The notes beneath the pieces were generated by a model that was not told where the DNA came from, searched no databases, and saw only the letters and a list, made by a program, of their open reading frames with translations. The translations under genes and the position numbers were made by a program. Positions 1 through 64,000 of a stretch of DNA of 64,000 bases are shown here, one piece after another (positions within the stretch are counted from its first letter, which is position 1; the number at the start of each line of letters is the position of its first letter). The stretch is from Planctomycetota bacterium. Lineage in GTDB: Bacteria; Planctomycetota; UBA1135; UBA2386. The stretch lies in assembly GCA_016794035.1 (NCBI GenBank), contig JAEUHS010000052.1:62001-126000 (forward strand), written 5' to 3'.

Positions 1-662
1 TGCCGGTGCGCCCGCCGGTGTCGCTGCCCGGCGGCGAACACCGGCTCGGCATCGCCGAAGACGAGCCCGGCTTCGCGTTCGACAACGAACGGCCGGGCCC
101 CACGGTGCAGCTGCTGCCGTTCACGATCGACCCCGCGCCGGTCAGCAACGACCAGTTCGCGGCGTTCGTCGACGACCGCGGCTACGAGCGCCCGGAGTTC
201 TGGCCCGGCGCCGCCGGCGCGTGGCTGCGGCGCGCACGGCGGCATCTGCCGGTGCGCTGGCGCCACACGAACGGCGGCCACGAACTGCGCTGGTTCGACG
301 CCTGGATACCGCTGCCACCGGCCGAGCCGGTCGTGCACGTCAGCGCCTACGAGGCCGAGGCCTACTGCCGCTGGGCCGGCCGCCGGCTGCCGACCGCCGC
401 CGAATGGGAAGTCGCCGCACCGCACGTCCACTGGGGCCAGACGGTCTGGGAGTGGACCGCGGACGCGTTCGCGCCCTACGCCGGCTTCCGACCCGGCCCG
501 TACCACACCTACTCGGCGCCGTGGTTCCACCACCAGCGCGAGCTGCGCGGCGGCGCGTTCGCCACGCACGGCCTGATGCACGACCACCGCTACCGCAACT
601 TCTTCGCGCCCGGGCGCACCGACGTGTTCGCCGGCTTCCGCACGGTGGCGGTCGGCGAGTGA
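1..662 (+). CDS. EgtB/SenA-like nonheme iron enzyme, C-terminal part (5' end outside window)
   Basis: The frame is open to the left edge, so the true start lies outside the window; about 220 residues are visible. They match the FGE-sulfatase (formylglycine-generating enzyme) fold as used in EgtB and SenA, which join histidine or its betaine to cysteine or selenosugar to make ergothioneine or selenoneine. Visible family motifs are PVSNDQFAAFV, HVSAYEAEAYCRWAGRRLP followed by TAAEWE, VWEWT, a GFRPGPY stretch, LRGGAFAT, RYRNFF and a final FAGFR. The N-terminal DinB-like iron-binding domain, which would decide between EgtB, SenA and plain SUMF1 relatives, is not in view. It ends just before the palindromic repeat at 671-879, and the next gene points the other way. 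Fold assignment is firm; the substrate is inference. Confidence 0.85.
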   Translation, partial: PVRPPVSLPGGEHRLGIAEDEPGFAFDNERPGPTVQLLPFTIDPAPVSNDQFAAFVDDRGYERPEFWPGAAGAWLRRARRHLPVRWRHTNGGHELRWFDAWIPLPPAEPVVHVSAYEAEAYCRWAGRRLPTAAEWEVAAPHVHWGQTVWEWTADAFAPYAGFRPGPYHTYSAPWFHHQRELRGGAFATHGLMHDHRYRNFFAPGRTDVFAGFRTVAVGE

Positions 663-670
663 TGGCGGCC

Positions 671-879
671 AGGACTGATGTCTTGGGTGTGCGCGCTTCG
701 GATGCGTGCCCTGACGTGGATCGCAGCGGTGAGATTTCCGGCGGATTTCCGGTCGAGTGACCGTGTTTCGCCCGACGGCCCGGGGTGTTGCGCTCCGGCA
801 GAACCAGGTGCTCGGTGGGCAGCGCACCGCCGCCTTGGCAGCCTTCCCGCGGCATGCACACTCAGGCCATCCGTTCTCA
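671..879. repeat. Intergenic palindromic repeat, copy 1
   Basis: Two opposed arms bracket this gap. The left arm (671-694) reads AGGACTGATGTCTTGGGTGT and the right arm (851-880), read on the minus strand, has GAGAACGGATGGCCTGAGTG then TGCATGCC. Both follow the core seen at 31828 and 36199. The right arm contains the stop codon (877-879) of the ATP-grasp gene. Inside the element the 9-mer GATTTCCGG occurs twice, at 733 and 744. The arms pair imperfectly and the spacer is about 155 bases, so this copy is more decayed than copy 2. Confidence 0.6.
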
Positions 880-2223
880 GTGTGCGAGTTGCACGCGCAC
901 CGTCTCGCCGAACAGGCGCCGGGCACAGGACTCGCCCAGCGCAGCCAGCGCGTCGAAGTCGCGCGCCGACAGGTTCAGCACCGCGAACCGATGCGAGCCG
1001 AACCAGCGGTACTCGCGCCGCAGCGCCGCGCGACCGGCCGCTTCGTGCCACAGTCGCGCTTCGGGATGCGCGCTCTCCAGCCACGGCAGGGCGGCCGGAT
1101 CGGGCTCTGGCCCGGCGCTGCCGTCGAAGCGGCGGAACACGAGGCTGCCGGCGACGGCCGCGACCGGCGCGCGGCGCGGCACCTGCAGCGCGTCCTGGCC
1201 GGTGGCCAGCGCGATCGCGATGCCTTCGACGTCGACGCCGTCGACGTCGCGGTACAGCGTCGCGAACTGACCGGCGCCGCGCGCATTGACCTCGATCACG
1301 CGCACGCTGCCGTCCGCCAGCAGGAACAGTTCGACGTTCCACAGGCCCTGCGTCAGGCCGACCGCCTGCACCGCGGCGATCGCCGCCCCGCGGATGCGTT
1401 CCTGCGCGGCGGCCGGGTGGCGCGACGGGTAGGTGAAGCCGGCGAAGTGGCGTGCGCCGCGCACGGCGCCCGCGTACATCCATTCGTCGACGATGCCCAG
1501 CACGTGCACGGTGCCGCCCTGCACGAAGCCGTCGACGTTGACCTGCGCGCCGTCGAGCGGTTCTTCGAGCAGCAGGCGATCGACCGAACACGGCAGGCGC
1601 ATGCACTGGCCCGCGAGCTGGTCGAACGGCCGCGAGATGCCGCGCAGCAGGAAACGGTCGCGCCACGGCAGCCGCAGGTGCGCCGCCAGTTCGTCGGCGG
1701 AGTCGACGCGCCGCGCCAACGCCGAGAACGCGCCCTTGACCGGCTTGCAGAAGCGCGGCCAGCGATGGCCGGCCGCGTGCACGGCCGCCTCGAGCGCCGG
1801 TGCCGAGCGGCAACGGCGATCGCCGAACGCGAACGGCAGCGCCATCGCCGGCACGTTCTCGCCCGGCATCGCCGCGGCCAGCGTCTGGCGCAGCAGCAGC
1901 TTGTGCTGGGCGCGCACGATCGCGCGCGGGTCGTGGCCCGGCAGGCCCAGCCGCTGCGCCATCAGCGCCGCGGTCAGGCAACCGAGACCGTCGTCGTTGG
2001 ACCAGACCGCGTCGATGCGGCCGCGGTAGGTCTTGCAGAGCCGATCGACGAAGCGCGGCGCGTCGAAGTGCACCAGCCGATGCCACTGCGACCGGTCGAG
2101 CAGTTCGAAGCCCTCGCGTTCGAGCACCAGTTCGCCTTGGCGCACGCGCCGAAACAACGCCTCGTCCTCCCAGGCGCCCTGGAAGAGCACGAGCAGACGC
2201 GGCGGCCTGTGGGTACCGGTCAT
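877..2223 (-). CDS. ATP-grasp domain protein
   Basis: A 448-residue protein of the ATP-grasp superfamily, whose members use ATP to join a carboxylate to an amine or thiol through an acyl-phosphate. The ATG start follows from the methionine of MTGTHRPP; earlier in-frame sequence is not family-like. A conserved-looking lysine segment (RFCKPVKGAFS) fits the ATP-binding strand, and EVNAR at about residues 311-315 is the usual metal-binding E-x-N-x-R signature. The middle part (LLLRQTLAAAMPGENVPA) resembles the hinge before the grasp domain. It lies 41 bases downstream of a tandem glycosyltransferase on the same strand, so a role in glycan or cell-surface metabolism is possible. Its stop codon sits inside a palindromic repeat arm. 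The acceptor substrate is unknown. Confidence 0.85.
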   Translation of the reverse strand: MTGTHRPPRLLVLFQGAWEDEALFRRVRQGELVLEREGFELLDRSQWHRLVHFDAPRFVDRLCKTYRGRIDAVWSNDDGLGCLTAALMAQRLGLPGHDPRAIVRAQHKLLLRQTLAAAMPGENVPAMALPFAFGDRRCRSAPALEAAVHAAGHRWPRFCKPVKGAFSALARRVDSADELAAHLRLPWRDRFLLRGISRPFDQLAGQCMRLPCSVDRLLLEEPLDGAQVNVDGFVQGGTVHVLGIVDEWMYAGAVRGARHFAGFTYPSRHPAAAQERIRGAAIAAVQAVGLTQGLWNVELFLLADGSVRVIEVNARGAGQFATLYRDVDGVDVEGIAIALATGQDALQVPRRAPVAAVAGSLVFRRFDGSAGPEPDPAALPWLESAHPEARLWHEAAGRAALRREYRWFGSHRFAVLNLSARDFDALAALGESCARRLFGETVRVQLAH

Positions 2224-2264
2224 GTGAGGGCGGCCGGTAGCTTGCGCGACCGAGGCCCCCGGAA

Positions 2265-4520
2265 TCAACCGGCGCCGACCGGCTGCGGGCGCGGCGACGC
2301 GGGCAGGGTGACGAGCGGCAGCTCGCCGGGCACCAGCGCAGCGACCGTGTGCCGGCCCTGCGCCGCCAGCGCCAGCCGTTCGACCGCCTCGGCAGCACGT
2401 TCCCAGGCGAACGCCCGGCGCACCTCGGCGGCCGACGCCTGTGCCTCGCGGCGCCGTTCGGCGCGGTGCACCAGCGTGTCGACCAGCAGGGCGCCGGCCT
2501 CGGCGGCCGAGGGCTCGACCACCCACGGCGCACCGATGTGCGCGCCGGGCAGGTCGACGTGGCGACGCTGCGACGGGATGCACACGGCACCGGGCCCCTG
2601 CAGCAGCGCGTCGGCGGCACCGCCGCCGGTGGCGACGACCGGCAGGCCGCAGGCGCGCGCCTCGAGCACCGGCAGGCCGAAGCCCTCGCCGCGGTACGGA
2701 TGCAGCAGCACGTCGCAGGCGGTGTACAGCGAGGCGAGCTGTTCGCGCGACAGGTCGTCGTCGATCCACAGCAGCGGCGGCGTGCCGCGCGTCTGCTGGA
2801 ACCGCCGCACGAGTTCGCCGAGGTGGAACCGGCCGTAGTGCTGTTCGCTGCCGACCGACTTGACGACGACCACGAAGTCCTGGCCGGCCTCGCGCGCCGC
2901 GAGCACGGCGTGCAGGAACACGTCGAAGCCTTTGCGCCAGACCATGCCGCCGCAGAACAGCACGGCCGGGCGCTGAGCCTTCCACTGCACGATGCACGGA
3001 TCCGGCGGCGCCAGTTCGTGCAGCGGCGCATCGGTGCCGTGCGGCACCAGCACGATCGACGCGGCATCGCGGCCGGCGGCGGCGACGACGTCGGCCGTGT
3101 GCTGGCTGTGCACGACCACGAAGTCGGCGTCCTGCGTCACGTGCGGCGCGAGGTCCCACGGCAGCGCGCCGAACTCCCAGTCGACGCGCAGCGCGAGGCG
3201 GCGACAGGCGGGGCGCGTCGCGCGCACCGGCCAACCGGATGCCAGCCACAGGTCGACGGCGCCGGGATCGCGGCACAGCAGCGGCTCGAGTTCGGGCGCG
3301 CGGCGTCGGAACGTGGCGAGATCGCCGTGGAACGGCACGCGGGGCACCAGCCGCAGCTCGACGGCGCCGCGCCGCAGCAGCGCGCGCGCGGTCTCGATCG
3401 ACAGTTCGCTGCTCGACGACACCTCGAAGAACGGCGCCTCCAGCACGACCGTCGGCCGCGGCTCGGCCACGTGCACGATCGGCGGCGGCGGCGCCGCCGG
3501 GCGCGCGCGGGTCAGCTGCTCGAGGACGTGCCGCTGCGCACGCCGGCCGATCGCCGCGCTCGCGGCGCTGTCGCCGACGGCCGTGCGCATCGCCGCCGCG
3601 ACCGCGCGCGGATCCGGCGCGAATGGCAGCGCGGTGTGCGACGGCACGAAGCGACCGCCGATCGGCACGCAGACGCCGTCGCGACCGACGACGCCGACGG
3701 TGTCGGCGAAGCGGCTGACGCACAGCACCCGACCGCAGGCGAGCGCCTGCACCAGCAGCCGCGACGGCTGCTCGCGCCGCCAGGGCAGCACGATCGCGGC
3801 CGCGTCGCGCGCATGGCCGGGTTCGAACGGCGCACGCAGGATCTCCCAGTCGGCAGCGGCGGCGGACTGCAGGCGTCGCTGCAGCGCCGCGACGACATCC
3901 GCGTCGGCATCGGTCAGCACCAGCCGCAGCCTGCGACCGGTACGGGCGAAGTGCTCCAGCCAGGCGTCGACGACCAGGTCGGTGCCGCAGGCGAGCTCGC
4001 CGCTGCCGACGTGCACGATCGCGCCGTGCGCCGGTGCGCGCGGCAGCGCCAGCCACGGCGCCAGTTCGCGTTCCTCGAGCGCGTGCGGCGGATGTTCGCA
4101 GCCGGCCCAGCGCAGTTCGGCGCGCACGCGCTCGAACAGGTCGGCGGCGGTGACGTTGTCGCGCGCCGGCAGCACGATCGCGGCCTGCGGCCACTCCAGA
4201 CCGGCGCTGCGCACGGCGTCGCTGCGCGCACCGGCGTCGGCGAACACGACCACCGGCGCGGTCGCGGCGACGACGTTGCCGGCCGCACGCAGCAACAGAT
4301 CGACCTCGGCCGGCGGCAGGCTGGTGGCGACGCGCAGGTCGCGCACGCCGTCGGTCAGCGGCACCTCGCGCTGCGCGCCGGATGCCGCCCGCGGTCGCAC
4401 CGCCGACAGCGACAGCGAGCACGCCATGCCGTTGCCGAGCGCGAAACGGAGGAAGCTGCGCAGCAGACTCGCCGCCGCGTCCTCGCCGAACGGGTCGCCG
4501 TGGATCCGCACCTGGTTCAT
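2265..4520 (-). CDS. Tandem-domain GT4 family glycosyltransferase
   Basis: A 751-residue soluble protein, about twice the usual GT4 length, apparently two GT-B units in a row. The C-terminal unit (about residues 370-735) is clear: a nucleotide-sugar site with EGFGLPVLE (about 612-620, the E-x7-E motif of retaining GT4 enzymes), an earlier FCGGMVWRKGFD loop and VVVHSQHT. The N-terminal unit (about 1-345) has LLVQALACGRVLCVSRF where the second acidic residue of E-x7-E should be, so it may be non-catalytic. It starts with ATG and has no transmembrane segment. The gene is divergent from the unknown gene at 4609 with 88 bases between them, and the ATP-grasp gene follows it. Donor and acceptor cannot be read from sequence. 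Confidence 0.88.
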   Translation of the reverse strand: MNQVRIHGDPFGEDAAASLLRSFLRFALGNGMACSLSLSAVRPRAASGAQREVPLTDGVRDLRVATSLPPAEVDLLLRAAGNVVAATAPVVVFADAGARSDAVRSAGLEWPQAAIVLPARDNVTAADLFERVRAELRWAGCEHPPHALEERELAPWLALPRAPAHGAIVHVGSGELACGTDLVVDAWLEHFARTGRRLRLVLTDADADVVAALQRRLQSAAAADWEILRAPFEPGHARDAAAIVLPWRREQPSRLLVQALACGRVLCVSRFADTVGVVGRDGVCVPIGGRFVPSHTALPFAPDPRAVAAAMRTAVGDSAASAAIGRRAQRHVLEQLTRARPAAPPPPIVHVAEPRPTVVLEAPFFEVSSSSELSIETARALLRRGAVELRLVPRVPFHGDLATFRRRAPELEPLLCRDPGAVDLWLASGWPVRATRPACRRLALRVDWEFGALPWDLAPHVTQDADFVVVHSQHTADVVAAAGRDAASIVLVPHGTDAPLHELAPPDPCIVQWKAQRPAVLFCGGMVWRKGFDVFLHAVLAAREAGQDFVVVVKSVGSEQHYGRFHLGELVRRFQQTRGTPPLLWIDDDLSREQLASLYTACDVLLHPYRGEGFGLPVLEARACGLPVVATGGGAADALLQGPGAVCIPSQRRHVDLPGAHIGAPWVVEPSAAEAGALLVDTLVHRAERRREAQASAAEVRRAFAWERAAEAVERLALAAQGRHTVAALVPGELPLVTLPASPRPQPVGAG

Positions 4521-4608
4521 CGTGCGGTCTCATCGGCAGTTCGGACGCGTTGCTGAAACCGTCGACACCGCTGTGGCGGCCCGCGACACCAGCGCCGAAG
4601 ATCGCGCG

Positions 4609-5580
4609 ATGCCCTCGGAGCCGATGTCGCACCCCGATCGTGTGGCGGCGACGCTCGCCAATGTCGACGTCGCGCGCGCCGCGCGCGGCAGCGGCCCGTT
4701 CGCCGAGCCGGGACCCGGCGCATTCGACTGCCGGATCGACCTGAAGCTGCTGCTGTGGCAGGCGAACGCCGCGGCGGCACGTTCGCCGCGCGCGCGCGAC
4801 CACCTGGCGCGGCTCGACCTCGCACGGCGCCCGGACCTGCGCGCCGGCACCGTGCAGGACGGCGTCGCCCGCGGGCTCGCGGCCGCGCTCGAGGAGGTCG
4901 TCTCGCTGGCGCCGCCGACGCCCGCGCCGGAGCCGCCGCCGTTCGACCCCGTGCGCATGCAGTCGTGGACCGGCCGCGAGCTGCGCAAGAAGAAGGACCT
5001 GCTGGTCAGGAGCGGCGGCCCGCGGGTGCGCTTCTCGCGCCGCGAGGGGCTGCTCTACGTCGACCGCGACGACGGCCTGCACAGCGGCAACTGCCTGCGC
5101 TTCGAGGCGCGGCGCGACCTCGGCACGCTCGACGGCTTCGTCGCCGACGACGCCGAACGCCCGCGGCTCTACTCGGCGCAGTTCCTGCAACCGCAGCGGT
5201 ACCTGCAGGCCGGCGACGTCACCGAACTCGAACTGGCGGGGCGCCTCGGCCGCGGCCCGATCGGCTGGCCGTGCCGGCTGCTGCTGCGCGGCCACACCGC
5301 CGAGCCCTCGCTGGAGCTGGTGCTGCGCCTCGACCAGCGGCTCACCGGCTGGCGGCTGCGCGCGCGCTTCCTCGGCATCCCCGCGGCGGCGATCGCCCAC
5401 GACTGCACGCCGGTGGCCGAGTGCGTGCAGAACGACGCCGGCGGCTTCGTCGCCGTCACCCTGGTGCGGGCCAACGACGCGCTGCTGGTCGACGGCCGGC
5501 CGGTGCCGGTGCCCGCCGCGGCCTGCCGCGGCGAGATCGTGCACCGGTTCCGGCTCGGCGCCGGGCCTACCGGGCCTTGA
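4609..5580 (+). CDS. Hypothetical protein, unrecognised
   Basis: A 323-residue protein with no family I recognise. Coding is supported by consistent GC at third codon positions and by an ordinary soluble composition. An internal ATG at 4624 is an equally good start. The N-terminal third is Ala/Arg-rich and helical; the C-terminal two thirds (from about residue 130) alternates hydrophobic and charged residues like a beta-rich fold, with segments such as SRREGLLYVDRDDGLHSG and LLLRGHTAEPSLELVLRLDQ. It shares a divergent intergenic region with the tandem glycosyltransferase. Its 3' end overlaps the convergent DUF6265 gene by 14 bases. Confidence 0.7.
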   Translation: MPSEPMSHPDRVAATLANVDVARAARGSGPFAEPGPGAFDCRIDLKLLLWQANAAAARSPRARDHLARLDLARRPDLRAGTVQDGVARGLAAALEEVVSLAPPTPAPEPPPFDPVRMQSWTGRELRKKKDLLVRSGGPRVRFSRREGLLYVDRDDGLHSGNCLRFEARRDLGTLDGFVADDAERPRLYSAQFLQPQRYLQAGDVTELELAGRLGRGPIGWPCRLLLRGHTAEPSLELVLRLDQRLTGWRLRARFLGIPAAAIAHDCTPVAECVQNDAGGFVAVTLVRANDALLVDGRPVPVPAAACRGEIVHRFRLGAGPTGP

Positions 5581-6061
5581 ACTCGAACGCCTGCGCGCGC
5601 GACCCGTCGAGCTGGCTGATGGTGGCGGTGACGCCGGCGTCGGTCTTCTGGTAGCGGATGCGCTGCGGGTGGTCGTGCGCGGCGTTCTCGAACTCGACGA
5701 CGTCGGCCTCGAGCTGCGCCAGCGGGAACGTCACCGCGGCGCCGCCGCCGGGCATCGCGACGTAGACCACCTGGTCGCGCTCGATCGTGATGCGCAGGAA
5801 CTCGAAGAAGTGCGTGCGCCGCGCGTCGAAGCTGTGCGACGTGCCCAGCATCGTCGTGCCCTGCAGCGGCCGCCAGTGCTCCTCGGTCGTCGACGTGTCG
5901 CCGTGCAGCACCCAGGTGCCTGCGAGCCAGCCGAGCTGCCGCAGTTGCGCCGCGGCGCGTGCGCGCGCATCCGGCGCGCCCGGTTTCGGCGCCGGGTCCT
6001 GCCCGCCGGCGAGCAACATCAGGGTCGACAGGAGCGTCGGCAGCGCAAGGAGTCGTCGCAT
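5567..6061 (-). CDS. Secreted DUF6265 (lipocalin-like) protein
   Basis: A 164-residue protein with an N-terminal signal peptide (MRRLLALPTLLSTLMLLAGG). The mature part has the DUF6265 pattern: LGWLAGTWVL near the start, EEHWRPLQGTTMLG, then THFFEFLRI, VYVAMPGG and FENAAHDHPQRIRYQK. The family is predicted to fold as a small beta-barrel acting outside the cytoplasm; no biochemical role is established that I know of. The length fits the family. It is convergent with the unknown gene at 4609, and the last 14 bases of the two reading frames overlap. Confidence 0.85.
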   Translation of the reverse strand: MRRLLALPTLLSTLMLLAGGQDPAPKPGAPDARARAAAQLRQLGWLAGTWVLHGDTSTTEEHWRPLQGTTMLGTSHSFDARRTHFFEFLRITIERDQVVYVAMPGGGAAVTFPLAQLEADVVEFENAAHDHPQRIRYQKTDAGVTATISQLDGSRAQAFEFKAR

Positions 6062-6208
6062 CGGGGCACCTCGCGCCGAGTCTCCTCCGGCGCCGTCGTT
6101 CGCGCCAGTGCCGCCCGGCGCCGCGGCCGCCGAACGCGCACTCGACAGCCGTCGTCGGCGTCGTTAGCGTGGACCAGCTCGCCTCGTCCCGCCCCTCTCC
6201 GCCTCGCC

Positions 6209-7393
6209 GTGATCGAACTCGCCTGGTTCGCTGCTGGCGCCCTCGCCACCGCTGCCGCCGCCTGGTGGTGGCAGCGCCACAGGGCGGCAGCTGCGGCGGC
6301 GCAGCCCGTACCGTTGCTGGCCGCACCGGTCGCGCTCGACGCGCGCCGCCTCGCCACGACGATGGCGGAAGAGCTGGCGAACCTGGTCTCCGGCGTCGAA
6401 GGCAGTTCCGACGACCTGATCCAGGCGGCCCCCGATCGACGGCAGCTGCCCGCCGCCGCCGAGTCGCTGCTGCGAGCCATCGCCCGCCTGCGCACGCTGC
6501 ACACCAAGGTGGTCGCGTTCGGTCAGGGGCGCCCGGCGGCCGCCGGCTCGACCCACATCGGCGAGATCGTCGCCAGCCTGCGCGACGATCTGCAGCAGAT
6601 GCAGCTGGGCCTCGAACTGCGCTGGGATCCGCCGCCCGGCCTGCCGGCGGTGCGGGTCGCGCCCGATGTCGTGCGCGACGCGCTGCTGTTCCTCTGCGGC
6701 GCGCTGCTGCGGGCCGAGCGTGGCGCGACCCATCTGTCGATCGACGCCGAGCGGTGTTTCGCCGGCCCCGAGCCGCGCGTACAGATCGAACTGGCGCTCG
6801 AGTGGGTCACCGAGGCGCGCGCGCCGGTGCCCGACCTGCACGCCGAGCCGGCGTTCTGCCTCGATCTCGAGGCCGCCTGCAACCTGATCATCGGCCAGGG
6901 CGGCGAGGTCGCGCTCTCCCACCTGCCCGGCCGCACGGTGCGCGCGGTCGTGCGCTGGCCGGCGTCGACGGCGTCGGCGCCGCGCCACGTCGCCGACGAC
7001 GAGCTGCCCGGCCGGCCGGCGATGGCGTCGCATCGCTACGGCGGCGCCCTGCTGCTGGAGGCCGACCCGGCGATCCGGGCCATGCTGGCACGCGAACTGA
7101 AGGCCACCGGCCGCGCGGTGTTCGCCTGCGCCGACATCGCGGCAGCGCGTTCGTTCCTGGAGGCGACGCCGGATCGCTTCGAGCTGCTGATCGTCGACCA
7201 TGCCCAGCGGCTGGACGCCGATGCTGCCCTGCTGCCGACGATCCGCAGCCGGGTGCCCGACCTGAAGATCTGCGTCGTCGGTCAGAATGCGACCGGGACC
7301 ACCAGCGGCTGGCCGGAAGTGCACTGGATCCAGAAGCCGTTCGGCGTGCACGAACTTCGTCGCGCGCTCGCCTCCGTTCTCGAAGGCGGATAG
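6209..7393 (+). CDS. Membrane-anchored kinase-like protein with C-terminal receiver domain
   Basis: A 394-residue protein read from a GTG. Residues 1-22 form one membrane segment (LAWFAAGALATAAAAWWW). Residues about 50-240 have the helical and alpha/beta layout of a histidine-kinase core, but I find no convincing phospho-acceptor histidine or full N and G boxes, so this part may be degenerate. Residues about 280-392 form a receiver domain: acidic pair in LLLEADP, likely phospho-aspartate in LLIVDHA, and the conserved lysine in IQKPFG; the usual Thr/Ser is replaced by Gly in CVVGQN. It may act as a hybrid regulator or phospho-sink. The rph gene follows after 24 bases. Confidence 0.75.
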   Translation: MIELAWFAAGALATAAAAWWWQRHRAAAAAAQPVPLLAAPVALDARRLATTMAEELANLVSGVEGSSDDLIQAAPDRRQLPAAAESLLRAIARLRTLHTKVVAFGQGRPAAAGSTHIGEIVASLRDDLQQMQLGLELRWDPPPGLPAVRVAPDVVRDALLFLCGALLRAERGATHLSIDAERCFAGPEPRVQIELALEWVTEARAPVPDLHAEPAFCLDLEAACNLIIGQGGEVALSHLPGRTVRAVVRWPASTASAPRHVADDELPGRPAMASHRYGGALLLEADPAIRAMLARELKATGRAVFACADIAAARSFLEATPDRFELLIVDHAQRLDADAALLPTIRSRVPDLKICVVGQNATGTTSGWPEVHWIQKPFGVHELRRALASVLEGG

Positions 7394-7404
7394 GGTGCTG
7401 CGCC

Positions 7405-7409
7405 GGAGG
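7405..7409 (+). promoter_or_regulatory. Ribosome binding site deciding the rph start
   Basis: A strong GGAGG lies 8 bases before a CTG codon at 7418 and supports reading rph from that CTG. Most genes in this window lack such a site. Confidence 0.6.
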
Positions 7410-7417
7410 CAACGACG

Positions 7418-8140
7418 CTGGCACGCAAGCACAACCGCACCGCCGATCAGACCCGGCCACTGAGCTTCACCCGCAGCTACACGGACCTTCCCGGGTCGGT
7501 GCTCGCGGAGTGCGGCAAGACCAAGGTGTTGTGCACCGTCTCGGTGCAGGACCAGGTCCCGCCGTGGATGTACAAGCGCAACGCCGGCGGCTGGCTGACC
7601 GCCGAGTACGCGATGCTGCCCGGCGCCGGCCAGCCGCGCAAGCCGCGCGACGGTCGCACCGGTCGGCCGCTGGACGGCCGCAGCCAGGAGATCCAGCGCC
7701 TGATCGGTCGCGCCCTGCGCTGTGCGGTCGATCTCGGCGCGCTGCCCGAGGTGACGCTGTGGGTCGACTGCGACGTGTTGCAGGCCGACGGCGGCACGCG
7801 CACGACGGCGATCAACGGCGCGCTGGTGGCGCTCTACGACGCGCTCCTGTGGATGGAGGAGCAGAAGCAGCTGCCGAAGTGGCCGCTGCGCGGCCTCGTG
7901 TCCGCGGTGTCGGTCGGTCTCGTCGGTGGCGAAGCGATGATCGACCTCGACTACGACGAGGACAGCTCCGCCGACGTCGACCTCAACATCGTCTGCGCCG
8001 CCGACGGCCGGATGATCGAGGTGCAGGGCGCGGCCGAACGGCAACCGTTCTCGATCGAGCAGTTGCAGTCGATGTTGCAGTTGGCGCAGGACGGCTGCAG
8101 CCGCGTGCGCGAACTGCAGCAGAAGACGCTGGGACTCTGA
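7418..8140 (+). CDS. rph: Ribonuclease PH, probable CTG start
   Basis: A 240-residue phosphorolytic 3'-5' exoribonuclease that trims tRNA 3' ends. Family motifs run the full length: TRPLSFTRSY near the N-terminus, KTKVLCTVSVQD, GWLTAEYAMLPG, GRSQEIQRLIGRALR, the catalytic-core DCDVLQADGGTRTTAINGA, and DLNIVCAADGRMIEVQGAAE. No ATG, GTG or TTG lies upstream in frame at a suitable distance. The next usable codon, a GTG at 7499, would remove the first conserved strand. A CTG at 7418 restores the family length and follows a GGAGG. The stop overlaps the ATG of rdgB by one base, so the two are translationally coupled. Confidence 0.93.
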   Translation: MARKHNRTADQTRPLSFTRSYTDLPGSVLAECGKTKVLCTVSVQDQVPPWMYKRNAGGWLTAEYAMLPGAGQPRKPRDGRTGRPLDGRSQEIQRLIGRALRCAVDLGALPEVTLWVDCDVLQADGGTRTTAINGALVALYDALLWMEEQKQLPKWPLRGLVSAVSVGLVGGEAMIDLDYDEDSSADVDLNIVCAADGRMIEVQGAAERQPFSIEQLQSMLQLAQDGCSRVRELQQKTLGL

Positions 8141-8769
8141 TGGCTGCCATGCGCGGGCTCTGGGTCGGCACCAACAACAAGAAGAAGCTCGTCGAGCTGC
8201 GGCGCCTGCTCGAGCCACTCGGCTTCGACGTGCGCACGCCCGAACAACTCGGCCAGCCGTTCGAGCCGGTCGAGGATCAGCCGGACTTCCGCGGCAACGC
8301 GCGCAAGAAGGCCTCGCTGTTGGCGACGCTGGCCAAGGCCCCGGCGCTCGCCGACGACAGCGGCCTGTGCGTCGACGCGCTCGGCGGCCGGCCCGGCGTG
8401 CTGTCGGCGCGCTACGGCGGCCCCGATCTCGACGACCGCGGGCGCGTCGAACGACTGCTGTCGCAGCTGACCAACGTGCGCGGCCCGCAGCGTACGGCGA
8501 AGTTCACCTGCAGCCTGTGTCTGTGCGGCGCCGACGGCCGCGTGCTGGTCACGGTCGAGGAGAGCTGCCAGGGCACGCTGCTGACCGAGCCTTCGGGCGA
8601 CGGCGGGTTCGGCTACGACCCGATCTTCGTGCCGATCGAGTTCGACGGCGACCCGACGAAGTCGTTCGCCCTGCTCGACGCGCAGACCAAGGACCGGCTG
8701 AGCCATCGCGGCAAGGCGCTGCGCAAGCTGATCACGAAGCTGCCGGCGGCGCTCGGCGACTCGGACTGA
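8140..8769 (+). CDS. rdgB: XTP/dITP pyrophosphatase (HAM1/RdgB family)
   Basis: A 209-residue cytoplasmic housecleaning enzyme that hydrolyses dITP and XTP to monophosphates and keeps deaminated purines out of DNA and RNA. Signatures are GTNNKKKLVELRRLL at the N-terminus (nucleotide binding), ADDSGLCVDALGGRPGVLSARYGG with the catalytic Asp, GDGGFGYDPIFVP, and a terminal LSHRGKALRKL. The ATG at 8140 overlaps the rph stop; a second ATG at 8149 begins MRGLWVGTN and is closer to typical family starts. The pairing of rph with rdgB is common across bacteria and supports both calls. Confidence 0.95.
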   Translation: MAAMRGLWVGTNNKKKLVELRRLLEPLGFDVRTPEQLGQPFEPVEDQPDFRGNARKKASLLATLAKAPALADDSGLCVDALGGRPGVLSARYGGPDLDDRGRVERLLSQLTNVRGPQRTAKFTCSLCLCGADGRVLVTVEESCQGTLLTEPSGDGGFGYDPIFVPIEFDGDPTKSFALLDAQTKDRLSHRGKALRKLITKLPAALGDSD

Positions 8770-8777
8770 CGGTCGGG

Positions 8778-10217
<1,440 letters not shown>

Positions 10218-10228
10218 GTCGGCCGGGC

Positions 10229-13200
10229 TCAGTCGATGGAGATCGTGGCGTCGAGCTGCAGCACCGCGCTGGCGACCAGCGCCCATGGCGCCAGTTCGGT
10301 CGCGGGCCAGGCCGGATCGGCCTGCCGCTCGCCGACCGACAGCAGCGCCACCGCGTCGGCGGGCGCGGCCAGGTAGCGTTTGCGCAGGTCCTGCAGCGTC
10401 CGGGTCAGCGCCCGCAACGCGGCGTCGTCCGGCCGCGCACCCGTGCAGCGCCGGAACATCGCCGTCAACCGGACGGCGTCGTCCGCGTCACCGCCCTCGC
10501 GCAGCGTGCGCTCGGCGAGCGCGCGCGCGGCCTCGACGAACTGCGGGTCGTTCCACAGCACCAGCGCCTGCAGCGGCGTGTTGGTCGTGCCGCGGCGGAT
10601 CGTGCACGACTCGCGCGTCGGCGCGTCGAACGCGCTGAGGCTCGGCGGCGGGCACGCGCGTTTCCAGTAGGTGTAGAGGCTGCGGCGCCACAGGTCGTCG
10701 CCCGTGCCGCGCTCGAACCGGCGCGTGTTGGACGCCGGCATCGCCACCTCGCGCCAGAGCCCGTCCGGCTGGTACGGCTTCACCGACGGGCCGCCGAGGC
10801 GTTCGACCAGCAGTCCCGAGACGGCGAGCGCCTGGTCGCGGATCATCTCGGCCGACAGGCGCCGGCGCGGGAACCACGCCAGCCAGCGGTTGTCGGGGTC
10901 GCGCTCGCGCACGTCCGGCCGCGCGCGGGACGACTGGCGGAACACGGCGCTGGTCGCGATGCGTTCGAGCAGCGCGCGCAGGTCCCAGCCGCCGTCGCGG
11001 AACTCGACCGCGAGCCAGTCGAGCAGCGCGGGGTGGCTCGGCCACTCGCCCTGCATGCCGAAGTCCTCGCTGGTGCGCACGATGCCGGTGCCGAACAGCA
11101 GCTCCCACAGGCGGTTCGCCTGCACGCGTGCGACCAGCGGGTTGGCGGGCGCACACAGCCACATCGCCAGCCCGCGCCGATCCGCCGGCGCGCCGGGCGG
11201 CAGCGCGCCGAGCGCCGCCGGCACGCCGCGCGCCACCGGGCGCGTGCGATCGGGCTGGTCGTAGACGCCGCGCTGCAGCACGAACGTCGGCCGCGGCCTC
11301 GCCAGTTCGCGCATCACCATCGTCTGCGGGATCGCCGCGTCGAGCGCGGCCAGGTCCCGTTCGTGGGCCTCCAGCCGGGCGAGCCGCACGGCGAACTCGG
11401 GCGAGAACGCGCGCCGCCACGCCATGGTCAGACGGTCGCAGAGCCCGGCATGCTGCGCGCGCGGCGGCAGCAGCGCGATCGCGAGGTCGCCGGTCAGCTC
11501 GTCGCCGCAGCCGTCGGTGCGCGCGCCGCGGCGCAGGCTGAAGCCGGCGTCGCCGCCGGTGTTGACGACCTTCTGCACCAGCAGGTTCCGGCCCGCGTGC
11601 AGCGACAGCTCGACCTGGTCCTGGTCCGGTGTGGCACCGCGCTCGACCTCGCGGCGCGCGATCTCCCGCCCATCGTGATACAGCACGAAGCCGTCGTCGC
11701 TGCCGAGCGACAGCACGCGGCGGCGCGCGGTCGGCGCGAACACCTGCCACGCGACGTAGCTGACGTTGCGGCCATTCGGCAGGGTGCCGACGGCGCCCTC
11801 GACGACGTCCTCGGCGAGACGCCAGCCGAGGTCGCCGAACACCTGCTGCGCGTCGAACGTGGCCACGTGTTCGGGACCGAACCCGGCCGCGTAGAGGTCG
11901 CCGTCGGGCTCCGGCGAGAACGGGCCCGCGGTGTGGAACGCCGAGACGGCCTCCGGCAGGCGGGCGAGACCGGCCGCGCTGATCGAGCCGACGCCGAGCC
12001 GCACGCGGCCGAACACGTGCTGCGCGTGCACCGTGTCGTAGTGCAGCGTCACGACGACGTCGGTGCCGCCCGCCCAGCCGAACGGCGCGTCGGCCAGCAG
12101 CAGGCAGGTGCGCGGCCCCGGCGGCTGCTGGTGGGCGCCGACCGCCCAGCCGGCCTCGCCGTCGTCGATCGACAGCACGTTGGTCGCGGCGAAGTCGCCG
12201 TCGTGCTGCTCGTGGTCGGCCCACGCCCAGCCGAGCGGCACCGCGACGCGGCGGCTCGGGTCGATCACCGACACCGCCTCGACGGTGACCGCGCCGAGCA
12301 CCGCGTTGCCGTTCGTCGCCCGCCCGACCTTGCCCTGCGGCAGGCTCGCATCGGTCCGCGCCTCGAGACACAGCAGCCGCAGGTCCGTGGCGTCGGTGCG
12401 CAGCGTCACGACGTGCACGTCGTGCGCCGGATTCGGGCCCGACGCCAGCACCGAGCCGTCGGGCTGGAGCGTCAGCACCGCACCATCGGCCGCGGCCGCG
12501 TGCGCCTCGACGACCTCGCCGTCCGCCCACCGCACGCCGCAACCGGGATCGATCACGAACGCCGCCAGCGCCGCGGCCTCGGCCGGCTCGATCGCGTCGA
12601 GCCGCGCGCGCGTCGCCGCGACCGCCTCGACGAGGGCGGCGCGCGCGGCCACCTGCGCCTCGCTCGGCACCGCCATCGCCGGCTCGAACGCGCGCTGCGG
12701 ATCCTTCTCCTGCGAGTAGAGCCCCGGCTCGTCGTTGGCGTCGAAGAACGCGAACAGCCGGTAGAACTCGTCGTGCGAGATCGGGTCGTACTTGTGTTCG
12801 TGGCAGCGCGCGCAGCCGAGCGTCAGCCCGAGGAACACCGCACCGGTCGTCGCGGTCCGATCCACCGCGTACTCGACCAGGTACTCGGCGTCGATCGCGC
12901 CGCCCTCGTCGGTGGTGACGTGGTTGCGCAGGAAGCCGGTCGCGACCCGCTGGTCCTGCGTCGCGTCCGGCAGCAGGTCGCCGGCGAGCTGTTCGGTCAG
13001 GAAGCGGTCGAACGGCATGCCGTCGCGGAACGCGCGCAGCACCCAGTCGCGCCACGGCCAGATCTGGCGGCCGGCGTCGGTGTGGATGCCACAGGTGTCC
13101 GCGTAGCGCGCCGCGTCCAGCCACGGCGAGGTGATGTGTTCGGCGAAGCGCGAGCGCCACGGCTCGTCGTAGAGCAGGCGGTGCACCAGCCGCTCGTAGG

Positions 13201-13834
13201 CGTCGGGCGCCGCATCGGCGGCGAACGCGTCGCTCTCCTCGGGCGTCGGGGGCAGGCCGGTCAGCAGCAGGAACGCGCGGCGCGCGAGCGTGCCGCGGTC
13301 GGCCTCCGGCCCCGGTGCGATGCCGTGGCGCTCGAGTTCCGCCAGCACGAAGCGGTCGATCTCGGTGCGGCACCAGCCGCCGTCGCGCACGGCCGGCAGC
13401 GGCGGTCGCGTCGGCGGCACGAACGACCAGTGCGGTTCGTACGGCGCCCCCTGCTCGATCCACGCGCGCAGCAGTCCGGCCTCGGCCGGCGTGATCGCCT
13501 TCTTGCCGCTGTCGGGCGGCGGCATCACGTCGTCTTCGTCCGTCGTCGTGACGCGCGCCAGCAGCTCGCTGGCGTCGGCCACGCCCGGCACGATCGCCCG
13601 GCTGCCGTCACGATCGCGCAGCGCATCGAGGCGTTCGTCGAGCCGCAGCTCCGCCTTGCGCGCCGCCGGGTCCGGTCCGTGGCACTTGAAGCAGCGGTCG
13701 GCCAGGATCGGCCGGATGTCGCGGTCGTAGCGGATCGCCGGGGGCGGCTCGGCCGACTGCGCGACCAGCACCGGCGTCAGGCAGGCGGCCAGAACGGCAC
13801 GGCGGACGGCGGTGACGGCGACGAGGCGGCGCAT
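10229..13834 (-). CDS. PSD1-type protein: cytochrome, DUF1549 and DUF1553 domains
   Basis: A 1,201-residue exported protein typical of Planctomycetota. The start MRRLVAVTAVRRAVLAACL gives a signal peptide. Next come a planctomycete cytochrome c domain with CFKCHGPD (about residues 47-54), a DUF1549 domain (TEIDRFVLAELE through SPWLDAARYADTCG and CARCHEHKYDPI), a central insert of about 300 residues with a PA14-like segment (SLGSDDGFVLYHDGREIA), then DUF1553 (VQANRLWELLFGTGIVRTSEDFG, RRRLSAEMIRDQAL, NTPLQALVLWNDPQFVEAAR). The second CxxCH (CARCH) could also bind heme. The DUF1501 gene follows after 11 bases, so the two form an operon. A TATCAT hexamer lies 27 bases upstream of the ATG. Biochemical role unproven. 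Confidence 0.95.
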   Translation of the reverse strand: MRRLVAVTAVRRAVLAACLTPVLVAQSAEPPPAIRYDRDIRPILADRCFKCHGPDPAARKAELRLDERLDALRDRDGSRAIVPGVADASELLARVTTTDEDDVMPPPDSGKKAITPAEAGLLRAWIEQGAPYEPHWSFVPPTRPPLPAVRDGGWCRTEIDRFVLAELERHGIAPGPEADRGTLARRAFLLLTGLPPTPEESDAFAADAAPDAYERLVHRLLYDEPWRSRFAEHITSPWLDAARYADTCGIHTDAGRQIWPWRDWVLRAFRDGMPFDRFLTEQLAGDLLPDATQDQRVATGFLRNHVTTDEGGAIDAEYLVEYAVDRTATTGAVFLGLTLGCARCHEHKYDPISHDEFYRLFAFFDANDEPGLYSQEKDPQRAFEPAMAVPSEAQVAARAALVEAVAATRARLDAIEPAEAAALAAFVIDPGCGVRWADGEVVEAHAAAADGAVLTLQPDGSVLASGPNPAHDVHVVTLRTDATDLRLLCLEARTDASLPQGKVGRATNGNAVLGAVTVEAVSVIDPSRRVAVPLGWAWADHEQHDGDFAATNVLSIDDGEAGWAVGAHQQPPGPRTCLLLADAPFGWAGGTDVVVTLHYDTVHAQHVFGRVRLGVGSISAAGLARLPEAVSAFHTAGPFSPEPDGDLYAAGFGPEHVATFDAQQVFGDLGWRLAEDVVEGAVGTLPNGRNVSYVAWQVFAPTARRRVLSLGSDDGFVLYHDGREIARREVERGATPDQDQVELSLHAGRNLLVQKVVNTGGDAGFSLRRGARTDGCGDELTGDLAIALLPPRAQHAGLCDRLTMAWRRAFSPEFAVRLARLEAHERDLAALDAAIPQTMVMRELARPRPTFVLQRGVYDQPDRTRPVARGVPAALGALPPGAPADRRGLAMWLCAPANPLVARVQANRLWELLFGTGIVRTSEDFGMQGEWPSHPALLDWLAVEFRDGGWDLRALLERIATSAVFRQSSRARPDVRERDPDNRWLAWFPRRRLSAEMIRDQALAVSGLLVERLGGPSVKPYQPDGLWREVAMPASNTRRFERGTGDDLWRRSLYTYWKRACPPPSLSAFDAPTRESCTIRRGTTNTPLQALVLWNDPQFVEAARALAERTLREGGDADDAVRLTAMFRRCTGARPDDAALRALTRTLQDLRKRYLAAPADAVALLSVGERQADPAWPATELAPWALVASAVLQLDATISID

Positions 13835-13861
13835 GGAGACGACGGACCGAGGGGCCGGCGC

Positions 13862-13867
13862 ATGATA
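13862..13867 (-). promoter_or_regulatory. Candidate -10 element of the PSD1/DUF1501 operon
   Basis: On the minus strand the hexamer reads TATCAT, 27 bases before the ATG at 13834, in an otherwise GC-rich 130-base gap. No -35 box was convincing. Confidence 0.3.
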
Positions 13868-13964
13868 GTCACGGCGGCCGCACGCGCCCACCCTCACGGG
13901 CTGCGGGTCGCCGACCGGCCGCCCGACCCACCCGATCAGCGCCGTGCGGCCCCGCGGGCCGCAG

Positions 13965-15749
13965 TCAGCGCCGCGGCGGCTCGACGACGACTGCGTTGCT
14001 GACGAAGCGGCGGCCGCTGGCGTCCTTGAGTTCGGCCTGCACCGTCGTGGTGCCGAACCCCGGCGGCGGCGAGAACGGCGGCAGCGCCAGTCGGCCGTCG
14101 AGCCTCAGCACCGGCCCGGGCACGAGGCTCGCCGGCGAGCCATCGGAGATGATCACCAATCGCTGCGGATCCCAACGCGGTGAGGACGGGTCGGGGAAGG
14201 CGAAGCCGCGGTCGCCGTTGCCGCCCGCCGGCGCGACCGCGGGAACGCCCCGGTAGCCGTAGACGGTCGCCTGCACCGGCAACGCAGCACCGACGGGCGG
14301 CTGCAGCACGAAGATCAGGCTCTCGCCCGGCCGCAGGCGCAGGGCCGTCGTGCTGCCGTTGGCCGACAGGGCGCCGTCGGCCGTGCCGCGCGCCGCGGCG
14401 CCGAGCGGATGCGGCGGCGCCAGCGGCAGCAGCAGCGACCCCAAGATCGCCCCGGCCGGCAGCGCCGCCAGACCGAACAGGATCGCGCCGCGCCGGCGGG
14501 TCGCGCGCGGCAGGCTGGTCAGCAGCAGCAGCAAGCCGACGGCCGTCGGCGTGCAGATGGACACCATCAGGTCGTAGTCGGCCGGGAAACCGAGGTCGAA
14601 GTAGTAGAGCGAAGCGAAACCGATGCCGCCGAGCGCGGTGATCGCCGCGTCGGGCCTCTGCCGCAGCGCGGCCCCCAGCGCGGCGCGATCGCGTCGGCCG
14701 CGCCGCCACGGGCCGAGCAGCAGCAGCAGGAGCGGCGCCGCGGCGGGGCAGGCGAGCAGCACGAGGTTGCCCAGCGCGGCGCCGTGCTCGGGCCACAGCA
14801 GACCGAAGTCGTAGTGCGCCGCGGCGGCCTTGGGGTCGAGCGGCACGAGCCAACGATCGTCGGTGCCGCCGGTGATGTGGCCCTCGACGATGGCGCAGCC
14901 GGCGACGTGGCAGGCGGCGGCGAGCGCCGCGACGACCGCGGCGGCGACGACGAGCGCCGACACCGCCCCCCGCAGACACTGCCGCGGCGAACGCCACGGC
15001 GGGTACCGACACGCCGCCGTGAGCAGCAGCGCCGGCCACATCGCGAGGTGGTAGCCGTGGACGAAGGTCGCCGCGCCGAGCCACGCGGCGGCGCGCCGCA
15101 GCGCCGCGTCGCCACCGCCGTCGGCGTGGGCCGCGAAGTGGCGCAGCGCCAGCAGGCAGAACGGCAGGCTCAGGAAGCTGTTCTCGACGTTGCTGCGGAA
15201 CCAGAACAGCTGCCAGCCGGACAGCAGCAGCGCCGCCGCCAGCCAGAGCCGCAGTTCGGCGGCGCGGCGCGGTCGCGCCGCCACCAGCGTGCACTCGCCG
15301 AGGTGGAGGAACGCCAGCGCGAAACCGACACCGAACACCGGCGTGACGAAGTCGATCGCTGCGGGCCCGAACCAGCGATGCGTGAGGCGGAACACGAGGT
15401 TGGCGCCCATCTCCGACAGCCCGACCTGGTCGCGCGCGGACCACACCCGCCAGAGCTCGCTGTCGCCGAGCGGCTGGATGCACACCGTCAGCCACGCCGG
15501 CAGCATCGCCAGGGCCAGCAGCGCGTGCGCGAGGCCGCGCGCGCGCCAGCGCCGCGTCGCCACGGCGACGACGGCGAACAGCAGGGCGCCGAGCAGCACG
15601 GGCCAGGGCGGCAGCGCGGCGAAGTCGCGCAGCAGCCAGCGGTCGGGCTGGACGGCGGCGACCGCGAGCAGGAACGCGACGTAGCCCAGCAGCAGCCAGC
15701 CGAACGCGCGGCCCAGGAACTCGGCGTCTCGGTGGCCGCGGGGCAGCAT
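13965..15749 (-). CDS. Multi-pass membrane protein, unknown function
   Basis: A 594-residue integral membrane protein. By eye about ten hydrophobic segments fill residues 15-430 (for example LLLGYVAFLLAVAAV and LLLLLTSLPRATRR preceded by a long apolar run). A soluble, beta-rich tail of about 150 residues follows, with RLRPGESLIFVLQPPVGA and LVIISDGSPASLV. Early acidic residues and the HRWFGPAAIDFVTPVFGVG segment are reminiscent of GT-C glycosyltransferases or O-antigen polymerase-like proteins, but I cannot place it in a family. Its ATG begins directly after the stop of the upstream spermidine-synthase-like gene, so the two are co-transcribed and probably translationally coupled. Confidence 0.8.
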   Translation of the reverse strand: MLPRGHRDAEFLGRAFGWLLLGYVAFLLAVAAVQPDRWLLRDFAALPPWPVLLGALLFAVVAVATRRWRARGLAHALLALAMLPAWLTVCIQPLGDSELWRVWSARDQVGLSEMGANLVFRLTHRWFGPAAIDFVTPVFGVGFALAFLHLGECTLVAARPRRAAELRLWLAAALLLSGWQLFWFRSNVENSFLSLPFCLLALRHFAAHADGGGDAALRRAAAWLGAATFVHGYHLAMWPALLLTAACRYPPWRSPRQCLRGAVSALVVAAAVVAALAAACHVAGCAIVEGHITGGTDDRWLVPLDPKAAAAHYDFGLLWPEHGAALGNLVLLACPAAAPLLLLLLGPWRRGRRDRAALGAALRQRPDAAITALGGIGFASLYYFDLGFPADYDLMVSICTPTAVGLLLLLTSLPRATRRRGAILFGLAALPAGAILGSLLLPLAPPHPLGAAARGTADGALSANGSTTALRLRPGESLIFVLQPPVGAALPVQATVYGYRGVPAVAPAGGNGDRGFAFPDPSSPRWDPQRLVIISDGSPASLVPGPVLRLDGRLALPPFSPPPGFGTTTVQAELKDASGRRFVSNAVVVEPPRR

Positions 15750-18584
15750 CTACGGCTCGGCTCGGGACGCGACCGCCCCCGGCACCGCGGCCCCGGCGAC
15801 CCGCATGCCCAGCATGCCGACGACGTAGACCGCGCCCGCCACCAGCAGCACGTTGGTGAAGCCGATGCGCATGCTGAGCACGATGCAGAAGATCGAGCCG
15901 AACACCGAGAAGAACGCGTTCACGGCCCAGCCCCACGGCAGCAGCTGCGGACACTGCGCCTCGACGATGCGCATGCCGGACGGGAACGGCATGCCGAGCA
16001 CGAGCCCGGTCGGCACCAGCAGCAGCACGACGATGCCCATGCGCACCGCCAGCGACTGACCGAGCAGGCGCGGCAGCAGCTCGTTGACCGCGAGCACGTT
16101 CAGCAGCACGACCGCGACGATGCCGAGCAGGATCCAGCGCACGTGGTGGCGGCGCACCTCGGCGATGCGTCCGGCGAGCAGCGAGCCGGTGCCGGCGCTG
16201 GCCAGCAGACTGACCAGCACGATCGACAGCGCGTAGGTCGGGTGGCCGAGGAAGATCACGAGCTTCTGCATCAGCGCGATCTCCAGCAGCATGAAGCCGA
16301 GGCCGAGCGCGCCGAAGTAGGCGAAGTAGCGCCAGGCACCGGGCGTGCGCAGGCCCTCGTGCGCGAGTCGGCGCAGCGGCAGGAAGATCAGCAATCCAGC
16401 CAGCAGCAGGATCTGCGCCAGCGACGCCAGCAGGATCATGTGGCCGACCGGGAAGTCGGTCTGGTAGGTGAACGCGCCCGGGTCGTGCGCCACCGGCTTG
16501 CCGCCCAGCAGGCTCGACCAGCGGTAGTAGTTGAAGAAGAACGGCTTGTCGTCCGTCGCCGGCGAGATGTCGTAGTCGTAGTCGGCGACGAAGCGCGCGC
16601 GCTCGTCGGCGCTGCCGCGCAGCACGGTCGCGAAGTCGCGGATCGCGCCGCCGACGTAGGCGGCCTCGCGGTCGATCGCGCCGCGCACGTTCGCGTCGCG
16701 CAGCACCTCGAGCGAGCGTTCGGCCAGGCCCTCGCCGCGCAGCGGCGCCGGCAGCGACGCCGCGTCGAGGGTCGCGCCGGTGGCGCTCCGCTGCGCCGCC
16801 TGCTGCAGGCCGAACACGACCTCGTTCTGCCGCTCCGGCTCGGGCGGGAAGCCGCCGACGCGCGCCATCGTGTCGAGGAACAGGTTGCGCAGCTTCGCGA
16901 AGTGCGTCGCCTCGACCACCGGCACCTCGCCCGCCGGTCGCAACGGATCGTAGACCAGGCCGACGAAACCCTCGCGCGCGGCGAAGTCGCGCAGCGCCTG
17001 CACCTCGACCGCGGTGAACGGCCCCTTCTTCACCATCGTCGACGCCCAGGCGATGCCCTGGAACACCGCGACGTGCGACGCGGCGTCGGCGACGTCCAGT
17101 TCGCGCAGCGCCGTGCAGGCGATGTTGGCGAGCCGCAGCGTCTCGCGCGGCTTCAGCGGCGCACCCTCGATGAAGCGCGACCAGTTGACGATGCCGTCGG
17201 CGTTCAGGTGCGCGTAGAAGTCCTGCACCGCGCCGGTCGTGTAGAGGTAGCTCTCCGACAGCGTGTAGGCGCCCGTGCTCAGCGCCGTGTACGAGTCGAC
17301 ACCGCTCATCTGGATCACGTCGTAGGTGCCTTCGTGCGAACGCAGCCAGGCGCGGCCCTCGCTGTTGACCAGCGAGATGCGCTCGCTGTGCGGGCTCTGC
17401 GGCAGGAACAGGCCGCCGAGGTAGTCGGCGTAGCGCTGCGTGACCATCTCGATCATCGCGGTGTTCAGCTCGACCGCGGTGACGTGCTTCGCCCCGTTGA
17501 CCAGCGCCATCATCACGTCGACGCCGCCGCCGACGCCGATCACCATGACGTCGTGGTCCGCGCGACCGGCCGCCCGATGCGCGACGTAGGCGGTCGCCGG
17601 CTGCATGTCGTCGAGGAACGGGAACTGCGCCAGGTCGGCGGCATCGCGGAACAGCCACGTCGGCGCGGTGCCGTCCTGGCCGACCGAGCGCACCAGGATC
17701 GTGCGGTCGTCCAGCAGCCCCTTGTCGCCGCCGATGCCCGGCGTCGACGGCAGTTCGGGCCCGACCTGCACCTCCGCGGTGGCGCTGTAGATGCGGTCGA
17801 TGCGCAGCCCGGGCACGCCCTCGGCGGTCTTCTGCTCGATGAAGCGCTCCAGGTACTGCGCCTCCTTGCCGGGCGCGAACGGCACGCGCCAGTTCGCCGC
17901 GGGGATGCCGAAGCCGCCGCCGGCGAACGCGATCACGACGACGGCGCCGAGCAGCAGCGCCGGCAGGCTCAGCAGCAGGTAGCGCCGCGGCGCGCCGCAG
18001 CTGAAACTGAACGCCGCCAGCAGGCCGAAGCCGCCGGCGGCCATCACGGCCGCCGAGCTGCCGAAGTGCTTCATCAGCAGCACGCTGAGCCCGGCGCCGA
18101 GCGCGGAACCGACCAGGTCGCCGAAGTAGAGACGGTTGACGTCGCGCACGTAGCGCGTCAGCGCCATGCCGATGCCCATGCCGCCGAGCAGGAACGGCAC
18201 GCCGATGATCAGGTAGACGAAGAACAGCGCGACGAAGTTCTCCTTCTGCTGCCAGATGGCGAGGCTGTCGATGCGCACCAGCGTCGCGAAGCAGAACGCC
18301 AGCATCACGCTGACGCCGTAGGCGGTGCTGACCAGCGTCAGCGCCTTCGCCGGCGCCGTGGTCTTCTCGACCCAGCGCGTCGCGGTCAGCAGGCTGCCCG
18401 AGGCACCGAAGCCGAGCAGGCCGATCGAGATCACCATGTAGGTGAAGTGGTGCCACATCATGATCGCGAAGACCCGCGTCAACGCGATCTCGAACAGGAT
18501 GATGGACAGTCCGAGGAAGAAGATCCCCGCGAGCGTCGATCGCGTGCTGGCTTGCATGAGGTTGTCGCGCGACGAGATGGGCAT
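15750..18584 (-). CDS. Membrane-embedded spermidine-synthase-like protein
   Basis: A 944-residue fusion. Residues about 15-235 hold roughly seven membrane segments, starting FFLGLSIILFEIALTRVFA. A cytoplasmic-type Rossmann methyltransferase-like domain follows, with VIGVGGGVDVMMA at about 348-360 and the acidic strand end in TAVELN, as in spermidine synthases (SpeE), which transfer an aminopropyl group. The segment SPATDDKPFFFNYY is typical of these long fusions. A second membrane block covers about 710-935. Whether it makes polyamines is not certain; membrane-fused relatives are widespread and mostly untested. A second possible ATG is at 18557. It is coupled to the membrane protein downstream. 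Confidence 0.88.
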   Translation of the reverse strand: MPISSRDNLMQASTRSTLAGIFFLGLSIILFEIALTRVFAIMMWHHFTYMVISIGLLGFGASGSLLTATRWVEKTTAPAKALTLVSTAYGVSVMLAFCFATLVRIDSLAIWQQKENFVALFFVYLIIGVPFLLGGMGIGMALTRYVRDVNRLYFGDLVGSALGAGLSVLLMKHFGSSAAVMAAGGFGLLAAFSFSCGAPRRYLLLSLPALLLGAVVVIAFAGGGFGIPAANWRVPFAPGKEAQYLERFIEQKTAEGVPGLRIDRIYSATAEVQVGPELPSTPGIGGDKGLLDDRTILVRSVGQDGTAPTWLFRDAADLAQFPFLDDMQPATAYVAHRAAGRADHDVMVIGVGGGVDVMMALVNGAKHVTAVELNTAMIEMVTQRYADYLGGLFLPQSPHSERISLVNSEGRAWLRSHEGTYDVIQMSGVDSYTALSTGAYTLSESYLYTTGAVQDFYAHLNADGIVNWSRFIEGAPLKPRETLRLANIACTALRELDVADAASHVAVFQGIAWASTMVKKGPFTAVEVQALRDFAAREGFVGLVYDPLRPAGEVPVVEATHFAKLRNLFLDTMARVGGFPPEPERQNEVVFGLQQAAQRSATGATLDAASLPAPLRGEGLAERSLEVLRDANVRGAIDREAAYVGGAIRDFATVLRGSADERARFVADYDYDISPATDDKPFFFNYYRWSSLLGGKPVAHDPGAFTYQTDFPVGHMILLASLAQILLLAGLLIFLPLRRLAHEGLRTPGAWRYFAYFGALGLGFMLLEIALMQKLVIFLGHPTYALSIVLVSLLASAGTGSLLAGRIAEVRRHHVRWILLGIVAVVLLNVLAVNELLPRLLGQSLAVRMGIVVLLLVPTGLVLGMPFPSGMRIVEAQCPQLLPWGWAVNAFFSVFGSIFCIVLSMRIGFTNVLLVAGAVYVVGMLGMRVAGAAVPGAVASRAEP

Positions 18585-18720
18585 CGGGCGACGCACTCGC
18601 GCGGCGCGATTCTCGGCAGACCGACAAGGGTATCCAGTCAAAACCCGCAGCGCGGCACGAGGCCGCCGCGCGACGCCCCGATCGCTGCACGCAGTGTCGG
18701 TCCTGCCGATGCGAACGGCG

Positions 18721-18951
18721 CTACCCGGCGACGTCGTCGGCGCGGCGGATCCAGGCCAACGGCTCGGCGTCGACCTCCTTGGCCGTCGTGAGGTGGACGA
18801 CGAACCGGCACATGCCGCCGGGCGGCATCGCCTGCAGGCGCTCGGTCGGCGCGAGATCGCGCGCGTTGCGAACGACCTGCAGCCGCCAACGTCGGCCGCG
18901 GACCAAGCCCGCCGTCGGGGAGCCTTTCCCGAAGCCGACACGCGCGAGCAC
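18721..18951 (-). CDS. Possible small hypothetical protein
   Basis: A minus-strand frame in the gap between the spermidine-synthase-like gene and the secreted protein at 18993. Third codon positions are almost all G or C and the peptide looks natural near its end (MCRFVVHLTTAKEVDAEPLA, then WIRRADD). No family is recognised. The start is uncertain: a GTG at 18951 gives 76 residues, a TTG at 18906 gives 61. If it is not a gene, this gap of about 400 bases is otherwise empty except for the promoter-like TACGAT at 18960. Confidence 0.35.
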   Translation of the reverse strand: MLARVGFGKGSPTAGLVRGRRWRLQVVRNARDLAPTERLQAMPPGGMCRFVVHLTTAKEVDAEPLAWIRRADDVAG

Positions 18952-18959
18952 CCGGCCGC

Positions 18960-18965
18960 TACGAT
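18960..18965 (+). promoter_or_regulatory. Candidate -10 element
   Basis: The hexamer TACGAT lies 27 bases before the ATG at 18993. A weak CCGACA 19 bases further upstream could serve as -35. Confidence 0.3.
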
Positions 18966-18992
18966 GACGGATCCCCACCCCGGAGGTGCTCG

Positions 18993-19472
18993 ATGAAGAC
19001 GTCACTCGGACTGGGCCTCGGTCTCGCGCTCGCCAGCGCCACGCCGGCCCAATGCCTGTTCACCAGCGTCACCAACCAGCCGGTCGGCCAGAGCTGCAAC
19101 GCGGCCTCCACCGGGTTCTGCGCGGTCGCCGCGTTCCCGTCGTTCCTGCTGACCGACCTCGATCAGACCAACTGCGAACTCGAGATCACGGTGACCGCGT
19201 TCGAGGGCTGCGGCGCCACGGTGCCGTTCCGGGTGCTGGCGATCGGGTTCCAGCCCACGTTCGTGCCGCTGCCCGAGTTCGGCTTCGACTGCGCGCTGCA
19301 GATCGTGCCCGTCGGCGTCGCGACGACCACGTCGCCATCGGTCACGCTGAGCCTGCCGCCCAACCTGCCGCAGCTGAGCTTCCTGGCCCAGGGTGCCGCG
19401 CTGAGCAGCTTCCCGCCCGGCGGCGCGGACATCCTCGTGTTCACCGCGCCGTACGCGATCAGCCTGCAGTAG
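18993..19472 (+). CDS. Small secreted cysteine-containing protein
   Basis: A 159-residue protein with a clean signal peptide (MKTSLGLGLGLALASATPAQ). The mature part has several cysteines (in CLFTS, SCNAAS, GFCAV, TNCELE, EGCGA, FDCALQ) that could form disulfides outside the cytoplasm. Its second half, from FDCALQIVPVG through LPPNLPQLSFLAQG to YAISLQ, resembles beta modules that end many secreted planctomycete proteins. A rare good ribosome binding site, GGAGGT at 18982-18987, sits 5 bases before the ATG. The stop region overlaps the 3' end of the convergent scpA by 14 bases. Function unknown. Confidence 0.82.
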   Translation: MKTSLGLGLGLALASATPAQCLFTSVTNQPVGQSCNAASTGFCAVAAFPSFLLTDLDQTNCELEITVTAFEGCGATVPFRVLAIGFQPTFVPLPEFGFDCALQIVPVGVATTTSPSVTLSLPPNLPQLSFLAQGAALSSFPPGGADILVFTAPYAISLQ

Positions 19473-20313
19473 CGTCGGCGGCCGGCTCGTCGCCGTCCTC
19501 GGCGAGCGCCAGCGCGGCGGCGGCCTCCCGCTGCCGCTGCTGCTCCTCTTCGGCCGTGATGCCGGCGAGGATCTGGTCGGCGGTGACGTCGTCGCCGCCG
19601 CGGAACGCCAGCTGGATGTCGCCGAAGCACTGGTCCTGGTTCGCACGCAGGTAGCCCTGCTTCATCATCTCCAGCAACGCGATCAGCGTGCCGATCAGGC
19701 CGTAGCGCCCCTCGGCGCGGTCGAACACGTCGGCGAAGCTCAGCTCACGCCGTTCGCGGAAGCGCTCGAGCAGCCGGGCCGTGTAGTAGCCGACGTCGCG
19801 CTTCTCGACCTCGATCGTCATCGTGCCCTGCTGGCCGATCTCCTCCAGCAGCTTGGCGAACGCCGACGTCAGGTCCCAGACGCCGACGTTGCCGAGGTCG
19901 AGCAGGTCCTCGTCGTCCTGGTCGGCGATGTGCGCCGGCGTCTGCAGCACCAGCGGCGCCTGCCGCGAACGCACGTCGGCGCGTGTCTCCAGCTGCCGGG
20001 CGAGGTCGCGGTAGCGCTTGTACTCGAGCAGACGCCGGATCAGGTCGTCGCGCGGGTCGAGCTCCTGCTCGAGCTCGACGGTCTCGTTCGGCAGCAGCTC
20101 GCGCGACTTGATCTCCATCAGCGAACTCGCCATCACGACGAAGTCGCCGATGTCCGCCAGGTCGAGCTGCTGCAGGATGCCGAGGTGCTGCAGGTAGTCC
20201 TGCAGGATCCGCGCGATCGAGATCTCGTGGATGTCGACCTCCTGCTGGCGCACGAGGTGCAGCAGCAGGTCCATCGGGCCGGAGAAGACCGGGAGCTCGA
20301 CGCGGTAGGACAC
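19459..20313 (-). CDS. scpA: Segregation and condensation protein A
   Basis: A 284-residue kleisin that closes the SMC ring with ScpB and acts in chromosome condensation and segregation. The N-terminal signature is complete: VFSGPMDLLLHLVRQQEVDIHEI, then DYLQHLG, DFVVMASSLMEIKSRELLP (each shortened here), and EYKRYRDLA. The C-terminal winged-helix part includes GRYGLIGTLIALLEMMKQG and CFGDIQL. An acidic Ala/Glu-rich tail of about 30 residues extends past the usual end. The start is a GTG, and TATGCT lies 8 bases before it with no Shine-Dalgarno. No scpB is adjacent in the window. The last 14 bases overlap the convergent secreted-protein gene. Confidence 0.93.
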   Translation of the reverse strand: MSYRVELPVFSGPMDLLLHLVRQQEVDIHEISIARILQDYLQHLGILQQLDLADIGDFVVMASSLMEIKSRELLPNETVELEQELDPRDDLIRRLLEYKRYRDLARQLETRADVRSRQAPLVLQTPAHIADQDDEDLLDLGNVGVWDLTSAFAKLLEEIGQQGTMTIEVEKRDVGYYTARLLERFRERRELSFADVFDRAEGRYGLIGTLIALLEMMKQGYLRANQDQCFGDIQLAFRGGDDVTADQILAGITAEEEQQRQREAAAALALAEDGDEPAADATAG

Positions 20314-20321
20314 TGGCGAGC

Positions 20322-20327
20322 AGCATA
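20322..20327 (-). promoter_or_regulatory. Candidate -10 element of scpA
   Basis: The minus strand reads GCTATGCT, with its TATGCT hexamer ending 8 bases before the GTG start. The same octamer precedes the genes starting at 51657 and 60404. Confidence 0.4.
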
Positions 20328-20374
20328 GCGACCTCGCGGCGGAAGCCCAGCGCGGCCGGGCCCGCGCCGCGCGA

Positions 20375-23332
20375 TCACGGCTCGAAGGTCAGCTTCACCG
20401 TGTTGCTCGCCATCTGCAGGCCGCCGTCGGCCAGCGTGGTGAAGACGACGTAGGCGTGGTGCACGACGACGCCGACCAGCACCGGGTCCGTCATCGGCGG
20501 CAGCACGAAGGCCGCGTTGGCGTCGCCGTTCGCATCGAGCTGGCCGACGCTGTTGGGATAGACCGACGAGTTCGCGCCCTGCAGCGTCAGGTCCATCCAG
20601 CCATCGGGATTCAGCGGGATGTACAGCCCCCACAACGTGAAGCCCGGGTCGGTGCCGAACGAACCGGCCAGCACGTAGTAGCGATTCGCCTGCGCGGGCC
20701 CGGCCGCGAGGTGGAAGTCCTGCCGCCCGGCGGCGGCGACGGAGACCCGCGGCTGGTCGCGCACCAGGGTGCGCGCCTCCCCCTTCACCAGCGTGAAGTT
20801 GTCCTCGACGCCGGTCAGGCCGACGAACGACGCATCGAGCCGATCGCCGTCGAAGTCGAGCACCAGCGAGCCGAGCGCGTTCAGGCTCACGCGCATCGCG
20901 GGGTGGTTCAGCGGCCCGCCGGAGATCTTGCCGGCGCTGCCGGCGACCACGTAGACCGCCCCCTCGTGCGGGGCCGCGCCGGCGGTCGGCTTGGCGTAGT
21001 GGCCGTCGCCGAGATCCGCGCCGTCGCCCTGGTCCAGCACCATGCCCGGCTGCAGCGTGCTGCTGGAGCCGTAGTGGCCGTCGAGCAGGAACGAGCGCTC
21101 GTAGCTGTGGCTGTGGCCGCAGAGCACCAGATCGACGCCACCGGCCTCGAGGATCGGCAGCGCGACCTGGCGCATGTCCTGCATGCGCCCGCCGCTGTCC
21201 TGCACGTCGTCGGAGTCGTGCGATCCGAACGAGTACGGCGGGTGGTGGAAATACGCGACGATCCAGCGGCCGCTGGTCGCGGCCAGGTCGGTCACGAGCC
21301 AGGTCATCATCGCGCCGGTCGCCGTGCGGTCGCTGTCCATCGAATCGAGGCAGACGAAGTGCACGTGGCCACGGTCGAACGAGTAGTAGGCCTCGGTGCC
21401 GCTCGGCAGGCCGCCACCCTCGCCGGCCTGCGGCAGGTCGAAGACGTCGTAGTAGACGCCGGTCTGGGTCGACGTGGTGGCGCTGAGCGCATCGTGATTG
21501 CCCAGCGTCGACCAGCAGAACGTGGTGGCCAGGAAGTCCCGGTAGACGTCGAACATGCCGGTCTGGTACTCGGCGTCGGTGCCCGAGTCGTAGGCGTTGT
21601 CGCCGAGCATCAGGATCGCGTCAGCCGGCCGAGCGGCCGCGAACGTCGCGAATCGATCGCGCACGGCCAGCTGCGACGGCGTGCCGGTGCCCGCGTCGCC
21701 GAGCACCCACGCGCGCAGCGGCCGCACCGCGCCGGCTGCCGGCAGCGTGCGGAACGTCGTCGTGCCGGCCTGCCCCGGCAGCGGCCCCGCGGCGTCGCCG
21801 ACCTGATAGTGGTACAGCGTCTCGGCCGACAGCCCCGTCACGGTCGCGGTGTGCTCGGTGCGCAGGGTCGGGTCGAACCAGCTCGACTGCAGCGTCGTCG
21901 GTGCAGCTCCGGTCCACAGCTGCGTCGCGGTCGGCACGTTGGTGCGCCACCGCACGACGGCGCTGCTCGGCGTGCCGTTCTGCAGATACGGGCCGCGCAC
22001 GATCGCGGCGGAGCCGTCGTCGACGACCAGCTCCAGGTCCATGCTGACGTCCGAACTGGTCGCCGACACCTGGTGCACCTCGACGGCGACGACGTTGCTG
22101 CCGGCCGTCAGCAGCGACGGCGCGAACGGGAACGCGTGCCACAGGTTCTCGTCGGCACCGGCGGTCGCGGTCAGCGCCCAGGTGCCCGCGGTGATCGGGC
22201 CGGTCGGCAGGTTCCACCGCGCGATCTCCGTGCCGTTGACGTAGACGATCGCGCCGTCGTCGACGAGCAGGTTCACCTGCGCCGAGATCAGGGCGCCGGG
22301 GCTGGCCACGGTGAACTGGTGGCGGAACCAGCTGGTCGGGTAGTGGCCGTTCGCCGGTCCGCTGGCGATGACCGTCGCCTCGTCGCCGTCGCCGTAGCCG
22401 AGCTGCGCGGGTCCGCTGGCCCAGGCCGAGTCGTCGTAGCCCGGCGCCTGCCAGCCGGCCGCGGGAGCGGCCGCCGTGTCGCGATAGCGCCAGACCGCGC
22501 CGGCGGCGACCACCGCGTCAGGCGCCAGCGTCGGGGCCGATGCGGCCGCGACGGTCGCCGACGGCCGCGGCGCCGGCACGCCGACGAGTTCGTGCTCGGC
22601 GACCCGCGCCGCGAGCCGCCGTTCGTGCTCGGCCTCGTCGAGCCGACCGGCGGCGCTCAGCACGGTGGCACGCCGCGCGTGCAGCGGACCGGTGCGGGCC
22701 AGGAACGGACGCAGCTGCTCGAGGCAGGCGAGCGCGCGGTCGGGTTCGCCGGCGCGCAGGTCGATGTCGACGACGGCGTCGATCAGCGCGACCACCGGGC
22801 CCAGCGCCGCGAGGCCGCGCTGCAGGACCGCGCGCGCGCGGGCCGGCGCGTCCGCCGCCTGGTCGGCGGCCAGCGCCGCCGCCAGTTCGAGGTAGTGTTC
22901 GGGCCGCGTCTGCGGCGTCGCTGCGAGCGCGCGCTCGAAGAACGGCACGGCCTCCGCGGGCCGGTGCAGTTCGCACAGCGTGCGCGCGCGCAGACGATCG
23001 AGCTCTGCCCCCGCCGCCCCGCGCTCGCTGGCCTTGCGGATCGCCACCAGCGCGGCGACGTCGTTGCCGAGCTGGTGTTCGGCGAACGCGGTGCCGACCA
23101 GTGCGGGGACACAGCCCGGGTCGAGCCGCAGCGCGGCCGCGAGGTCGCTCGCTGCGGCTCGAGCCGCCCCGTTCGCGAGCAGCAGCCGCGCGCGTTCGAC
23201 CCAGGCGGACGCGTCACCGGGATTGCGGCGGATGCGCTCGGTGGCGGCCGCGAGCCGCCGCTCGGGATCGTGCGGAACCGAGGCGGGGATCGCCGCCGAG
23301 GCGACGACAGCGGACAGCAGCAGGGACAACAT
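20375..23332 (-). CDS. Secreted TPR protein fused to purple-acid-phosphatase-type metallophosphoesterase
   Basis: A 985-residue exported protein. A signal peptide (MLSLLLSAVVASAAIPASV) is followed by several TPR units (about residues 25-230). Next are a galactose-binding-like domain (YDDSAWASGPAQLGYGDGDE, VNGTEIARWNLP), a fibronectin-like N-domain of purple acid phosphatases (RGPYLQNGTPSSAVVRWRTN), and a metallophosphatase core with all main motifs: LGDAGTG, MLGDNAYDSG, TLGNHDAL, FHHPPYSFGSHD and CGHSHSYER. A C-terminal beta module (LWGLYIPLNPDGWMDL, GQLDANGDANAAF, ASNTVKL) resembles the tail of the hydrolase at 58284. Substrate is unknown; phosphate scavenging outside the cytoplasm is plausible. 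The TPR fusion is unusual. Confidence 0.9.
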   Translation of the reverse strand: MLSLLLSAVVASAAIPASVPHDPERRLAAATERIRRNPGDASAWVERARLLLANGAARAAASDLAAALRLDPGCVPALVGTAFAEHQLGNDVAALVAIRKASERGAAGAELDRLRARTLCELHRPAEAVPFFERALAATPQTRPEHYLELAAALAADQAADAPARARAVLQRGLAALGPVVALIDAVVDIDLRAGEPDRALACLEQLRPFLARTGPLHARRATVLSAAGRLDEAEHERRLAARVAEHELVGVPAPRPSATVAAASAPTLAPDAVVAAGAVWRYRDTAAAPAAGWQAPGYDDSAWASGPAQLGYGDGDEATVIASGPANGHYPTSWFRHQFTVASPGALISAQVNLLVDDGAIVYVNGTEIARWNLPTGPITAGTWALTATAGADENLWHAFPFAPSLLTAGSNVVAVEVHQVSATSSDVSMDLELVVDDGSAAIVRGPYLQNGTPSSAVVRWRTNVPTATQLWTGAAPTTLQSSWFDPTLRTEHTATVTGLSAETLYHYQVGDAAGPLPGQAGTTTFRTLPAAGAVRPLRAWVLGDAGTGTPSQLAVRDRFATFAAARPADAILMLGDNAYDSGTDAEYQTGMFDVYRDFLATTFCWSTLGNHDALSATTSTQTGVYYDVFDLPQAGEGGGLPSGTEAYYSFDRGHVHFVCLDSMDSDRTATGAMMTWLVTDLAATSGRWIVAYFHHPPYSFGSHDSDDVQDSGGRMQDMRQVALPILEAGGVDLVLCGHSHSYERSFLLDGHYGSSSTLQPGMVLDQGDGADLGDGHYAKPTAGAAPHEGAVYVVAGSAGKISGGPLNHPAMRVSLNALGSLVLDFDGDRLDASFVGLTGVEDNFTLVKGEARTLVRDQPRVSVAAAGRQDFHLAAGPAQANRYYVLAGSFGTDPGFTLWGLYIPLNPDGWMDLTLQGANSSVYPNSVGQLDANGDANAAFVLPPMTDPVLVGVVVHHAYVVFTTLADGGLQMASNTVKLTFEP

Positions 23333-23428
23333 GGGCGACCTGGGTTGCCGGAGCCGCGATCGGGTTCCGGTAGTTGTGTGTGACAGCGCGGCGATCGTAG
23401 CTTCGAATGCCGCGCCGCACATCGCCCC

Positions 23429-24493
23429 GTGACCGAGACCAAGCGCACAGCCCCGCCCGCCCGCCGCCCGAGCCTCCGACGGCGGCTCGTGTTCGCCCTG
23501 CTGCCGCTGCTGGCGCTGCTGCTGGTCGGCGAGGTCGTCACGCGGCTCGCGCGCGACCCGCTCTACTTCGGCAGCTGGCGTGACACGCGGCTCGACCTGA
23601 TGCGCCGCAACTACCCGGCGGAACGCCACCCGCTGCTCGGCTACGTGCCGCGCGCCGGTTTCGCCAGCCGCGACAACCGCTGGCGCACCGCGGTGTCGAT
23701 CGACGCCGACGGCATGCGGCGCAACGGCGACGGCCCGCCGCCGGCGGGCGACCGGTTCGTCGCCGCGGTCGGCGACTCGTTCACGTTCGGCGACCAGGTC
23801 GACGACGACGCGTCGTGGCCGGCACAGCTCGAACAGGTGCTGGGGCAACCGGTCAAGAACGGCGGCGTGTTCGGCTACAGCCTGGCGCAGGCGGTGCTGC
23901 GCGCCGAGGCGATGCTCGCGCGCTTCCCGACCTCGACGCTGGTCGTCAGCTTCATCGCCGACGACCTGACGCGCTGTGAGTTCGCGAAGCGCTACACGCC
24001 GGTGCCCTGGTTCGAGCCGCGCGGCGACGAACTGGTGCTGCACGAGCCACCGGCGCCGGGCGAGGAGGTCGTCGACCCGTCGAAGCGGTGGAAGGACCTG
24101 CTCGGCTACAGCGCGCTGCTCGACGCGGTGCTGGCCAACACGGTGAGCAACTGGTGGTTCGCCAACGAGAAGCAGGTGTTCGCGCCGGGCCTGCAGGGCC
24201 GCGGCAAGGAGATCGGCATCAAGCTGGTCGAACGCATCGACGCCGTCTGCCGCGCGCGCGGCGTGCGCCTGCTGCTGGTGCTGCAGGGCGACACGCCGGT
24301 CCCGGACGCGACCGAGGTCCTGCGACACGCGGCGGCCCGGGGCATCGAAACGCTCGACCTGGTCGAGCGCTACCGGGCCGCGCAGGCCGAGGACGCCGGC
24401 GTGCACGACCGCTGGTTCGCCGGCCACATGACCCGCGCCGGCAACCGCTGGGTCGCCGAGCAGATCGCCGCGGTGCTGCGCGCGCCGCGGTGA
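23429..24493 (+). CDS. Membrane-anchored SGNH/GDSL-type hydrolase
   Basis: A 354-residue protein starting with GTG (VTETKRTAPP). Residues about 18-40 form one membrane segment (LVFALLPLLALLLVGEVV). The SGNH core begins with VAAVGDSFTFGDQV, where the Ser of GDSF is the expected nucleophile; NGGVFGYSLAQ fits the Gly block. HMTRAGNRWVAEQI near the C-terminus fits the final block, which in active members holds the catalytic His. Relatives hydrolyse esters such as acetyl groups on surface glycans, but the substrate here is unknown. It is divergent from the TPR-phosphatase with a 96-base gap that carries promoter-like hexamers in both directions (TAGCTT at 23398, minus-strand TACGAT at 23394). Confidence 0.85.
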   Translation: MTETKRTAPPARRPSLRRRLVFALLPLLALLLVGEVVTRLARDPLYFGSWRDTRLDLMRRNYPAERHPLLGYVPRAGFASRDNRWRTAVSIDADGMRRNGDGPPPAGDRFVAAVGDSFTFGDQVDDDASWPAQLEQVLGQPVKNGGVFGYSLAQAVLRAEAMLARFPTSTLVVSFIADDLTRCEFAKRYTPVPWFEPRGDELVLHEPPAPGEEVVDPSKRWKDLLGYSALLDAVLANTVSNWWFANEKQVFAPGLQGRGKEIGIKLVERIDAVCRARGVRLLLVLQGDTPVPDATEVLRHAAARGIETLDLVERYRAAQAEDAGVHDRWFAGHMTRAGNRWVAEQIAAVLRAPR

Positions 24494-24687
24494 CTGCCGG
24501 TCAGTCGTCGTTCGCCGCGACCAGCGTGGTGGCTCGCGTCGCCGGCGCCGCGGCGTCCGTCGCGATGGCCGCCAACGCCGCCTCGTAGGTGCGCAGGCGC
24601 CGGCGGCAGTCGTCGCCGCGGGCGCCGGCCGCGATCGCCACGTCACGTCGTTCGCGAACGGGAGAATCTCCCCGGCGGCGGCGGGGA

Positions 24688-25650
24688 TCAGAGCGGCCAG
24701 GTCGACATCGCGGTCTCGTCGACCTTGCCGTCGCCGTCCAGATCCGCCTGGATGCGCAGCGTCGTCAGACTCATCACGCGCGCCGTGATCGTGCGCCGTT
24801 GGCCGCCGCTCAACACCAGCTCGCCGGCGTAGGGGTCCGGCAGGAAGCTGAGGCCGGAGAACGGCACGCTGGTCGCGAACACGACGGCGCCCGGCGATCC
24901 GTCGACCAGCAGCGAACCATCGGCGAACATCGCGAACGTCTCGGTCTGCGGATAACGGTTGAAGGCGATCCTGGTGCCGGCCTGCAGCGTGGCCTCGTCG
25001 ACCTCGAGATCGGCGTCCAACACCATCTCGAACAGCTCGACGGTCAGCCGCGTCTCGCGGCGGAACTGCATCGATCCGGCGAACGCCGCCGTGCCCGCGT
25101 CCGAGGTCACGGTCAGATTCACCAACGACAGTCGTCCGCTCGTGACGCCGACCAACGGCGGCACGCCGGTCACGGCGAACACGTCGAGCATGACGATGCC
25201 GCTGAACGACCTGCCGCGGTCCCCGTAGGCGGTGAGCACGCTGAGGATCGAATCGCCGGGCGAGAGGCGTCCGTCGCCATCCTGATCCTCCCAGGCCCGC
25301 AGCACCTGGCCGCCTTCGGGCCCCTCGGCCGTGCTCGACACCGACGCCGGCAGCAGCACCGCGCTGGCCGGCGAGCCGCTGGCCAGCGCTGCCGCCACCG
25401 TCGCCAATGCCACCTGCGACGGCAGCGGCGGCGCCGCGAACGCGAGGTTCGAGCCGACCTCGGCCGCGTCGACGAACCCGAACGCGGACCGGAGCGTCCG
25501 CAGCGCGAGGTCCTGCGCGTTCGCCTGGGTGATCTCCACGCCGGGCGTCGGCAGCAGCGTGCTGGCGCCGCCGTCGTTGCTGCCGCTGCAGCCGGACGAC
25601 ACGAGGGTGCACACCAGGGCGGAGAAGGTGATCGGGACGGTCGCGCGCAT
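24688..25650 (-). CDS. Lipoprotein with calcium-binding-like DxDGDG repeats
   Basis: A 320-residue protein. MRATVPITFSALVCTLVSSG then CSGSN gives a lipoprotein signal with the acylated cysteine in SSGC. Two EF-hand/dockerin-like loops are visible: DQDGDGRLSPGD mid-protein and DLDGDGKVDET near the end. The rest is beta-rich (GRLSLVNLTVTSD, GELVLSGGQRRTITARV). No enzyme motif was seen; it is probably an outer-surface or periplasmic structural lipoprotein. A 12-base perfect palindrome (CTCGCATGCGAG, 25666-25677) lies 15 bases upstream of the ATG and could be an operator. The 194-base gap after the gene holds nothing I recognise. Confidence 0.8.
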   Translation of the reverse strand: MRATVPITFSALVCTLVSSGCSGSNDGGASTLLPTPGVEITQANAQDLALRTLRSAFGFVDAAEVGSNLAFAAPPLPSQVALATVAAALASGSPASAVLLPASVSSTAEGPEGGQVLRAWEDQDGDGRLSPGDSILSVLTAYGDRGRSFSGIVMLDVFAVTGVPPLVGVTSGRLSLVNLTVTSDAGTAAFAGSMQFRRETRLTVELFEMVLDADLEVDEATLQAGTRIAFNRYPQTETFAMFADGSLLVDGSPGAVVFATSVPFSGLSFLPDPYAGELVLSGGQRRTITARVMSLTTLRIQADLDGDGKVDETAMSTWPL

Positions 25651-25755
25651 GGTCGGAGGCCGATGCTCGCATGCGAGGGCACGCGTGGGGCCGGCATCCA
25701 CACGCTTGGCCCGTTCTTCACCGAATCCTCGCGGAGCGTCGCCGGGCGAGGTCGC

Positions 25756-26721
25756 TCAGGGCCGATGCATCCAGACGTCGACGAGGCGCAGCAACCAGCC
25801 GTACCATCGCCGCTGCAGCCGTTCGCTGTTGGCGCCCAGGTACTGGCCCCACGCCGTCCACTTCGCGTAGCCGACCGCCCAGCGCTCGAGCTCGGCGCGT
25901 GCGGCGGGGGTGAGGTCGGGCTCCTCGGCGACCTGGCGCAGGAAGTGGGCGCCGCCGTCGCGGACCGCGCGCCGGCAGTGCGCGAGGTCGGGGATCACGC
26001 GGAGACCGAACAGCGCGAACAGGTTCTGGTGGTCACAGTAGACCCGCTTGCCCTCCTGCTGCGGCGTCGTCACGTGGCTGTGCACGACCGCCGACTCGGG
26101 CACGAAGGCGATGCAGCCGCCGTTCTCGATCACGCGCTTGCCGAACGTCACGTCCTCGCCGAAGCGCCGCCAGCCGAACCGGTACTTCGCCCAGGTCGTG
26201 CGCCGCACGCTGCTGGCGACGTTGTCGAACGCCGACAGGCGCAGGCGCGCCATCGGTTCGAGCGCGTCGAACGAGGTGCCTTCGGGCAGCCGCTGCAACG
26301 CCAGCGTGCGACGATCCCCCATCCACTCCTCGATGCGCCGCCGCAGCAGCGGATTGCAGTTCGGACGCGGGATCTGGCGGCACCACGCGGCATCGACCGC
26401 CGGATCGTCGTAGGCCGCCAGCAGCGCGGGCAGCCAGTTCGTGTCGGCGGGCGTCGCGTCCTGCGTCAGCAACACGACGACGTCGCCGCGACTCGCTTCG
26501 ATGCCGAGATCGCGCGTCGCGCCGTGGTTGAACTCGCGCTGCGGGATCGTGTGCACCTGGAAGCCGTGGCGCCGCAGGACGTCCGGCGTGCCGTCGGTCG
26601 AGCCGCTGTCGATCGCGAGGCGTTCGAGCCGGTCGGCCCCCGGCTGGGCGTCGACGGCCGCCAGCACCTGCTCGAGCAGGGGGCCCGCGTTCCAGGTCGG
26701 CATCACGAGGCTCGCGTTCAT
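25756..26721 (-). CDS. GT2 family glycosyltransferase
   Basis: A 321-residue inverting GT-A enzyme. Motifs are SLVMPTWNAGPLLEQVL, DSGSTDGTPDVLRRHGF and LLTQDATP, where QDA takes the place of DxD as in rhamnosyltransferase-type GT2 proteins. A FGWRRFGEDVTFGKRVIENGG segment (the ED acceptor-site motif) follows, then a soluble tail. The ATG overlaps the stop of the upstream GT4 gene by four bases (ATGA), so it is the last gene of a four-gene operon read from 31757 to 25756. It probably adds one sugar to the surface polysaccharide built by this locus. The exact donor is not known. Confidence 0.9.
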   Translation of the reverse strand: MNASLVMPTWNAGPLLEQVLAAVDAQPGADRLERLAIDSGSTDGTPDVLRRHGFQVHTIPQREFNHGATRDLGIEASRGDVVVLLTQDATPADTNWLPALLAAYDDPAVDAAWCRQIPRPNCNPLLRRRIEEWMGDRRTLALQRLPEGTSFDALEPMARLRLSAFDNVASSVRRTTWAKYRFGWRRFGEDVTFGKRVIENGGCIAFVPESAVVHSHVTTPQQEGKRVYCDHQNLFALFGLRVIPDLAHCRRAVRDGGAHFLRQVAEEPDLTPAARAELERWAVGYAKWTAWGQYLGANSERLQRRWYGWLLRLVDVWMHRP

Positions 26722-28058
26722 GCGCGGGCGGCGACCAGGTCCTCGTACAGCGCACGCAGACGCGCGACGTTCTCGTCGATGCCGGGCGGCCGCGTCGGCT
26801 GCAGCGCCAGCTCGCGCGCCGGATCGGCGGCGATGCGCTGCAACACCGTCGCGAGCGCCGCCGCATCGCCGGCCGGGAACAGCATGCCGCTCTGGCCGGG
26901 CACGACGATCTCGCGGATCCCGCCGAGGTCGGAAGCGACCACCGGCACGCCGGCGTGCAGCGCCTCCAGCACCGAGAACGGCGTGTTCTCGTACCACAGC
27001 GACGGCACCACCAGCACGTCGAGGCCCGCCAGCACGCGACCCAGTTCGGCCGGCGCGAACGCGCCGTGGAAGGTCACGCGCGGATCGTCGATGCCGTCGA
27101 CCAGCGCCTCGGACCAGCCCGGCTGCGAGTCGCGGCTGCCGTGGACGTGCAGCCGCACGTCCGGCGTGTCGAGCCGGCGCATCGCGTCGAGCAGCACGTG
27201 CACGCCCTTGTGGCGCGAGATCGAACCGACGTAGCCGACGTCGAGCTGCGGCCGGCCAGGCGTTGCCTTCTTCGGCGGCATGTCGGCGAACCGACCGGGA
27301 TCGAGGCCATACGGCAGGTGCACGACCTTCTCGGCCGGCAGACCGTGCTGGCGGTACATGCCGGCGAGGAACTTCGACGGCGCGACGACGCGGTCGGCCC
27401 GGGCGAGCTTCGCCATCAGGTGTTCCTTGCGGCCGAGCAGCGCGTGCGCCTGGCGCACCGCCGACGCGCCCTGGTTGCCGGCGGGGGTCGGCAGCGGGCC
27501 GATCTTGCGCACGGCCGCCTCGATGCGGCGCTCGGCGACCGCGCTGCCCAGCCGATCGTCGACGCAGGCGATGCAGCCGGCGCCACCCTGCGGCGGCCCG
27601 TCGCAGAGGCTGCCGTCGCGCCGCCACAGCAGGTAGTTCGGGCAGATCCACCAGAAGTCCATCAGGTGCACGACCAGCGGCAGGTCGCGCCGCAGCGGCT
27701 CCTCGATCGCACCGGTGCCGATGTTGCGCGGGTGGAACAGGTGCACCAAGTCGAAGTCGACCTCGTCCAGATGGCGCGCGAGCAGCTGACCGGCGAGCGG
27801 GTTCTCGTAGTCGCGCAGCTCCGGGTTGGGCGACAGCCGATGGTGCACGCCGATGCGACGCACCGGCACGTCCTCGACCAGTTCGTCGCGCTCGAGATAC
27901 AGGCGGTCGGGGCTGTCGAACTGCACCAGCGGCTCGTAGGCGAGCACGCGAGCGTCGACGCCGCCGCCGCGCAGGCCGCGCGCCAGGGCCCGCACGTACT
28001 GTTCGGTGCCGGTGATGTGGCGCGGCAGGTACTGGTGCAGCGCGAGCAGGACCTTCAC
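26718..28058 (-). CDS. GT4 family glycosyltransferase
   Basis: A 446-residue GT-B retaining transferase. The start is a GTG (VKVLLALHQYLPRHITGTEQ), consistent with the first Rossmann strand of the family, where the TGTEQ loop contacts the acceptor. The C-terminal domain has VGYVGSISRHKGVHVLLDA and a clear E-x7-E in ENTPFSVLEALHAG. A cysteine-rich stretch (ICPNYLLW, LCDGPP, CIACVDD, about residues 135-170) is typical of a GT4 subgroup that may bind metal. Both ends overlap neighbours by four bases, so it is tightly coupled with the coiled-coil protein upstream and the GT2 downstream. Confidence 0.92.
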   Translation of the reverse strand: MKVLLALHQYLPRHITGTEQYVRALARGLRGGGVDARVLAYEPLVQFDSPDRLYLERDELVEDVPVRRIGVHHRLSPNPELRDYENPLAGQLLARHLDEVDFDLVHLFHPRNIGTGAIEEPLRRDLPLVVHLMDFWWICPNYLLWRRDGSLCDGPPQGGAGCIACVDDRLGSAVAERRIEAAVRKIGPLPTPAGNQGASAVRQAHALLGRKEHLMAKLARADRVVAPSKFLAGMYRQHGLPAEKVVHLPYGLDPGRFADMPPKKATPGRPQLDVGYVGSISRHKGVHVLLDAMRRLDTPDVRLHVHGSRDSQPGWSEALVDGIDDPRVTFHGAFAPAELGRVLAGLDVLVVPSLWYENTPFSVLEALHAGVPVVASDLGGIREIVVPGQSGMLFPAGDAAALATVLQRIAADPARELALQPTRPPGIDENVARLRALYEDLVAARA

Positions 28059-30271
28059 GACGACGTCCCGAGACGATCGAGGAACGCGCGCTCGTGGTCC
28101 TGCAGCCCGCGCGGGAACAGCCGCCGGGTCGTCACCTCCTGCAGCAACGCGGCGACCCACTGCTCGCGTTCGCGCAACGTGCGCTCGGTGTTCGCCAGCC
28201 GCTTCGCCATGCCGTCGAGGTTCGTCAGCAGCGCACGCTCGTCGGGGGCGCCGGCGCTGCGCAGCGTGGCCGCGAACTTCTCGACCTCCGCCAGCAGGGA
28301 CTTCAGCCGCCGTTCGAGACCGTCGCGATCGCCGGCATCGGCGAGACCCACGATGCGGGCCAGTTCGGCGGTGTGCTCGTGCATGCTGCGCAGGCTCTGG
28401 TCCACGGCCAGGAACTCGCGCTCCAGTTCGCGGTGGCTCTCCAGCTGCGCCGCCAGCCGCTCGTTCGCCTGCCGGCCGAGCAGGCGCGCTTCGTCGTGCT
28501 GCGCGGCCAGCGTCGCGACCTGCTGCTCCAGGTGTCCCGCCTGCTGCTGGACCTGCTGCAACTGTCGCTCGAGCTGCTGATTCTGCTGTCGTGCTTCCTG
28601 CAGCTGCTGCGCCAGCTGTGCACGCACGAGTTCCGCCTCCTGCAGGGCCCGCTGCCGTTCCTGTTCGGCTGCCTGCAGGTTCTGCTGCAGCTGCTGGCAA
28701 TCGGCGTGCGATCGCTGCAGGTCCGCCGCGGCGCGCCGACCGGACTCGTCGGCCGCGACCAGCCTCTGCTCGACGTCCAGGCGAGCCGCCTGCAGCTGCC
28801 TCACCTCGGCCTGGGCTTCGCGCAGCCAGACCTGCACCTGCTCGAGCTGCTGGGCCGTCGTTGCGCGCGCCCCCTCGGCGCGCTCGGCGCGCGCCGACTG
28901 GGCGTGGCGCTCGGTGTCGATCGCGGTGCGCTCGCTCCGGGTCGCCGCGAGCGCGTGCGACGTCGCCCGCGCCGCGTTGCGGCACATCGCGATGTCGTTC
29001 GCGAGCGCCGCGAACGCCGCCGGCGCCGGCGCCACCACCTGGGACTCCGCTCGCAGCAGCGCCCCCTCGAGTTCCTCGCTGCCGACCAGGTCGGCGTCGA
29101 TACAGCTGCGCAGCAGCGCGACCCGGCTCGACTGCACCAGGGAGCAGACCTGCGCCGACGGCAGCGCGTTCTGGACCACGCCCGCAGTGATCTGATCGAG
29201 GATCGCGCGCTGCACCGAGAGATCGGCCACCGGCAGCCGTGCGAGCAACGCCGTCAGGAACGTCGCCAGCTCGGCCGTGCCGAGTTCCCACAGCTCCGGC
29301 AGATCGGCGATCGCGCGGCCCACCTGGTCGGGCCGATGCATCGCCAGCACGAACAGGCGTTCGCGCGGATGTGCCGCGTCGATGTCCGCGGTCGCCGACG
29401 CCACCACGGCCGGTGACGGCACGCCGAGCACGTCGAAGTTGCCTCGGCGCGCCCGCAGCACGTAGTCGATCAGGCTGGCCGTGCCCTGCAGACCCTCGTC
29501 GAAGGCGCCCGTGCGCTCGAACGCCGCGCGCCGCAACACGAAGGCGTCCGGCGCCGCCCACGGCACCGGGAACGGCGTCGCCGGCGCCGGCACCGGCACC
29601 GCGCGCGGCACCAGATGCAGCAGCGAATCGCGTTCGACGCAGCCGATCGAAGCCGTGCCGTCCCGTTCGACGCGCGGACACAGCAACACGGCGTTCGGCG
29701 CGATCGCCGCCGGCAGCACCGGCGCCGTCTCGAGGCTGGCGCCGGGGCCGACGAACAACACGACGTCCGCGGTGGTGCCGGCCATGCCGAGGTTCCAGCA
29801 CTGCGCCGGCGTCTGCGCATCGCGATGCACCAACGTCGAGATCGCGTCGACCGCCAGATCCGCCGGCACCGCGGTCGGCGGCCCGACCCAGAACACCGGC
29901 ACGTCGGCGCACGCCGAGCGGCTCGCGAGCGCGGCCGACAGCGAGCCCTCGCCCCAGAACACCACCTCGAGCGGCGGCTTGCGCTGGCCCTTCTTGCCAC
30001 GCTTCGACTTCGACGGCGCGCAGCCACCCGCGTGCTGCAGGCGCGAACGCGCGTCGCCGAGCAGGCGTTCGAGCTCGCCGATGCGCTCGGCCAACCGCTC
30101 GCGGTCGCCGTTGAGGCGCCGCGCCTCCGCCAGTTCTTCGAGGAAGCCCAGCGACTGCTCGGTCAGGTCGCGCAGCTGCCGCTCGCGGTCCGCGAGTTCA
30201 CGCTGCAGGCGGGCGGCGACCCCTGGGCCGGTGTCGCCTTCGTCGTCCTTGCTGCTGGCCTTGTTGCTCAT
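28055..30271 (-). CDS. Degenerate GT-A-like domain with long coiled coil
   Basis: A 738-residue soluble protein unlike a standard glycosyltransferase. An N-terminal short coiled coil (about 15-85, LADRERQLRDLTEQSLGFLE) is followed by a basic patch (SKSKRGKKGQRKPP). A GT-A-like domain (about 100-330) follows, in which the DxD site appears as VLFVGPGA, so catalysis is doubtful. FVLRRAAFERTGAFDEGLQG fits the acceptor side of GT2 folds. A helical region and a coiled coil of about 200 residues (about 440-640, very rich in Gln, Glu, Leu, e.g. LERQLQQVQQQAGHLEQQVA) precede a helical C-terminus. It sits between GT4 genes in an ABC-exporter polysaccharide locus, where a coiled-coil scaffold or chain-length ruler such as WbdD is a known analogy. 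Confidence 0.8.
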   Translation of the reverse strand: MSNKASSKDDEGDTGPGVAARLQRELADRERQLRDLTEQSLGFLEELAEARRLNGDRERLAERIGELERLLGDARSRLQHAGGCAPSKSKRGKKGQRKPPLEVVFWGEGSLSAALASRSACADVPVFWVGPPTAVPADLAVDAISTLVHRDAQTPAQCWNLGMAGTTADVVLFVGPGASLETAPVLPAAIAPNAVLLCPRVERDGTASIGCVERDSLLHLVPRAVPVPAPATPFPVPWAAPDAFVLRRAAFERTGAFDEGLQGTASLIDYVLRARRGNFDVLGVPSPAVVASATADIDAAHPRERLFVLAMHRPDQVGRAIADLPELWELGTAELATFLTALLARLPVADLSVQRAILDQITAGVVQNALPSAQVCSLVQSSRVALLRSCIDADLVGSEELEGALLRAESQVVAPAPAAFAALANDIAMCRNAARATSHALAATRSERTAIDTERHAQSARAERAEGARATTAQQLEQVQVWLREAQAEVRQLQAARLDVEQRLVAADESGRRAAADLQRSHADCQQLQQNLQAAEQERQRALQEAELVRAQLAQQLQEARQQNQQLERQLQQVQQQAGHLEQQVATLAAQHDEARLLGRQANERLAAQLESHRELEREFLAVDQSLRSMHEHTAELARIVGLADAGDRDGLERRLKSLLAEVEKFAATLRSAGAPDERALLTNLDGMAKRLANTERTLREREQWVAALLQEVTTRRLFPRGLQDHERAFLDRLGTSS

Positions 30272-30296
30272 GTCCGGCCGAGGGGTGACTCCACGG

Positions 30297-31757
30297 TCAA
30301 GGCTTGCCGCGGCGCTGGAGACCGTCGCGGATCTTCTGCAGGCGGCGCTTCAGCGACCAGCGCGGACGGGCACGGTCCGGCTGCGGTTGCTTCGGCGGGG
30401 ATTCGGGTGGCGGCGGCGCCGGCGGCGGCACGACGGCCGGTTCGTGGCCGGCTTCGCGCAACTGCGCCGCCAATGTGTTGGCCTGGACCCGCGCGGTGTG
30501 CAGCTGGGCCTCGGCACCGAGGCAGCGCTGCTGCCAGGCAGCGAGTTCGCGCTCGAGGTCGTTGAACTTGTAGCGCGCCGCGCTCGCCAGACTCTCGTAG
30601 ACGGCGGGATCCAGACGCTTGCGCGGACTGGTGCCGGCCTTGGCGGTGGCGATCGCACGCTCGTAGCAGGCGAACGTGAGCTCGGCCGTGCGCCGCCAGC
30701 TGTACGTCTTCTCCTTGGCTGCTCCTCGCGCGATCAGCGCCTCGATCTCGGGTCCTCCGGCCAGACACTTGCGCAGCATCTGTTCGAGTTGGCGGTCGTC
30801 GCCGGGTCGGTGCAGGAAGGCACCATCGCCGCAGACCTCGGGGATCGACATCGCCGCCGCCGCGACCACCGGCGTCCGCAGCGCCATCGCCTCGATCGGC
30901 GGGATGCCGAAACCCTCCTCGAGCGACGGATACGCCATCGCCCTGCAGCCCTGGATCAGCGCCTTGATGTCCTGGTCGTCGAGACCCTGCACCCACTGCA
31001 CGCGATTGCCGAGGCCGAGCCTCGCGATGATCTCGTCGCTGGTCTCTCCGGCGTTCTTCCAGATCTTGGTGCCGGCGATGCACAGGCGCACCGACGCCGG
31101 CAGTCGCGCCAGCGCGCGCAGCAGCGTCGCGTGGTCCTTGTGCGGATAGTCCTTGCCGACGGCGAGGAAGAAATCGCCCTCGAAGCCGATGCGCTTGCAG
31201 CGGCGGCGAACCTCGTCGGCGGCGAGCGGCGTGTGGAAGTCCGGGTCGACGGCGAGCGGCGCCACGTCGGCGATGCTCGGATCGCCATCGAGATCACGTT
31301 CGATCTCGCCGATCACCGACGTGCTGTGGACCAGCAGCCGATCGCTGTTGCGGATCAGCCGCTTGATGAACCCGTTGTACCAGCGCCAGTGTTCCTGGTC
31401 GGGGAAGTACTCCGGGTGACGATTGAGGATCGCGTCGTGCACCTCGACGACCGATGCCGGCGCCAGCAAGGGCAGGAACAGGTCGCGCGGCGTCTGATCC
31501 GGAAACCACGTCATGTGGTAGACATCCGGCCGCTGCGCCGGGTCCGTCAGCACCTTGACGATGTCCTCGGTGGTCCAGACCTCGCAGCGCTCGACCCTCT
31601 CGGGCAGCGGCTTGGCAGGGTTCGTGTGCTTGACGACGACCACACGCAACCTCTTGACCTGCGGCAGGTTCGAGAGTTCCCGCAGCACGTTCAGCTGCAC
31701 GCGCTCGAGGCCCGACAGCGGGCGGTTCAGCATGCGGGCGTCGAACAGGATGTCCAT
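30297..31757 (-). CDS. GT4 family glycosyltransferase with coiled-coil and basic amphipathic tail
   Basis: A 486-residue GT-B enzyme. MDILFDARMLNRPLSGLERV opens the N-domain; FLAVGKDYPHKDHATLLRAL and EEGFGIPPIEAMALRTPVVA (E-x7-E) mark the donor-binding domain. After about residue 395 it has an extra tail: a short heptad-like helix (FNDLERELAAWQQRCLGAEA), a Pro-rich linker (PPPAPPPPESPP) and a basic amphipathic end (RWSLKRRLQKIRDGLQRRG) that could bind the inner face of the membrane. It is the first gene of the four-gene minus-strand operon, 25 bases before the coiled-coil protein. A TAGGAT hexamer lies 32 bases upstream, next to a palindromic repeat. Confidence 0.9.
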   Translation of the reverse strand: MDILFDARMLNRPLSGLERVQLNVLRELSNLPQVKRLRVVVVKHTNPAKPLPERVERCEVWTTEDIVKVLTDPAQRPDVYHMTWFPDQTPRDLFLPLLAPASVVEVHDAILNRHPEYFPDQEHWRWYNGFIKRLIRNSDRLLVHSTSVIGEIERDLDGDPSIADVAPLAVDPDFHTPLAADEVRRRCKRIGFEGDFFLAVGKDYPHKDHATLLRALARLPASVRLCIAGTKIWKNAGETSDEIIARLGLGNRVQWVQGLDDQDIKALIQGCRAMAYPSLEEGFGIPPIEAMALRTPVVAAAAMSIPEVCGDGAFLHRPGDDRQLEQMLRKCLAGGPEIEALIARGAAKEKTYSWRRTAELTFACYERAIATAKAGTSPRKRLDPAVYESLASAARYKFNDLERELAAWQQRCLGAEAQLHTARVQANTLAAQLREAGHEPAVVPPPAPPPPESPPKQPQPDRARPRWSLKRRLQKIRDGLQRRGKP

Positions 31758-31827
31758 GCGGGGCAGCGGGCGGAGCGTGGGCGGGTGGGATCCTATCGAC
31801 GCCGGGAGGCCCTGTCATGGAACCGAT

Positions 31828-31938
31828 GGGAACTGATGACTTGCGTGCAGCTCCTTGGCCGAGAGAGCAGGGCATGGTGGCGCGATCGGCGCAACGGTGG
31901 CAGCAAAACCCGGGAGCTGCACCCAAGTCATCAGTTCC
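31828..31938. repeat. Intergenic palindromic repeat, copy 2 (best preserved)
   Basis: The left arm 31829-31854 and right arm 31913-31938 are inverted copies matching at 25 of 26 positions; each begins GGAACTGATGACTTG when read inward. The loop is 58 bases. The right arm contains the stop codon (31931-31933) of the GT4 gene at 31931. The loop has a CGGTGGCAG word about 12 bases before the right arm that is also present at the same place in copy 3. The transcript could form a strong hairpin on either strand, so the element may also end transcription. Confidence 0.8.
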
Positions 31939-33475
31939 GGAAGCCGGCAGCGAAGATGCGTGCGCCCAGTTCGCGCCGATCCTCCCCCTTCATCGCCGGC
32001 GGCAGCACATGGTTGACCGTCAGTTCCACCGTCACCAGACCGGTGCGCGGCAGCCGCGCCGGCAGTTCGAACGTGAACGTGCGCGGCGCGTGGCCAAGCA
32101 GTCCCGTGCCGATCACCGCACCGCCGACGCGCACCACCAGCGTGACCTCGTCCTCCGGCAGCGGCGACGCGGCGGTGACGCGCAGCACGGCGTGCTGGGG
32201 CCGAGCCCGCAGCTGCAGGGTGCCGCGCCGCTGCATCCAGCGGAAGCTCCCCTCGGGCGGCCGCTCGACGCCGTAGAAGCCCTCGTCGATGCCGCGCTCG
32301 TCTTCGCCCATGCGCACGTCGGTCGGGTCGAGCTCCTCGTCGGCGACGACGCGCTGCAGGATCGCCAGGGTCTCGCGCGCGGCACGATCCCAGCTGAACG
32401 TCGCCGCGCGCGCCATGCCGTCGTCGCGCAACCGCTGCTGCAGCGCCCGGTCTTCGAGCACGCGCTGCAGTGCCCGCGACAGCTCCTTCGGATCGAGCGG
32501 CGTGTCGACGTAGCAGACCGCCTCGCCCCCGACCTCGGGCAACGATGCGACGCGGCTGGTGATCACCGGTGCGCCGCAGCTCATCGCCTCGATCACCGGC
32601 AAGCCGAAGCCCTCGTAGAGCGTCGGATAGCAGAACAGCGCGCAGGTGTTGTAGAGCGCCACCAGTTCGTCGTCGGTGACGAAGCCGAGGAAGTGCACCT
32701 TGTCACGCAGACCGTGGCGATCGACGGCCTCGAACACGGCCGAGTTCTTCCAGCCCGAGCCGCCGGCGATCGCCAGTCGAGCCGGGTGCTTCGTGCGCGC
32801 CTGGAAGTCGGCGAACGCGTCGACCAGGGTCGCCAGGTTCTTGCGCGGTTCGACCGAACCGACGTACAGCACGAACGGCGCACCGCCGATCTGGGCCTGG
32901 AAGCGCGCGGGCAGCTGCGCCTGCGGCAGCCGGCGGCAGATCGGATCCGCCGCCTCGTGCACGACGTCGATGCGATCGGCCGACACCCCCATCGCGCGCA
33001 CGAGTTCGGCCTTGCTGAAGTGCGACACGGTGACGAATCGGTGCGCGAGCCGCAGCGACCGGTCGAACTGGTCCTCGCAGTAGACTCGGTTCGCCTCGGT
33101 CGAGAACTCCGGGTGGACGCGGAACGACACGTCGTGCCAGACGCACACGAGCCGCGGCAGCCATCGGTCCGGCGCGTTGTGGAACGGGCTGAAGTAGACG
33201 TCGGGTGGCGGCCCGAGCAGGCGCCTGCGGTCGCCGTGATGCCATTCGTGTTCCAGCCAACGGCGCGGCCGCCAGCCGCCGGCGCGGCGGAAGTTGCGCG
33301 CGCGGGGCATCACGGCGTCGCGGTGGTTCGGCGGCAGCGAGTGCCAGGTGATCGGATACAACGTGTACCGGTTCTCGTGGTCGACGCGCGCCATCGCCTC
33401 CACCAGCGACCGCGTGTACGACGGCAGCCCGGTCTTGCTGTCCGCGGTCATGGATACGTCGATGCCGATCCGCAT
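31931..33475 (-). CDS. GT4 family glycosyltransferase with C-terminal beta module
   Basis: A 514-residue protein. The GT-B core (about 1-385) has MRIGIDVSMTADSKTGLPSY at the start, FVLYVGSVEPRKNLATLVDA, and the E-x7-E motif in YEGFGLPVIEAMSCGAPVI. I chose the ATG at 33475 because it begins the first Rossmann strand; an upstream in-frame GTG at 33490 is less likely. After the core comes a beta-rich module of about 120 residues (GFYGVERPPEGSFRWMQRRG, LRVTAASPLPEDEVTLVVRV) ending in DRRELGARI. The divergent GT2 protein at 33555 carries a similar module with DTRELG. The stop codon lies in a palindromic repeat. Confidence 0.92.
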   Translation of the reverse strand: MRIGIDVSMTADSKTGLPSYTRSLVEAMARVDHENRYTLYPITWHSLPPNHRDAVMPRARNFRRAGGWRPRRWLEHEWHHGDRRRLLGPPPDVYFSPFHNAPDRWLPRLVCVWHDVSFRVHPEFSTEANRVYCEDQFDRSLRLAHRFVTVSHFSKAELVRAMGVSADRIDVVHEAADPICRRLPQAQLPARFQAQIGGAPFVLYVGSVEPRKNLATLVDAFADFQARTKHPARLAIAGGSGWKNSAVFEAVDRHGLRDKVHFLGFVTDDELVALYNTCALFCYPTLYEGFGLPVIEAMSCGAPVITSRVASLPEVGGEAVCYVDTPLDPKELSRALQRVLEDRALQQRLRDDGMARAATFSWDRAARETLAILQRVVADEELDPTDVRMGEDERGIDEGFYGVERPPEGSFRWMQRRGTLQLRARPQHAVLRVTAASPLPEDEVTLVVRVGGAVIGTGLLGHAPRTFTFELPARLPRTGLVTVELTVNHVLPPAMKGEDRRELGARIFAAGFRN

Positions 33476-33554
33476 CGCCGGATCCAACACGACGCCTCGG
33501 CGGCGCGCAACGTCGCGCTCGCGTGCGAGCGCTGGCTCCGGCAGAATCCCGCCG

Positions 33555-35411
33555 ATGCCACCACTGGCCCTGGTCGTCTGTCCGCTGCCCGCCGACCGTG
33601 AGGTGGTGCGCGCGACGCAGTCGCTGCTCGCCGAACTCGCCGGCCGTGACGACGTGGTGCTGTTCTGCCCCGAGCCGTACCAGGCGCCGGCGGCGTGGGA
33701 ACGTGCACACCGGCTGCTGCCGCTGGCCGAGCTGCCCTACGAACGCGCCCGAGGCGCGGTGACGGCGCCGATCTACCTGGTCGACGGCGGTCCCGGCGAC
33801 GGGTTGCTGCGACGCACGGCGGCGTCGGTGCCGGGTGTGATGGTCGAAGCCGCCACGACGCCGACCGCCACGTCGCTGCGCGCACGGGCCGCGGCGATCA
33901 CCGCGATGCCGCAGGTGCGCGACGCCGCCGCCGCACCGACCGTCGAGGCGATGGTGCTCGCCTACAAGAGCAAGGACTACATCTCACCGTGCCTGCAGTC
34001 GCTGCTCGAACAGGACTGGCCGAATCTGAAGATCACCGTGCTCGACAACGCGTCGGGCGACGGCACCGCCGACTTCGTGCGGCGCACGTTCCCCGGCATC
34101 GAGGTGCTGGAGTCGGACGAGAATCTCGGCTTCGCGGCCGGCCACAATCTGCTGTTCGACCGCTCGACCGCCGACTACGTGGCGCTGCTCAACCACGACG
34201 CGATCGCGCGCCGCAACTGGGTCTCCGAACTCGTCGCCGCGGCCGAGTCGCTGCCCGGGGGCGCGGCGTTCGGCGCCAAGATGCTGATGCGGCGGTGCCC
34301 GACGATCCTGAACAGCACCGGCATCGTCATGTGCGAGAGCGGCTTCGCCGCCGACCGCGACATCGGTCGTCCCGATCTCGATCCCGCCACCGAGCCCGAA
34401 CGGGTGTTCGCGGTCTGCGGCGGCGCGCTGCTGCTGCGCGGCCCGCTGCTGCGCCAGCTCGGCGGCTTCGACCCGACGTTCTTCATGTACGTCGAGGACG
34501 TCGACTGGTGCTGGCGCGCGCGGATCGCCGGCCACGAGGTCTACTACGTGCCCAGCGCGGTCGCGGTGCACGACTGGCACGGCGACATGGCCGCGGCCGG
34601 CAAGACGTCGGCGCCCGAGGCCGAGGAGGTCGTCGCCGAACGCGAGGGCCGGCGCCGCGCGATGGTCGAACGGAACCGGCTGCAGGCCGTGTTCAAGAAC
34701 TACGAACGCCACCAGCTGCGCCGCGTCTGGCGCGGCATCCGCGACTACGACCGCGGCCGGCTCGAGGCGCTGGCCGAGCACGTCACCAAGGGCGGCGGGC
34801 CGATGCCGCGGCGCGTGCTCGAGGCGGTGCAGTCGGCCCATCGCTGGTGCCGCCGCCACGCGCTCGGTCTGCGCTGGCGCCGCTTCCGCACCCAGCGGCT
34901 GCGCGCGGTGCCCGACGCGACGTTCACCGATCTGATCGTGCCCGGCATGCAGGAGCCGTCCGGCGTCGGCGACCTGCACGCGATCGTCGACCGCTACTGC
35001 GCGAAGCCGCGCGCGCGCATCGCGGTCGGCGGTGACGACGCCGGCAGCCTCGGCCCGGGCTGGCACCATCCGGAGCCCGGCGCGCACGGTCACGAGGGCC
35101 TGCGCTGGACGATGGCCAAGTGCTGGTTCTACGTCGCCGCGGCGAAGCCGTGGCGCACGGTCGCGCTGACGCTGGTGCCGCAGCCGCTCGACACCTGGGC
35201 GGAACTGTGGGTCGACGGCATCTGCGTCGGCCGCCAGGACGTGCCGCGCGACCGGCCGAACGAACTGCGTTGGCAGCTGCCGGCCGAATCGCCGGCCGAC
35301 CGGGTGATCGAGTGCAGTCTCGTCTGCGGTGCCTTCGTGCCCAAGGAGCGCGGCATGGGCGGCGACACGCGCGAGCTGGGTCTGCACGTCGCGGTGATCC
35401 ACGTCGAGTGA
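33555..35411 (+). CDS. GT2 family glycosyltransferase with C-terminal beta module
   Basis: A 618-residue protein. A variable N-terminal region (about 1-125) is followed by a GT-A domain with AMVLAYKSKDYISPCLQSLL, VLDNASGDGT, LLNHDAIARRNW (metal site) and FFMYVEDVDWCWRARIAGHE then VYYVPSAVAVH, typical of rhamnosyl- and related transferases. A helical linker (about 355-450) leads to a beta-rich C-terminal module (GWHHPE, RWTMAKCWFYV, CSLVCGAFVPKE, DTRELGLHV) resembling the tail of the divergent GT4. The ATG lies 7 bases after a CAGAAT hexamer. The AIM24 gene follows 44 bases downstream on the same strand. Confidence 0.92.
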   Translation: MPPLALVVCPLPADREVVRATQSLLAELAGRDDVVLFCPEPYQAPAAWERAHRLLPLAELPYERARGAVTAPIYLVDGGPGDGLLRRTAASVPGVMVEAATTPTATSLRARAAAITAMPQVRDAAAAPTVEAMVLAYKSKDYISPCLQSLLEQDWPNLKITVLDNASGDGTADFVRRTFPGIEVLESDENLGFAAGHNLLFDRSTADYVALLNHDAIARRNWVSELVAAAESLPGGAAFGAKMLMRRCPTILNSTGIVMCESGFAADRDIGRPDLDPATEPERVFAVCGGALLLRGPLLRQLGGFDPTFFMYVEDVDWCWRARIAGHEVYYVPSAVAVHDWHGDMAAAGKTSAPEAEEVVAEREGRRRAMVERNRLQAVFKNYERHQLRRVWRGIRDYDRGRLEALAEHVTKGGGPMPRRVLEAVQSAHRWCRRHALGLRWRRFRTQRLRAVPDATFTDLIVPGMQEPSGVGDLHAIVDRYCAKPRARIAVGGDDAGSLGPGWHHPEPGAHGHEGLRWTMAKCWFYVAAAKPWRTVALTLVPQPLDTWAELWVDGICVGRQDVPRDRPNELRWQLPAESPADRVIECSLVCGAFVPKERGMGGDTRELGLHVAVIHVE

Positions 35412-35455
35412 CGCCGGCCCTTCCCCGGCGCACCCCGGTCGCCGACGATGCCGCG

Positions 35456-36133
35456 ATGAAGATCACGCTCGAACACGGTCCGGCGTTCACCTGGGCGCGC
35501 GTACAGCTGGCCGCCGGCGAATCGGTCAAGGCCGAGTCCGGCGCGATGGTGTCGATGAGCACCAGCGTCGCGATCGAGACCAAGATGCAGGGCGGCTTCC
35601 TCGGCGCACTCGCGCGCAAGGTGCTGACGTCCGAGTCGTTCTTCCAGAACACGTTCACCGCCGAGCGCGGCGCCGGCGAGGTGACGTTCGCGCCGTCCTT
35701 GATGGGCGACATCCACGTGCGCGAGCTGGGCGGTGCGGAGCTGCTGCTGACCTCGGGTTCCTACCTCGCCAGCGACCCCGCCATCGACCTGCAGACGAAG
35801 TGGGGCGGCATGAAGTCGTTCTTCGCCAAGGAAGGGCTGTTCCTGCTGCGCGCGGCCGGTGCCGGCTCGCTGCTGTTCACCTGCTACGGCGCGCTGGTCG
35901 AGATGGACGTGCCGCCCGAGGGCTACGTCGTCGACACGGGCCACGTCGTCGCGTTCGAACCGAGCCTCGAGTACAGCGTGCAGAAGGTCGGCGGCCTCAA
36001 GTCGATGTTCCTGTCCGGCGAGGGACTGGTGTGCCGGTTCGCCGGCCGCGGCCGGCTGTGGCTGCAGACGCGCTCGCTGGATGCGTTCGTCGGCACCATC
36101 GTGCCGTTCCTGCCCAAGCGCTCGTCGAACTGA
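35456..36133 (+). CDS. AIM24/TIGR00266 family protein
   Basis: A 225-residue protein matching the AIM24 (TIGR00266) family, a tryptophan-RNA-binding-attenuator-like beta fold found in many bacteria and in mitochondria. Motifs are VQLAAGESVKAESGAMVSMS at the N-terminus, SFFQNTFTAERGAGEVTFAP, LLLTSGSYLAS, GLFLLRAAGAGSLLFTCYGA and FEPSLEY. The length is normal. The molecular function is unknown. It follows the GT2 gene by 44 bases, so they may be co-transcribed, although AIM24 genes are not specific to polysaccharide loci. Confidence 0.9.
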   Translation: MKITLEHGPAFTWARVQLAAGESVKAESGAMVSMSTSVAIETKMQGGFLGALARKVLTSESFFQNTFTAERGAGEVTFAPSLMGDIHVRELGGAELLLTSGSYLASDPAIDLQTKWGGMKSFFAKEGLFLLRAAGAGSLLFTCYGALVEMDVPPEGYVVDTGHVVAFEPSLEYSVQKVGGLKSMFLSGEGLVCRFAGRGRLWLQTRSLDAFVGTIVPFLPKRSSN

Positions 36134-36531
36134 CCGGTCGACCCGGCGCACCGCCGCCGGCCGCGCCGGGCGCCCGACGACTTGCCAGCCGATCGGTCGA
36201 GAACGGATGACCTGGATGGGCACGCATGCCGTTCTTGGTGCCGATCGGCACGTTGCTCGTCAGGCGGCCGGGTTGGGACACCGAGGTGGGATGAACGTCA
36301 ACGCTGCCGACTCCTGCCTCGCCAGCCTCGGCCGCGGCCGATCGCCAATGCTTCGAACCGCTCAGCGGTGGCAGGATCTTCTGGCTCACGACTCGAGTCA
36401 TCGGTTCTGGTCGATCGCATCGGGCGTTCCTGGCGCCGCGCGACGTCGCTGCTCCCGGCGGGCCCCGGAAGACGATTGACAGCCTCCCGTGGCGCCTGGA
36501 CCCTACTTCCCCGCCGCCCACGCGCCCGGGC
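36134..36531. other. 398-base gap with repeat copy 3, no gene
   Basis: No frame here looks coding. The left half to middle is occupied by the palindromic repeat copy 3 (36199-36408), including a perfect 14-base palindrome GTGCCGATCGGCAC at 36238-36251. The right end, before cysC, has no ribosome binding site; a weak TACTTC at 36504 is the only promoter-like hexamer. Confidence 0.6.
36199..36408. repeat. Intergenic palindromic repeat, copy 3
   Basis: The left arm (36199-36230) reads GAGAACGGATGACCTG and then continues to GCATGCC; the right arm (36383-36408), on the minus strand, reads AGAACCGATGACTCGAGTCG. The left arm is closest to the right arm of copy 1 (shared GAGAACGGATG and GCATGCC). 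The word CGGTGGCAG at 36366-36374 precedes the right arm as in copy 2. The spacer is about 150 bases, similar to copy 1. Confidence 0.65.
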
Positions 36532-37137
36532 ATGACCAGCAACCCCCGCAACCTGACGCGCCACGCCGGCGCCGTTCTGCGCCGTGACCGCGAGCGACTG
36601 CTCGGCCAGCGCGGAGCCGTGATCTGGTTCACGGGGCTGTCGGGCTCCGGCAAGTCGACGATCGCGCACGCCGTCGAACAACGGCTGACCGCCGGCGGAC
36701 GGCTCACCTATGTGCTGGACGGCGACAGCATTCGCCACGGCCTGTGCAAGGACCTCGGCTTCACGCCGGCCGACCGCAGCGAGAACATCCGCCGCGTCGG
36801 CGAGGTCGCGGCGCTGCTGGTCGACGCCGGCGTGCTGGTGCTGACCGCGTTCATCTCGCCCTACGGCATGGACCGCCAGCGGGTGCGCGAGATCGTCGGC
36901 ACCGACTTCGTCGAGGTGTTCGTCGACGCACCGCTCGAGGTCTGCGAAGGCCGTGACCCGAAGGGCCTCTACCGGCGGGCGCGCGCCGGCGAGATCGCCG
37001 AGTTCACGGGCATCAGCGCCCCGTACGAACCGCCCGAGCACCCCGACCTGCACCTTCGCACCGGCTCGCAGGCGCTCGCCGAGTGCGTGACCGCCGTGCA
37101 CGACCTGATCGCGGCGCGGGGCCTGCTGCGCGCATGA
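36532..37137 (+). CDS. cysC: Adenylylsulfate kinase
   Basis: A 201-residue cytoplasmic kinase that phosphorylates adenosine 5'-phosphosulfate (APS) to PAPS, the sulfate donor for sulfotransferases and for reductive assimilation. The P-loop GLSGSGKST is at residues 35-43, the DGD substrate motif at about 63-65 ([10 protein letters not shown]), followed by [30 protein letters not shown] and [20 protein letters not shown]. All catalytic motifs look intact. It opens an operon with cysD, cysNC and wzt, and its stop overlaps the cysD start by four bases. No reductase genes for assimilation are nearby, which favours a sulfation role. Confidence 0.95.
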
Positions 37138-38042
37138 GCAACTACGCGCTCAGCCACCTGCAGCAGCTGGAGCAGGAGAGCATCCACGTGATGCGCGAGG
37201 TGCAGGCCGAGTTCGCGCGCCCGGTGATGCTCTACTCGATCGGCAAGGACTCCGGCGTGATGCTGCGGCTGGCCCAGAAGGCGTTCGCGCCGGCGCGCAT
37301 CCCGTTCAAGGTCCTGCACATCGACACGACCTGGAAGTTCCGCGAGATGATCGCGTTCCGCGACCGGATCGTGCGCGAACTCGACCTCGACTTCGAGGCG
37401 TGGACCAACCCCGACGGCGTGCGCGACGGCATCAACCCGTTCGATCACGGCACCCAGCGCTACACGCACGTGATGAAGACCGAGGCGCTGAAGCAGGCGC
37501 TCGATCGCGGGCAGTACGACGCGGCGTTCGGCGGCGCCCGGCGCGACGAAGAGAAGAGCCGCGCCAAGGAGCGCGTGTTCAGCTTCCGCGACCGCTTCCA
37601 CCAGTGGGACCCGAAGCACCAGCGGCCCGAGCTGTGGAACCTGTTCAACTGTCGGGTCGCGAAGGGCGAGTCGATCCGCGTGTTCCCGCTCAGCAACTGG
37701 ACCGAACTCGACGTCTGGCTCTACATCCACCGGGAGCAGCTGCCGGTCGTGCCGCTCTACTTCGCCAAGGAGCGCCCGGTCGTCCGGCGCAACGGCGCCT
37801 GGATCATGGTCGACGACGATCGGCTGCCACTGCTGCCGGGCGAACAGCCGCAGCGGCGCATGGTCCGTTTCCGCACGCTGGGCTGCTACCCGCTGACCGG
37901 TGCGGTCGAGTCGACCGCCGACACGGTGCCGAAGATCGTCGAGGAGATGCTGCGCAGCCGCGATTCGGAGCGGCAGGGCCGCGTCATCGACAACGACGAG
38001 CTCGGTTCGATGGAGGACAAGAAGCGCGAGGGCTACTTCTGA
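37134..38042 (+). CDS. cysD: Sulfate adenylyltransferase subunit 2
   Basis: A 302-residue catalytic subunit of ATP sulfurylase, which with CysN makes APS from ATP and sulfate. It is a PP-loop ATP pyrophosphatase: [20 protein letters not shown] contains the SxGKDS-type loop. Further signatures are [54 protein letters not shown] and [16 protein letters not shown]. The length is as expected. The ATG sits in an ATGA overlap with cysC, and the stop overlaps the cysNC start by one base, so the trio is translationally coupled. Confidence 0.96.
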
Positions 38043-39985
38043 TGTCCGGCCACCGCCAGCTCGACGAACTGGGCATCGACGCCTACCTGCAGCGCTACGG
38101 CCAGCGCGAGATGCTGCGGCTGCTGACCTGCGGCAGCGTCGACGACGGCAAGTCGACGCTGATCGGCCGGCTGCTGCACGACTCGCAGGCGGTGTCCGAC
38201 GACGTGCTCGCGGCGACCAGGCAGGCGTCGGAGCGCTTCGGCACGACCGGTGACGACGTCGACCTCGCGCTGCTGGTCGACGGGCTGCAGGCGGAACGCG
38301 AACAGGGCATCACGATCGACGTCGCCTACCGCTACTTCGCGACCGATCGACGCAAGTTCGTCGTCGCCGACACGCCGGGGCACGTGCAGTACACGCGCAA
38401 CATGGCGACCGGCGCCTCGAACTGCGACCTCGCCGTGATCCTGATCGACGCGCGCCACGGCGTGCTGGAGCAGACGCACCGGCATTCGTTCCTGTGCTCG
38501 CTGCTGGGCATCCAGCACTTCGTCGTCGCGATCAACAAGATGGACCTGGTCGGCTGGAGCGAGGACCGCTTCGAGGCGATCCGCGCCGCCTACAGCCAGT
38601 TCGCGGCCCGACTGCAGGTGCGCGACATCCACTTCATCCCGATGTCGGCGACGAAGGGCGAGAACGTCGTGCATCGCGGCGCCAGCATGCCGTGGTTCCA
38701 GGGCTCACCGCTGCTCGACCACCTCGAGACCGTGCACGTCGCCGGCGACCGCAACCTCGTCGACCTGCGCTTCCCGGTGCAGCTGGTCGTACGCCCGGAC
38801 GCGGACTTCCGCGGCTACGCCGGCACGGTCGCCTCGGGCGTCGTGCGCGTCGGCGACCGGATCGCCGTGCTGCCGGCCGGCACGCAGAGCCGCGTCGCCT
38901 CGATCGGCACGCCCGACGGCGACGTGCCGGAGGCGTTCGCCGGCATGGCCGTCACGTTGACGCTGCAGGACGCGATCGACGTCAGCCGCGGCGACATGGT
39001 GGTCGCGCCCAACAACGCCCCGCCGCTGACGAACACGATCGAGGCGATGGTGGTCTGGTTCGCCGATGCACCGCTGCGCGCGGGCGCCAACTACCTGCTG
39101 AAGCACACGACCGTGCAGACCGCGGCCAAGGTGACCGATCTGCGCTACCGCGTCGACGTCGGCACGCTGCATCGCCAGTCCGCGCCGGCGCTGGCGATGA
39201 ACGAGATCGGCCGCGTCCGCCTCGAGTGCGCGCGCCCGCTCGCGGCCGATGCCTACGGCAAGAACCGCCAAACCGGCGCGTTCATCCTGATCGACCGCAT
39301 CGGCAACGCGACCGTCGGCGCCGGCATGATCGTCGAACGCAAGACCGTCGACGAAGCCGCGCACCGACGCGGCGCCAGCGCCGACGCCGGCAGCAACGTG
39401 CGCCGCGCGACCCGCGGCCGGATCACGCCCGCGGCGCGCCGGCAGCGGCTCGGCCAGGAGCCGTTCGTGCTGTGGATCACCGGACTGCCGCGCGCCGGCA
39501 AGTCGTCGCTGGCCCACGGCCTCGAGCAGTGGCTGTTCGACCACGACTACCACGCGCTGGCGCTCGACGGCGAACTGCTGCGCCTGGGCCTGAACCGCGA
39601 CCTCGGCTTCGGCGGCGCCGACCGGTGGGAGAACCAGCGCCGCGCCGCGGAGCTGGCGCGCATGAACCTCGACTTCGGCATCAGCTCGATCGTCGCGCTG
39701 GTGTCACCGCTCGCGTTCGAACGCCGACGCGCCCGCGAGATCGTCGGCAGCCCGCACTTCTTCCAGGTGTGGTGCAACGCCCCGCTCGAGGTCTGCGAGG
39801 CGCGCGACGAGCACGGCCTGTTCGCCGCCGCACGCCGCGGCGAGATCCAGGGCGTCACCGGCCTGGACGCGCCGTACGAGCGGCCCGACGATGCCGACCT
39901 CGTGCTCGACACGGTCGCCGACAGTGCCGCCGCGAACCTGCAGAAGGTGATCGATTTCCTGCACCAGCGCGGTCTGCTGAGGTGA
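38042..39985 (+). CDS. cysNC: Bifunctional sulfate adenylyltransferase GTPase / APS-kinase-like fusion
   Basis: A 647-residue fusion. The N-terminal GTPase (about 1-440) has G1 CGSVDDGKSTLIGRLL, G2/G3 with EQGITIDVAYRYF and DTPGHVQYTRNM, and G4 NKMDLV, matching CysN, which activates ATP sulfurylase with GTP. The C-terminal part (about 455-645) is an APS-kinase domain, but with GLPRAGKSS in place of [15 protein letters not shown] instead of DGD, and WENQRR for ENIRR. The P-loop lysine is kept, so it may be slow, specialised or regulatory; the intact stand-alone CysC two genes upstream could carry the kinase step. It lies 27 bases before wzt. Confidence 0.94.
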   Translation: MSGHRQLDELGIDAYLQRYGQREMLRLLTCGSVDDGKSTLIGRLLHDSQAVSDDVLAATRQASERFGTTGDDVDLALLVDGLQAEREQGITIDVAYRYFATDRRKFVVADTPGHVQYTRNMATGASNCDLAVILIDARHGVLEQTHRHSFLCSLLGIQHFVVAINKMDLVGWSEDRFEAIRAAYSQFAARLQVRDIHFIPMSATKGENVVHRGASMPWFQGSPLLDHLETVHVAGDRNLVDLRFPVQLVVRPDADFRGYAGTVASGVVRVGDRIAVLPAGTQSRVASIGTPDGDVPEAFAGMAVTLTLQDAIDVSRGDMVVAPNNAPPLTNTIEAMVVWFADAPLRAGANYLLKHTTVQTAAKVTDLRYRVDVGTLHRQSAPALAMNEIGRVRLECARPLAADAYGKNRQTGAFILIDRIGNATVGAGMIVERKTVDEAAHRRGASADAGSNVRRATRGRITPAARRQRLGQEPFVLWITGLPRAGKSSLAHGLEQWLFDHDYHALALDGELLRLGLNRDLGFGGADRWENQRRAAELARMNLDFGISSIVALVSPLAFERRRAREIVGSPHFFQVWCNAPLEVCEARDEHGLFAAARRGEIQGVTGLDAPYERPDDADLVLDTVADSAAANLQKVIDFLHQRGLLR

Positions 39986-40012
39986 AGTCCCAGCCACCGC
40001 CCGCCGTCAGCC

Positions 40013-41230
40013 ATGCAACCCGTCATCGAAGCCCGCAACCTGAGCAAGACCTACCGGATCTACGGCAACCCGTACCACCGGCTGTGGGAGATGCTGCCCT
40101 GGGTCACCCGGCCGCTGCACCGGACCGTGCACGCGCTCGAGGACGTCAGCTTCGAGGTGAACCCGGGCGAGTGCATGGGGCTGATCGGCGTCAACGGCGC
40201 CGGCAAGTCGACGCTGCTGAAGGTGCTGAGCGGCACCACGTTCCCCAGCGCCGGCAGCTACTCGGTGCACGGACGCGTCACCAGCCTGCTCGAGCTGGGC
40301 GCCGGCTTCCATCCCGAGTTCACCGGCCGCGAGAACATCTACATGAACGCGGCGATGATGGGCTTCTCGCGCAAGGAGGCGCAGAAGAAGTTCCAGGAGA
40401 TCGTCGAGTTCAGCGAGCTCGGCGACTTCATCAACGCGCCGGTGCGCACCTACTCGTCCGGCATGGCGGCGCGACTCGGCTTCAGCGTCGCGATCGCCAC
40501 CGAACCGGACCTGATGATCATCGACGAGATCCTCGCGGTCGGTGACATGAACTTCCGCCGCAAGTGCGTCGACAAGATCTGGGCCTACAAGAAGCAGGGC
40601 AAGTCGATGTTCTTCTGCTCGCACTCGCTCTACGACGTGCGGCAGCTGTGCGAACGCACGATCTGGATGCGCCACGGACGCATGGAGATGCTGGCCGACT
40701 CGGTCACCGTGACGAACGAGTACGCGACCTACGAGAACAAGGTCGCCGGCGGTGGCGATCCGATGCCGTTCGAGGAGGTTCCGGCCGCGCCGTCGACCGA
40801 CACCACGCAGCCGCACATCGTCGCAGCCGAGCTGCTCGACGCCGTCACCGGCAAGCCGCGCAACGCGTTCTCGCCCGGCGACCACGTCGCCGTGCGTGTG
40901 CACGTCAAGAACAGCCAACGCCGCGAGAGGCTGTCGTTGGCGGTCGGCGCGATGCGCAAGGACGGCACGCTGTGCTTCGCCCATGCGACGCACTTCGCCG
41001 GCATCACGTTCGACTTCGAGGAAGGCCACGTCACGCTGGTGCTGGACAAGCTGTGCCTGCTGTCCGGCGAGTTCACGGTGCCGATCTGGCTGTTCGACGA
41101 GAACGGCATCCACCGCTTCCAGGAGCGACCGGCAAGGGAGAACCTCGTGGTGCAGAACCGCACCAAGGACCTCGGCCTGTTCCTGCAGGAGCACCGCTGG
41201 ATCGTCGAGCCGGTGACCGGCAAGCAGTAG
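40013..41230 (+). CDS. wzt: Polysaccharide ABC exporter ATPase with Wzt-type C-terminal domain
   Basis: A 405-residue protein. The ABC ATPase (about 1-240) has Walker A GVNGAGKST (59-67), LLELGAGFHPEFTGRENIYM typical of polysaccharide exporters, signature YSSGMAARLGF and Walker B LMIIDEILAVGD, then a switch histidine in CSHSLYD. A linker leads to an immunoglobulin-like domain (about 262-400, VRVHVKNSQRRERLSLAVGA, LLSGEFTVPIWLFDENG) like the carbohydrate-binding domain of Wzt, which recognises the finished chain end. It is co-directional with cysC-cysD-cysNC and convergent with the wzm permease gene, which is unusual because the pair normally shares an operon. Confidence 0.94.
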   Translation: MQPVIEARNLSKTYRIYGNPYHRLWEMLPWVTRPLHRTVHALEDVSFEVNPGECMGLIGVNGAGKSTLLKVLSGTTFPSAGSYSVHGRVTSLLELGAGFHPEFTGRENIYMNAAMMGFSRKEAQKKFQEIVEFSELGDFINAPVRTYSSGMAARLGFSVAIATEPDLMIIDEILAVGDMNFRRKCVDKIWAYKKQGKSMFFCSHSLYDVRQLCERTIWMRHGRMEMLADSVTVTNEYATYENKVAGGGDPMPFEEVPAAPSTDTTQPHIVAAELLDAVTGKPRNAFSPGDHVAVRVHVKNSQRRERLSLAVGAMRKDGTLCFAHATHFAGITFDFEEGHVTLVLDKLCLLSGEFTVPIWLFDENGIHRFQERPARENLVVQNRTKDLGLFLQEHRWIVEPVTGKQ

Positions 41231-41317
41231 GGCGCGGCTGCGGTGCGGTGGCGCCCAGCCGTCGCGTCGCGGCGGCCGCGGGGCGCCGGAGCCGAGGTCG
41301 TGCGCCGCGCGAACGAC

Positions 41318-42247
41318 TCAGATCAGGTCGGCGAACTTGTGCTTCCGGCTCATGAACACCGTGTAGCCGACGATCAGGAACACGACCGCCCAGACCGCCG
41401 AGATGCCGAGGTTGGACCAGAAGTCGCCGACCACGACGTCGCGCGTCGCGGCGATGCCGTTGACCGACGCCTCCATCGTGCCGGTGACGCCGAGCGCCGC
41501 ACGGTGCGCCTGGATCAGCGGGAACGCCGGATTGAGGGCGAACAGCAGCTTCGACGGCAGGCCGTGGAACTTGGCCTCCATCAGCGCGGGCTCCCAGAAC
41601 ACCGGCGACAGGAACATCCAGGCCATCGTCAGGATGCGCCACAGCTGCGACATGTCGCGCACGAAGACGTTGATGCTCGCCAGCAGGAGTCCGATGCCGA
41701 GCGTGATGACGACCTGCACGACCAACACCAGCGGCAGGGCCAGCATCAGCCAGCCCGGCCGGAGCACGCCGGCCAGGAGCCCGGTCACCACGAGCACCGC
41801 CGCGCCGACCGAGTAGATCACGACCGAGACCAGCGAGACGTGCACCAGCAGCACTTCCGACGGGAAGGCGACCTTCTTCACGAGGTTGCCGTTGTCGACC
41901 ACGATCGTGCAGGTCTGCGACGTCGTCTCGACCAGCGCGTGGAACGCGATGATGCCGGAGAACAGGAACACCGCCAGGTGCGCGTCCGGCAGCTGACCGG
42001 TCTTCCAGTTCCCGAACAGCATCCCGAACACGAAGAAGTAGACGATGAACTGGAACAGCGGCTGCACGAGCAGCCAGTAGGCGCCGAGGAACGAGCCGTG
42101 GAAGCGCCCCATCAGGTCGCGGCGCAGGAAGTTCTGCACCATGTAGCGGTTGGCCCAGATGCGACCGGGGTAGCCGACGATCGGCAGCAGGTGGCGGATC
42201 AGACCGCGCGGGGCGGTCGCGGCATCGTAGTGGCGGACTAGGGTCAT
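41318..42247 (-). CDS. wzm: Polysaccharide ABC exporter permease
   Basis: A 309-residue permease of the ABC-2 type. About six membrane segments are visible (FIVYFFVFGMLFGN, LVSVVIYSVGAAVLVVTGLL, LPLVLVVQVVITLGIGLLLA, and a C-terminal AVWAVVFLIVGYTVFM). The amphipathic interface helix before TM1 reads RRDLMGRFHGSFLGAYWLLV, a hallmark of Wzm/TagG proteins, and DMSQLWRILTMAWMFLSPVF is the conserved periplasmic-gate region. It should form the exporter with the Wzt-like ATPase encoded convergently 87 bases away. Upstream is a gene-free stretch of 318 bases. Confidence 0.94.
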   Translation of the reverse strand: MTLVRHYDAATAPRGLIRHLLPIVGYPGRIWANRYMVQNFLRRDLMGRFHGSFLGAYWLLVQPLFQFIVYFFVFGMLFGNWKTGQLPDAHLAVFLFSGIIAFHALVETTSQTCTIVVDNGNLVKKVAFPSEVLLVHVSLVSVVIYSVGAAVLVVTGLLAGVLRPGWLMLALPLVLVVQVVITLGIGLLLASINVFVRDMSQLWRILTMAWMFLSPVFWEPALMEAKFHGLPSKLLFALNPAFPLIQAHRAALGVTGTMEASVNGIAATRDVVVGDFWSNLGISAVWAVVFLIVGYTVFMSRKHKFADLI

Positions 42248-42565
42248 TCGTCGATGGCTCGCGGCACGGCGCCCGAATCGGGCAAGCAGGCTACTAAATC
42301 GTCTTTCCGTCAGCCAGCGCGCTCCGCCGCGAACGAGTCCGCGACGGCTGCGACGCACCGTGCCCGGCCATGGCACCGACGCGGCGCCGCCGCAACCGAT
42401 GCCACGCGTGCCCGGGTTCGGGTCGCTCACCGAGCAGGACCGGCAGGATCGGCCGGACCGCGGCGCGCGGCGAAGGCGCCGAATGCACGGCGAGCCGTCC
42501 GCCAGCTGCGGACGACAGTGCATCCGCATCTGCATGCGGCTAGCCTGCCGGCGGAGGTTCTGTCC
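42248..42565. other. 318-base gap between divergent wzm and ATP-grasp genes, no gene
   Basis: Short open frames exist on both strands but none has a family match or start signal. A relatively AT-rich patch near 42290-42310 (ACTAAATCGTCTTT) is the best place for the wzm promoter. On the other side TAGCCT at 42541-42546 and GGAGG at 42553-42557 precede the GTG start at 42566. Confidence 0.5.
42553..42557 (+). promoter_or_regulatory. Ribosome binding site deciding a GTG start
   Basis: GGAGG ends 8 bases before the GTG at 42566 and selects that codon as start of the ATP-grasp gene. Confidence 0.55.
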
Positions 42566-43783
42566 GTGATCCACGTTGCCCTGGTCGCCCCTCATTTCGG
42601 CGAGAACATGCGCCACTGCGTGCGGTGCTTCACCGACCTGCCCGACACGAAGGTGGGCGTGCTGTCGCACGAGCCCGAGGATCGGCTGCCGCCGGAACTG
42701 ACGGGACGCGTCGCCGGCTTCCAGCGCATCGGCGACTGCGGCAACGCCGAGCAGCTGGCCGAAGGCGCCCGCGCGCTGCGCGAGCGCTGGGGCCGGCTCG
42801 ACCGGCTCGAGGGCTACCTCGAGATGCTGCAGGTGCCGATCGCCGACGCGCGCGACGCGCTCGACGTCGACGGCATGCGCGGCGAGGCGGCGCGCAACTT
42901 CCGCGACAAGAACCGCATGAAGGACGTGCTGCGCAAGGCCGGAGTACCGGTCGCCCGCCAGGCACTCGTACGCGGCGGCGAGGACGCCCGCGCGTTCGTG
43001 CAGGAGGTCGGCTACCCGATCGTGCTGAAGCCGCTCGCGGGCCTCGGGGCGCGCAACACGCAGCGTGCCCACGACGAGGCCTCGCTGGCGTCGGCGTTGA
43101 ACGCGCTGCTGCCGTCGGCGGCGAACCCGGCGCAGGCCGAGGAGTTCGTGCGCGGCGAAGAGCACACGTTCGAGGCCGTGACGATCGGCGGCAAGACGGT
43201 GTGGTTCTCGTCGACGGAGTACCTGCCGAGCCCGCTGAAGGTGATCGAGAACCCGTGGATGCAGTACGCGCTGATCCTGCCGCGTGAGATGGACCAGCCG
43301 CACGTGCAGGCGTTCGCGCCGATCAACACCAAGGCGCTGACGGCGCTCGGCATGAAGAACGGACTGTCGCACATGGAGTGGTTCCTGCGCGAGGACGGCT
43401 CCGCGGTCGTGTCCGAGGTCGGCGCGCGGCCGCCCGGCGCCAACATCATGCCGCTGCTCGCCGCGGCGCACGGCGCCGACCCGTGGGCGGCCTGGGCCCG
43501 GTTGATGACGCATCGCACCTGGCAACTGCCGCCGCGGAAGTTCGCGGCCGGCAGCCTGTTCCTGCGCGCGATGGGCGGCGGCGAGACCGTGCGCTCGGTC
43601 GCCGGCGTCGACGAGATGCGGGCGCGGCTCGGGCCGGCGCTGTACGACATGCGGATGCCGCAGCCGGGGCAGCCGCGGTCGACGCACTACGAAGGGGACG
43701 GCTGGGTCGTCGTGCACCACCCGGAGACCAAGGGGGTGGTGGCGTCCCTGCGCACGGTGCTCGAGACCGTCCGGCTGCAGTAG
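42566..43783 (+). CDS. ATP-grasp domain protein
   Basis: A 405-residue enzyme of the ATP-grasp superfamily, starting with GTG (VIHVALVAPHFGENMRHCVR) after a clear GGAGG. The grasp domain shows KNRMKDVLRKAGVPVARQAL, GYPIVLKPLAGLGARNT (ATP-binding lysine and glycine loop), EEFVRGEEHTFEAVTIGG and EVGARPPGANIMP, where E-x-x-A-R-P-P-G resembles carboxylase/ligase members that bind two metals (biotin-carboxylase-like and amino-acid ligases). It is at the edge of the polysaccharide locus and could make an amide on a sugar or a soluble dipeptide; this is inference. It shares no obvious close similarity with the ATP-grasp protein at 877. Confidence 0.88.
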   Translation: MIHVALVAPHFGENMRHCVRCFTDLPDTKVGVLSHEPEDRLPPELTGRVAGFQRIGDCGNAEQLAEGARALRERWGRLDRLEGYLEMLQVPIADARDALDVDGMRGEAARNFRDKNRMKDVLRKAGVPVARQALVRGGEDARAFVQEVGYPIVLKPLAGLGARNTQRAHDEASLASALNALLPSAANPAQAEEFVRGEEHTFEAVTIGGKTVWFSSTEYLPSPLKVIENPWMQYALILPREMDQPHVQAFAPINTKALTALGMKNGLSHMEWFLREDGSAVVSEVGARPPGANIMPLLAAAHGADPWAAWARLMTHRTWQLPPRKFAAGSLFLRAMGGGETVRSVAGVDEMRARLGPALYDMRMPQPGQPRSTHYEGDGWVVVHHPETKGVVASLRTVLETVRLQ

Positions 43784-43895
43784 CGCAGACCCGATGGCAG
43801 CCGTTGGCGGCGATCGACGACCGGCCGGGCGGCAGAGCCCGCGCGCGGTGCGCCCGGCGTGACCGCGCCCGACCTCGGCGGCCGGCGCGGGCGTC

Positions 43896-45026
43896 TCACA
43901 GCCAGCGGCGCCGCCGGAACCACCACAGCATCACGGCGGCGATGCCGGCCATCAGCAGCAGGCACGCGGGGTAGCCCCACCAGACGTGCAGCTCCGGCAT
44001 CCACTCGAAGTTCATGCCGTAGACGCCGACGACGAAGGTCAGCGGGATGAAGATCGTGGCGATGATCGTCAGGAACTTCATCACCTCGTTGAGGCGGTAG
44101 TTGACGTTCGACAGATGCAGGTCGAGCAGGCTGCTGCTCAGCTCGCGGTAGTTCTCGAGCAGGTCCAGCAGCTGCACGACGTGGTCGTGCACGTCGCGCA
44201 GATACGGCCGCACGTCGGCCGAGAAGTGACGCGTCTCGCCGCGCACCAGCGAACTGGTCGCCTCGCGCAGCGGCCAGACCGCGCGCCGGAGTTCGAGCAG
44301 GCAGCGGCGCACGCCGTGCAGTTCGTGCACCACCGCGGTCGAGCTACGGCCGGCCAGGACCGACTCCTCGATGCCCTCGAGCCGTCGATCGAGCGCTTCG
44401 ACGACCGGGAAGAACCCGTCGACCACCGCGTCGAGCAGCGCGTAGGCGAGGTAGTCGCTGCCACGCCGACGCATCTGACCGGCGCCGTCGGCGAGCCGCT
44501 TGCGCACCAGCCCGAAGCAGTCGCCCGGCCGCTCCTGGAACGTCAGCACGAAGCCCGCGCCGACGAACAGCCCCAGCTGCTCGGTCTCGTGTGCGCTGGA
44601 CGCGTCGATCATGCGCAGCAGCAGGAACTCGTGCTCGCCGTAGTCCTCGACCTTGGCGCGCTGCTGCACGTTGACGATGTCCTCGAGCGCCAGCCGATGC
44701 AGGCCGAACTGCTCCACGAAGCGCTCCAGCAGGCCGACGTCGCGGAAGCCGGTGACGTCGATCCAGACGTTCGCACAGCGCTTGCGCAGCGCGGCGATCG
44801 CCTCGAACGCGATCGGGTCCTTGGCGACGAACTCGTCCGGGCCGTAGCCGATCGCGGCGATGCGCGACGGGTGCGCCTCCGGATCCACCTGCAGCGTGCC
44901 AGGCGACGCGCCGACCGGCGGATGGGCATGCCGCCGGCGCCGCCGGCGCGACCTGCGTTCCGGCGGCACGCCCGCAGGTCGATCGACCGGCCCTTCGGCG
45001 GCTCCTTCGTCACCCGAACGCATCAT
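43896..45026 (-). CDS. corA: CorA-type magnesium transporter
   Basis: A 376-residue divalent-cation channel of the inner membrane, functional as a pentamer. The cytoplasmic N-domain (about 50-300) has VWIDVTGFRDVGLLERFVEQ, RLALEDIVNVQQRAKVEDYG and long helices ending in LLDLHLSNVNYRLNEVMKFL. Two membrane helices at the end flank the selectivity motif GMN in VVGVYGMNFEWMPE, and the basic sequence WWFRRRRWL closes the protein. The N-terminal 45 residues are Arg- and Gly-rich and may be over-called; no better start is obvious. It precedes nothing in a clear operon; the amidohydrolase-like gene upstream is 16 bases away on the same strand. Confidence 0.94.
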   Translation of the reverse strand: MMRSGDEGAAEGPVDRPAGVPPERRSRRRRRRHAHPPVGASPGTLQVDPEAHPSRIAAIGYGPDEFVAKDPIAFEAIAALRKRCANVWIDVTGFRDVGLLERFVEQFGLHRLALEDIVNVQQRAKVEDYGEHEFLLLRMIDASSAHETEQLGLFVGAGFVLTFQERPGDCFGLVRKRLADGAGQMRRRGSDYLAYALLDAVVDGFFPVVEALDRRLEGIEESVLAGRSSTAVVHELHGVRRCLLELRRAVWPLREATSSLVRGETRHFSADVRPYLRDVHDHVVQLLDLLENYRELSSSLLDLHLSNVNYRLNEVMKFLTIIATIFIPLTFVVGVYGMNFEWMPELHVWWGYPACLLLMAGIAAVMLWWFRRRRWL

Positions 45027-45042
45027 GGTCCTCGACGTCGCG

Positions 45043-45963
45043 TCAGTGCAGGGACGCCAGCACCGCCCCGGCCAGCGGCTGCGCGGCGCGCGCCACGCGG
45101 GCCGGGTCCGGGATCATCTCACGGAACGGCGTGAAGGTCGGCACGAGCAGATCACGGCGCACCTCGAAGCACAAGGTCGCGCCCGGATAGCGTTCGGCGA
45201 ACTCGTACGCCAGCGTGACCGGGTGCAGCGAATAGGCGCCGTTGCGTTCGACCTCGAACCCGGCCGCGGTGAGCTCCGCCACCGCGCGCGCGGCGAGCGG
45301 TGCCGAGGCCAGTTCGCGGCCATCCGGATCGTGCGTGATCAGGTCGATCGCCGGACGCAGCGGCCACGTGCCGACGCGGTCGGCGGCGTAGGCCGCGTGC
45401 ATGCTGCGCACGATGTCACGATCGACGGCGACGTCGACGCTGCGCGGCGCGTAGGTGTGCACGCACAACCCGAGGCCGCCGTGGCCGCAGACGGCCGCGA
45501 ACGCCCGCGTCACGAGGTCGCGGTAGGCGAGGTAGCGGTCGAGCAGCAGCACACGATCGTGTGCGTCGTCCACCCACGGCGGCAGGCCCGGGGTCGGTTC
45601 CCCGGCCGCGGTCGCACCCGGCACGGTCGTGTGATCGATGCGGCGATTGCAGTCGACGAACGTGCGCGGCAGCAGGCAGCGCACGACCATCGCGCTGCGC
45701 CGCGGCTGGCTCTGCACGACGCGCTCGGCCACGGCGCGTGCCAGTTCGGGGGCGCCGACGTCGGTGTTGACGTGGAAGAAGTCCTGCAGATCGGCGGCAT
45801 AGTCGCCGCGCAGCTGGGCGCGCAGGTCCCGGTAGTGCGCGGCGAGCGTCGCCCCGTGCGGCACCTCGAACAGGACGTCGGGCGGCGCCTCGCGATCGCA
45901 CGCGGCACCCCACAGGTGCTCGACGTCGAAGACGCCGGGATGTGATGCGAACGCCGCGCTCAT
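45043..45963 (-). CDS. N-formylglutamate amidohydrolase-like protein
   Basis: A 306-residue protein with the FGase (N-formylglutamate amidohydrolase) fold, a zinc-dependent hydrolase related to carboxypeptidases. Motifs are LFEVPHGAT (metal His), HVNTDVGAPELARAVAERV, FVDCNRRID, a LCVHTYAPR strand and LCFEVRRDLLV, which fit the substrate-binding Arg and catalytic Glu positions. The Asn-Arg-Arg of the family is present. The true substrate may be another N-acyl amino acid; no histidine-degradation genes are near. It is 16 bases upstream of corA on the same strand, so they may be co-transcribed. Confidence 0.85.
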   Translation of the reverse strand: MSAAFASHPGVFDVEHLWGAACDREAPPDVLFEVPHGATLAAHYRDLRAQLRGDYAADLQDFFHVNTDVGAPELARAVAERVVQSQPRRSAMVVRCLLPRTFVDCNRRIDHTTVPGATAAGEPTPGLPPWVDDAHDRVLLLDRYLAYRDLVTRAFAAVCGHGGLGLCVHTYAPRSVDVAVDRDIVRSMHAAYAADRVGTWPLRPAIDLITHDPDGRELASAPLAARAVAELTAAGFEVERNGAYSLHPVTLAYEFAERYPGATLCFEVRRDLLVPTFTPFREMIPDPARVARAAQPLAGAVLASLH

Positions 45964-46042
45964 GGCACCGGGATACCCGGATGTCGACCGCGCGCAAGAG
46001 TGGGCGTAGGACGCAGTCGCGGCGGGCGAACGCCGCAGCCGG

Positions 46043-47860
46043 TCACGGCAGCCGCAGCTCCAGCGGCGCCGCGTTGGCCACCAGTTCGAACTCGGCCGTC
46101 CGGCGTTCGCCGAGTTCGAGCCGCAGGCGGCGCGAGAAGCCGGGCACCGGCACGAACGGCACCACGGCCCGCCCGTCGGCATCCGTTTGCAGGCGGTGCC
46201 AGTGCGACCTGGCCGCGGCCTGGTGCAGGTTCTGCAGCGAGGCGTGCAGCGGATCGCCGGTCGGCCGCGTGCGGGTCCCGCGCGGCACCAGCGCGGCGCC
46301 GGCGACCGGCGTACCGTCGGCGTCGAGCAGCCGCAGGTGCATGCGTTGCAGCGGCATCATGGCGAGCCGCTCGGTGTGGCTGCCGACCTCGCATTCGAAC
46401 GTCGCCGCGGCCCACCCGTCGGCGGTCGCCACCATCGCGTGCCACCGGCCGGGCACGAGGCGCACGCTCGCGGTGCCGCCGGGGTCGAGCGGCAGCAGCA
46501 CCGCCGCGTCGCGCACCAGCACACCGTCGAGGCCCCCGGGCACGATCGCGACGACCACTCCGCTGGCCGGACCGCCGAGCGCATCGGTGACCTGCAGCAG
46601 CAGCTCGCACGCCGGCAGCCGCGCCGCCGGCGCGTCGGTCGGCGGCGTCCCGAACGGCAGCACCCGCCCGGACGACGCGGCCAGCAGCGGCAGCGACAGC
46701 ACGTCGCCGCGTTCGGGCACCAGCGTCAGACGGCACGACTCCAGCTCGGCCGGCAGTTCGGCGAACTCGACGCGGCCATCGGCGCCGACCGGAGCCACGA
46801 ACGTGCGCGCGTCGTGGAAGTAGCTGTTCTCGGCGCTGAACAGCCGGCAGACGGCGCTCAGGTGGGCGACGGTGCCGGCCGGCACGGCGCCGACCCAGCC
46901 GGCCAGCGGTTCGACGCGCGGCAACGTGAATTGCAGCACGTCCGCCGGCGGCTTCGGCACCCGGTGGTCGTCGACGTAGAAGCCCTCGAGGAACCTGCCG
47001 CCGGCGACCGACGCGCGCCCCGGCATGCTGGCGAACAACAGCACGTCGCGCACCGAGCGGTCGCGCAGCAGGTCGCCGGACGAGCAGATGGTCAGCACGG
47101 CCGTGCCGTCCGCACCGACCGCGCCGAGCCCGCGACGGACCTCGTCGGCGCCGCCGCTCAGGCCGTCGATGCGCCAATGCGCCTCGTGACCGATCCGCTG
47201 TTCGAGGCGCGCACCGGGCAGCGGCGCGCCGTGCTCGTCGACGACGCGCACCGCGAGGCGTTGCGGCGGCGGGATCTCGACGTGATCGCCCGGCGACCAG
47301 GACTGCCACAGCGGCTGGCCATCGGCGGTGCGCACCTCGAGGCGCCATTCGGGCAGGGTCGGCACCTGCACGACCCCCTCGGTGCGCGTCAGTTCGATCT
47401 CGGTGCCGGGCGTGGGCGTGACCGCGAAGACCCGCAGCGGTCCGAGCTGGGCCCAGGCCTCGAGGCCGCGCACCTCGACGCGCCGCGGCGGCCCGCTCGG
47501 ATGGCAGGTCAGCTCCAGCAGCGCGCCGGCCCCGAAGTAGCGACCCACGTCGGCGACCAGCGGCACGCCGTCGACTTCGGCGGCCGCCCAGGCGACGTAG
47601 CACAGCCCCTCGCGCAGCTGTGCCCGCGCCCGCCCGCGGGCGTCGCTGGCCACGGCCCGCACGTCGTGCGGCCCGACGACCGCGCCGAGGTGCGGCACCG
47701 AACCGGCGAACGTCACCACCGCGCCCTCGATCGGCGCTCCGGCGGCGTCGACGACGCGCGCGAACGTCGGCCGGCGCGGCGGCTCCGCGTCGCGGGCCTG
47801 CGCCACGACCTGGGCGAGCAGCGCCGCCGAGACGATGCCGATGCGAGCCATCGCGCACAT
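46043..47860 (-). CDS. Secreted protein with carboxypeptidase-regulatory-like domains
   Basis: A 605-residue exported protein beginning MCAMARIGIVSAALLAQVVA; the ATG at 47851 is an alternative start. The signal peptide is followed by several Ig-like modules with the carboxypeptidase regulatory pattern: RVVDAAGAPIEGAVVTFAGS, RVVDEHGAPLPGARLEQRIG and LLDADGTPVAGAALVPRG, each giving a surface-exposed beta-sandwich. No catalytic motif is present. A role in binding or spacing at the cell surface is likely. It is divergent from the lipoprotein at 47919 with a 58-base gap that holds no ribosome binding site. Confidence 0.8.
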   Translation of the reverse strand: MCAMARIGIVSAALLAQVVAQARDAEPPRRPTFARVVDAAGAPIEGAVVTFAGSVPHLGAVVGPHDVRAVASDARGRARAQLREGLCYVAWAAAEVDGVPLVADVGRYFGAGALLELTCHPSGPPRRVEVRGLEAWAQLGPLRVFAVTPTPGTEIELTRTEGVVQVPTLPEWRLEVRTADGQPLWQSWSPGDHVEIPPPQRLAVRVVDEHGAPLPGARLEQRIGHEAHWRIDGLSGGADEVRRGLGAVGADGTAVLTICSSGDLLRDRSVRDVLLFASMPGRASVAGGRFLEGFYVDDHRVPKPPADVLQFTLPRVEPLAGWVGAVPAGTVAHLSAVCRLFSAENSYFHDARTFVAPVGADGRVEFAELPAELESCRLTLVPERGDVLSLPLLAASSGRVLPFGTPPTDAPAARLPACELLLQVTDALGGPASGVVVAIVPGGLDGVLVRDAAVLLPLDPGGTASVRLVPGRWHAMVATADGWAAATFECEVGSHTERLAMMPLQRMHLRLLDADGTPVAGAALVPRGTRTRPTGDPLHASLQNLHQAAARSHWHRLQTDADGRAVVPFVPVPGFSRRLRLELGERRTAEFELVANAAPLELRLP

Positions 47861-47918
47861 GGCCGACAGTATGCCGGCTGACTCCAGTCCCGGACCGGGA
47901 CATGCCGATGAACTGCAC

Positions 47919-48389
47919 ATGCGCCCGCGCTGCCTGCTCACGATCCTGCTGCCGCTGCTGGCCACGGCCTGCGGCGATCGGCGCGATGCCGCGGCCGCGC
48001 AGCAGGCGTTCGTGTCGTTCCAGGCCGCCCTGCAGCGCGGCGACCGCAGCGCCAGTCGCGACCTGCTGACCCGCGAATCGCAGCCGGCGCTGGCCGAGCT
48101 GCCGTGGCAACGGCTGCGGGAGCAACGCCCGCTGGTCGTGCTCGGCACCGAGCGCAGCGCCGGCGAGTTCCTGGTGCGCGTGCGCGATCCGAACGACGGC
48201 GACCGCTGCTCGGAGTTCGTCGTCGTGCGCGAATACGGCCGGCTGGTCGTCGACCTGGTCGCCAGCGCCGGGCGCCACGCCGAGGTCGTCGAGGCCGCCG
48301 GTGCGCCCGAGCAGTTCGTCCCGCGCGAGCTGACGCCGGCCGATTTCGACCGCATCCGCCTGCGCGAACTGGCCCGACCGCCGCGCTGA
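47919..48389 (+). CDS. Small lipoprotein
   Basis: A 156-residue protein. MRPRCLLTILLPLLATACGD gives a lipoprotein signal with the acylated cysteine in TACGD. The mature part is about 138 residues with a layout like NTF2/DUF-type fluctuating domains: helices at AAAAQQAFVSFQAALQRGDR, then LLTRESQPAL, and a beta pattern (RPLVVLGTERSAGEFLVRV, FVVVREYGRLVVDLVAS). The alternation AAL...GD...LLT resembles DUF4878-type NTF2-like lipoproteins, but I am not certain. It is divergent from the regulatory-domain protein. Confidence 0.75.
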   Translation: MRPRCLLTILLPLLATACGDRRDAAAAQQAFVSFQAALQRGDRSASRDLLTRESQPALAELPWQRLREQRPLVVLGTERSAGEFLVRVRDPNDGDRCSEFVVVREYGRLVVDLVASAGRHAEVVEAAGAPEQFVPRELTPADFDRIRLRELARPPR

Positions 48390-48525
48390 GCAGCGACCCC
48401 CACCGCGGTCGCCGCCGCCCGGGGAACGGCCCGGCCCGGCCGCGTAGCCGGCGCGCCGCCGGGCACGGCGACGCTTGTGCTTTGCGAATCGACTTCGCGA
48501 TGCGATACCTTCCGCAGTCCCCGCC

Positions 48526-49467
48526 ATGACCGAAACCCTGAAGACGCTCATCCTCGGCTCCGGCCCCGCCGGCTACACGGCCGCCATCTACGCCGCCCGC
48601 GCCAACCTCGCCCCCGTGCTGCTGACCGGCAGCCAGCCCGGCGGCCAGCTGACGATCACCAGCGACGTCGAGAACTACCCCGGTTTCCCGAAGGGCATCA
48701 TGGGCCCGGAGATGATGGAGATGTTCCGCGAGCAGGCGGCGCGCTTCGGCACCGTGATCCACGACGAGACCGGCACCAAGGTCGACCTCGGCACGCGTCC
48801 GTTCACGATCACCAGCGAGAGCGGCAAGGTGTTCCGCGCCGAGACGCTGATCGTGTCGACCGGCGCCAGCGCGATCTATCTCGGGCTGCCCAACGAGAAG
48901 AAGCTGCAGGGCCGCGGCGTCTCGGCCTGCGCGACCTGCGACGGCTTCTTCTTCAAGAACAAGGTCGTGCACGTCGTCGGCGGCGGCGACTCCGCCTGCG
49001 AGGAGGCGAACTTCCTGACCAAGTACGCGAGCAAGGTCTACATGGTCGTGCGGCGCGACGCGCTGCGGGCGTCGAAGATCATGCAGCAGCGCGCGCTCGC
49101 CAACCCGAAGATCGAGATGCTCTGGGAGCAGAACGTCACCGACGTGCTCGACGTCGCCAAGGGCAAGGTCACCGGCGTCGAGCTGACGCACAGCAAGACC
49201 GGTGAGAAGCAGCAGGTGCCGACCGACGGCCTGTTCCTGGCGATCGGTCACGAGCCGAACACCAAACTGTTCCGCGGCGTGCTCGACATGGACGAGAAGG
49301 GCTACATCCAGACCGTGCCCGGCAAGACCGCGACCAACGTGCCCGGCGTGTTCGCGGCCGGCGACTGCCAGGACAGCTACTACCGCCAGGCCGTGACCGC
49401 GGCCGGCACCGGCTGCATGGCCGCGATCGAGGTCGAGCGCTGGCTCGAAGAGCAGCACCACAAGTAG
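48526..49467 (+). CDS. trxB: Thioredoxin-disulfide reductase
   Basis: A 313-residue FAD/NADPH enzyme that reduces thioredoxin in the cytoplasm. The FAD-binding motif is LILGSGPAGYTAAIYAARA near the N-terminus, the redox-active CATC occurs in SACATCDGFFF, the NADPH site is VVGGGDSACEEA, and GVFAAGDCQDSYYRQAVTAA binds FAD at the C-terminus. The length is right. The ATG has no Shine-Dalgarno; TACCTT lies 14 bases before it, and an inverted repeat GCGAATCGACTTCGC (48484-48498) lies just upstream and could be an operator. No trxA is adjacent. Confidence 0.96.
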   Translation: MTETLKTLILGSGPAGYTAAIYAARANLAPVLLTGSQPGGQLTITSDVENYPGFPKGIMGPEMMEMFREQAARFGTVIHDETGTKVDLGTRPFTITSESGKVFRAETLIVSTGASAIYLGLPNEKKLQGRGVSACATCDGFFFKNKVVHVVGGGDSACEEANFLTKYASKVYMVVRRDALRASKIMQQRALANPKIEMLWEQNVTDVLDVAKGKVTGVELTHSKTGEKQQVPTDGLFLAIGHEPNTKLFRGVLDMDEKGYIQTVPGKTATNVPGVFAAGDCQDSYYRQAVTAAGTGCMAAIEVERWLEEQHHK

Positions 49468-49473
49468 GGCACC

Positions 49474-49911
49474 ATGAAGAAGAAGGCCTCGCTCTCCCTC
49501 GGCGGCCTGCTGCTCGCCGTCCTCGCGGCGATCTTCTGTCCGCAGCTGCTGCACCAGGACGGCGCCCGGCCCCCGGTCGACGCACCGACGACGACCACGG
49601 CCCCGGCGCCCGCGGCGGCCGCCAGCACGGTCGGTTTCACGTCGCGCGCGTCGTGGCAGGCGCACTTCGACAAGCACGGCGCCGAGTTCGGCCGCATCAC
49701 GGCCGACGAGTATCTGGCGCTGGCGCAGCAGCTGCGCGACGCGCCGCCGTCGGCCGACGTGCTCGAGAACGTGCGCGCCAGCGACGGCGTGATCACACGC
49801 TTCGACAGGAAGGGCGGCGGCTTCGTCGCGTTCCACGCCGACAAGTCGATCCGCACGTTCTTCCGGCCCGACGACGGCGAGGCCTACTTCCGCCGCCAGG
49901 CCGAACGGTGA
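49474..49911 (+). CDS. Membrane-anchored protein with BECR-fold nuclease-toxin-like domain
   Basis: A 145-residue protein. Residues 1-28 (MKKKASLSLGGLLLAVLAAI) form a signal or membrane anchor, then a Thr/Ala/Pro linker. Residues about 55-143 resemble the Barnase-EndoU-ColicinE5/D-RelE (BECR) RNase domain seen in polymorphic toxins and prophages: SWQAHFDKHGAEFG, YLALAQQLRDAP, ASDGVITRFDR, GGFVAFHADKSIRTFFRPDD and a terminal YFRRQAE. The His, Lys and the Arg/Thr of SIRTF are candidate active-site residues. It starts 7 bases after trxB, and its stop overlaps the next gene by four bases (GTGA), suggesting a toxin-immunity pair. RNase activity is inference. Confidence 0.7.
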   Translation: MKKKASLSLGGLLLAVLAAIFCPQLLHQDGARPPVDAPTTTTAPAPAAAASTVGFTSRASWQAHFDKHGAEFGRITADEYLALAQQLRDAPPSADVLENVRASDGVITRFDRKGGGFVAFHADKSIRTFFRPDDGEAYFRRQAER

Positions 49912-50258
49912 CGCGCCGCCGCAGCACGCGCGCGCTGTTGACCGCCTGGGAACGCACCGCGGCGACGCTGGCGGACGGCTACGAACTCGGCCTCGACGAC
50001 TGGCTGAACGACGTCGACGGGCGCCGGCTGCTCGGCGAGGCGCTCGGCGACGACACACGGCGAGCGCCGACGTTCCGCCGGCGACTCGCCGCCGCCGACG
50101 CGCTGGTGCGGGCCGCGACGAAGGCGTTCCCGCGCTGCCTGTGGGGCAGCGCGAACGCCGAGCAGCACGGCTACGACCGCACGCGCCACTGGTTCTACTT
50201 CGTCGTGCCGAAGCGCCACGGCGCCGAGTTCCGCGCCGATCTGGCACGCATCAGGTGA
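49908..50258 (+). CDS. Candidate immunity protein for the upstream nuclease-like protein
   Basis: A 116-residue soluble protein read from a GTG that overlaps the stop of the nuclease-like gene (GTGA). It matches no family I can name with confidence. It is mostly helical in the first half (LLTAWERTAATLADGYELGL) and ends in a stretch with RHWFYFVVPKRHGAEFRADL, a Trp/Phe-rich beta-like segment seen in several small immunity-type proteins. It could equally be a co-transcribed protein of unrelated function. The last 8 bases overlap the convergent mannosyltransferase-like gene. Confidence 0.55.
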   Translation: MTRRRSTRALLTAWERTAATLADGYELGLDDWLNDVDGRRLLGEALGDDTRRAPTFRRRLAAADALVRAATKAFPRCLWGSANAEQHGYDRTRHWFYFVVPKRHGAEFRADLARIR

Positions 50259-51657
50259 CGCCCCGCGGCGGGCGCCAGCACGCGGCGCCGAGCAGCGGCA
50301 GCAGCAGCCCCATCGTGACGGTCAGCCATTGCGACACGTCGTCGTGACGGCGCGCGGCCGCCCAGACCAGGTAGCCGAGCGGCGCGGTGATCGAGACGAT
50401 GCAGGCGGCGCGGAACAGGAAGCCGCGGCCGGTCAGCAGCGCGAACGGCACCCACCAGACGTGGTACCACGGGCCGTGCAGCGTCAATCCGCAGACGACC
50501 AGCGTCAGCATCGTCGCGGCGGTCGCCAGCAGCAGCACGCGCGGCTCCGGCCGGCGCCACAACCGCACGGCGCCGCCGACGACGACGGCGACGACCAGCG
50601 CGCGGCCCGCCCACAGGAGCCCGCGCGCGTCGTCGATGCCGAGCAGCTGCTGCAGGCTCCACAGCAGGCTCGCGGCGTTCTGCGACGACTGGCGGCGCAG
50701 GAAGTCCAACGAGCCTTCGGCGCGGAAGAACTGCCACCAGGACAGCGCCGCCAGCGCTCCGGCCACCGCGGCGCCGCCCAGCAGCGCCGCCAGACGGCGG
50801 TGCCTCGCCGCCTGCACCAGCAGCAGCGGCGAGAGCAGGATCGGCACGATCTTGGTCAGCACGCCGAGACCGAGGGCGACGGCCGCGGTGCCGGCCCGGG
50901 CCTGCATCGACGCCGCGACCGCCAGCAGCATCAGCAGCAGCAGCACCGGCTCGTTGTGCGCGTTCGCGACGCACTCGTTGAGCAGCAACGGATTCCACAG
51001 CACCGCGACGAAGCAGCGGTCGGCGCTGCCGGGCGCGATCTGCGCGGCGATCCTGCGCGCGACCAGCGCCGCGCCGAGCAGGCAGCTCGCGAACACCAGC
51101 TTGAACAGCGTGATGGCGACGATCAGTTCGCCGGGGCGCGGCAGGAACGCGAAGCCGTGCGCGAGCCAGGCCAGCAGTCCCTGCAGGTTGGCGATGATCG
51201 GCCCGTACGGCAGCGGGAAGCCCTTCCACGGCGCGTCGCCGTAGGCGAGGAAGGGATCGTCCGGGAAGTCGTTGGCGACCTGCACGTACGGGTTGGCGCC
51301 GTGGATCGCCAGCACGCGGCCGCGCACGACGTAGTCGATCGGATCCATCGACAGGAACGGCGGCACCAGGATGGCGGCGACCAGGATCGGCACGCTGAGC
51401 AGCACGAGACGGCGCAGCGGCAGCCGTTCGCGTCCGACCGCGCCCATGCCGCGCCACCAGGCGAAGCCGCCGAGGCCGACGAACCCGGCCACGGCCAGCG
51501 CCTCGCCGGCGTTCAGCAGCGGCAGCAGCCACGGCCAGCGCTCGGATTCGCCCCAGACCAGGTGGTGCCGCAGGCCGGCGGCGACCAGCAGCAGCTGCGC
51601 GCCCACCGCGAACCAGACGAGGCGGCGCAGGCTGGAGGTCTCGTTCGACGGTGGCAT
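50251..51657 (-). CDS. GT-C family mannosyltransferase-like membrane protein
   Basis: A 468-residue polytopic protein with about eleven to twelve hydrophobic segments. Segments such as SMDPIDYVVRGRVLAIHGAN, GFPLPYGPII and WNPLLLNECVANAHNE resemble polyprenol-phosphate-mannose-dependent alpha-mannosyltransferases (MptB/GT87-like), where the acidic residues near the first external loop are catalytic. WYHVWWVPFALLTGRGFLFR fits a late membrane segment. The ATG at 51657 follows a GCTATGCT box by 12 bases. It has no polysaccharide genes nearby, so it may glycosylate a lipid or a secreted protein. Assignment to GT-C is good, the exact family moderate. Confidence 0.82.
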   Translation of the reverse strand: MPPSNETSSLRRLVWFAVGAQLLLVAAGLRHHLVWGESERWPWLLPLLNAGEALAVAGFVGLGGFAWWRGMGAVGRERLPLRRLVLLSVPILVAAILVPPFLSMDPIDYVVRGRVLAIHGANPYVQVANDFPDDPFLAYGDAPWKGFPLPYGPIIANLQGLLAWLAHGFAFLPRPGELIVAITLFKLVFASCLLGAALVARRIAAQIAPGSADRCFVAVLWNPLLLNECVANAHNEPVLLLLMLLAVAASMQARAGTAAVALGLGVLTKIVPILLSPLLLVQAARHRRLAALLGGAAVAGALAALSWWQFFRAEGSLDFLRRQSSQNAASLLWSLQQLLGIDDARGLLWAGRALVVAVVVGGAVRLWRRPEPRVLLLATAATMLTLVVCGLTLHGPWYHVWWVPFALLTGRGFLFRAACIVSITAPLGYLVWAAARRHDDVSQWLTVTMGLLLPLLGAACWRPPRGVT

Positions 51658-51669
51658 CGCGGGGTGCGG

Positions 51670-51675
51670 AGCATA
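51670..51675 (-). promoter_or_regulatory. Candidate -10 element of the GT-C gene
   Basis: The minus strand reads GCTATGCT; TATGCT ends 12 bases before the ATG at 51657. Confidence 0.4.
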
Positions 51676-51754
51676 GCCAACCGACCGCCGGCGGCCGACC
51701 ACACATCCGCGCGCCGCCATTGCGCTGCCGGCGCCACGTGCGTGTCATGTGTCG

Positions 51755-53881
51755 ATGCGCCGCTGCACCACGCTGTTCGCCGTCCTGCCGGTCGTGGCTC
51801 TGCCTGCCCTGGCCCAGGCTCCGCGTCCGCTGCCGAGCCTCGAACAGGCCACGCGCCTGGTCGCGACCGCCGACGATGCGGCGTTGACCTGGCCGGAGCT
51901 GCTCGACCGGCTGGCGCGGCTGGACGTCGTGTTCCTCGGCGAGACGCACGTCGACGACACCACGCATCGGGTCGAGCTGTACGTGCTCGAGCAGTTGCTG
52001 GCGCGCCGGGCGGGCAAGGTCGTGCTGTCGATGGAGATGTTCGAGCGCGACGTGCAGCCGGCGCTCGACGACTACCTCGCCGACCGCATCGACGAGGCGA
52101 CGTTCCTCGGCAGGGCGCGGCCGTGGCAGAACTACCACACCGCGTACCGCTCGCTGGTCGAGGCGGCCAAGGCCGCGAAGATCCCGGTGGTCGCCGCCAA
52201 CTTCCCCGGCAGCCTGCGGCGCAAGCTCGCCGGTGACGACGCCAAGGCCGCGATCGACGCGCTGCCGCCCGCGCAGCGCGCGCTGATCCCCGACGAGATC
52301 TTCCCGGCGAGCGAGCAGTACTGGCAACGCGTCGACCGCGCGGTGCGCGGGCACATGGGCATGACCGGCGGCGGCACGCCGGAGGCACGACGCTACGAGA
52401 CGCAGAACCTCTGGGACAACGCGATGGGCGACAACGTCGCCCGCGCGCGCGCGGCGCACCCCGATTCGCTGGTGCTGCACGTCGCCGGCGGCTTCCACGT
52501 CGCCTACCGCGACGGCACCGTGGCGCAGTTCGCGCGGCGCAGCCAGGGCAGCACTCATGCGGTGGTGTCGATCGCGCCGGCGCTCGAACTGCACGGCGTG
52601 CGGCCCGATCGCGACCGCGACCAGGCCGACTTCCTGGTCTACGCCGAGGCGCTGGCGCGCGACTGGAACGAGGGCAACTACGCGGTGACCGTCCCGGCCG
52701 AACTGCGCTACCGGCTCGAGCTGCCGCCACACGGCAAGGACCTGCCGCTGCTGGTCTGGCTGCCGGACCGCACCACGCGCGTCGACGACGCGATGACGCG
52801 CTGGGTCGCCGCGGTCGGCGACGCCGCCGCGGTCGCCGTCGTCGAGCACCCGTTCCCCGAGGTGCAGGACGACCTCGCGCTCGGCGGCCGCTACGCGTTC
52901 GGCGACGGCTTCCGCGCCGACTACGGCCGCGCCAGCTACGGCGTCGCGCGCATCGTCGAGTTCGTCACGCGGCGATACCCGGTCGACGGCAGCCGCGTGC
53001 TGGTCGCCGGCGAGGGCGACGGCGGCGCCGTGGCGCTGTGGACGGCGCTGTACGGCGAGTGGCTGCACGACGACTTCGTCGCGGTCGACCCGACCGACCT
53101 GACGCGCCTGTCGATGGAGGCGCTGCCCGACCAGCCGGCGGTCGCGCGTTCGCTGTCGCTGTTCGCGCGGCGGCTCGAGGTGAAGAAGCTCGCCGCCATC
53201 GCCGACGACTACGCCGGACTGCTGCAGACGCAGGTGGTCGCCGACACGGCGCCGCTCGAGTACCTGCTGCGGGTCCTGCTGCACCTGCCCGATCGCGAAC
53301 GACCGGCCGACGGCGCCGAGCCGCTGTGGCTCGTGCTGCCGCACGACCTGCCGCGCGCGCGCGAGTGGGCCTCGCTGCATGCCGCCAGCCTGCGCCGCAT
53401 CGGCACGGCCACGCGCGTGGCGCTCGCCGGCGAGGTGCCGGCCGGCACGCCGCCCGAGCGCATCCGGACGCTCGCCGTCGGTGGCGACGGCCACTGGCCG
53501 GCGTCGGCGTTCGCGACCGGGCGCGGCCTGCCGCTCGCCGGCGGACCGTTCGGCGGCACCACGATCGTCGTGCTGCCGGCGGGCACCAGCGACGCCGACC
53601 GCGCGACCTGGCTCGAACACGAGCAGAAGAAGGTGCTGAAGCGCCGCAGCATGTTCGCCAACATCGCGATCGCCGGCATGGACGGCGGCCCGTCGCTGGC
53701 CGACGTGTGCAGGCGGCTGAAGGCGATGGGCCGCTCGCGCGTGCTGATCGTGCCGGCGATGTTCTGCGCCGACGCCGCCACGATGCAGGCGCTGCGCGCG
53801 CAACTCGGTGACGCCGGCGCCGGCATGGACGTGGCGTGGCTGCCGGGGCTGGGCGCGGAGCTGGCGGACGGCGCGCACTGA
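51755..53881 (+). CDS. Secreted ChaN/TIKI-type protein
   Basis: A 708-residue protein beginning MRRCTTLFAVLPVVALPALA, a signal peptide; an in-frame GTG at 51749 is an alternative start. The N-terminal half (about 40-300) matches the ChaN/TIKI (DUF399, haem-binding or metallopeptidase-like) superfamily: DVVFLGETHVDDTTHRVELY with the metal-binding GETH, LSMEMFERDVQPALDDYLAD, and HVAGGFHVAYRDG. The C-terminal half (about 330-708) has an alpha/beta-hydrolase-like look (SRVLVAGEGDGGAVALWTAL) but no clear triad. ChaN proteins bind heme or cleave peptides outside the cytoplasm; the role here is unknown. Confidence 0.83.
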   Translation: MRRCTTLFAVLPVVALPALAQAPRPLPSLEQATRLVATADDAALTWPELLDRLARLDVVFLGETHVDDTTHRVELYVLEQLLARRAGKVVLSMEMFERDVQPALDDYLADRIDEATFLGRARPWQNYHTAYRSLVEAAKAAKIPVVAANFPGSLRRKLAGDDAKAAIDALPPAQRALIPDEIFPASEQYWQRVDRAVRGHMGMTGGGTPEARRYETQNLWDNAMGDNVARARAAHPDSLVLHVAGGFHVAYRDGTVAQFARRSQGSTHAVVSIAPALELHGVRPDRDRDQADFLVYAEALARDWNEGNYAVTVPAELRYRLELPPHGKDLPLLVWLPDRTTRVDDAMTRWVAAVGDAAAVAVVEHPFPEVQDDLALGGRYAFGDGFRADYGRASYGVARIVEFVTRRYPVDGSRVLVAGEGDGGAVALWTALYGEWLHDDFVAVDPTDLTRLSMEALPDQPAVARSLSLFARRLEVKKLAAIADDYAGLLQTQVVADTAPLEYLLRVLLHLPDRERPADGAEPLWLVLPHDLPRAREWASLHAASLRRIGTATRVALAGEVPAGTPPERIRTLAVGGDGHWPASAFATGRGLPLAGGPFGGTTIVVLPAGTSDADRATWLEHEQKKVLKRRSMFANIAIAGMDGGPSLADVCRRLKAMGRSRVLIVPAMFCADAATMQALRAQLGDAGAGMDVAWLPGLGAELADGAH

Positions 53882-53905
53882 CGCGCGCCCGGGCGTCGCT
53901 GCGGC

Positions 53906-53911
53906 TACAAC
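53906..53911 (+). promoter_or_regulatory. Candidate -10 element of tpm
   Basis: TACAAC ends 7 bases before the ATG at 53919, compatible with a near-leaderless transcript. Confidence 0.3.
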
Positions 53912-53918
53912 CTGACCG

Positions 53919-54548
53919 ATGCACGACGACTGGCTCCAGCGCTGGGACAAGGGCAACATCGGCTTCCACCGCGCCGAGGTCCACCCCGCCCTGCGGCAGC
54001 ACTGGCAACCGCGCGGCGGCTCGGTGCTGGTGCCGTTGTGCGGCAAGTCGCTCGACCTGCGCTGGCTCGCCGAGCGCGGCCACACGGTGGTCGGCGTCGA
54101 GCTGGCCGAACGCGCGATCCGCGACTTCTTCGCCGAACAGCAGCTGACCTTCGACCGCCGCGACGGCGAGCTGCCGGCCTACGTGGCCCGCGACCTGCCG
54201 CTGACGATCCACCATGGCGACTACTTCGCGCTCCGGGTTCCACGCTGCGACGCGGTCTACGACCGCGCCGCGCTGGTCGCCCTGCCGCCCACGCTGCGCC
54301 GCGCCTACGCCGCCCACACCGATGCGCTGCTGGGCGCGGGACCGTTCCGGCTGGTGATCACGCTCGAGTACGACCAGACGCTGGTGCCTGGCCCGCCGTT
54401 CTCGGTGCCTGCCGCCGAGGTGCGCGACTACTGGCCCGACCTCGAGCCGATCGGCAGCCGCGAGGCGCACGACGACGTGCCGCCGAAGTTCCGCGCGGCC
54501 GGCGTGACGCTGGTCGAAGCCGTGTGGCGTTCGCGGCCATCGCCGTGA
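53919..54548 (+). CDS. tpm: Thiopurine S-methyltransferase family protein
   Basis: A 209-residue SAM-dependent methyltransferase. It has the bacterial Tpm pattern: WLQRWDKGNIGFHRAEVHPA near the N-terminus, VLVPLCGKSLDLRWLAERGH (SAM-binding glycine loop), VVGVELAERAIRDFF, DGELPAY and DAVYDRAALVALPPTLRRAY, ending with EYDQTLVPGPPFSVPAAEVR. Family members methylate thiols, selenite or tellurite species. The neighbours suggest no pathway. Confidence 0.92.
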   Translation: MHDDWLQRWDKGNIGFHRAEVHPALRQHWQPRGGSVLVPLCGKSLDLRWLAERGHTVVGVELAERAIRDFFAEQQLTFDRRDGELPAYVARDLPLTIHHGDYFALRVPRCDAVYDRAALVALPPTLRRAYAAHTDALLGAGPFRLVITLEYDQTLVPGPPFSVPAAEVRDYWPDLEPIGSREAHDDVPPKFRAAGVTLVEAVWRSRPSP

Positions 54549-54552
54549 ACGG

Positions 54553-56367
54553 TCACCGCGGCGTCACCGCCGCCGGCGGCGTCGCCTTGGCCAGGAACAG
54601 GACCGCGAAGCACGTCGTGTCGAGCAGCAGGCTGCTCGACTGCTCGGCGCGGAACGAACCGTTGCCCTGCTGCTGCGACAGCAGCTGCAAGGCACCCTCG
54701 TAGTACCAGTCGCGGCCGTGCAGCCAGGCCACGCCGGCCAGCTCGCACGAGCGCTCGAGGCCGTAGAGCCAGTAGTACCAATGGTGGTCGGCGCGCTCGG
54801 CGAAACCGGGGTTGCAGCGCACCGAGAACTCGGCCGCGAGCCAGGCGAACGCATTCTGCACCGCGGTGTCGAGGTCGCGCGCCAGCGTGCGGTCGGTGCC
54901 GCCGGCGGCGATGCCGGCCTGCGCCAGCAGCAGCCCGCTGATGCCGGCGCTGGTCATCGAGCCGAACGGTGGCTCGTCGGGCTCCTGGTAGGCGAAGCCG
55001 CGCGCCGTGGCGCCGCGCTCCGGCACGCGCGGCGGCACGTCGGTGCCGGCGGCCTCGCGCAGCAGCGCATGGCTGGCGAGCCGCAGGCGCAGCCGTTCGC
55101 CGGCCGGCCCCTGCACCGCCAGCAGCTGCCGACCGGCGGCTGCGAACGCGCGCGCCGGGACGTCGAGGCCGCAGGTGTGCGCCGACCACATGCCGAGCAG
55201 CCCGTACTGCTGCAGCGACGTGTCGTAGCGCGGGCCGCGGGTGTAGTTGAAGCGCAGCAGGTCGTCACGGTCGACGCGCGGGTCGACGTTGTCCAGCAGC
55301 CGGTCGAGCCACCTCTGCGCGACCTTGCGATCGCGTTCGTCGAGTTCGCGCCGGGGCACCGCGGCCAGATCGCCGTTGCGGATCCGTTCGGCCTCGCCGG
55401 AAGGCGCGTGTCGCGCCGCGAGCGCCATCAGCGCCGTCGCCAGCGAGTACGTGTCCTCGAGCCGACGCCGCCGCAGCTCGTCGAAGCCCTCGACCAGCAC
55501 CGGGTCGTCGCGCGGCACGCCGCCGTGCACGAGCGTCAGCAGGCCGAGCGCCAGCCGACCGCTGCCGAAGTTGCGCTCGTCGCCGCCACTGTCGATCAGG
55601 AACGACTTGTTCGCGTCGATGGCGTCGCGCACGAAGCCGACGCCCGCCTCGATCGCCGCTGCCACGCGCTTGCGGAAGTCGAAGTCCTGGTTCTCGCGCA
55701 CCGCGACGAGGTCCCAGGCGTCCTCGAGCTGCAGCCGCCGATACGCCCGCACATCCTCCTGCACGACGAGATCGAGCTGCGCGCGGTAGCTGGCCACGAC
55801 TCCGCGCTCGCCGTCGATGCGGCGCTCGATCGTCAGCGTGCCATCCGCATCGCGCAGACAGAACGCGCGCAGCCGTTCGGCGGTGTCGCGCGGCTCGCCG
55901 CGGCCGGGCCCCGGCGGCCGCGCCTGCAGCGTCGCCCGCAGCGTCTGGCTGCCGTCGGCCTGCAGCGACGACCAGCTGCCGCCGACGGTGACGTCGCCGA
56001 ACGGCAGCAGCCGCGGAAAGCGCCCGCGCGCGCTGCCGCGGCTGCCGAGGTCACAGGCCAGCGCCCGGAACACGTCGCGCAGGTCGCGCACCGGACCGGT
56101 CAGCTCGCGCCCGGCGGCATCCAGTTCGCCCTGGCACACCCACGGCGCCGGGGGCACGCGATGCAGGTAGCGCTCCGGCACCTTGCCGTCGCTCGGCGCA
56201 TCCCTGGCGGCGCCGGCCGTGCGCGCGAGGTCGCTGGCCGAGGCCCGCCACTCGCGACGGTATTCGACCGCGCCCAGCGGCGGAATGCGCCAGACGGGAT
56301 CCTGGGCGGACGCGACGGCGGCCCCCCACAACACGAGGCCGAGACGGAGACGACGGCAACTGGCCAT
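54553..56367 (-). CDS. Secreted alpha/alpha-toroid (prenyltransferase-like) protein
   Basis: A 604-residue exported protein with a signal peptide (MASCRRLRLGLVLWGAAVAS). The mature part is largely helical and contains tandem units resembling the prenyltransferase/squalene-oxidase toroid: FVRDAIDANKSFLID, NFGSGRLALGLLTLVHGGV, YSLATALMALAARHA, YDTSLQQYGLLGMWSAHTCG and LLLAQAGIAAGG, then WYYWLYGLERSCELAG and YYEGALQLLSQQQGNGSF. No DxDD or isoprenoid-cyclase motif is seen. Planctomycetota encode many such periplasmic repeat proteins of unknown role. It is divergent from a small membrane ORF and thyX across a gap that contains a repeat half-copy. Confidence 0.8.
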   Translation of the reverse strand: MASCRRLRLGLVLWGAAVASAQDPVWRIPPLGAVEYRREWRASASDLARTAGAARDAPSDGKVPERYLHRVPPAPWVCQGELDAAGRELTGPVRDLRDVFRALACDLGSRGSARGRFPRLLPFGDVTVGGSWSSLQADGSQTLRATLQARPPGPGRGEPRDTAERLRAFCLRDADGTLTIERRIDGERGVVASYRAQLDLVVQEDVRAYRRLQLEDAWDLVAVRENQDFDFRKRVAAAIEAGVGFVRDAIDANKSFLIDSGGDERNFGSGRLALGLLTLVHGGVPRDDPVLVEGFDELRRRRLEDTYSLATALMALAARHAPSGEAERIRNGDLAAVPRRELDERDRKVAQRWLDRLLDNVDPRVDRDDLLRFNYTRGPRYDTSLQQYGLLGMWSAHTCGLDVPARAFAAAGRQLLAVQGPAGERLRLRLASHALLREAAGTDVPPRVPERGATARGFAYQEPDEPPFGSMTSAGISGLLLAQAGIAAGGTDRTLARDLDTAVQNAFAWLAAEFSVRCNPGFAERADHHWYYWLYGLERSCELAGVAWLHGRDWYYEGALQLLSQQQGNGSFRAEQSSSLLLDTTCFAVLFLAKATPPAAVTPR

Positions 56368-56442
56368 GCAGACAAGTCGGCGACCGGGGGCAACGTCGGG
56401 CCCGCGGAATCCGGCCACCGCGCCGCCGGGAACGGCGCGCCC

Positions 56443-56471
56443 GGGCAGCTGCACGCAAGTCATCAGCTCCC
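56443..56471. repeat. Intergenic palindromic repeat, half copy (copy 4)
   Basis: One arm only, in the minus direction GGGAGCTGATGACTTGCGTG followed by CAGCTGCCC. It shares the GATGACTTG core and the GTGCAGCT end with copy 2. No opposing arm was found within about 150 bases on either side. It lies between the divergent toroid gene and the small ORF before thyX. Confidence 0.6.
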
Positions 56472-56498
56472 TTGCGGGCGGCGGCGCGCTCGGCTCCC

Positions 56499-56630
56499 AT
56501 GCGCAGCATGATCGCGCACATCACCCCGCTCGAAGCCCCGATCGTCTGGCTCGCGTTCGCCGCTGGCATCGCCCTCGGTGCGTTCGGCACCTGGTTCCTG
56601 CTGCAGCGGCGCGCCGCCGACCGCGGCTGA
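56499..56630 (+). CDS. Small membrane protein upstream of thyX
   Basis: A 43-residue frame beginning MRSMIAHITPLEAPIVWLAF and ending with a basic tail (LLQRRAADRG). It holds one clear membrane segment of about 20 apolar residues (IVWLAFAAGIALGAFGTWFL). The stop TGA is 8 bases before the thyX ATG, so it would be the first gene of that operon. No family is recognised; the single-helix plus basic tail layout is like many short membrane regulators. It is supported by frame, hydrophobic pattern and spacing only. Confidence 0.55.
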   Translation: MRSMIAHITPLEAPIVWLAFAAGIALGAFGTWFLLQRRAADRG

Positions 56631-56638
56631 ACGACGCG

Positions 56639-58261
56639 ATGGGCTACTCCGACTTCGAGCGGCGCCTGCTGGCGACGTACTTCTCGGTCGTCGACGGCAG
56701 CGAACACGCCGACATCTACCTGGTGCAGAACCTGCCGCAGGAGGTCGCGGCGACGCTGAACGGCGTCTACTCGCGCAGCAGCAAGTCGATGCGCGACCAG
56801 TTCCTCGACCGGCTGCGACAGGGGCTCGAGGCACAGGGCAGGAGGCTCGAGGACCTGGCGCTCGGCCAGGGCACGACCGACGTGCTGTCGGCGGTGATGG
56901 CCGACAAGTCGGGGCAGTTCCTGAAGACCTACGCGATCGACCACGGCCACAACTCGCTGCGCGAGGGCTCCGTGGTGCACCTGGCGATCGAACGCGTGTC
57001 GCAACTGGTCACGCGCTTCGTGCAGCGCGAGCGCCGCTGCTCGTTCGAGGAGTCGTCGACGCGCTACATCTCGTTCGGTGCCGAGACGCACTGGCGCGAT
57101 CCGGACGTGATGGCGGCCGGCGGCGCCGTCGCCGGAGCCTACGAGCAGGTGTTGGCGTCGACGTTCGCGCTCTACGTGCAGGCGAGCGCGCAGCTGCTCG
57201 AGCACCTGCGCCGCGTGCGACCGCTGCAGGCCGGCGAGAAGGAGGCCGCGTGGTTGCGCACGCTGAAGGCCGAGGCGTTCGACGCGGCGCGCTACCTGTT
57301 GACGCCGGCGATCTTCACCAAGTGGGGCATGGTCGTCGACGCGCGCACCTTGTGCGACGTCGTCAGCGAACTGCGCAGCCACGGACTCGCCGAGTTCCGA
57401 CTGGTCGGCGAACGCATGCAGCAGCAGGCCGAGCGCGCGCTGCCGACGCTGCTGCAGCATGCGCGGCCGAACCGCTTCCTGCAGACGGTGCAGCACGAAC
57501 TGACCGCCTTCGCCGCCGAGCTCGGCGTCGACACGGCGCCGGTGCACCGCGGCCCCGCGACCGGTCACACCGAGCTCCTGGCCCACGACCCGCAGCTGGA
57601 CGACCGGCTGCTGGCGTCGCTGCTGTTCGAACACAGCCAGGCGCCGTTCGCCGAGCTGCTGGCACGCGTGCGCACCCTGACCGGCGGCCAGCGGCAGGAC
57701 CTGCTGCAGAAGCTGATGGGCGCACGCGGCTCGCACGACAGCTGGCCTCTGGCGCTCGAAGGTGCCGCGCCGTTCGAGTTCGAGGTGCTGCTGGACTTCG
57801 GCGCCTACCGCGACATCGGTCGCCACCGCAAGGGCTTCCAGCAGCAGCAGCTGCTGACGACCACCCACGGTTTCGCGGTGCCGCCGCTGCTGCAGGAGGC
57901 CGGGCTCGCCGCCGGCTACGGCGAGGTGCTGGAGCGCGCCGCCGCGTCCCAGCAGCGCGTGGCGAAGGACTTCCCCCTCGCAGCCGGCTACGTGACCCCG
58001 TTCGCCTTCCTGCAGCGCGTGCGCATCGTCTTCGACCCGCGGCAGACCGCCTACTTCATCGAACTGCGCAGCGGCCCCGAGGGCCATTTCTCCTACCGTC
58101 AGGTCGCGCTCGACATGCTGGCGCACGTGCGCAAGGTGTCACCGCTGTTCGCGCAGTTCGTGCGCGCCAAGGAGGGCACGGCCTTCCTCGGCCGCCTCGA
58201 CAGCGAGATGACCGCCGACGAACGCCGCCAGCGCCGCATGCAGGCGGCCGGCGACAGCTAG
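56639..58261 (+). CDS. thyX: FAD-dependent thymidylate synthase, double-length
   Basis: A 540-residue protein about twice the usual ThyX length, built of two ThyX-like halves. ThyX makes dTMP from dUMP with methylene-tetrahydrofolate and FAD/NADPH. The N-half has GHNSLREGSVVHLAIERVSQ and RERRCSFEESSTRYI, which is the RHRxxS-EES-RY motif with His replaced by Glu. The C-half has DFGAYRDIGRHRKGFQQQQ and then YVTPFAFLQRVRIVFDPRQT, YFIELRSGPEGHFSYRQVAL. Long tandem ThyX proteins of this form exist; the active site may combine residues of both halves. No thyA was seen in the window. Confidence 0.9.
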   Translation: MGYSDFERRLLATYFSVVDGSEHADIYLVQNLPQEVAATLNGVYSRSSKSMRDQFLDRLRQGLEAQGRRLEDLALGQGTTDVLSAVMADKSGQFLKTYAIDHGHNSLREGSVVHLAIERVSQLVTRFVQRERRCSFEESSTRYISFGAETHWRDPDVMAAGGAVAGAYEQVLASTFALYVQASAQLLEHLRRVRPLQAGEKEAAWLRTLKAEAFDAARYLLTPAIFTKWGMVVDARTLCDVVSELRSHGLAEFRLVGERMQQQAERALPTLLQHARPNRFLQTVQHELTAFAAELGVDTAPVHRGPATGHTELLAHDPQLDDRLLASLLFEHSQAPFAELLARVRTLTGGQRQDLLQKLMGARGSHDSWPLALEGAAPFEFEVLLDFGAYRDIGRHRKGFQQQQLLTTTHGFAVPPLLQEAGLAAGYGEVLERAAASQQRVAKDFPLAAGYVTPFAFLQRVRIVFDPRQTAYFIELRSGPEGHFSYRQVALDMLAHVRKVSPLFAQFVRAKEGTAFLGRLDSEMTADERRQRRMQAAGDS

Positions 58262-58283
58262 CCGCCGGTCTTCACCGGCACCG

Positions 58284-60404
58284 TCAGCGCAACAGCACGT
58301 CGAGCGCGTTGGTCGGCGCGCCGGTGGGCGCGAACTCGTCGTCCCAGACCCAGCCCGCGGCGGTCAGGCAGAGCCCCGCCAGTCCTCCCGGCAGCGGCGC
58401 CGCCGAGCTGAAGTCGACCTGCGCGTTCGCGACCCCGTCGTCGTCGAGGAAGCCGAGGAAGCCAGCGAAGTAGGGCGCCTGGGTCGAACCCAGCGACGCG
58501 CCCACCAGCCAGTCGCCCTCGATCGGCACCCATTCGCCGAGGTAGGGCGAGGCCGGCAGCTGTCCGCCCATGCCGACCGCCAGCACGTACGGGAAGCCCG
58601 CGCGCCCGACGCCGCCACGCAGCTGCAGGGCGAACGCCGGCAACGTGCCGAGGTCCATCGCCGCCGTCGTCGACACCAGCCGCGGGCGCACCGGCAGCAG
58701 CGGCACCTCGATCCACGAGCCGGTCGTCGCGTCACCGTGCACGACGTCGACTTCGAAGTCGTGGAACAACGGCACGGTCATCAGCTGCCGCACCATCGGG
58801 AATTCGTTCAGCCAGAGGTTGCGCAGTCGCAGCCGCACGATGGAGCCCGCCGGAATGCGCGCCGCCACCGGCGGCAACACGAACTCACGGTCCTCGGCGA
58901 CCATCGCGGTGCTGGTCTTCGAGGCGATCGCGCGGCTGCTGAGCATCACCTCCGTCGCACCGACCTCCGGTGGCTGCACGGTCAGCAACGCCGCCAGCAT
59001 CCACTCCGCCCGATCTGGCACGAGCCGCAGGTGCAGGCGCGCGCTGTGCTCGAGCCGGCATTGCTCGACCGTGGTGAACGAGTAGACGCGTTCGTCCAGC
59101 GGGCAAGCGAGCAGCACGTTCGGCAGCTCGCGCACGGCCGGCAGATCGAGCCAGCCGGCCGGATCGAAGTCGACGGCCAGCGGGTCGAGGGCCTGCACGA
59201 TCGACCCGGCGACCTGCGGCGTCGCCGGCGGCACCTGGCTCAGCTGCATGTCGTCCTGCAGGAACCACCGGGTGGTCGTCGGCGGCTGCAGCGGATCGGC
59301 CAGATGGGCGCGACTCCAGGCCGACGTCAGGTCGTCGCGCTCGGTCGCGGTCAGCGGCAGCTCCGCCAGGACGCACGGCGACTCGAACTCGACCTCGTTG
59401 GGCATGCCCCACAGGAAGCGGTTCAACCAGCGCAGTGTCAGCGATTCGCGGAACGAACGCTCGGCGAGGTTGGCCGGCGTGCCGTGACCACCGGTGCCGA
59501 GCAGCGCGCGGTGCGGCGACGCCATGGTCTGCAGGACCTCGAGTCCGGCCAACGGGTCGCTGACGAAGTCGTGGTAGGACTGGGTGTAGAGCACCGGCAC
59601 CGCGCTGGACGCGAGTCCGAGCTTCGTCGTGCGGCCTTCCAGGGCGAACCCGGCCAGCAGCGAGGCCGGGTCCTGGGCGAGGAACGCGGTGCGCCCGTTC
59701 AGCACGAAGGTCGCGTCCATCGGCACGCTGTTGGCCGCATAGGCGCCGGCGATCACGTTGGTGAAGAACGTGCTGAACAGCACGCCGTCGCGCACCCAGT
59801 CGTCGCCGGGGTCGGCGACCAGGTCGTTCGCGATCACGCACGCGATGGCCGGCATCACCCTCGGCGGCCGGCCAGCGACCTGGATGGTCTGCCCCGATCG
59901 GGCCGCGGCACTCCAGCACTGGCCGCCGCCCTGACTGCTGCCGGTGATCGCGATCCGGGTCGGATCGACGAGCCCCGTCCAGTCCGGGTTGCCGAGCACG
60001 AAGTCGATCTGTTCGACGAGGTCGAGCACTTCGATCGGTCCCCACAGCGTCGAACCGCGGTTCGGATGCGTCGTGTTGACGCCGAGCGCCTGGCCGTGCC
60101 CACGCACGTCGAAGCTCCAGACGGCGAACCCCTGCGTGGCGACGAGTTGCTGCAGGACACCTTCGTGGGCGCGGGTCTGGCCGAGCGGATGCACGAACAC
60201 GACCAGCGGCCAGCCACAGGCTGGTGGCGACGCCTGGGGCACGATCAGGGTGCCGTAGGTCCGGTAGTTGTCCGACAGGAACACCTCCACGGCCGGCTCG
60301 ATCGTGACCGGGAAGCCGCCGAGCGGCGGATCGGGACGCAGACAGACCTGCGCCGAGGCATGGGTGGCGAGCAGGGTCGCCAGGACGAGGGAGGCGGCGC
60401 GCAC
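58284..60404 (-). CDS. Secreted alpha/beta hydrolase, X-Pro dipeptidyl-peptidase-like
   Basis: A 706-residue exported protein read from GTG (VRAASLVLATLLATHASAQ, signal peptide). Its core resembles S15-type and related secreted alpha/beta hydrolases: WPLVVFVHPLGQTRAHEGVL, FAVWSFDVRGHGQALG, and the nucleophile elbow ITGSSQGGGQCWSAAARSG with Ser in GSSQGG. PVLYTQSYHDFVSDPLAG and LLGTGGHGTPANL fit the acid and His regions. A C-terminal beta module (GWVWDDEFAPTGAPTNALDV) resembles the tail of the TPR-phosphatase at 20375. TATGCT lies 9 bases before the GTG. Substrate not known. Confidence 0.83.
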   Translation of the reverse strand: MRAASLVLATLLATHASAQVCLRPDPPLGGFPVTIEPAVEVFLSDNYRTYGTLIVPQASPPACGWPLVVFVHPLGQTRAHEGVLQQLVATQGFAVWSFDVRGHGQALGVNTTHPNRGSTLWGPIEVLDLVEQIDFVLGNPDWTGLVDPTRIAITGSSQGGGQCWSAAARSGQTIQVAGRPPRVMPAIACVIANDLVADPGDDWVRDGVLFSTFFTNVIAGAYAANSVPMDATFVLNGRTAFLAQDPASLLAGFALEGRTTKLGLASSAVPVLYTQSYHDFVSDPLAGLEVLQTMASPHRALLGTGGHGTPANLAERSFRESLTLRWLNRFLWGMPNEVEFESPCVLAELPLTATERDDLTSAWSRAHLADPLQPPTTTRWFLQDDMQLSQVPPATPQVAGSIVQALDPLAVDFDPAGWLDLPAVRELPNVLLACPLDERVYSFTTVEQCRLEHSARLHLRLVPDRAEWMLAALLTVQPPEVGATEVMLSSRAIASKTSTAMVAEDREFVLPPVAARIPAGSIVRLRLRNLWLNEFPMVRQLMTVPLFHDFEVDVVHGDATTGSWIEVPLLPVRPRLVSTTAAMDLGTLPAFALQLRGGVGRAGFPYVLAVGMGGQLPASPYLGEWVPIEGDWLVGASLGSTQAPYFAGFLGFLDDDGVANAQVDFSSAAPLPGGLAGLCLTAAGWVWDDEFAPTGAPTNALDVLLR

Positions 60405-60413
60405 GGGCGGCGC

Positions 60414-60419
60414 AGCATA
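60414..60419 (-). promoter_or_regulatory. Candidate -10 element
   Basis: The minus strand reads GCTATGCT; TATGCT ends 9 bases before the GTG at 60404. Confidence 0.4.
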
Positions 60420-60554
60420 GCGGGCGACGGCCGTGTCACCACCCCGACACCGAACGCGCGCACTGGCAGGCGACTTCTGATATGCACGCTGCGCGCCCAA
60501 GGCCCGATGCCGCGGGCGATGACCACTGCTGCCCCACCAGCCCGACCGAACGAC

Positions 60555-62102
60555 ATGCCTCGACTGCGAACCCTCCTGGCCCTGTGCCTCTCCGCCTGCG
60601 TCTGGCTCGGCAGCTGCCTCGCGCAGACCAGCCTCGACGCCGACCAGGTGCGCGCGTTGGTGCAGCGGGCGCACGAGAAGTTCGGCGCCGCCGGAGTCGC
60701 GGTCGCGGTCGTGCAGGACGGGCAACCGCTGGTCGAGGTGGCGTTCGGCGAACGGGCTCCCGGCCTGCCGATGACGCCGACCACGCTGTGCAACATCGCC
60801 TCGTGCACCAAGGCGTTCACGGCCGCGGCGATCGCGCTGCTGGTCCAGGAGGGCAAGCTCGGCTGGGACGATCGTGTGGTCGATCACGTGCCGGAGTTCC
60901 GCATGGCGGATCCGTGGATCGGCGCCCACATGACGGTGCGCGACCTGCTGAGCCATCGCTGCGGGCTGGTGACGTTCGCGGGCGATCTGCTGTGGTACGG
61001 CAGCGACTACGACGACGCCGAGGTGCTGCGCCGCATCGAGAAGCTGCCGATCACGCAGCGCTTCCGCGAACAGTTCGGTTACCAGAACCTGATGTACCTG
61101 GTCGCCGGCGTCGTGATCGCGCGGACCAGCGGCATGCCGTGGGAGGAGTTCGTCGAGCAGCGCCTGTTCGCGCCGCTCGGCATGGCGGCGAGCCGTGCCT
61201 GCGCGCAGCGCCTGCCGGCGGCGGCCGAACGCGCGCTGCCGCACATCGAGGGCCAGGTGATCCCCGACCACGAGTTCGTCGCCTGCCGCCCGGCGGCGGC
61301 GATCTACTCGTCGGTGCACGAACTGACGCCCTGGATGCAGATGCTGCTGGCCGGCGGCACCTGGCACGGCGAGCGCCTGCTCAGCGAGGCGTCGCTGCAG
61401 CAGCTGTGGCGGCCGCACGTGTCGACGTCGCCGGGCACCGGCAGCGGGGGCGGCACCGCCGACTTCCGCAGCTACGGCATGGGCTGGTTCCTGTCGCTGG
61501 AGCGCGGCGAGAAGCTGGTCGAACACGACGGCGGCATGCCCGGCTTCCTCAGCAAGGTCAGCCTGATGCCGAGCGAACGGTTCGGCTTCGTGGTGCTGAA
61601 CAACCGCAACGACGGCATCCTCAACGAGGCGGTCAAGCGCGCGCTGTTGGCGGCGCGCGGCGGCGGCGACGGCCAGCAGCAGATCGACCGCATCGCCCAG
61701 ATCGCCGAACGCATCCACGGGCGCGAACGCAGCGAGGTCGAGCGGCGCGAGAGCGCACGCCAGACCGGGACGCAACCGAGCCTCGAGCCGAGCGCCTACG
61801 CGGGCACCTACGAGGACGCGGTCTACGGGCGCGCCGAAGTGCACCTCGAGGGGGACGCGCTGGCGCTCGAGCTCATCCCGTCGCGGCGCCGCTTGCACGG
61901 CACGCTGTCGCACTGGCACCACGACACCTTCCGCACCGACTTCCCGGACCGGTTCCTGCCGTTCGCGCTGGTACGCTTCGATCTGGACCATCGCGGCGTC
62001 GTGGTCGGGTTCCACATCGACTGCCCGATCGCCGACTTCGACTTCACCGCGCTCGACTTCCGGCGCGTCGAGGCGGCGGCGGCGGCGGCGGACCAGCGCT
62101 GA
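60555..62102 (+). CDS. Serine beta-lactamase-like hydrolase
   Basis: A 515-residue exported protein with signal peptide (MPRLRTLLALCLSACVWLGS). The beta-lactamase/transpeptidase-like fold (class C/DD-peptidase type) is clear: IASCTKAFTAAAIALLVQEG carries the catalytic SxxK, YQNLMYLVAG the YxN motif, and HDGGMPGFLSKVS the HxG-like third motif. A further domain (about 415-515, AYAGTYEDAVYG) is the DUF3471-type tail common in these proteins. It could be an esterase or peptidase rather than an antibiotic-resistance enzyme. It is divergent from the alpha/beta-hydrolase gene over 150 bases. Confidence 0.9.
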   Translation: MPRLRTLLALCLSACVWLGSCLAQTSLDADQVRALVQRAHEKFGAAGVAVAVVQDGQPLVEVAFGERAPGLPMTPTTLCNIASCTKAFTAAAIALLVQEGKLGWDDRVVDHVPEFRMADPWIGAHMTVRDLLSHRCGLVTFAGDLLWYGSDYDDAEVLRRIEKLPITQRFREQFGYQNLMYLVAGVVIARTSGMPWEEFVEQRLFAPLGMAASRACAQRLPAAAERALPHIEGQVIPDHEFVACRPAAAIYSSVHELTPWMQMLLAGGTWHGERLLSEASLQQLWRPHVSTSPGTGSGGGTADFRSYGMGWFLSLERGEKLVEHDGGMPGFLSKVSLMPSERFGFVVLNNRNDGILNEAVKRALLAARGGGDGQQQIDRIAQIAERIHGRERSEVERRESARQTGTQPSLEPSAYAGTYEDAVYGRAEVHLEGDALALELIPSRRRLHGTLSHWHHDTFRTDFPDRFLPFALVRFDLDHRGVVVGFHIDCPIADFDFTALDFRRVEAAAAAADQR

Positions 62103-62109
62103 CGGTCCT

Positions 62110-62784
62110 TCAGCCGCGACCCAGCACGCGCCCGGCGATCGAGCGCGCGTCGTGGGTCGCGGTGAGCCGGCGCCGCGCGACACCGAGTGCCGCCAGACGT
62201 TCCACGACCTCGGCCGCTTCGACGAACACGGCCTCGGCGCTCAGCAGACCGCCGAGCAGCAGGTCCCACCGGTTGCGGAACTCGTCGGCATGCGGCTGCC
62301 CCCACCACGCGCGGGTGCAGCAGACCCGGCACGTCGCCGCGTCGTCGTGACGCGTGCAGGCGAGCCCGGTCCGGTCGACCAGGTCGCCGCGCTGGCAGAC
62401 GACCTCCGCGCTGCGCACGACGGCGAACACGCGGCTGCCCATGCGATCGGCGAGCCACGGCACGTTGGGGGACCCGCCGGCGCCGAGACCGACGTGCAGC
62501 ACGGCGTCGGCGTGTCGCTGCCGCAACGAATCGGCGAGCGCGCGTTCGAGTCCGAGATCGTGCATGCCGGCGCCGACGCGATGCAGGGCGACGCGGCGCG
62601 CCGCCACGATGCCACGCGCGTGCGCACCGACCGGCTCCGGCGGTGACCCCGCGATCGCCGCCGTGTGGAACCACTCGACGTCGGCGCCGCCCGCGAGCAG
62701 TTCTCGGGCCAGCTCGGCCGACGCCGCATGGCTCCAATGCGGCGCCGGCGAACGACCCGGCGAGCTGACCAAGACGACGCGCAT
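62110..62784 (-). CDS. Glycosyltransferase N-terminal domain only
   Basis: A 224-residue protein with the N-terminal Rossmann domain of GT4-type enzymes: MRVVLVSSPGRSPAPHWSHA, ELARELLAGGADVEWFHTAA, HVGLGAGGSPNVPWLADRMG and a Cys-rich loop (TGLACTRHDDAATCRVCCTR). GT4 proteins are normally 350-400 residues; the C-terminal donor-binding domain with E-x7-E is absent. It may be a split enzyme working with another subunit, or a truncated relic. The start and stop are clean, so it is not an obvious frameshift here. A similar Cys motif occurs in the GT4 at 26718. Confidence 0.7.
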   Translation of the reverse strand: MRVVLVSSPGRSPAPHWSHAASAELARELLAGGADVEWFHTAAIAGSPPEPVGAHARGIVAARRVALHRVGAGMHDLGLERALADSLRQRHADAVLHVGLGAGGSPNVPWLADRMGSRVFAVVRSAEVVCQRGDLVDRTGLACTRHDDAATCRVCCTRAWWGQPHADEFRNRWDLLLGGLLSAEAVFVEAAEVVERLAALGVARRRLTATHDARSIAGRVLGRG

Positions 62785-62793
62785 CGGCGCAGG

Positions 62794-63723
62794 CTACCCG
62801 CCGCGCAGCGCGCACCACAGGTCGTGTCGCACCGCAGCATCCAACTCGCCGTCGAGCCGGCCCCAGCGCAACAGGAAGTCGAGCGCGACCAGGGCGCAGT
62901 TGGGCTTCCACGGGTCGCTGCCACGCAGCGATGCGGCGACGGCGTCACACGGCCACAACTCGAAGGCCTCGACCTCGCCATCGATCGGGCGCGGCACGAA
63001 CCCGGCCGGCAGCTCGAGGTCGAAGCAGGCCAGCAGGTCGACCTTCAGCGACGCGTCGTCCTGCTGCAGGTAGCCGATGGAACCGACCGGCACGGCCCGG
63101 TCGGCGAGTTCGGCCGGGATGCCGGCCTCCTCGGCGCATTCCTTGACCAGGGTCTGGCGCGCGCCGTAGCCGTGTGCCTGGCCGCCGGCGACGATGTTGT
63201 CGAGGTGGCCGGCGAACGTGCGCTTGCCGGCCGCCCGGCGCGCGATCCACAGCTGCGGCCCGTTCGCGGTCCGCACGTAGCCGTTGAGGTGCACACCTCG
63301 GGCCAGCAGGCCGAACCACGGCACCGCGACCCGATCGATCGTCGCCAGCGGCTCGAGCGTCGCCCGATCCAACACCGGATACGGCTCGCCCAGCGGCGCG
63401 CGCAAGGCGCCGATGGCGCCCAGCCGATCGACGGCCTCGGCCAGCGCCCGCGAGCGCGCGGCCGCATCGGCCCCGGCGAGGTGCAGGGAACCACCGGCAC
63501 GCGTGAACGCGGGCGAGACCCGACCGAGCGATCGCACCCGATCGCGATGCACGAAGCCGACCGCGCGGGCGCCGATGGACCACGGCACGAACACCGACAG
63601 GTCGGCGCGGTGGCAGGCGAGGATGCGTTCTCGGTAGCCGATGCCCCGAGGCTGTAGCGGCGAGCGGGGCGCCTGGGAAGTGCCGTCTGGGTTCGACCCC
63701 GGCTTCGAGTATGGTCGCCGCAT
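62794..63723 (-). CDS. NUDIX hydrolase with DUF4743 N-terminal domain
   Basis: A 309-residue protein. The N-terminal part (YRERILACHRADLSVFVPWS onward, to about residue 130) is a DUF4743-type domain, followed by WFGLLARGVHLNGYVRTANG. The NUDIX box is LDNIVAGGQAHGYGARQTLV-KECAEEAGI, with the conserved G, E and EE spacing and REx-like ECAEEAG. FVPRPIDGEVEAFELWP matches the family tail. Members act on thiamine-diphosphate or similar pyrophosphates. The ATG at 63723 overlaps the start codon of the divergent FIST gene; no other start is available in frame close to the conserved region. Confidence 0.88.
   Translation of the reverse strand: MRRPYSKPGSNPDGTSQAPRSPLQPRGIGYRERILACHRADLSVFVPWSIGARAVGFVHRDRVRSLGRVSPAFTRAGGSLHLAGADAAARSRALAEAVDRLGAIGALRAPLGEPYPVLDRATLEPLATIDRVAVPWFGLLARGVHLNGYVRTANGPQLWIARRAAGKRTFAGHLDNIVAGGQAHGYGARQTLVKECAEEAGIPAELADRAVPVGSIGYLQQDDASLKVDLLACFDLELPAGFVPRPIDGEVEAFELWPCDAVAASLRGSDPWKPNCALVALDFLLRWGRLDGELDAAVRHDLWCALRGG
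63710..63715 (+). promoter_or_regulatory. Candidate -10 element of the FIST gene
   Basis: TATGGT ends 6 bases before the ATG at 63722, within the NUDIX coding sequence, suggesting a leaderless transcript if real. Confidence 0.25.
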
Positions 63724-64000
63724 GCGATTCCACGGCGCGCTGGCGGCCGAATCCGACCTGGAGACCGGGTGTCGCACCGTCGCCGCATCGATCCGGGCCG
63801 GCCTCGGCGACGGCCCGATCGACCTCGTCGTCGTGTTCGCGACGCCACAGCACACGGCCCAGCTCGATCGGATCCCGGTGCTGCTGCACGAGCAGCTCGG
63901 CTGCCGCAACCTGATCGGCTGCACCGGGCAGACGTTGATCGGCGACGGCCGCGTCGTCGGCGCCGAACCGGCGATCGCGGTGCTGGCCGCCCGACTGCCC
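63722..64000 (+). CDS. FIST-domain protein, N-terminal part (3' end outside window)
   Basis: The visible 93 residues match the N-terminal FIST sensory domain: MRFHGALAAESDLETGCRTV, then LVVVFATPQHTAQL, LLGCTG-like NLIGCTGQTLIGDGRVV and PAIAVLAARLP. FIST proteins are predicted small-ligand sensors linked to amino acids. The gene continues past the window edge. Its ATG overlaps that of the divergent NUDIX gene, so the two genes begin on opposite strands in one CATG. Confidence 0.85.
   Translation, partial: MRFHGALAAESDLETGCRTVAASIRAGLGDGPIDLVVVFATPQHTAQLDRIPVLLHEQLGCRNLIGCTGQTLIGDGRVVGAEPAIAVLAARLP

Follow-up and report, generated by a model that had tools for sequence, protein, structure and literature searches.

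The Locus and Its Homologues

The window analyzed here, a stretch of 64,000 nucleotides (G000:C95:62001-126000), belongs to a 4.83-Mb planctomycete genome in 133 contigs. It carries a minus-strand cluster of glycosyltransferase genes, in which two GT4 genes (GT4b and GT4c) flank the gene of a 738-residue protein, hereafter the coiled-coil protein (Table 1). The gene reported in the initial annotation is real: codon usage backs the open reading frame on the minus strand and the frame stays open in homologues from nine other genomes. A plus-strand gene at the same place was ruled out by an internal stop.

We obtained ten homologues in total, including the protein itself. Seven of the 34 genomes of the window's family encode it (presence and absence within one family not being independent of descent), one same-family homologue being located on JAEUHQ010000039.1, from a Planctomycetota MAG. 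A sample of the phylum added three homologues from another family and order (f27). A single-sequence scan of 84,980 genomes gave one match, and a plasmid search gave none. The genomes are assemblies, mostly fragmented, and gene starts were taken from a home-made codon-usage gene caller.

Table 1. Features of the coiled-coil protein and of its surroundings in the window.
Feature	Position	Strand	Basis
Coiled-coil protein (pseudo-GT2), 738 aa	28055..30271	-	ORF, codon use, ten homologues counting itself
N-terminal coil, residues 16-83, RERQLRDLTEQSLGFLEELAEARR	30023..30226	-	COILS-type scan, conservation
GT-A/GT2-like head, residues 100-292	29396..29974	-	profile match, AF2, Foldseek, alignment
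Helical extension, residues 302-410, ERLFVLAMHRPDQ..., colinear with GT2x	29042..29368	-	profile match, AF2, alignment
Coiled-coil rod / continuous helix, residues 418-646, predicted at about 34 nm if straight	28334..29020	-	COILS-type scan, AF2
C-terminal motif LxEREQWIALLLQEVxxRRL..L..HERAFLDR	28058..28204	-	profile searches
GT4b, constant upstream partner	30297..31757	-	
GT4c, constant downstream partner, 4-bp overlap with the coiled-coil protein	26718..28058	-	
GT2a, 4-bp overlap with GT4c	25756..26721	-	
GT4a, first gene of the minus-strand cluster	31931..33475	-	
GT2b, divergent	33555..35411	+	
Lipoprotein gene, downstream of the cluster	24688-25650	-	
CysC, CysD, CysNC (sulfate activation, PAPS)	36532..39985	+	
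Wzt with C-terminal Wzt_C domain	40013..41230	+	
Wzm-type ABC-2 permease, convergent with Wzt	41318..42247	-	

The order GT4b, coiled-coil protein, GT4c was recovered in every complete locus, across two taxonomic orders. The 4-bp overlap between the coiled-coil protein and GT4c was present in nine of nine complete loci, the locus of G020 being cut by a contig end and hence not complete. Within the family, the coiled-coil protein and GT4b occur in the identical seven of 34 genomes, a co-occurrence for which common descent may account in part. GT2b was found near the coiled-coil protein in seven of the examined genomes, namely in G012 and in members of both the window's genus and the other order. 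The coiled-coil protein shows 57-62% identity within the genus versus 79-88% for its glycosyltransferase neighbors; a component lacking an active site would be expected to diverge faster in this way.

GT4b contains a conserved ERELAAWQ helix; its residues 440-486 form a hypervariable Pro-rich linker, which differs in length between homologues, followed by an almost invariant basic amphipathic tail, RPRWSLKRRLQKIRDG. The helix and tail that the initial annotation had pointed out on this GT4 are both conserved in seven aligned homologues.

Several other features of the neighborhood were observed. GT4a and GT2b have similar-looking C-terminal domains with a common RELG motif and no Pfam match, possibly carbohydrate-binding domains. 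The lipoprotein downstream of the cluster shows 37% identity between species of the same genus, versus 87-88% for its neighbors. In the window, an AIM24-family gene (35456-36133, plus strand) separates GT2b from the Cys genes; it was not found at that place in same-genus relatives. In the other order, in G172 (L124 11908-18998) and on L127, genes for MBOAT, AlgX-like, GT2b, sulfatase and GDP-mannose 4,6-dehydratase proteins come after the module.

Architecture of the Coiled-Coil Protein

The N-terminal coil (residues 18-83 in the coil scan), absent from the description in the initial annotation, is the best-conserved part of the protein (44-84%). The coiled coil of about 200 residues that the initial annotation had proposed was confirmed. 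The COILS-type score over residues 416-640 was 1.52 versus 1.27 +/- 0.04 in shuffled sequences (0 of 100 reaching 1.52), and the hydrophobic period was 3.54, with a power of 10.5 versus a shuffle maximum of 6.8. Probabilities of at least 0.5 were obtained at residues 483-628 and 646-675, the contiguous stretch corresponding to 146 residues or about 22 nm; the shuffle control is safer evidence than the COILS-type probabilities themselves. The hydrophobic period was 3.49-3.60 in all seven family homologues, the periodicity peak falling inside the shuffle range in G001 and G003.

When residues 410-738 were folded alone, AF2 predicted a single unbroken helix of 229 residues (418-646), with pLDDT of 90-97 across most of its central part, rather than a helical bundle. 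A hairpin at a helix break at residues 540-545, seen in the alignment-based AF2 model, was rejected: the break vanishes when the segment is folded alone, and it also coincides with an insertion missing from most aligned homologues. Matches to SMC, Rad50 and MAD proteins were not retained as homology, as they involve the coil-bearing part only; the SMC/keratin-like matches were confined to residues 438-709, far below the cut-off, and no such homology was found outside the coil.

The Head Resembles a Degenerate GT2

The initial annotation described a GT-A-like domain without DxD, in agreement with our structural and sequence comparisons. The AF2 model of the head, built with six aligned sequences, has a pLDDT mostly of 80-90 over residues 101-290, and Foldseek matched it best, without exception, to GT-A-type transferases or to enzymes with such a domain (E down to 3e-9, probability 1.00). 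In the alignment, FVGPG stands where an intact GT2 has LNTD, the position of the DxD. None of the ten homologues has the DxD, ED base, DNGSTDGS-type motif or HxxH. The DxD is replaced differently from one homologue to another (GPG, AGG, GAG, GAQ, IAG, GPS), while the Asn of WN, GxFD and RA, positions of the fold, are kept. Pfam recognized no enzyme domain and no GT2 in the protein. The head therefore looks like a degenerate GT2, whose loss of activity we infer from several motifs together.

Relationship With GT2x

The best non-self matches of the coiled-coil protein among 548 proteins from about 20 loci were GT2x proteins, that of the window's genome being encoded at G000:C80:32371-33453. Profile-profile comparison aligned the head and extension with the core and extension of GT2x (probability 94%, E 1e-7). 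GT2x is intact, with DNGSTDGS, LNTDA, YYEDVD and EHVGHGS all present.

The C-terminal motif is also common to both proteins. Its hydrophobic moment is modest, the clear basic amphipathic tail being that of GT4b. A profile made only from the C-termini of the coiled-coil protein finds GT2x at E 7e-9 to 3e-11; in the reverse search, the GT2x profile finds the coiled-coil protein at E 3e-8 to 2e-4, the next protein being at 0.2. Among 154 genomes of the order, the motif was limited to these two proteins in eight genomes, plus one weak match (7e-4) elsewhere. The common motif makes the coiled-coil protein look like a paralogue of GT2x in which the rod would have been inserted between extension and motif.

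In G043, GT2x directly follows GT4c with a 4-bp overlap, at the place of GT2a in the window. We found no full-length GT2x in G012, where the coiled-coil protein is present; GT2x is thus not obligatory. In G000:C80 (L032 4028-6453) and G043 (L069), GT2x is followed by a membrane protein, that of G000 having a weak match to the TLC ATP/ADP carrier family.

Linkage to the ABC Exporter

The placement of the protein in a Wzm/Wzt locus was correct for the window's genus and was not seen in the sequence examined from other genera. Wzt and Wzm lie about 10 kb from the coiled-coil protein in the window, and an exporter was found near it only in this genus (g1, three genomes); in five other genera, from two orders, no Wzm/Wzt was linked to it in the sequence examined. 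Occurrence outside ABC-exporter loci, which the initial annotation had named as evidence against a ruler, was seen, as a module with no linked exporter, in G003, G012, G043 and three genomes of the other order. For these last three (f27), no exporter was recognized on the contigs of the coiled-coil protein, which are only 14-23 kb long; MBOAT, AlgX-like, sulfatase and GDP-mannose dehydratase genes lie on that of G172, and likewise in G335.

Conversely, Wzm is present in 33 of 34 family genomes versus seven of 34 for the coiled-coil protein, and is usually accompanied by Wzt and often by CysNC-CysD-CysC, without a glycosyltransferase cluster. The Cys block is tied to Wzt and not to the coiled-coil protein. 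In G003, the half of the cluster with the coiled-coil protein and the half with the exporter, GT2b and GT4a are on separate contigs; in G012, the coiled-coil protein, GT4a and GT2b are together and Wzm-Wzt is on another contig. Because GT2b and GT4a join both blocks in different genomes, it is suggestive, but only suggestive, that the two blocks may serve the same glycan.

In the window, as in many family members, Wzt and Wzm converge tail to tail, Wzt being preceded by CysC-CysD-CysNC; in others the two genes run in the same direction. Sulfotransferases adjoin Wzm in G003 and G002, which points to sulfation of the exported glycan.

Rod Length

The span from the extension landmark to the C-terminal Trp ranges from 260 to 503 residues in nine homologues, about twofold, and from 363 to 395 residues within one genus. 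In contrast, the N-terminal part up to the landmark is constant in the window's family (307 +/- 6 residues). Length differences between homologues gave no firm pattern of multiples of seven. Rod length is either weakly constrained or tuned by species.

We also searched the surroundings of Wzm, out to about 10 kb if the contig reached that far, in 17 family members lacking the coiled-coil protein, and found no coiled-coil candidate ruler; the sole coil call near these loci was a protein-kinase/TPR protein. The idea that every Wzm/Wzt family member has a ruler-like coil protein beside its exporter was therefore abandoned. A coil protein near Wzm in G020 C447, considered as a candidate, turned out to be an SMC.

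Interpretation

The constant position of the coiled-coil protein between the same two GT4 genes suggests that it probably holds a glycan-building complex together. On balance we favor the view that it is a non-catalytic, pseudo-GT2 scaffold of a cytoplasmic GT4/GT4/GT2 glycan-assembly complex. It would have originated from a GT2x-type family-2 glycosyltransferase by loss of the sugar-nucleotide and catalytic residues, gain of the N-terminal coil and acquisition of the long rod between the GT2-plus-extension part and the old C-terminal motif. The protein probably oligomerizes via its two coils. The dead GT-A heads may bind the acceptor glycan or another enzyme of the complex, and the C-terminal motif could dock at the place where that of GT2x docks. 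The working partners would be GT4b, with a helix of its own and a basic amphipathic tail that may lie against the membrane, and GT4c, presumably translationally coupled to the coiled-coil protein. GT2b, plus GT2x or GT2a, would provide further transferases.

The ruler raised by the initial annotation, in which the rod, as in WbdD, would keep a chain-end event a constant distance away from polymerases near the membrane and thereby set glycan length, appears unlikely to us. The layout does resemble that of WbdD, with its N-terminal head, coil and C-terminal recruitment or membrane region (PMC11231755, PMC5082667), the coiled coil is continuous and, with 229 residues, would exceed the roughly 20 nm reported for WbdD, Wzt carries a Wzt_C domain and the cluster adjoins Wzm/Wzt in the window's genus. 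However, the protein has no kinase, methyltransferase or active glycosyltransferase, and a head without catalytic residues leaves no terminator to hold at a distance; a ruler with such a head would depend on a separate terminator enzyme bound to it, unless the head itself sensed the chain end. No exporter is linked in the sequence examined from other genera, and the 17 Wzm-bearing family members without the protein offered no coil candidate near Wzm. The rod varies while the N-terminal part is fixed; the length of coils is on average less variable than that of other regions (PMC5082667). Length variation is also what a species-specific chain length would predict, so that a ruler is improbable rather than refuted.

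A variant that dispenses with the terminator seems quite improbable: dead GT2 heads, assembled as an oligomer on a rod particular to each species, would measure or sense the growing glycan, which would be made by the membrane-proximal GT4b and GT4c and by the GT2 bearing the docking motif found at the C-terminus of the rod, in planctomycete pathways that would not necessarily involve an ABC exporter.

It is likewise quite improbable that the protein is a still-active, metal-independent glycosyltransferase with an oligomerizing coil. Metal-independent GT-A enzymes without a DxD exist, and the GT-A fold is kept together with the conserved N and GxFD residues; nevertheless, four independent GT2 motifs were lost together in every homologue, the residues replacing the DxD are not conserved and Pfam detects no GT2. 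That the coil is a mere oligomerization or cytoskeletal element, with a purely positional link to glycan synthesis, is very improbable: long coils are common and only the coil-bearing part gives the weak SMC/keratin-type scores, but the head derives from a GT2, the motif is common with a GT2 and the GT4-coiled-coil protein-GT4 order, with its 4-bp overlaps, is fixed across two orders.

Comparison With Known Systems

Our literature searches returned nothing on Wzt O antigens of planctomycetes or on coiled coils of pseudoglycosyltransferases. The initial annotation had noted that the protein is no sequence match to WbdD, and indeed no WbdD chain, nor any WbbB chain, was among its PDB matches at E<=1.

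Every ruler described bears its terminator on the coiled-coil protein itself (PMC11231755). In WbdD, the distance between terminator and membrane is about 20 nm (PMC5082667). Like WbdD of E. coli O9a and K. pneumoniae O3, the coiled-coil protein has an N-terminal head, a long coiled coil and a conserved C-terminal region, and it is encoded with other transferases and, in the window, also near Wzm/Wzt. Unlike WbdD, it has a dead GT2 head in place of the kinase and methyltransferase, is not tied to an exporter and has a rod of very variable length, coils usually being less length-variable than other regions (PMC5082667). WbbB (O12) and the coiled-coil proteins of K. pneumoniae O4 and O7 have been proposed to act also as membrane-associated scaffolds (PMC11231755). 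They resemble our protein as glycan-assembly proteins built around a coiled coil, but theirs is an active terminator at the distal end, whereas ours has none. The WbbL/rhamnosyltransferase-like GT2, here GT2x, has in common with it a GT-A core followed by a helical extension and the same C-terminal motif, but is intact (NTD, YYED, HVGH) and lacks the long coil.

In the GtfA-GtfB pair, an active GT4 enzyme is assisted by GtfB, a GT-related subunit without catalytic activity. Its likeness to the coiled-coil protein lies in the dead GT-related partner, GtfB being a GT-B protein without a coiled-coil rod. Few systems with a coiled-coil ruler of glycan assembly are known, and each has an enzyme on its rod, in contrast to the apparently dead transferase used here, in a GT4-pseudo-GT2-GT4 module conserved across two planctomycete orders. 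The nine rod lengths that occur in nature, 260-503 residues between constant landmarks, allow a relation between rod length and chain length, or a role as scaffold, to be tested.
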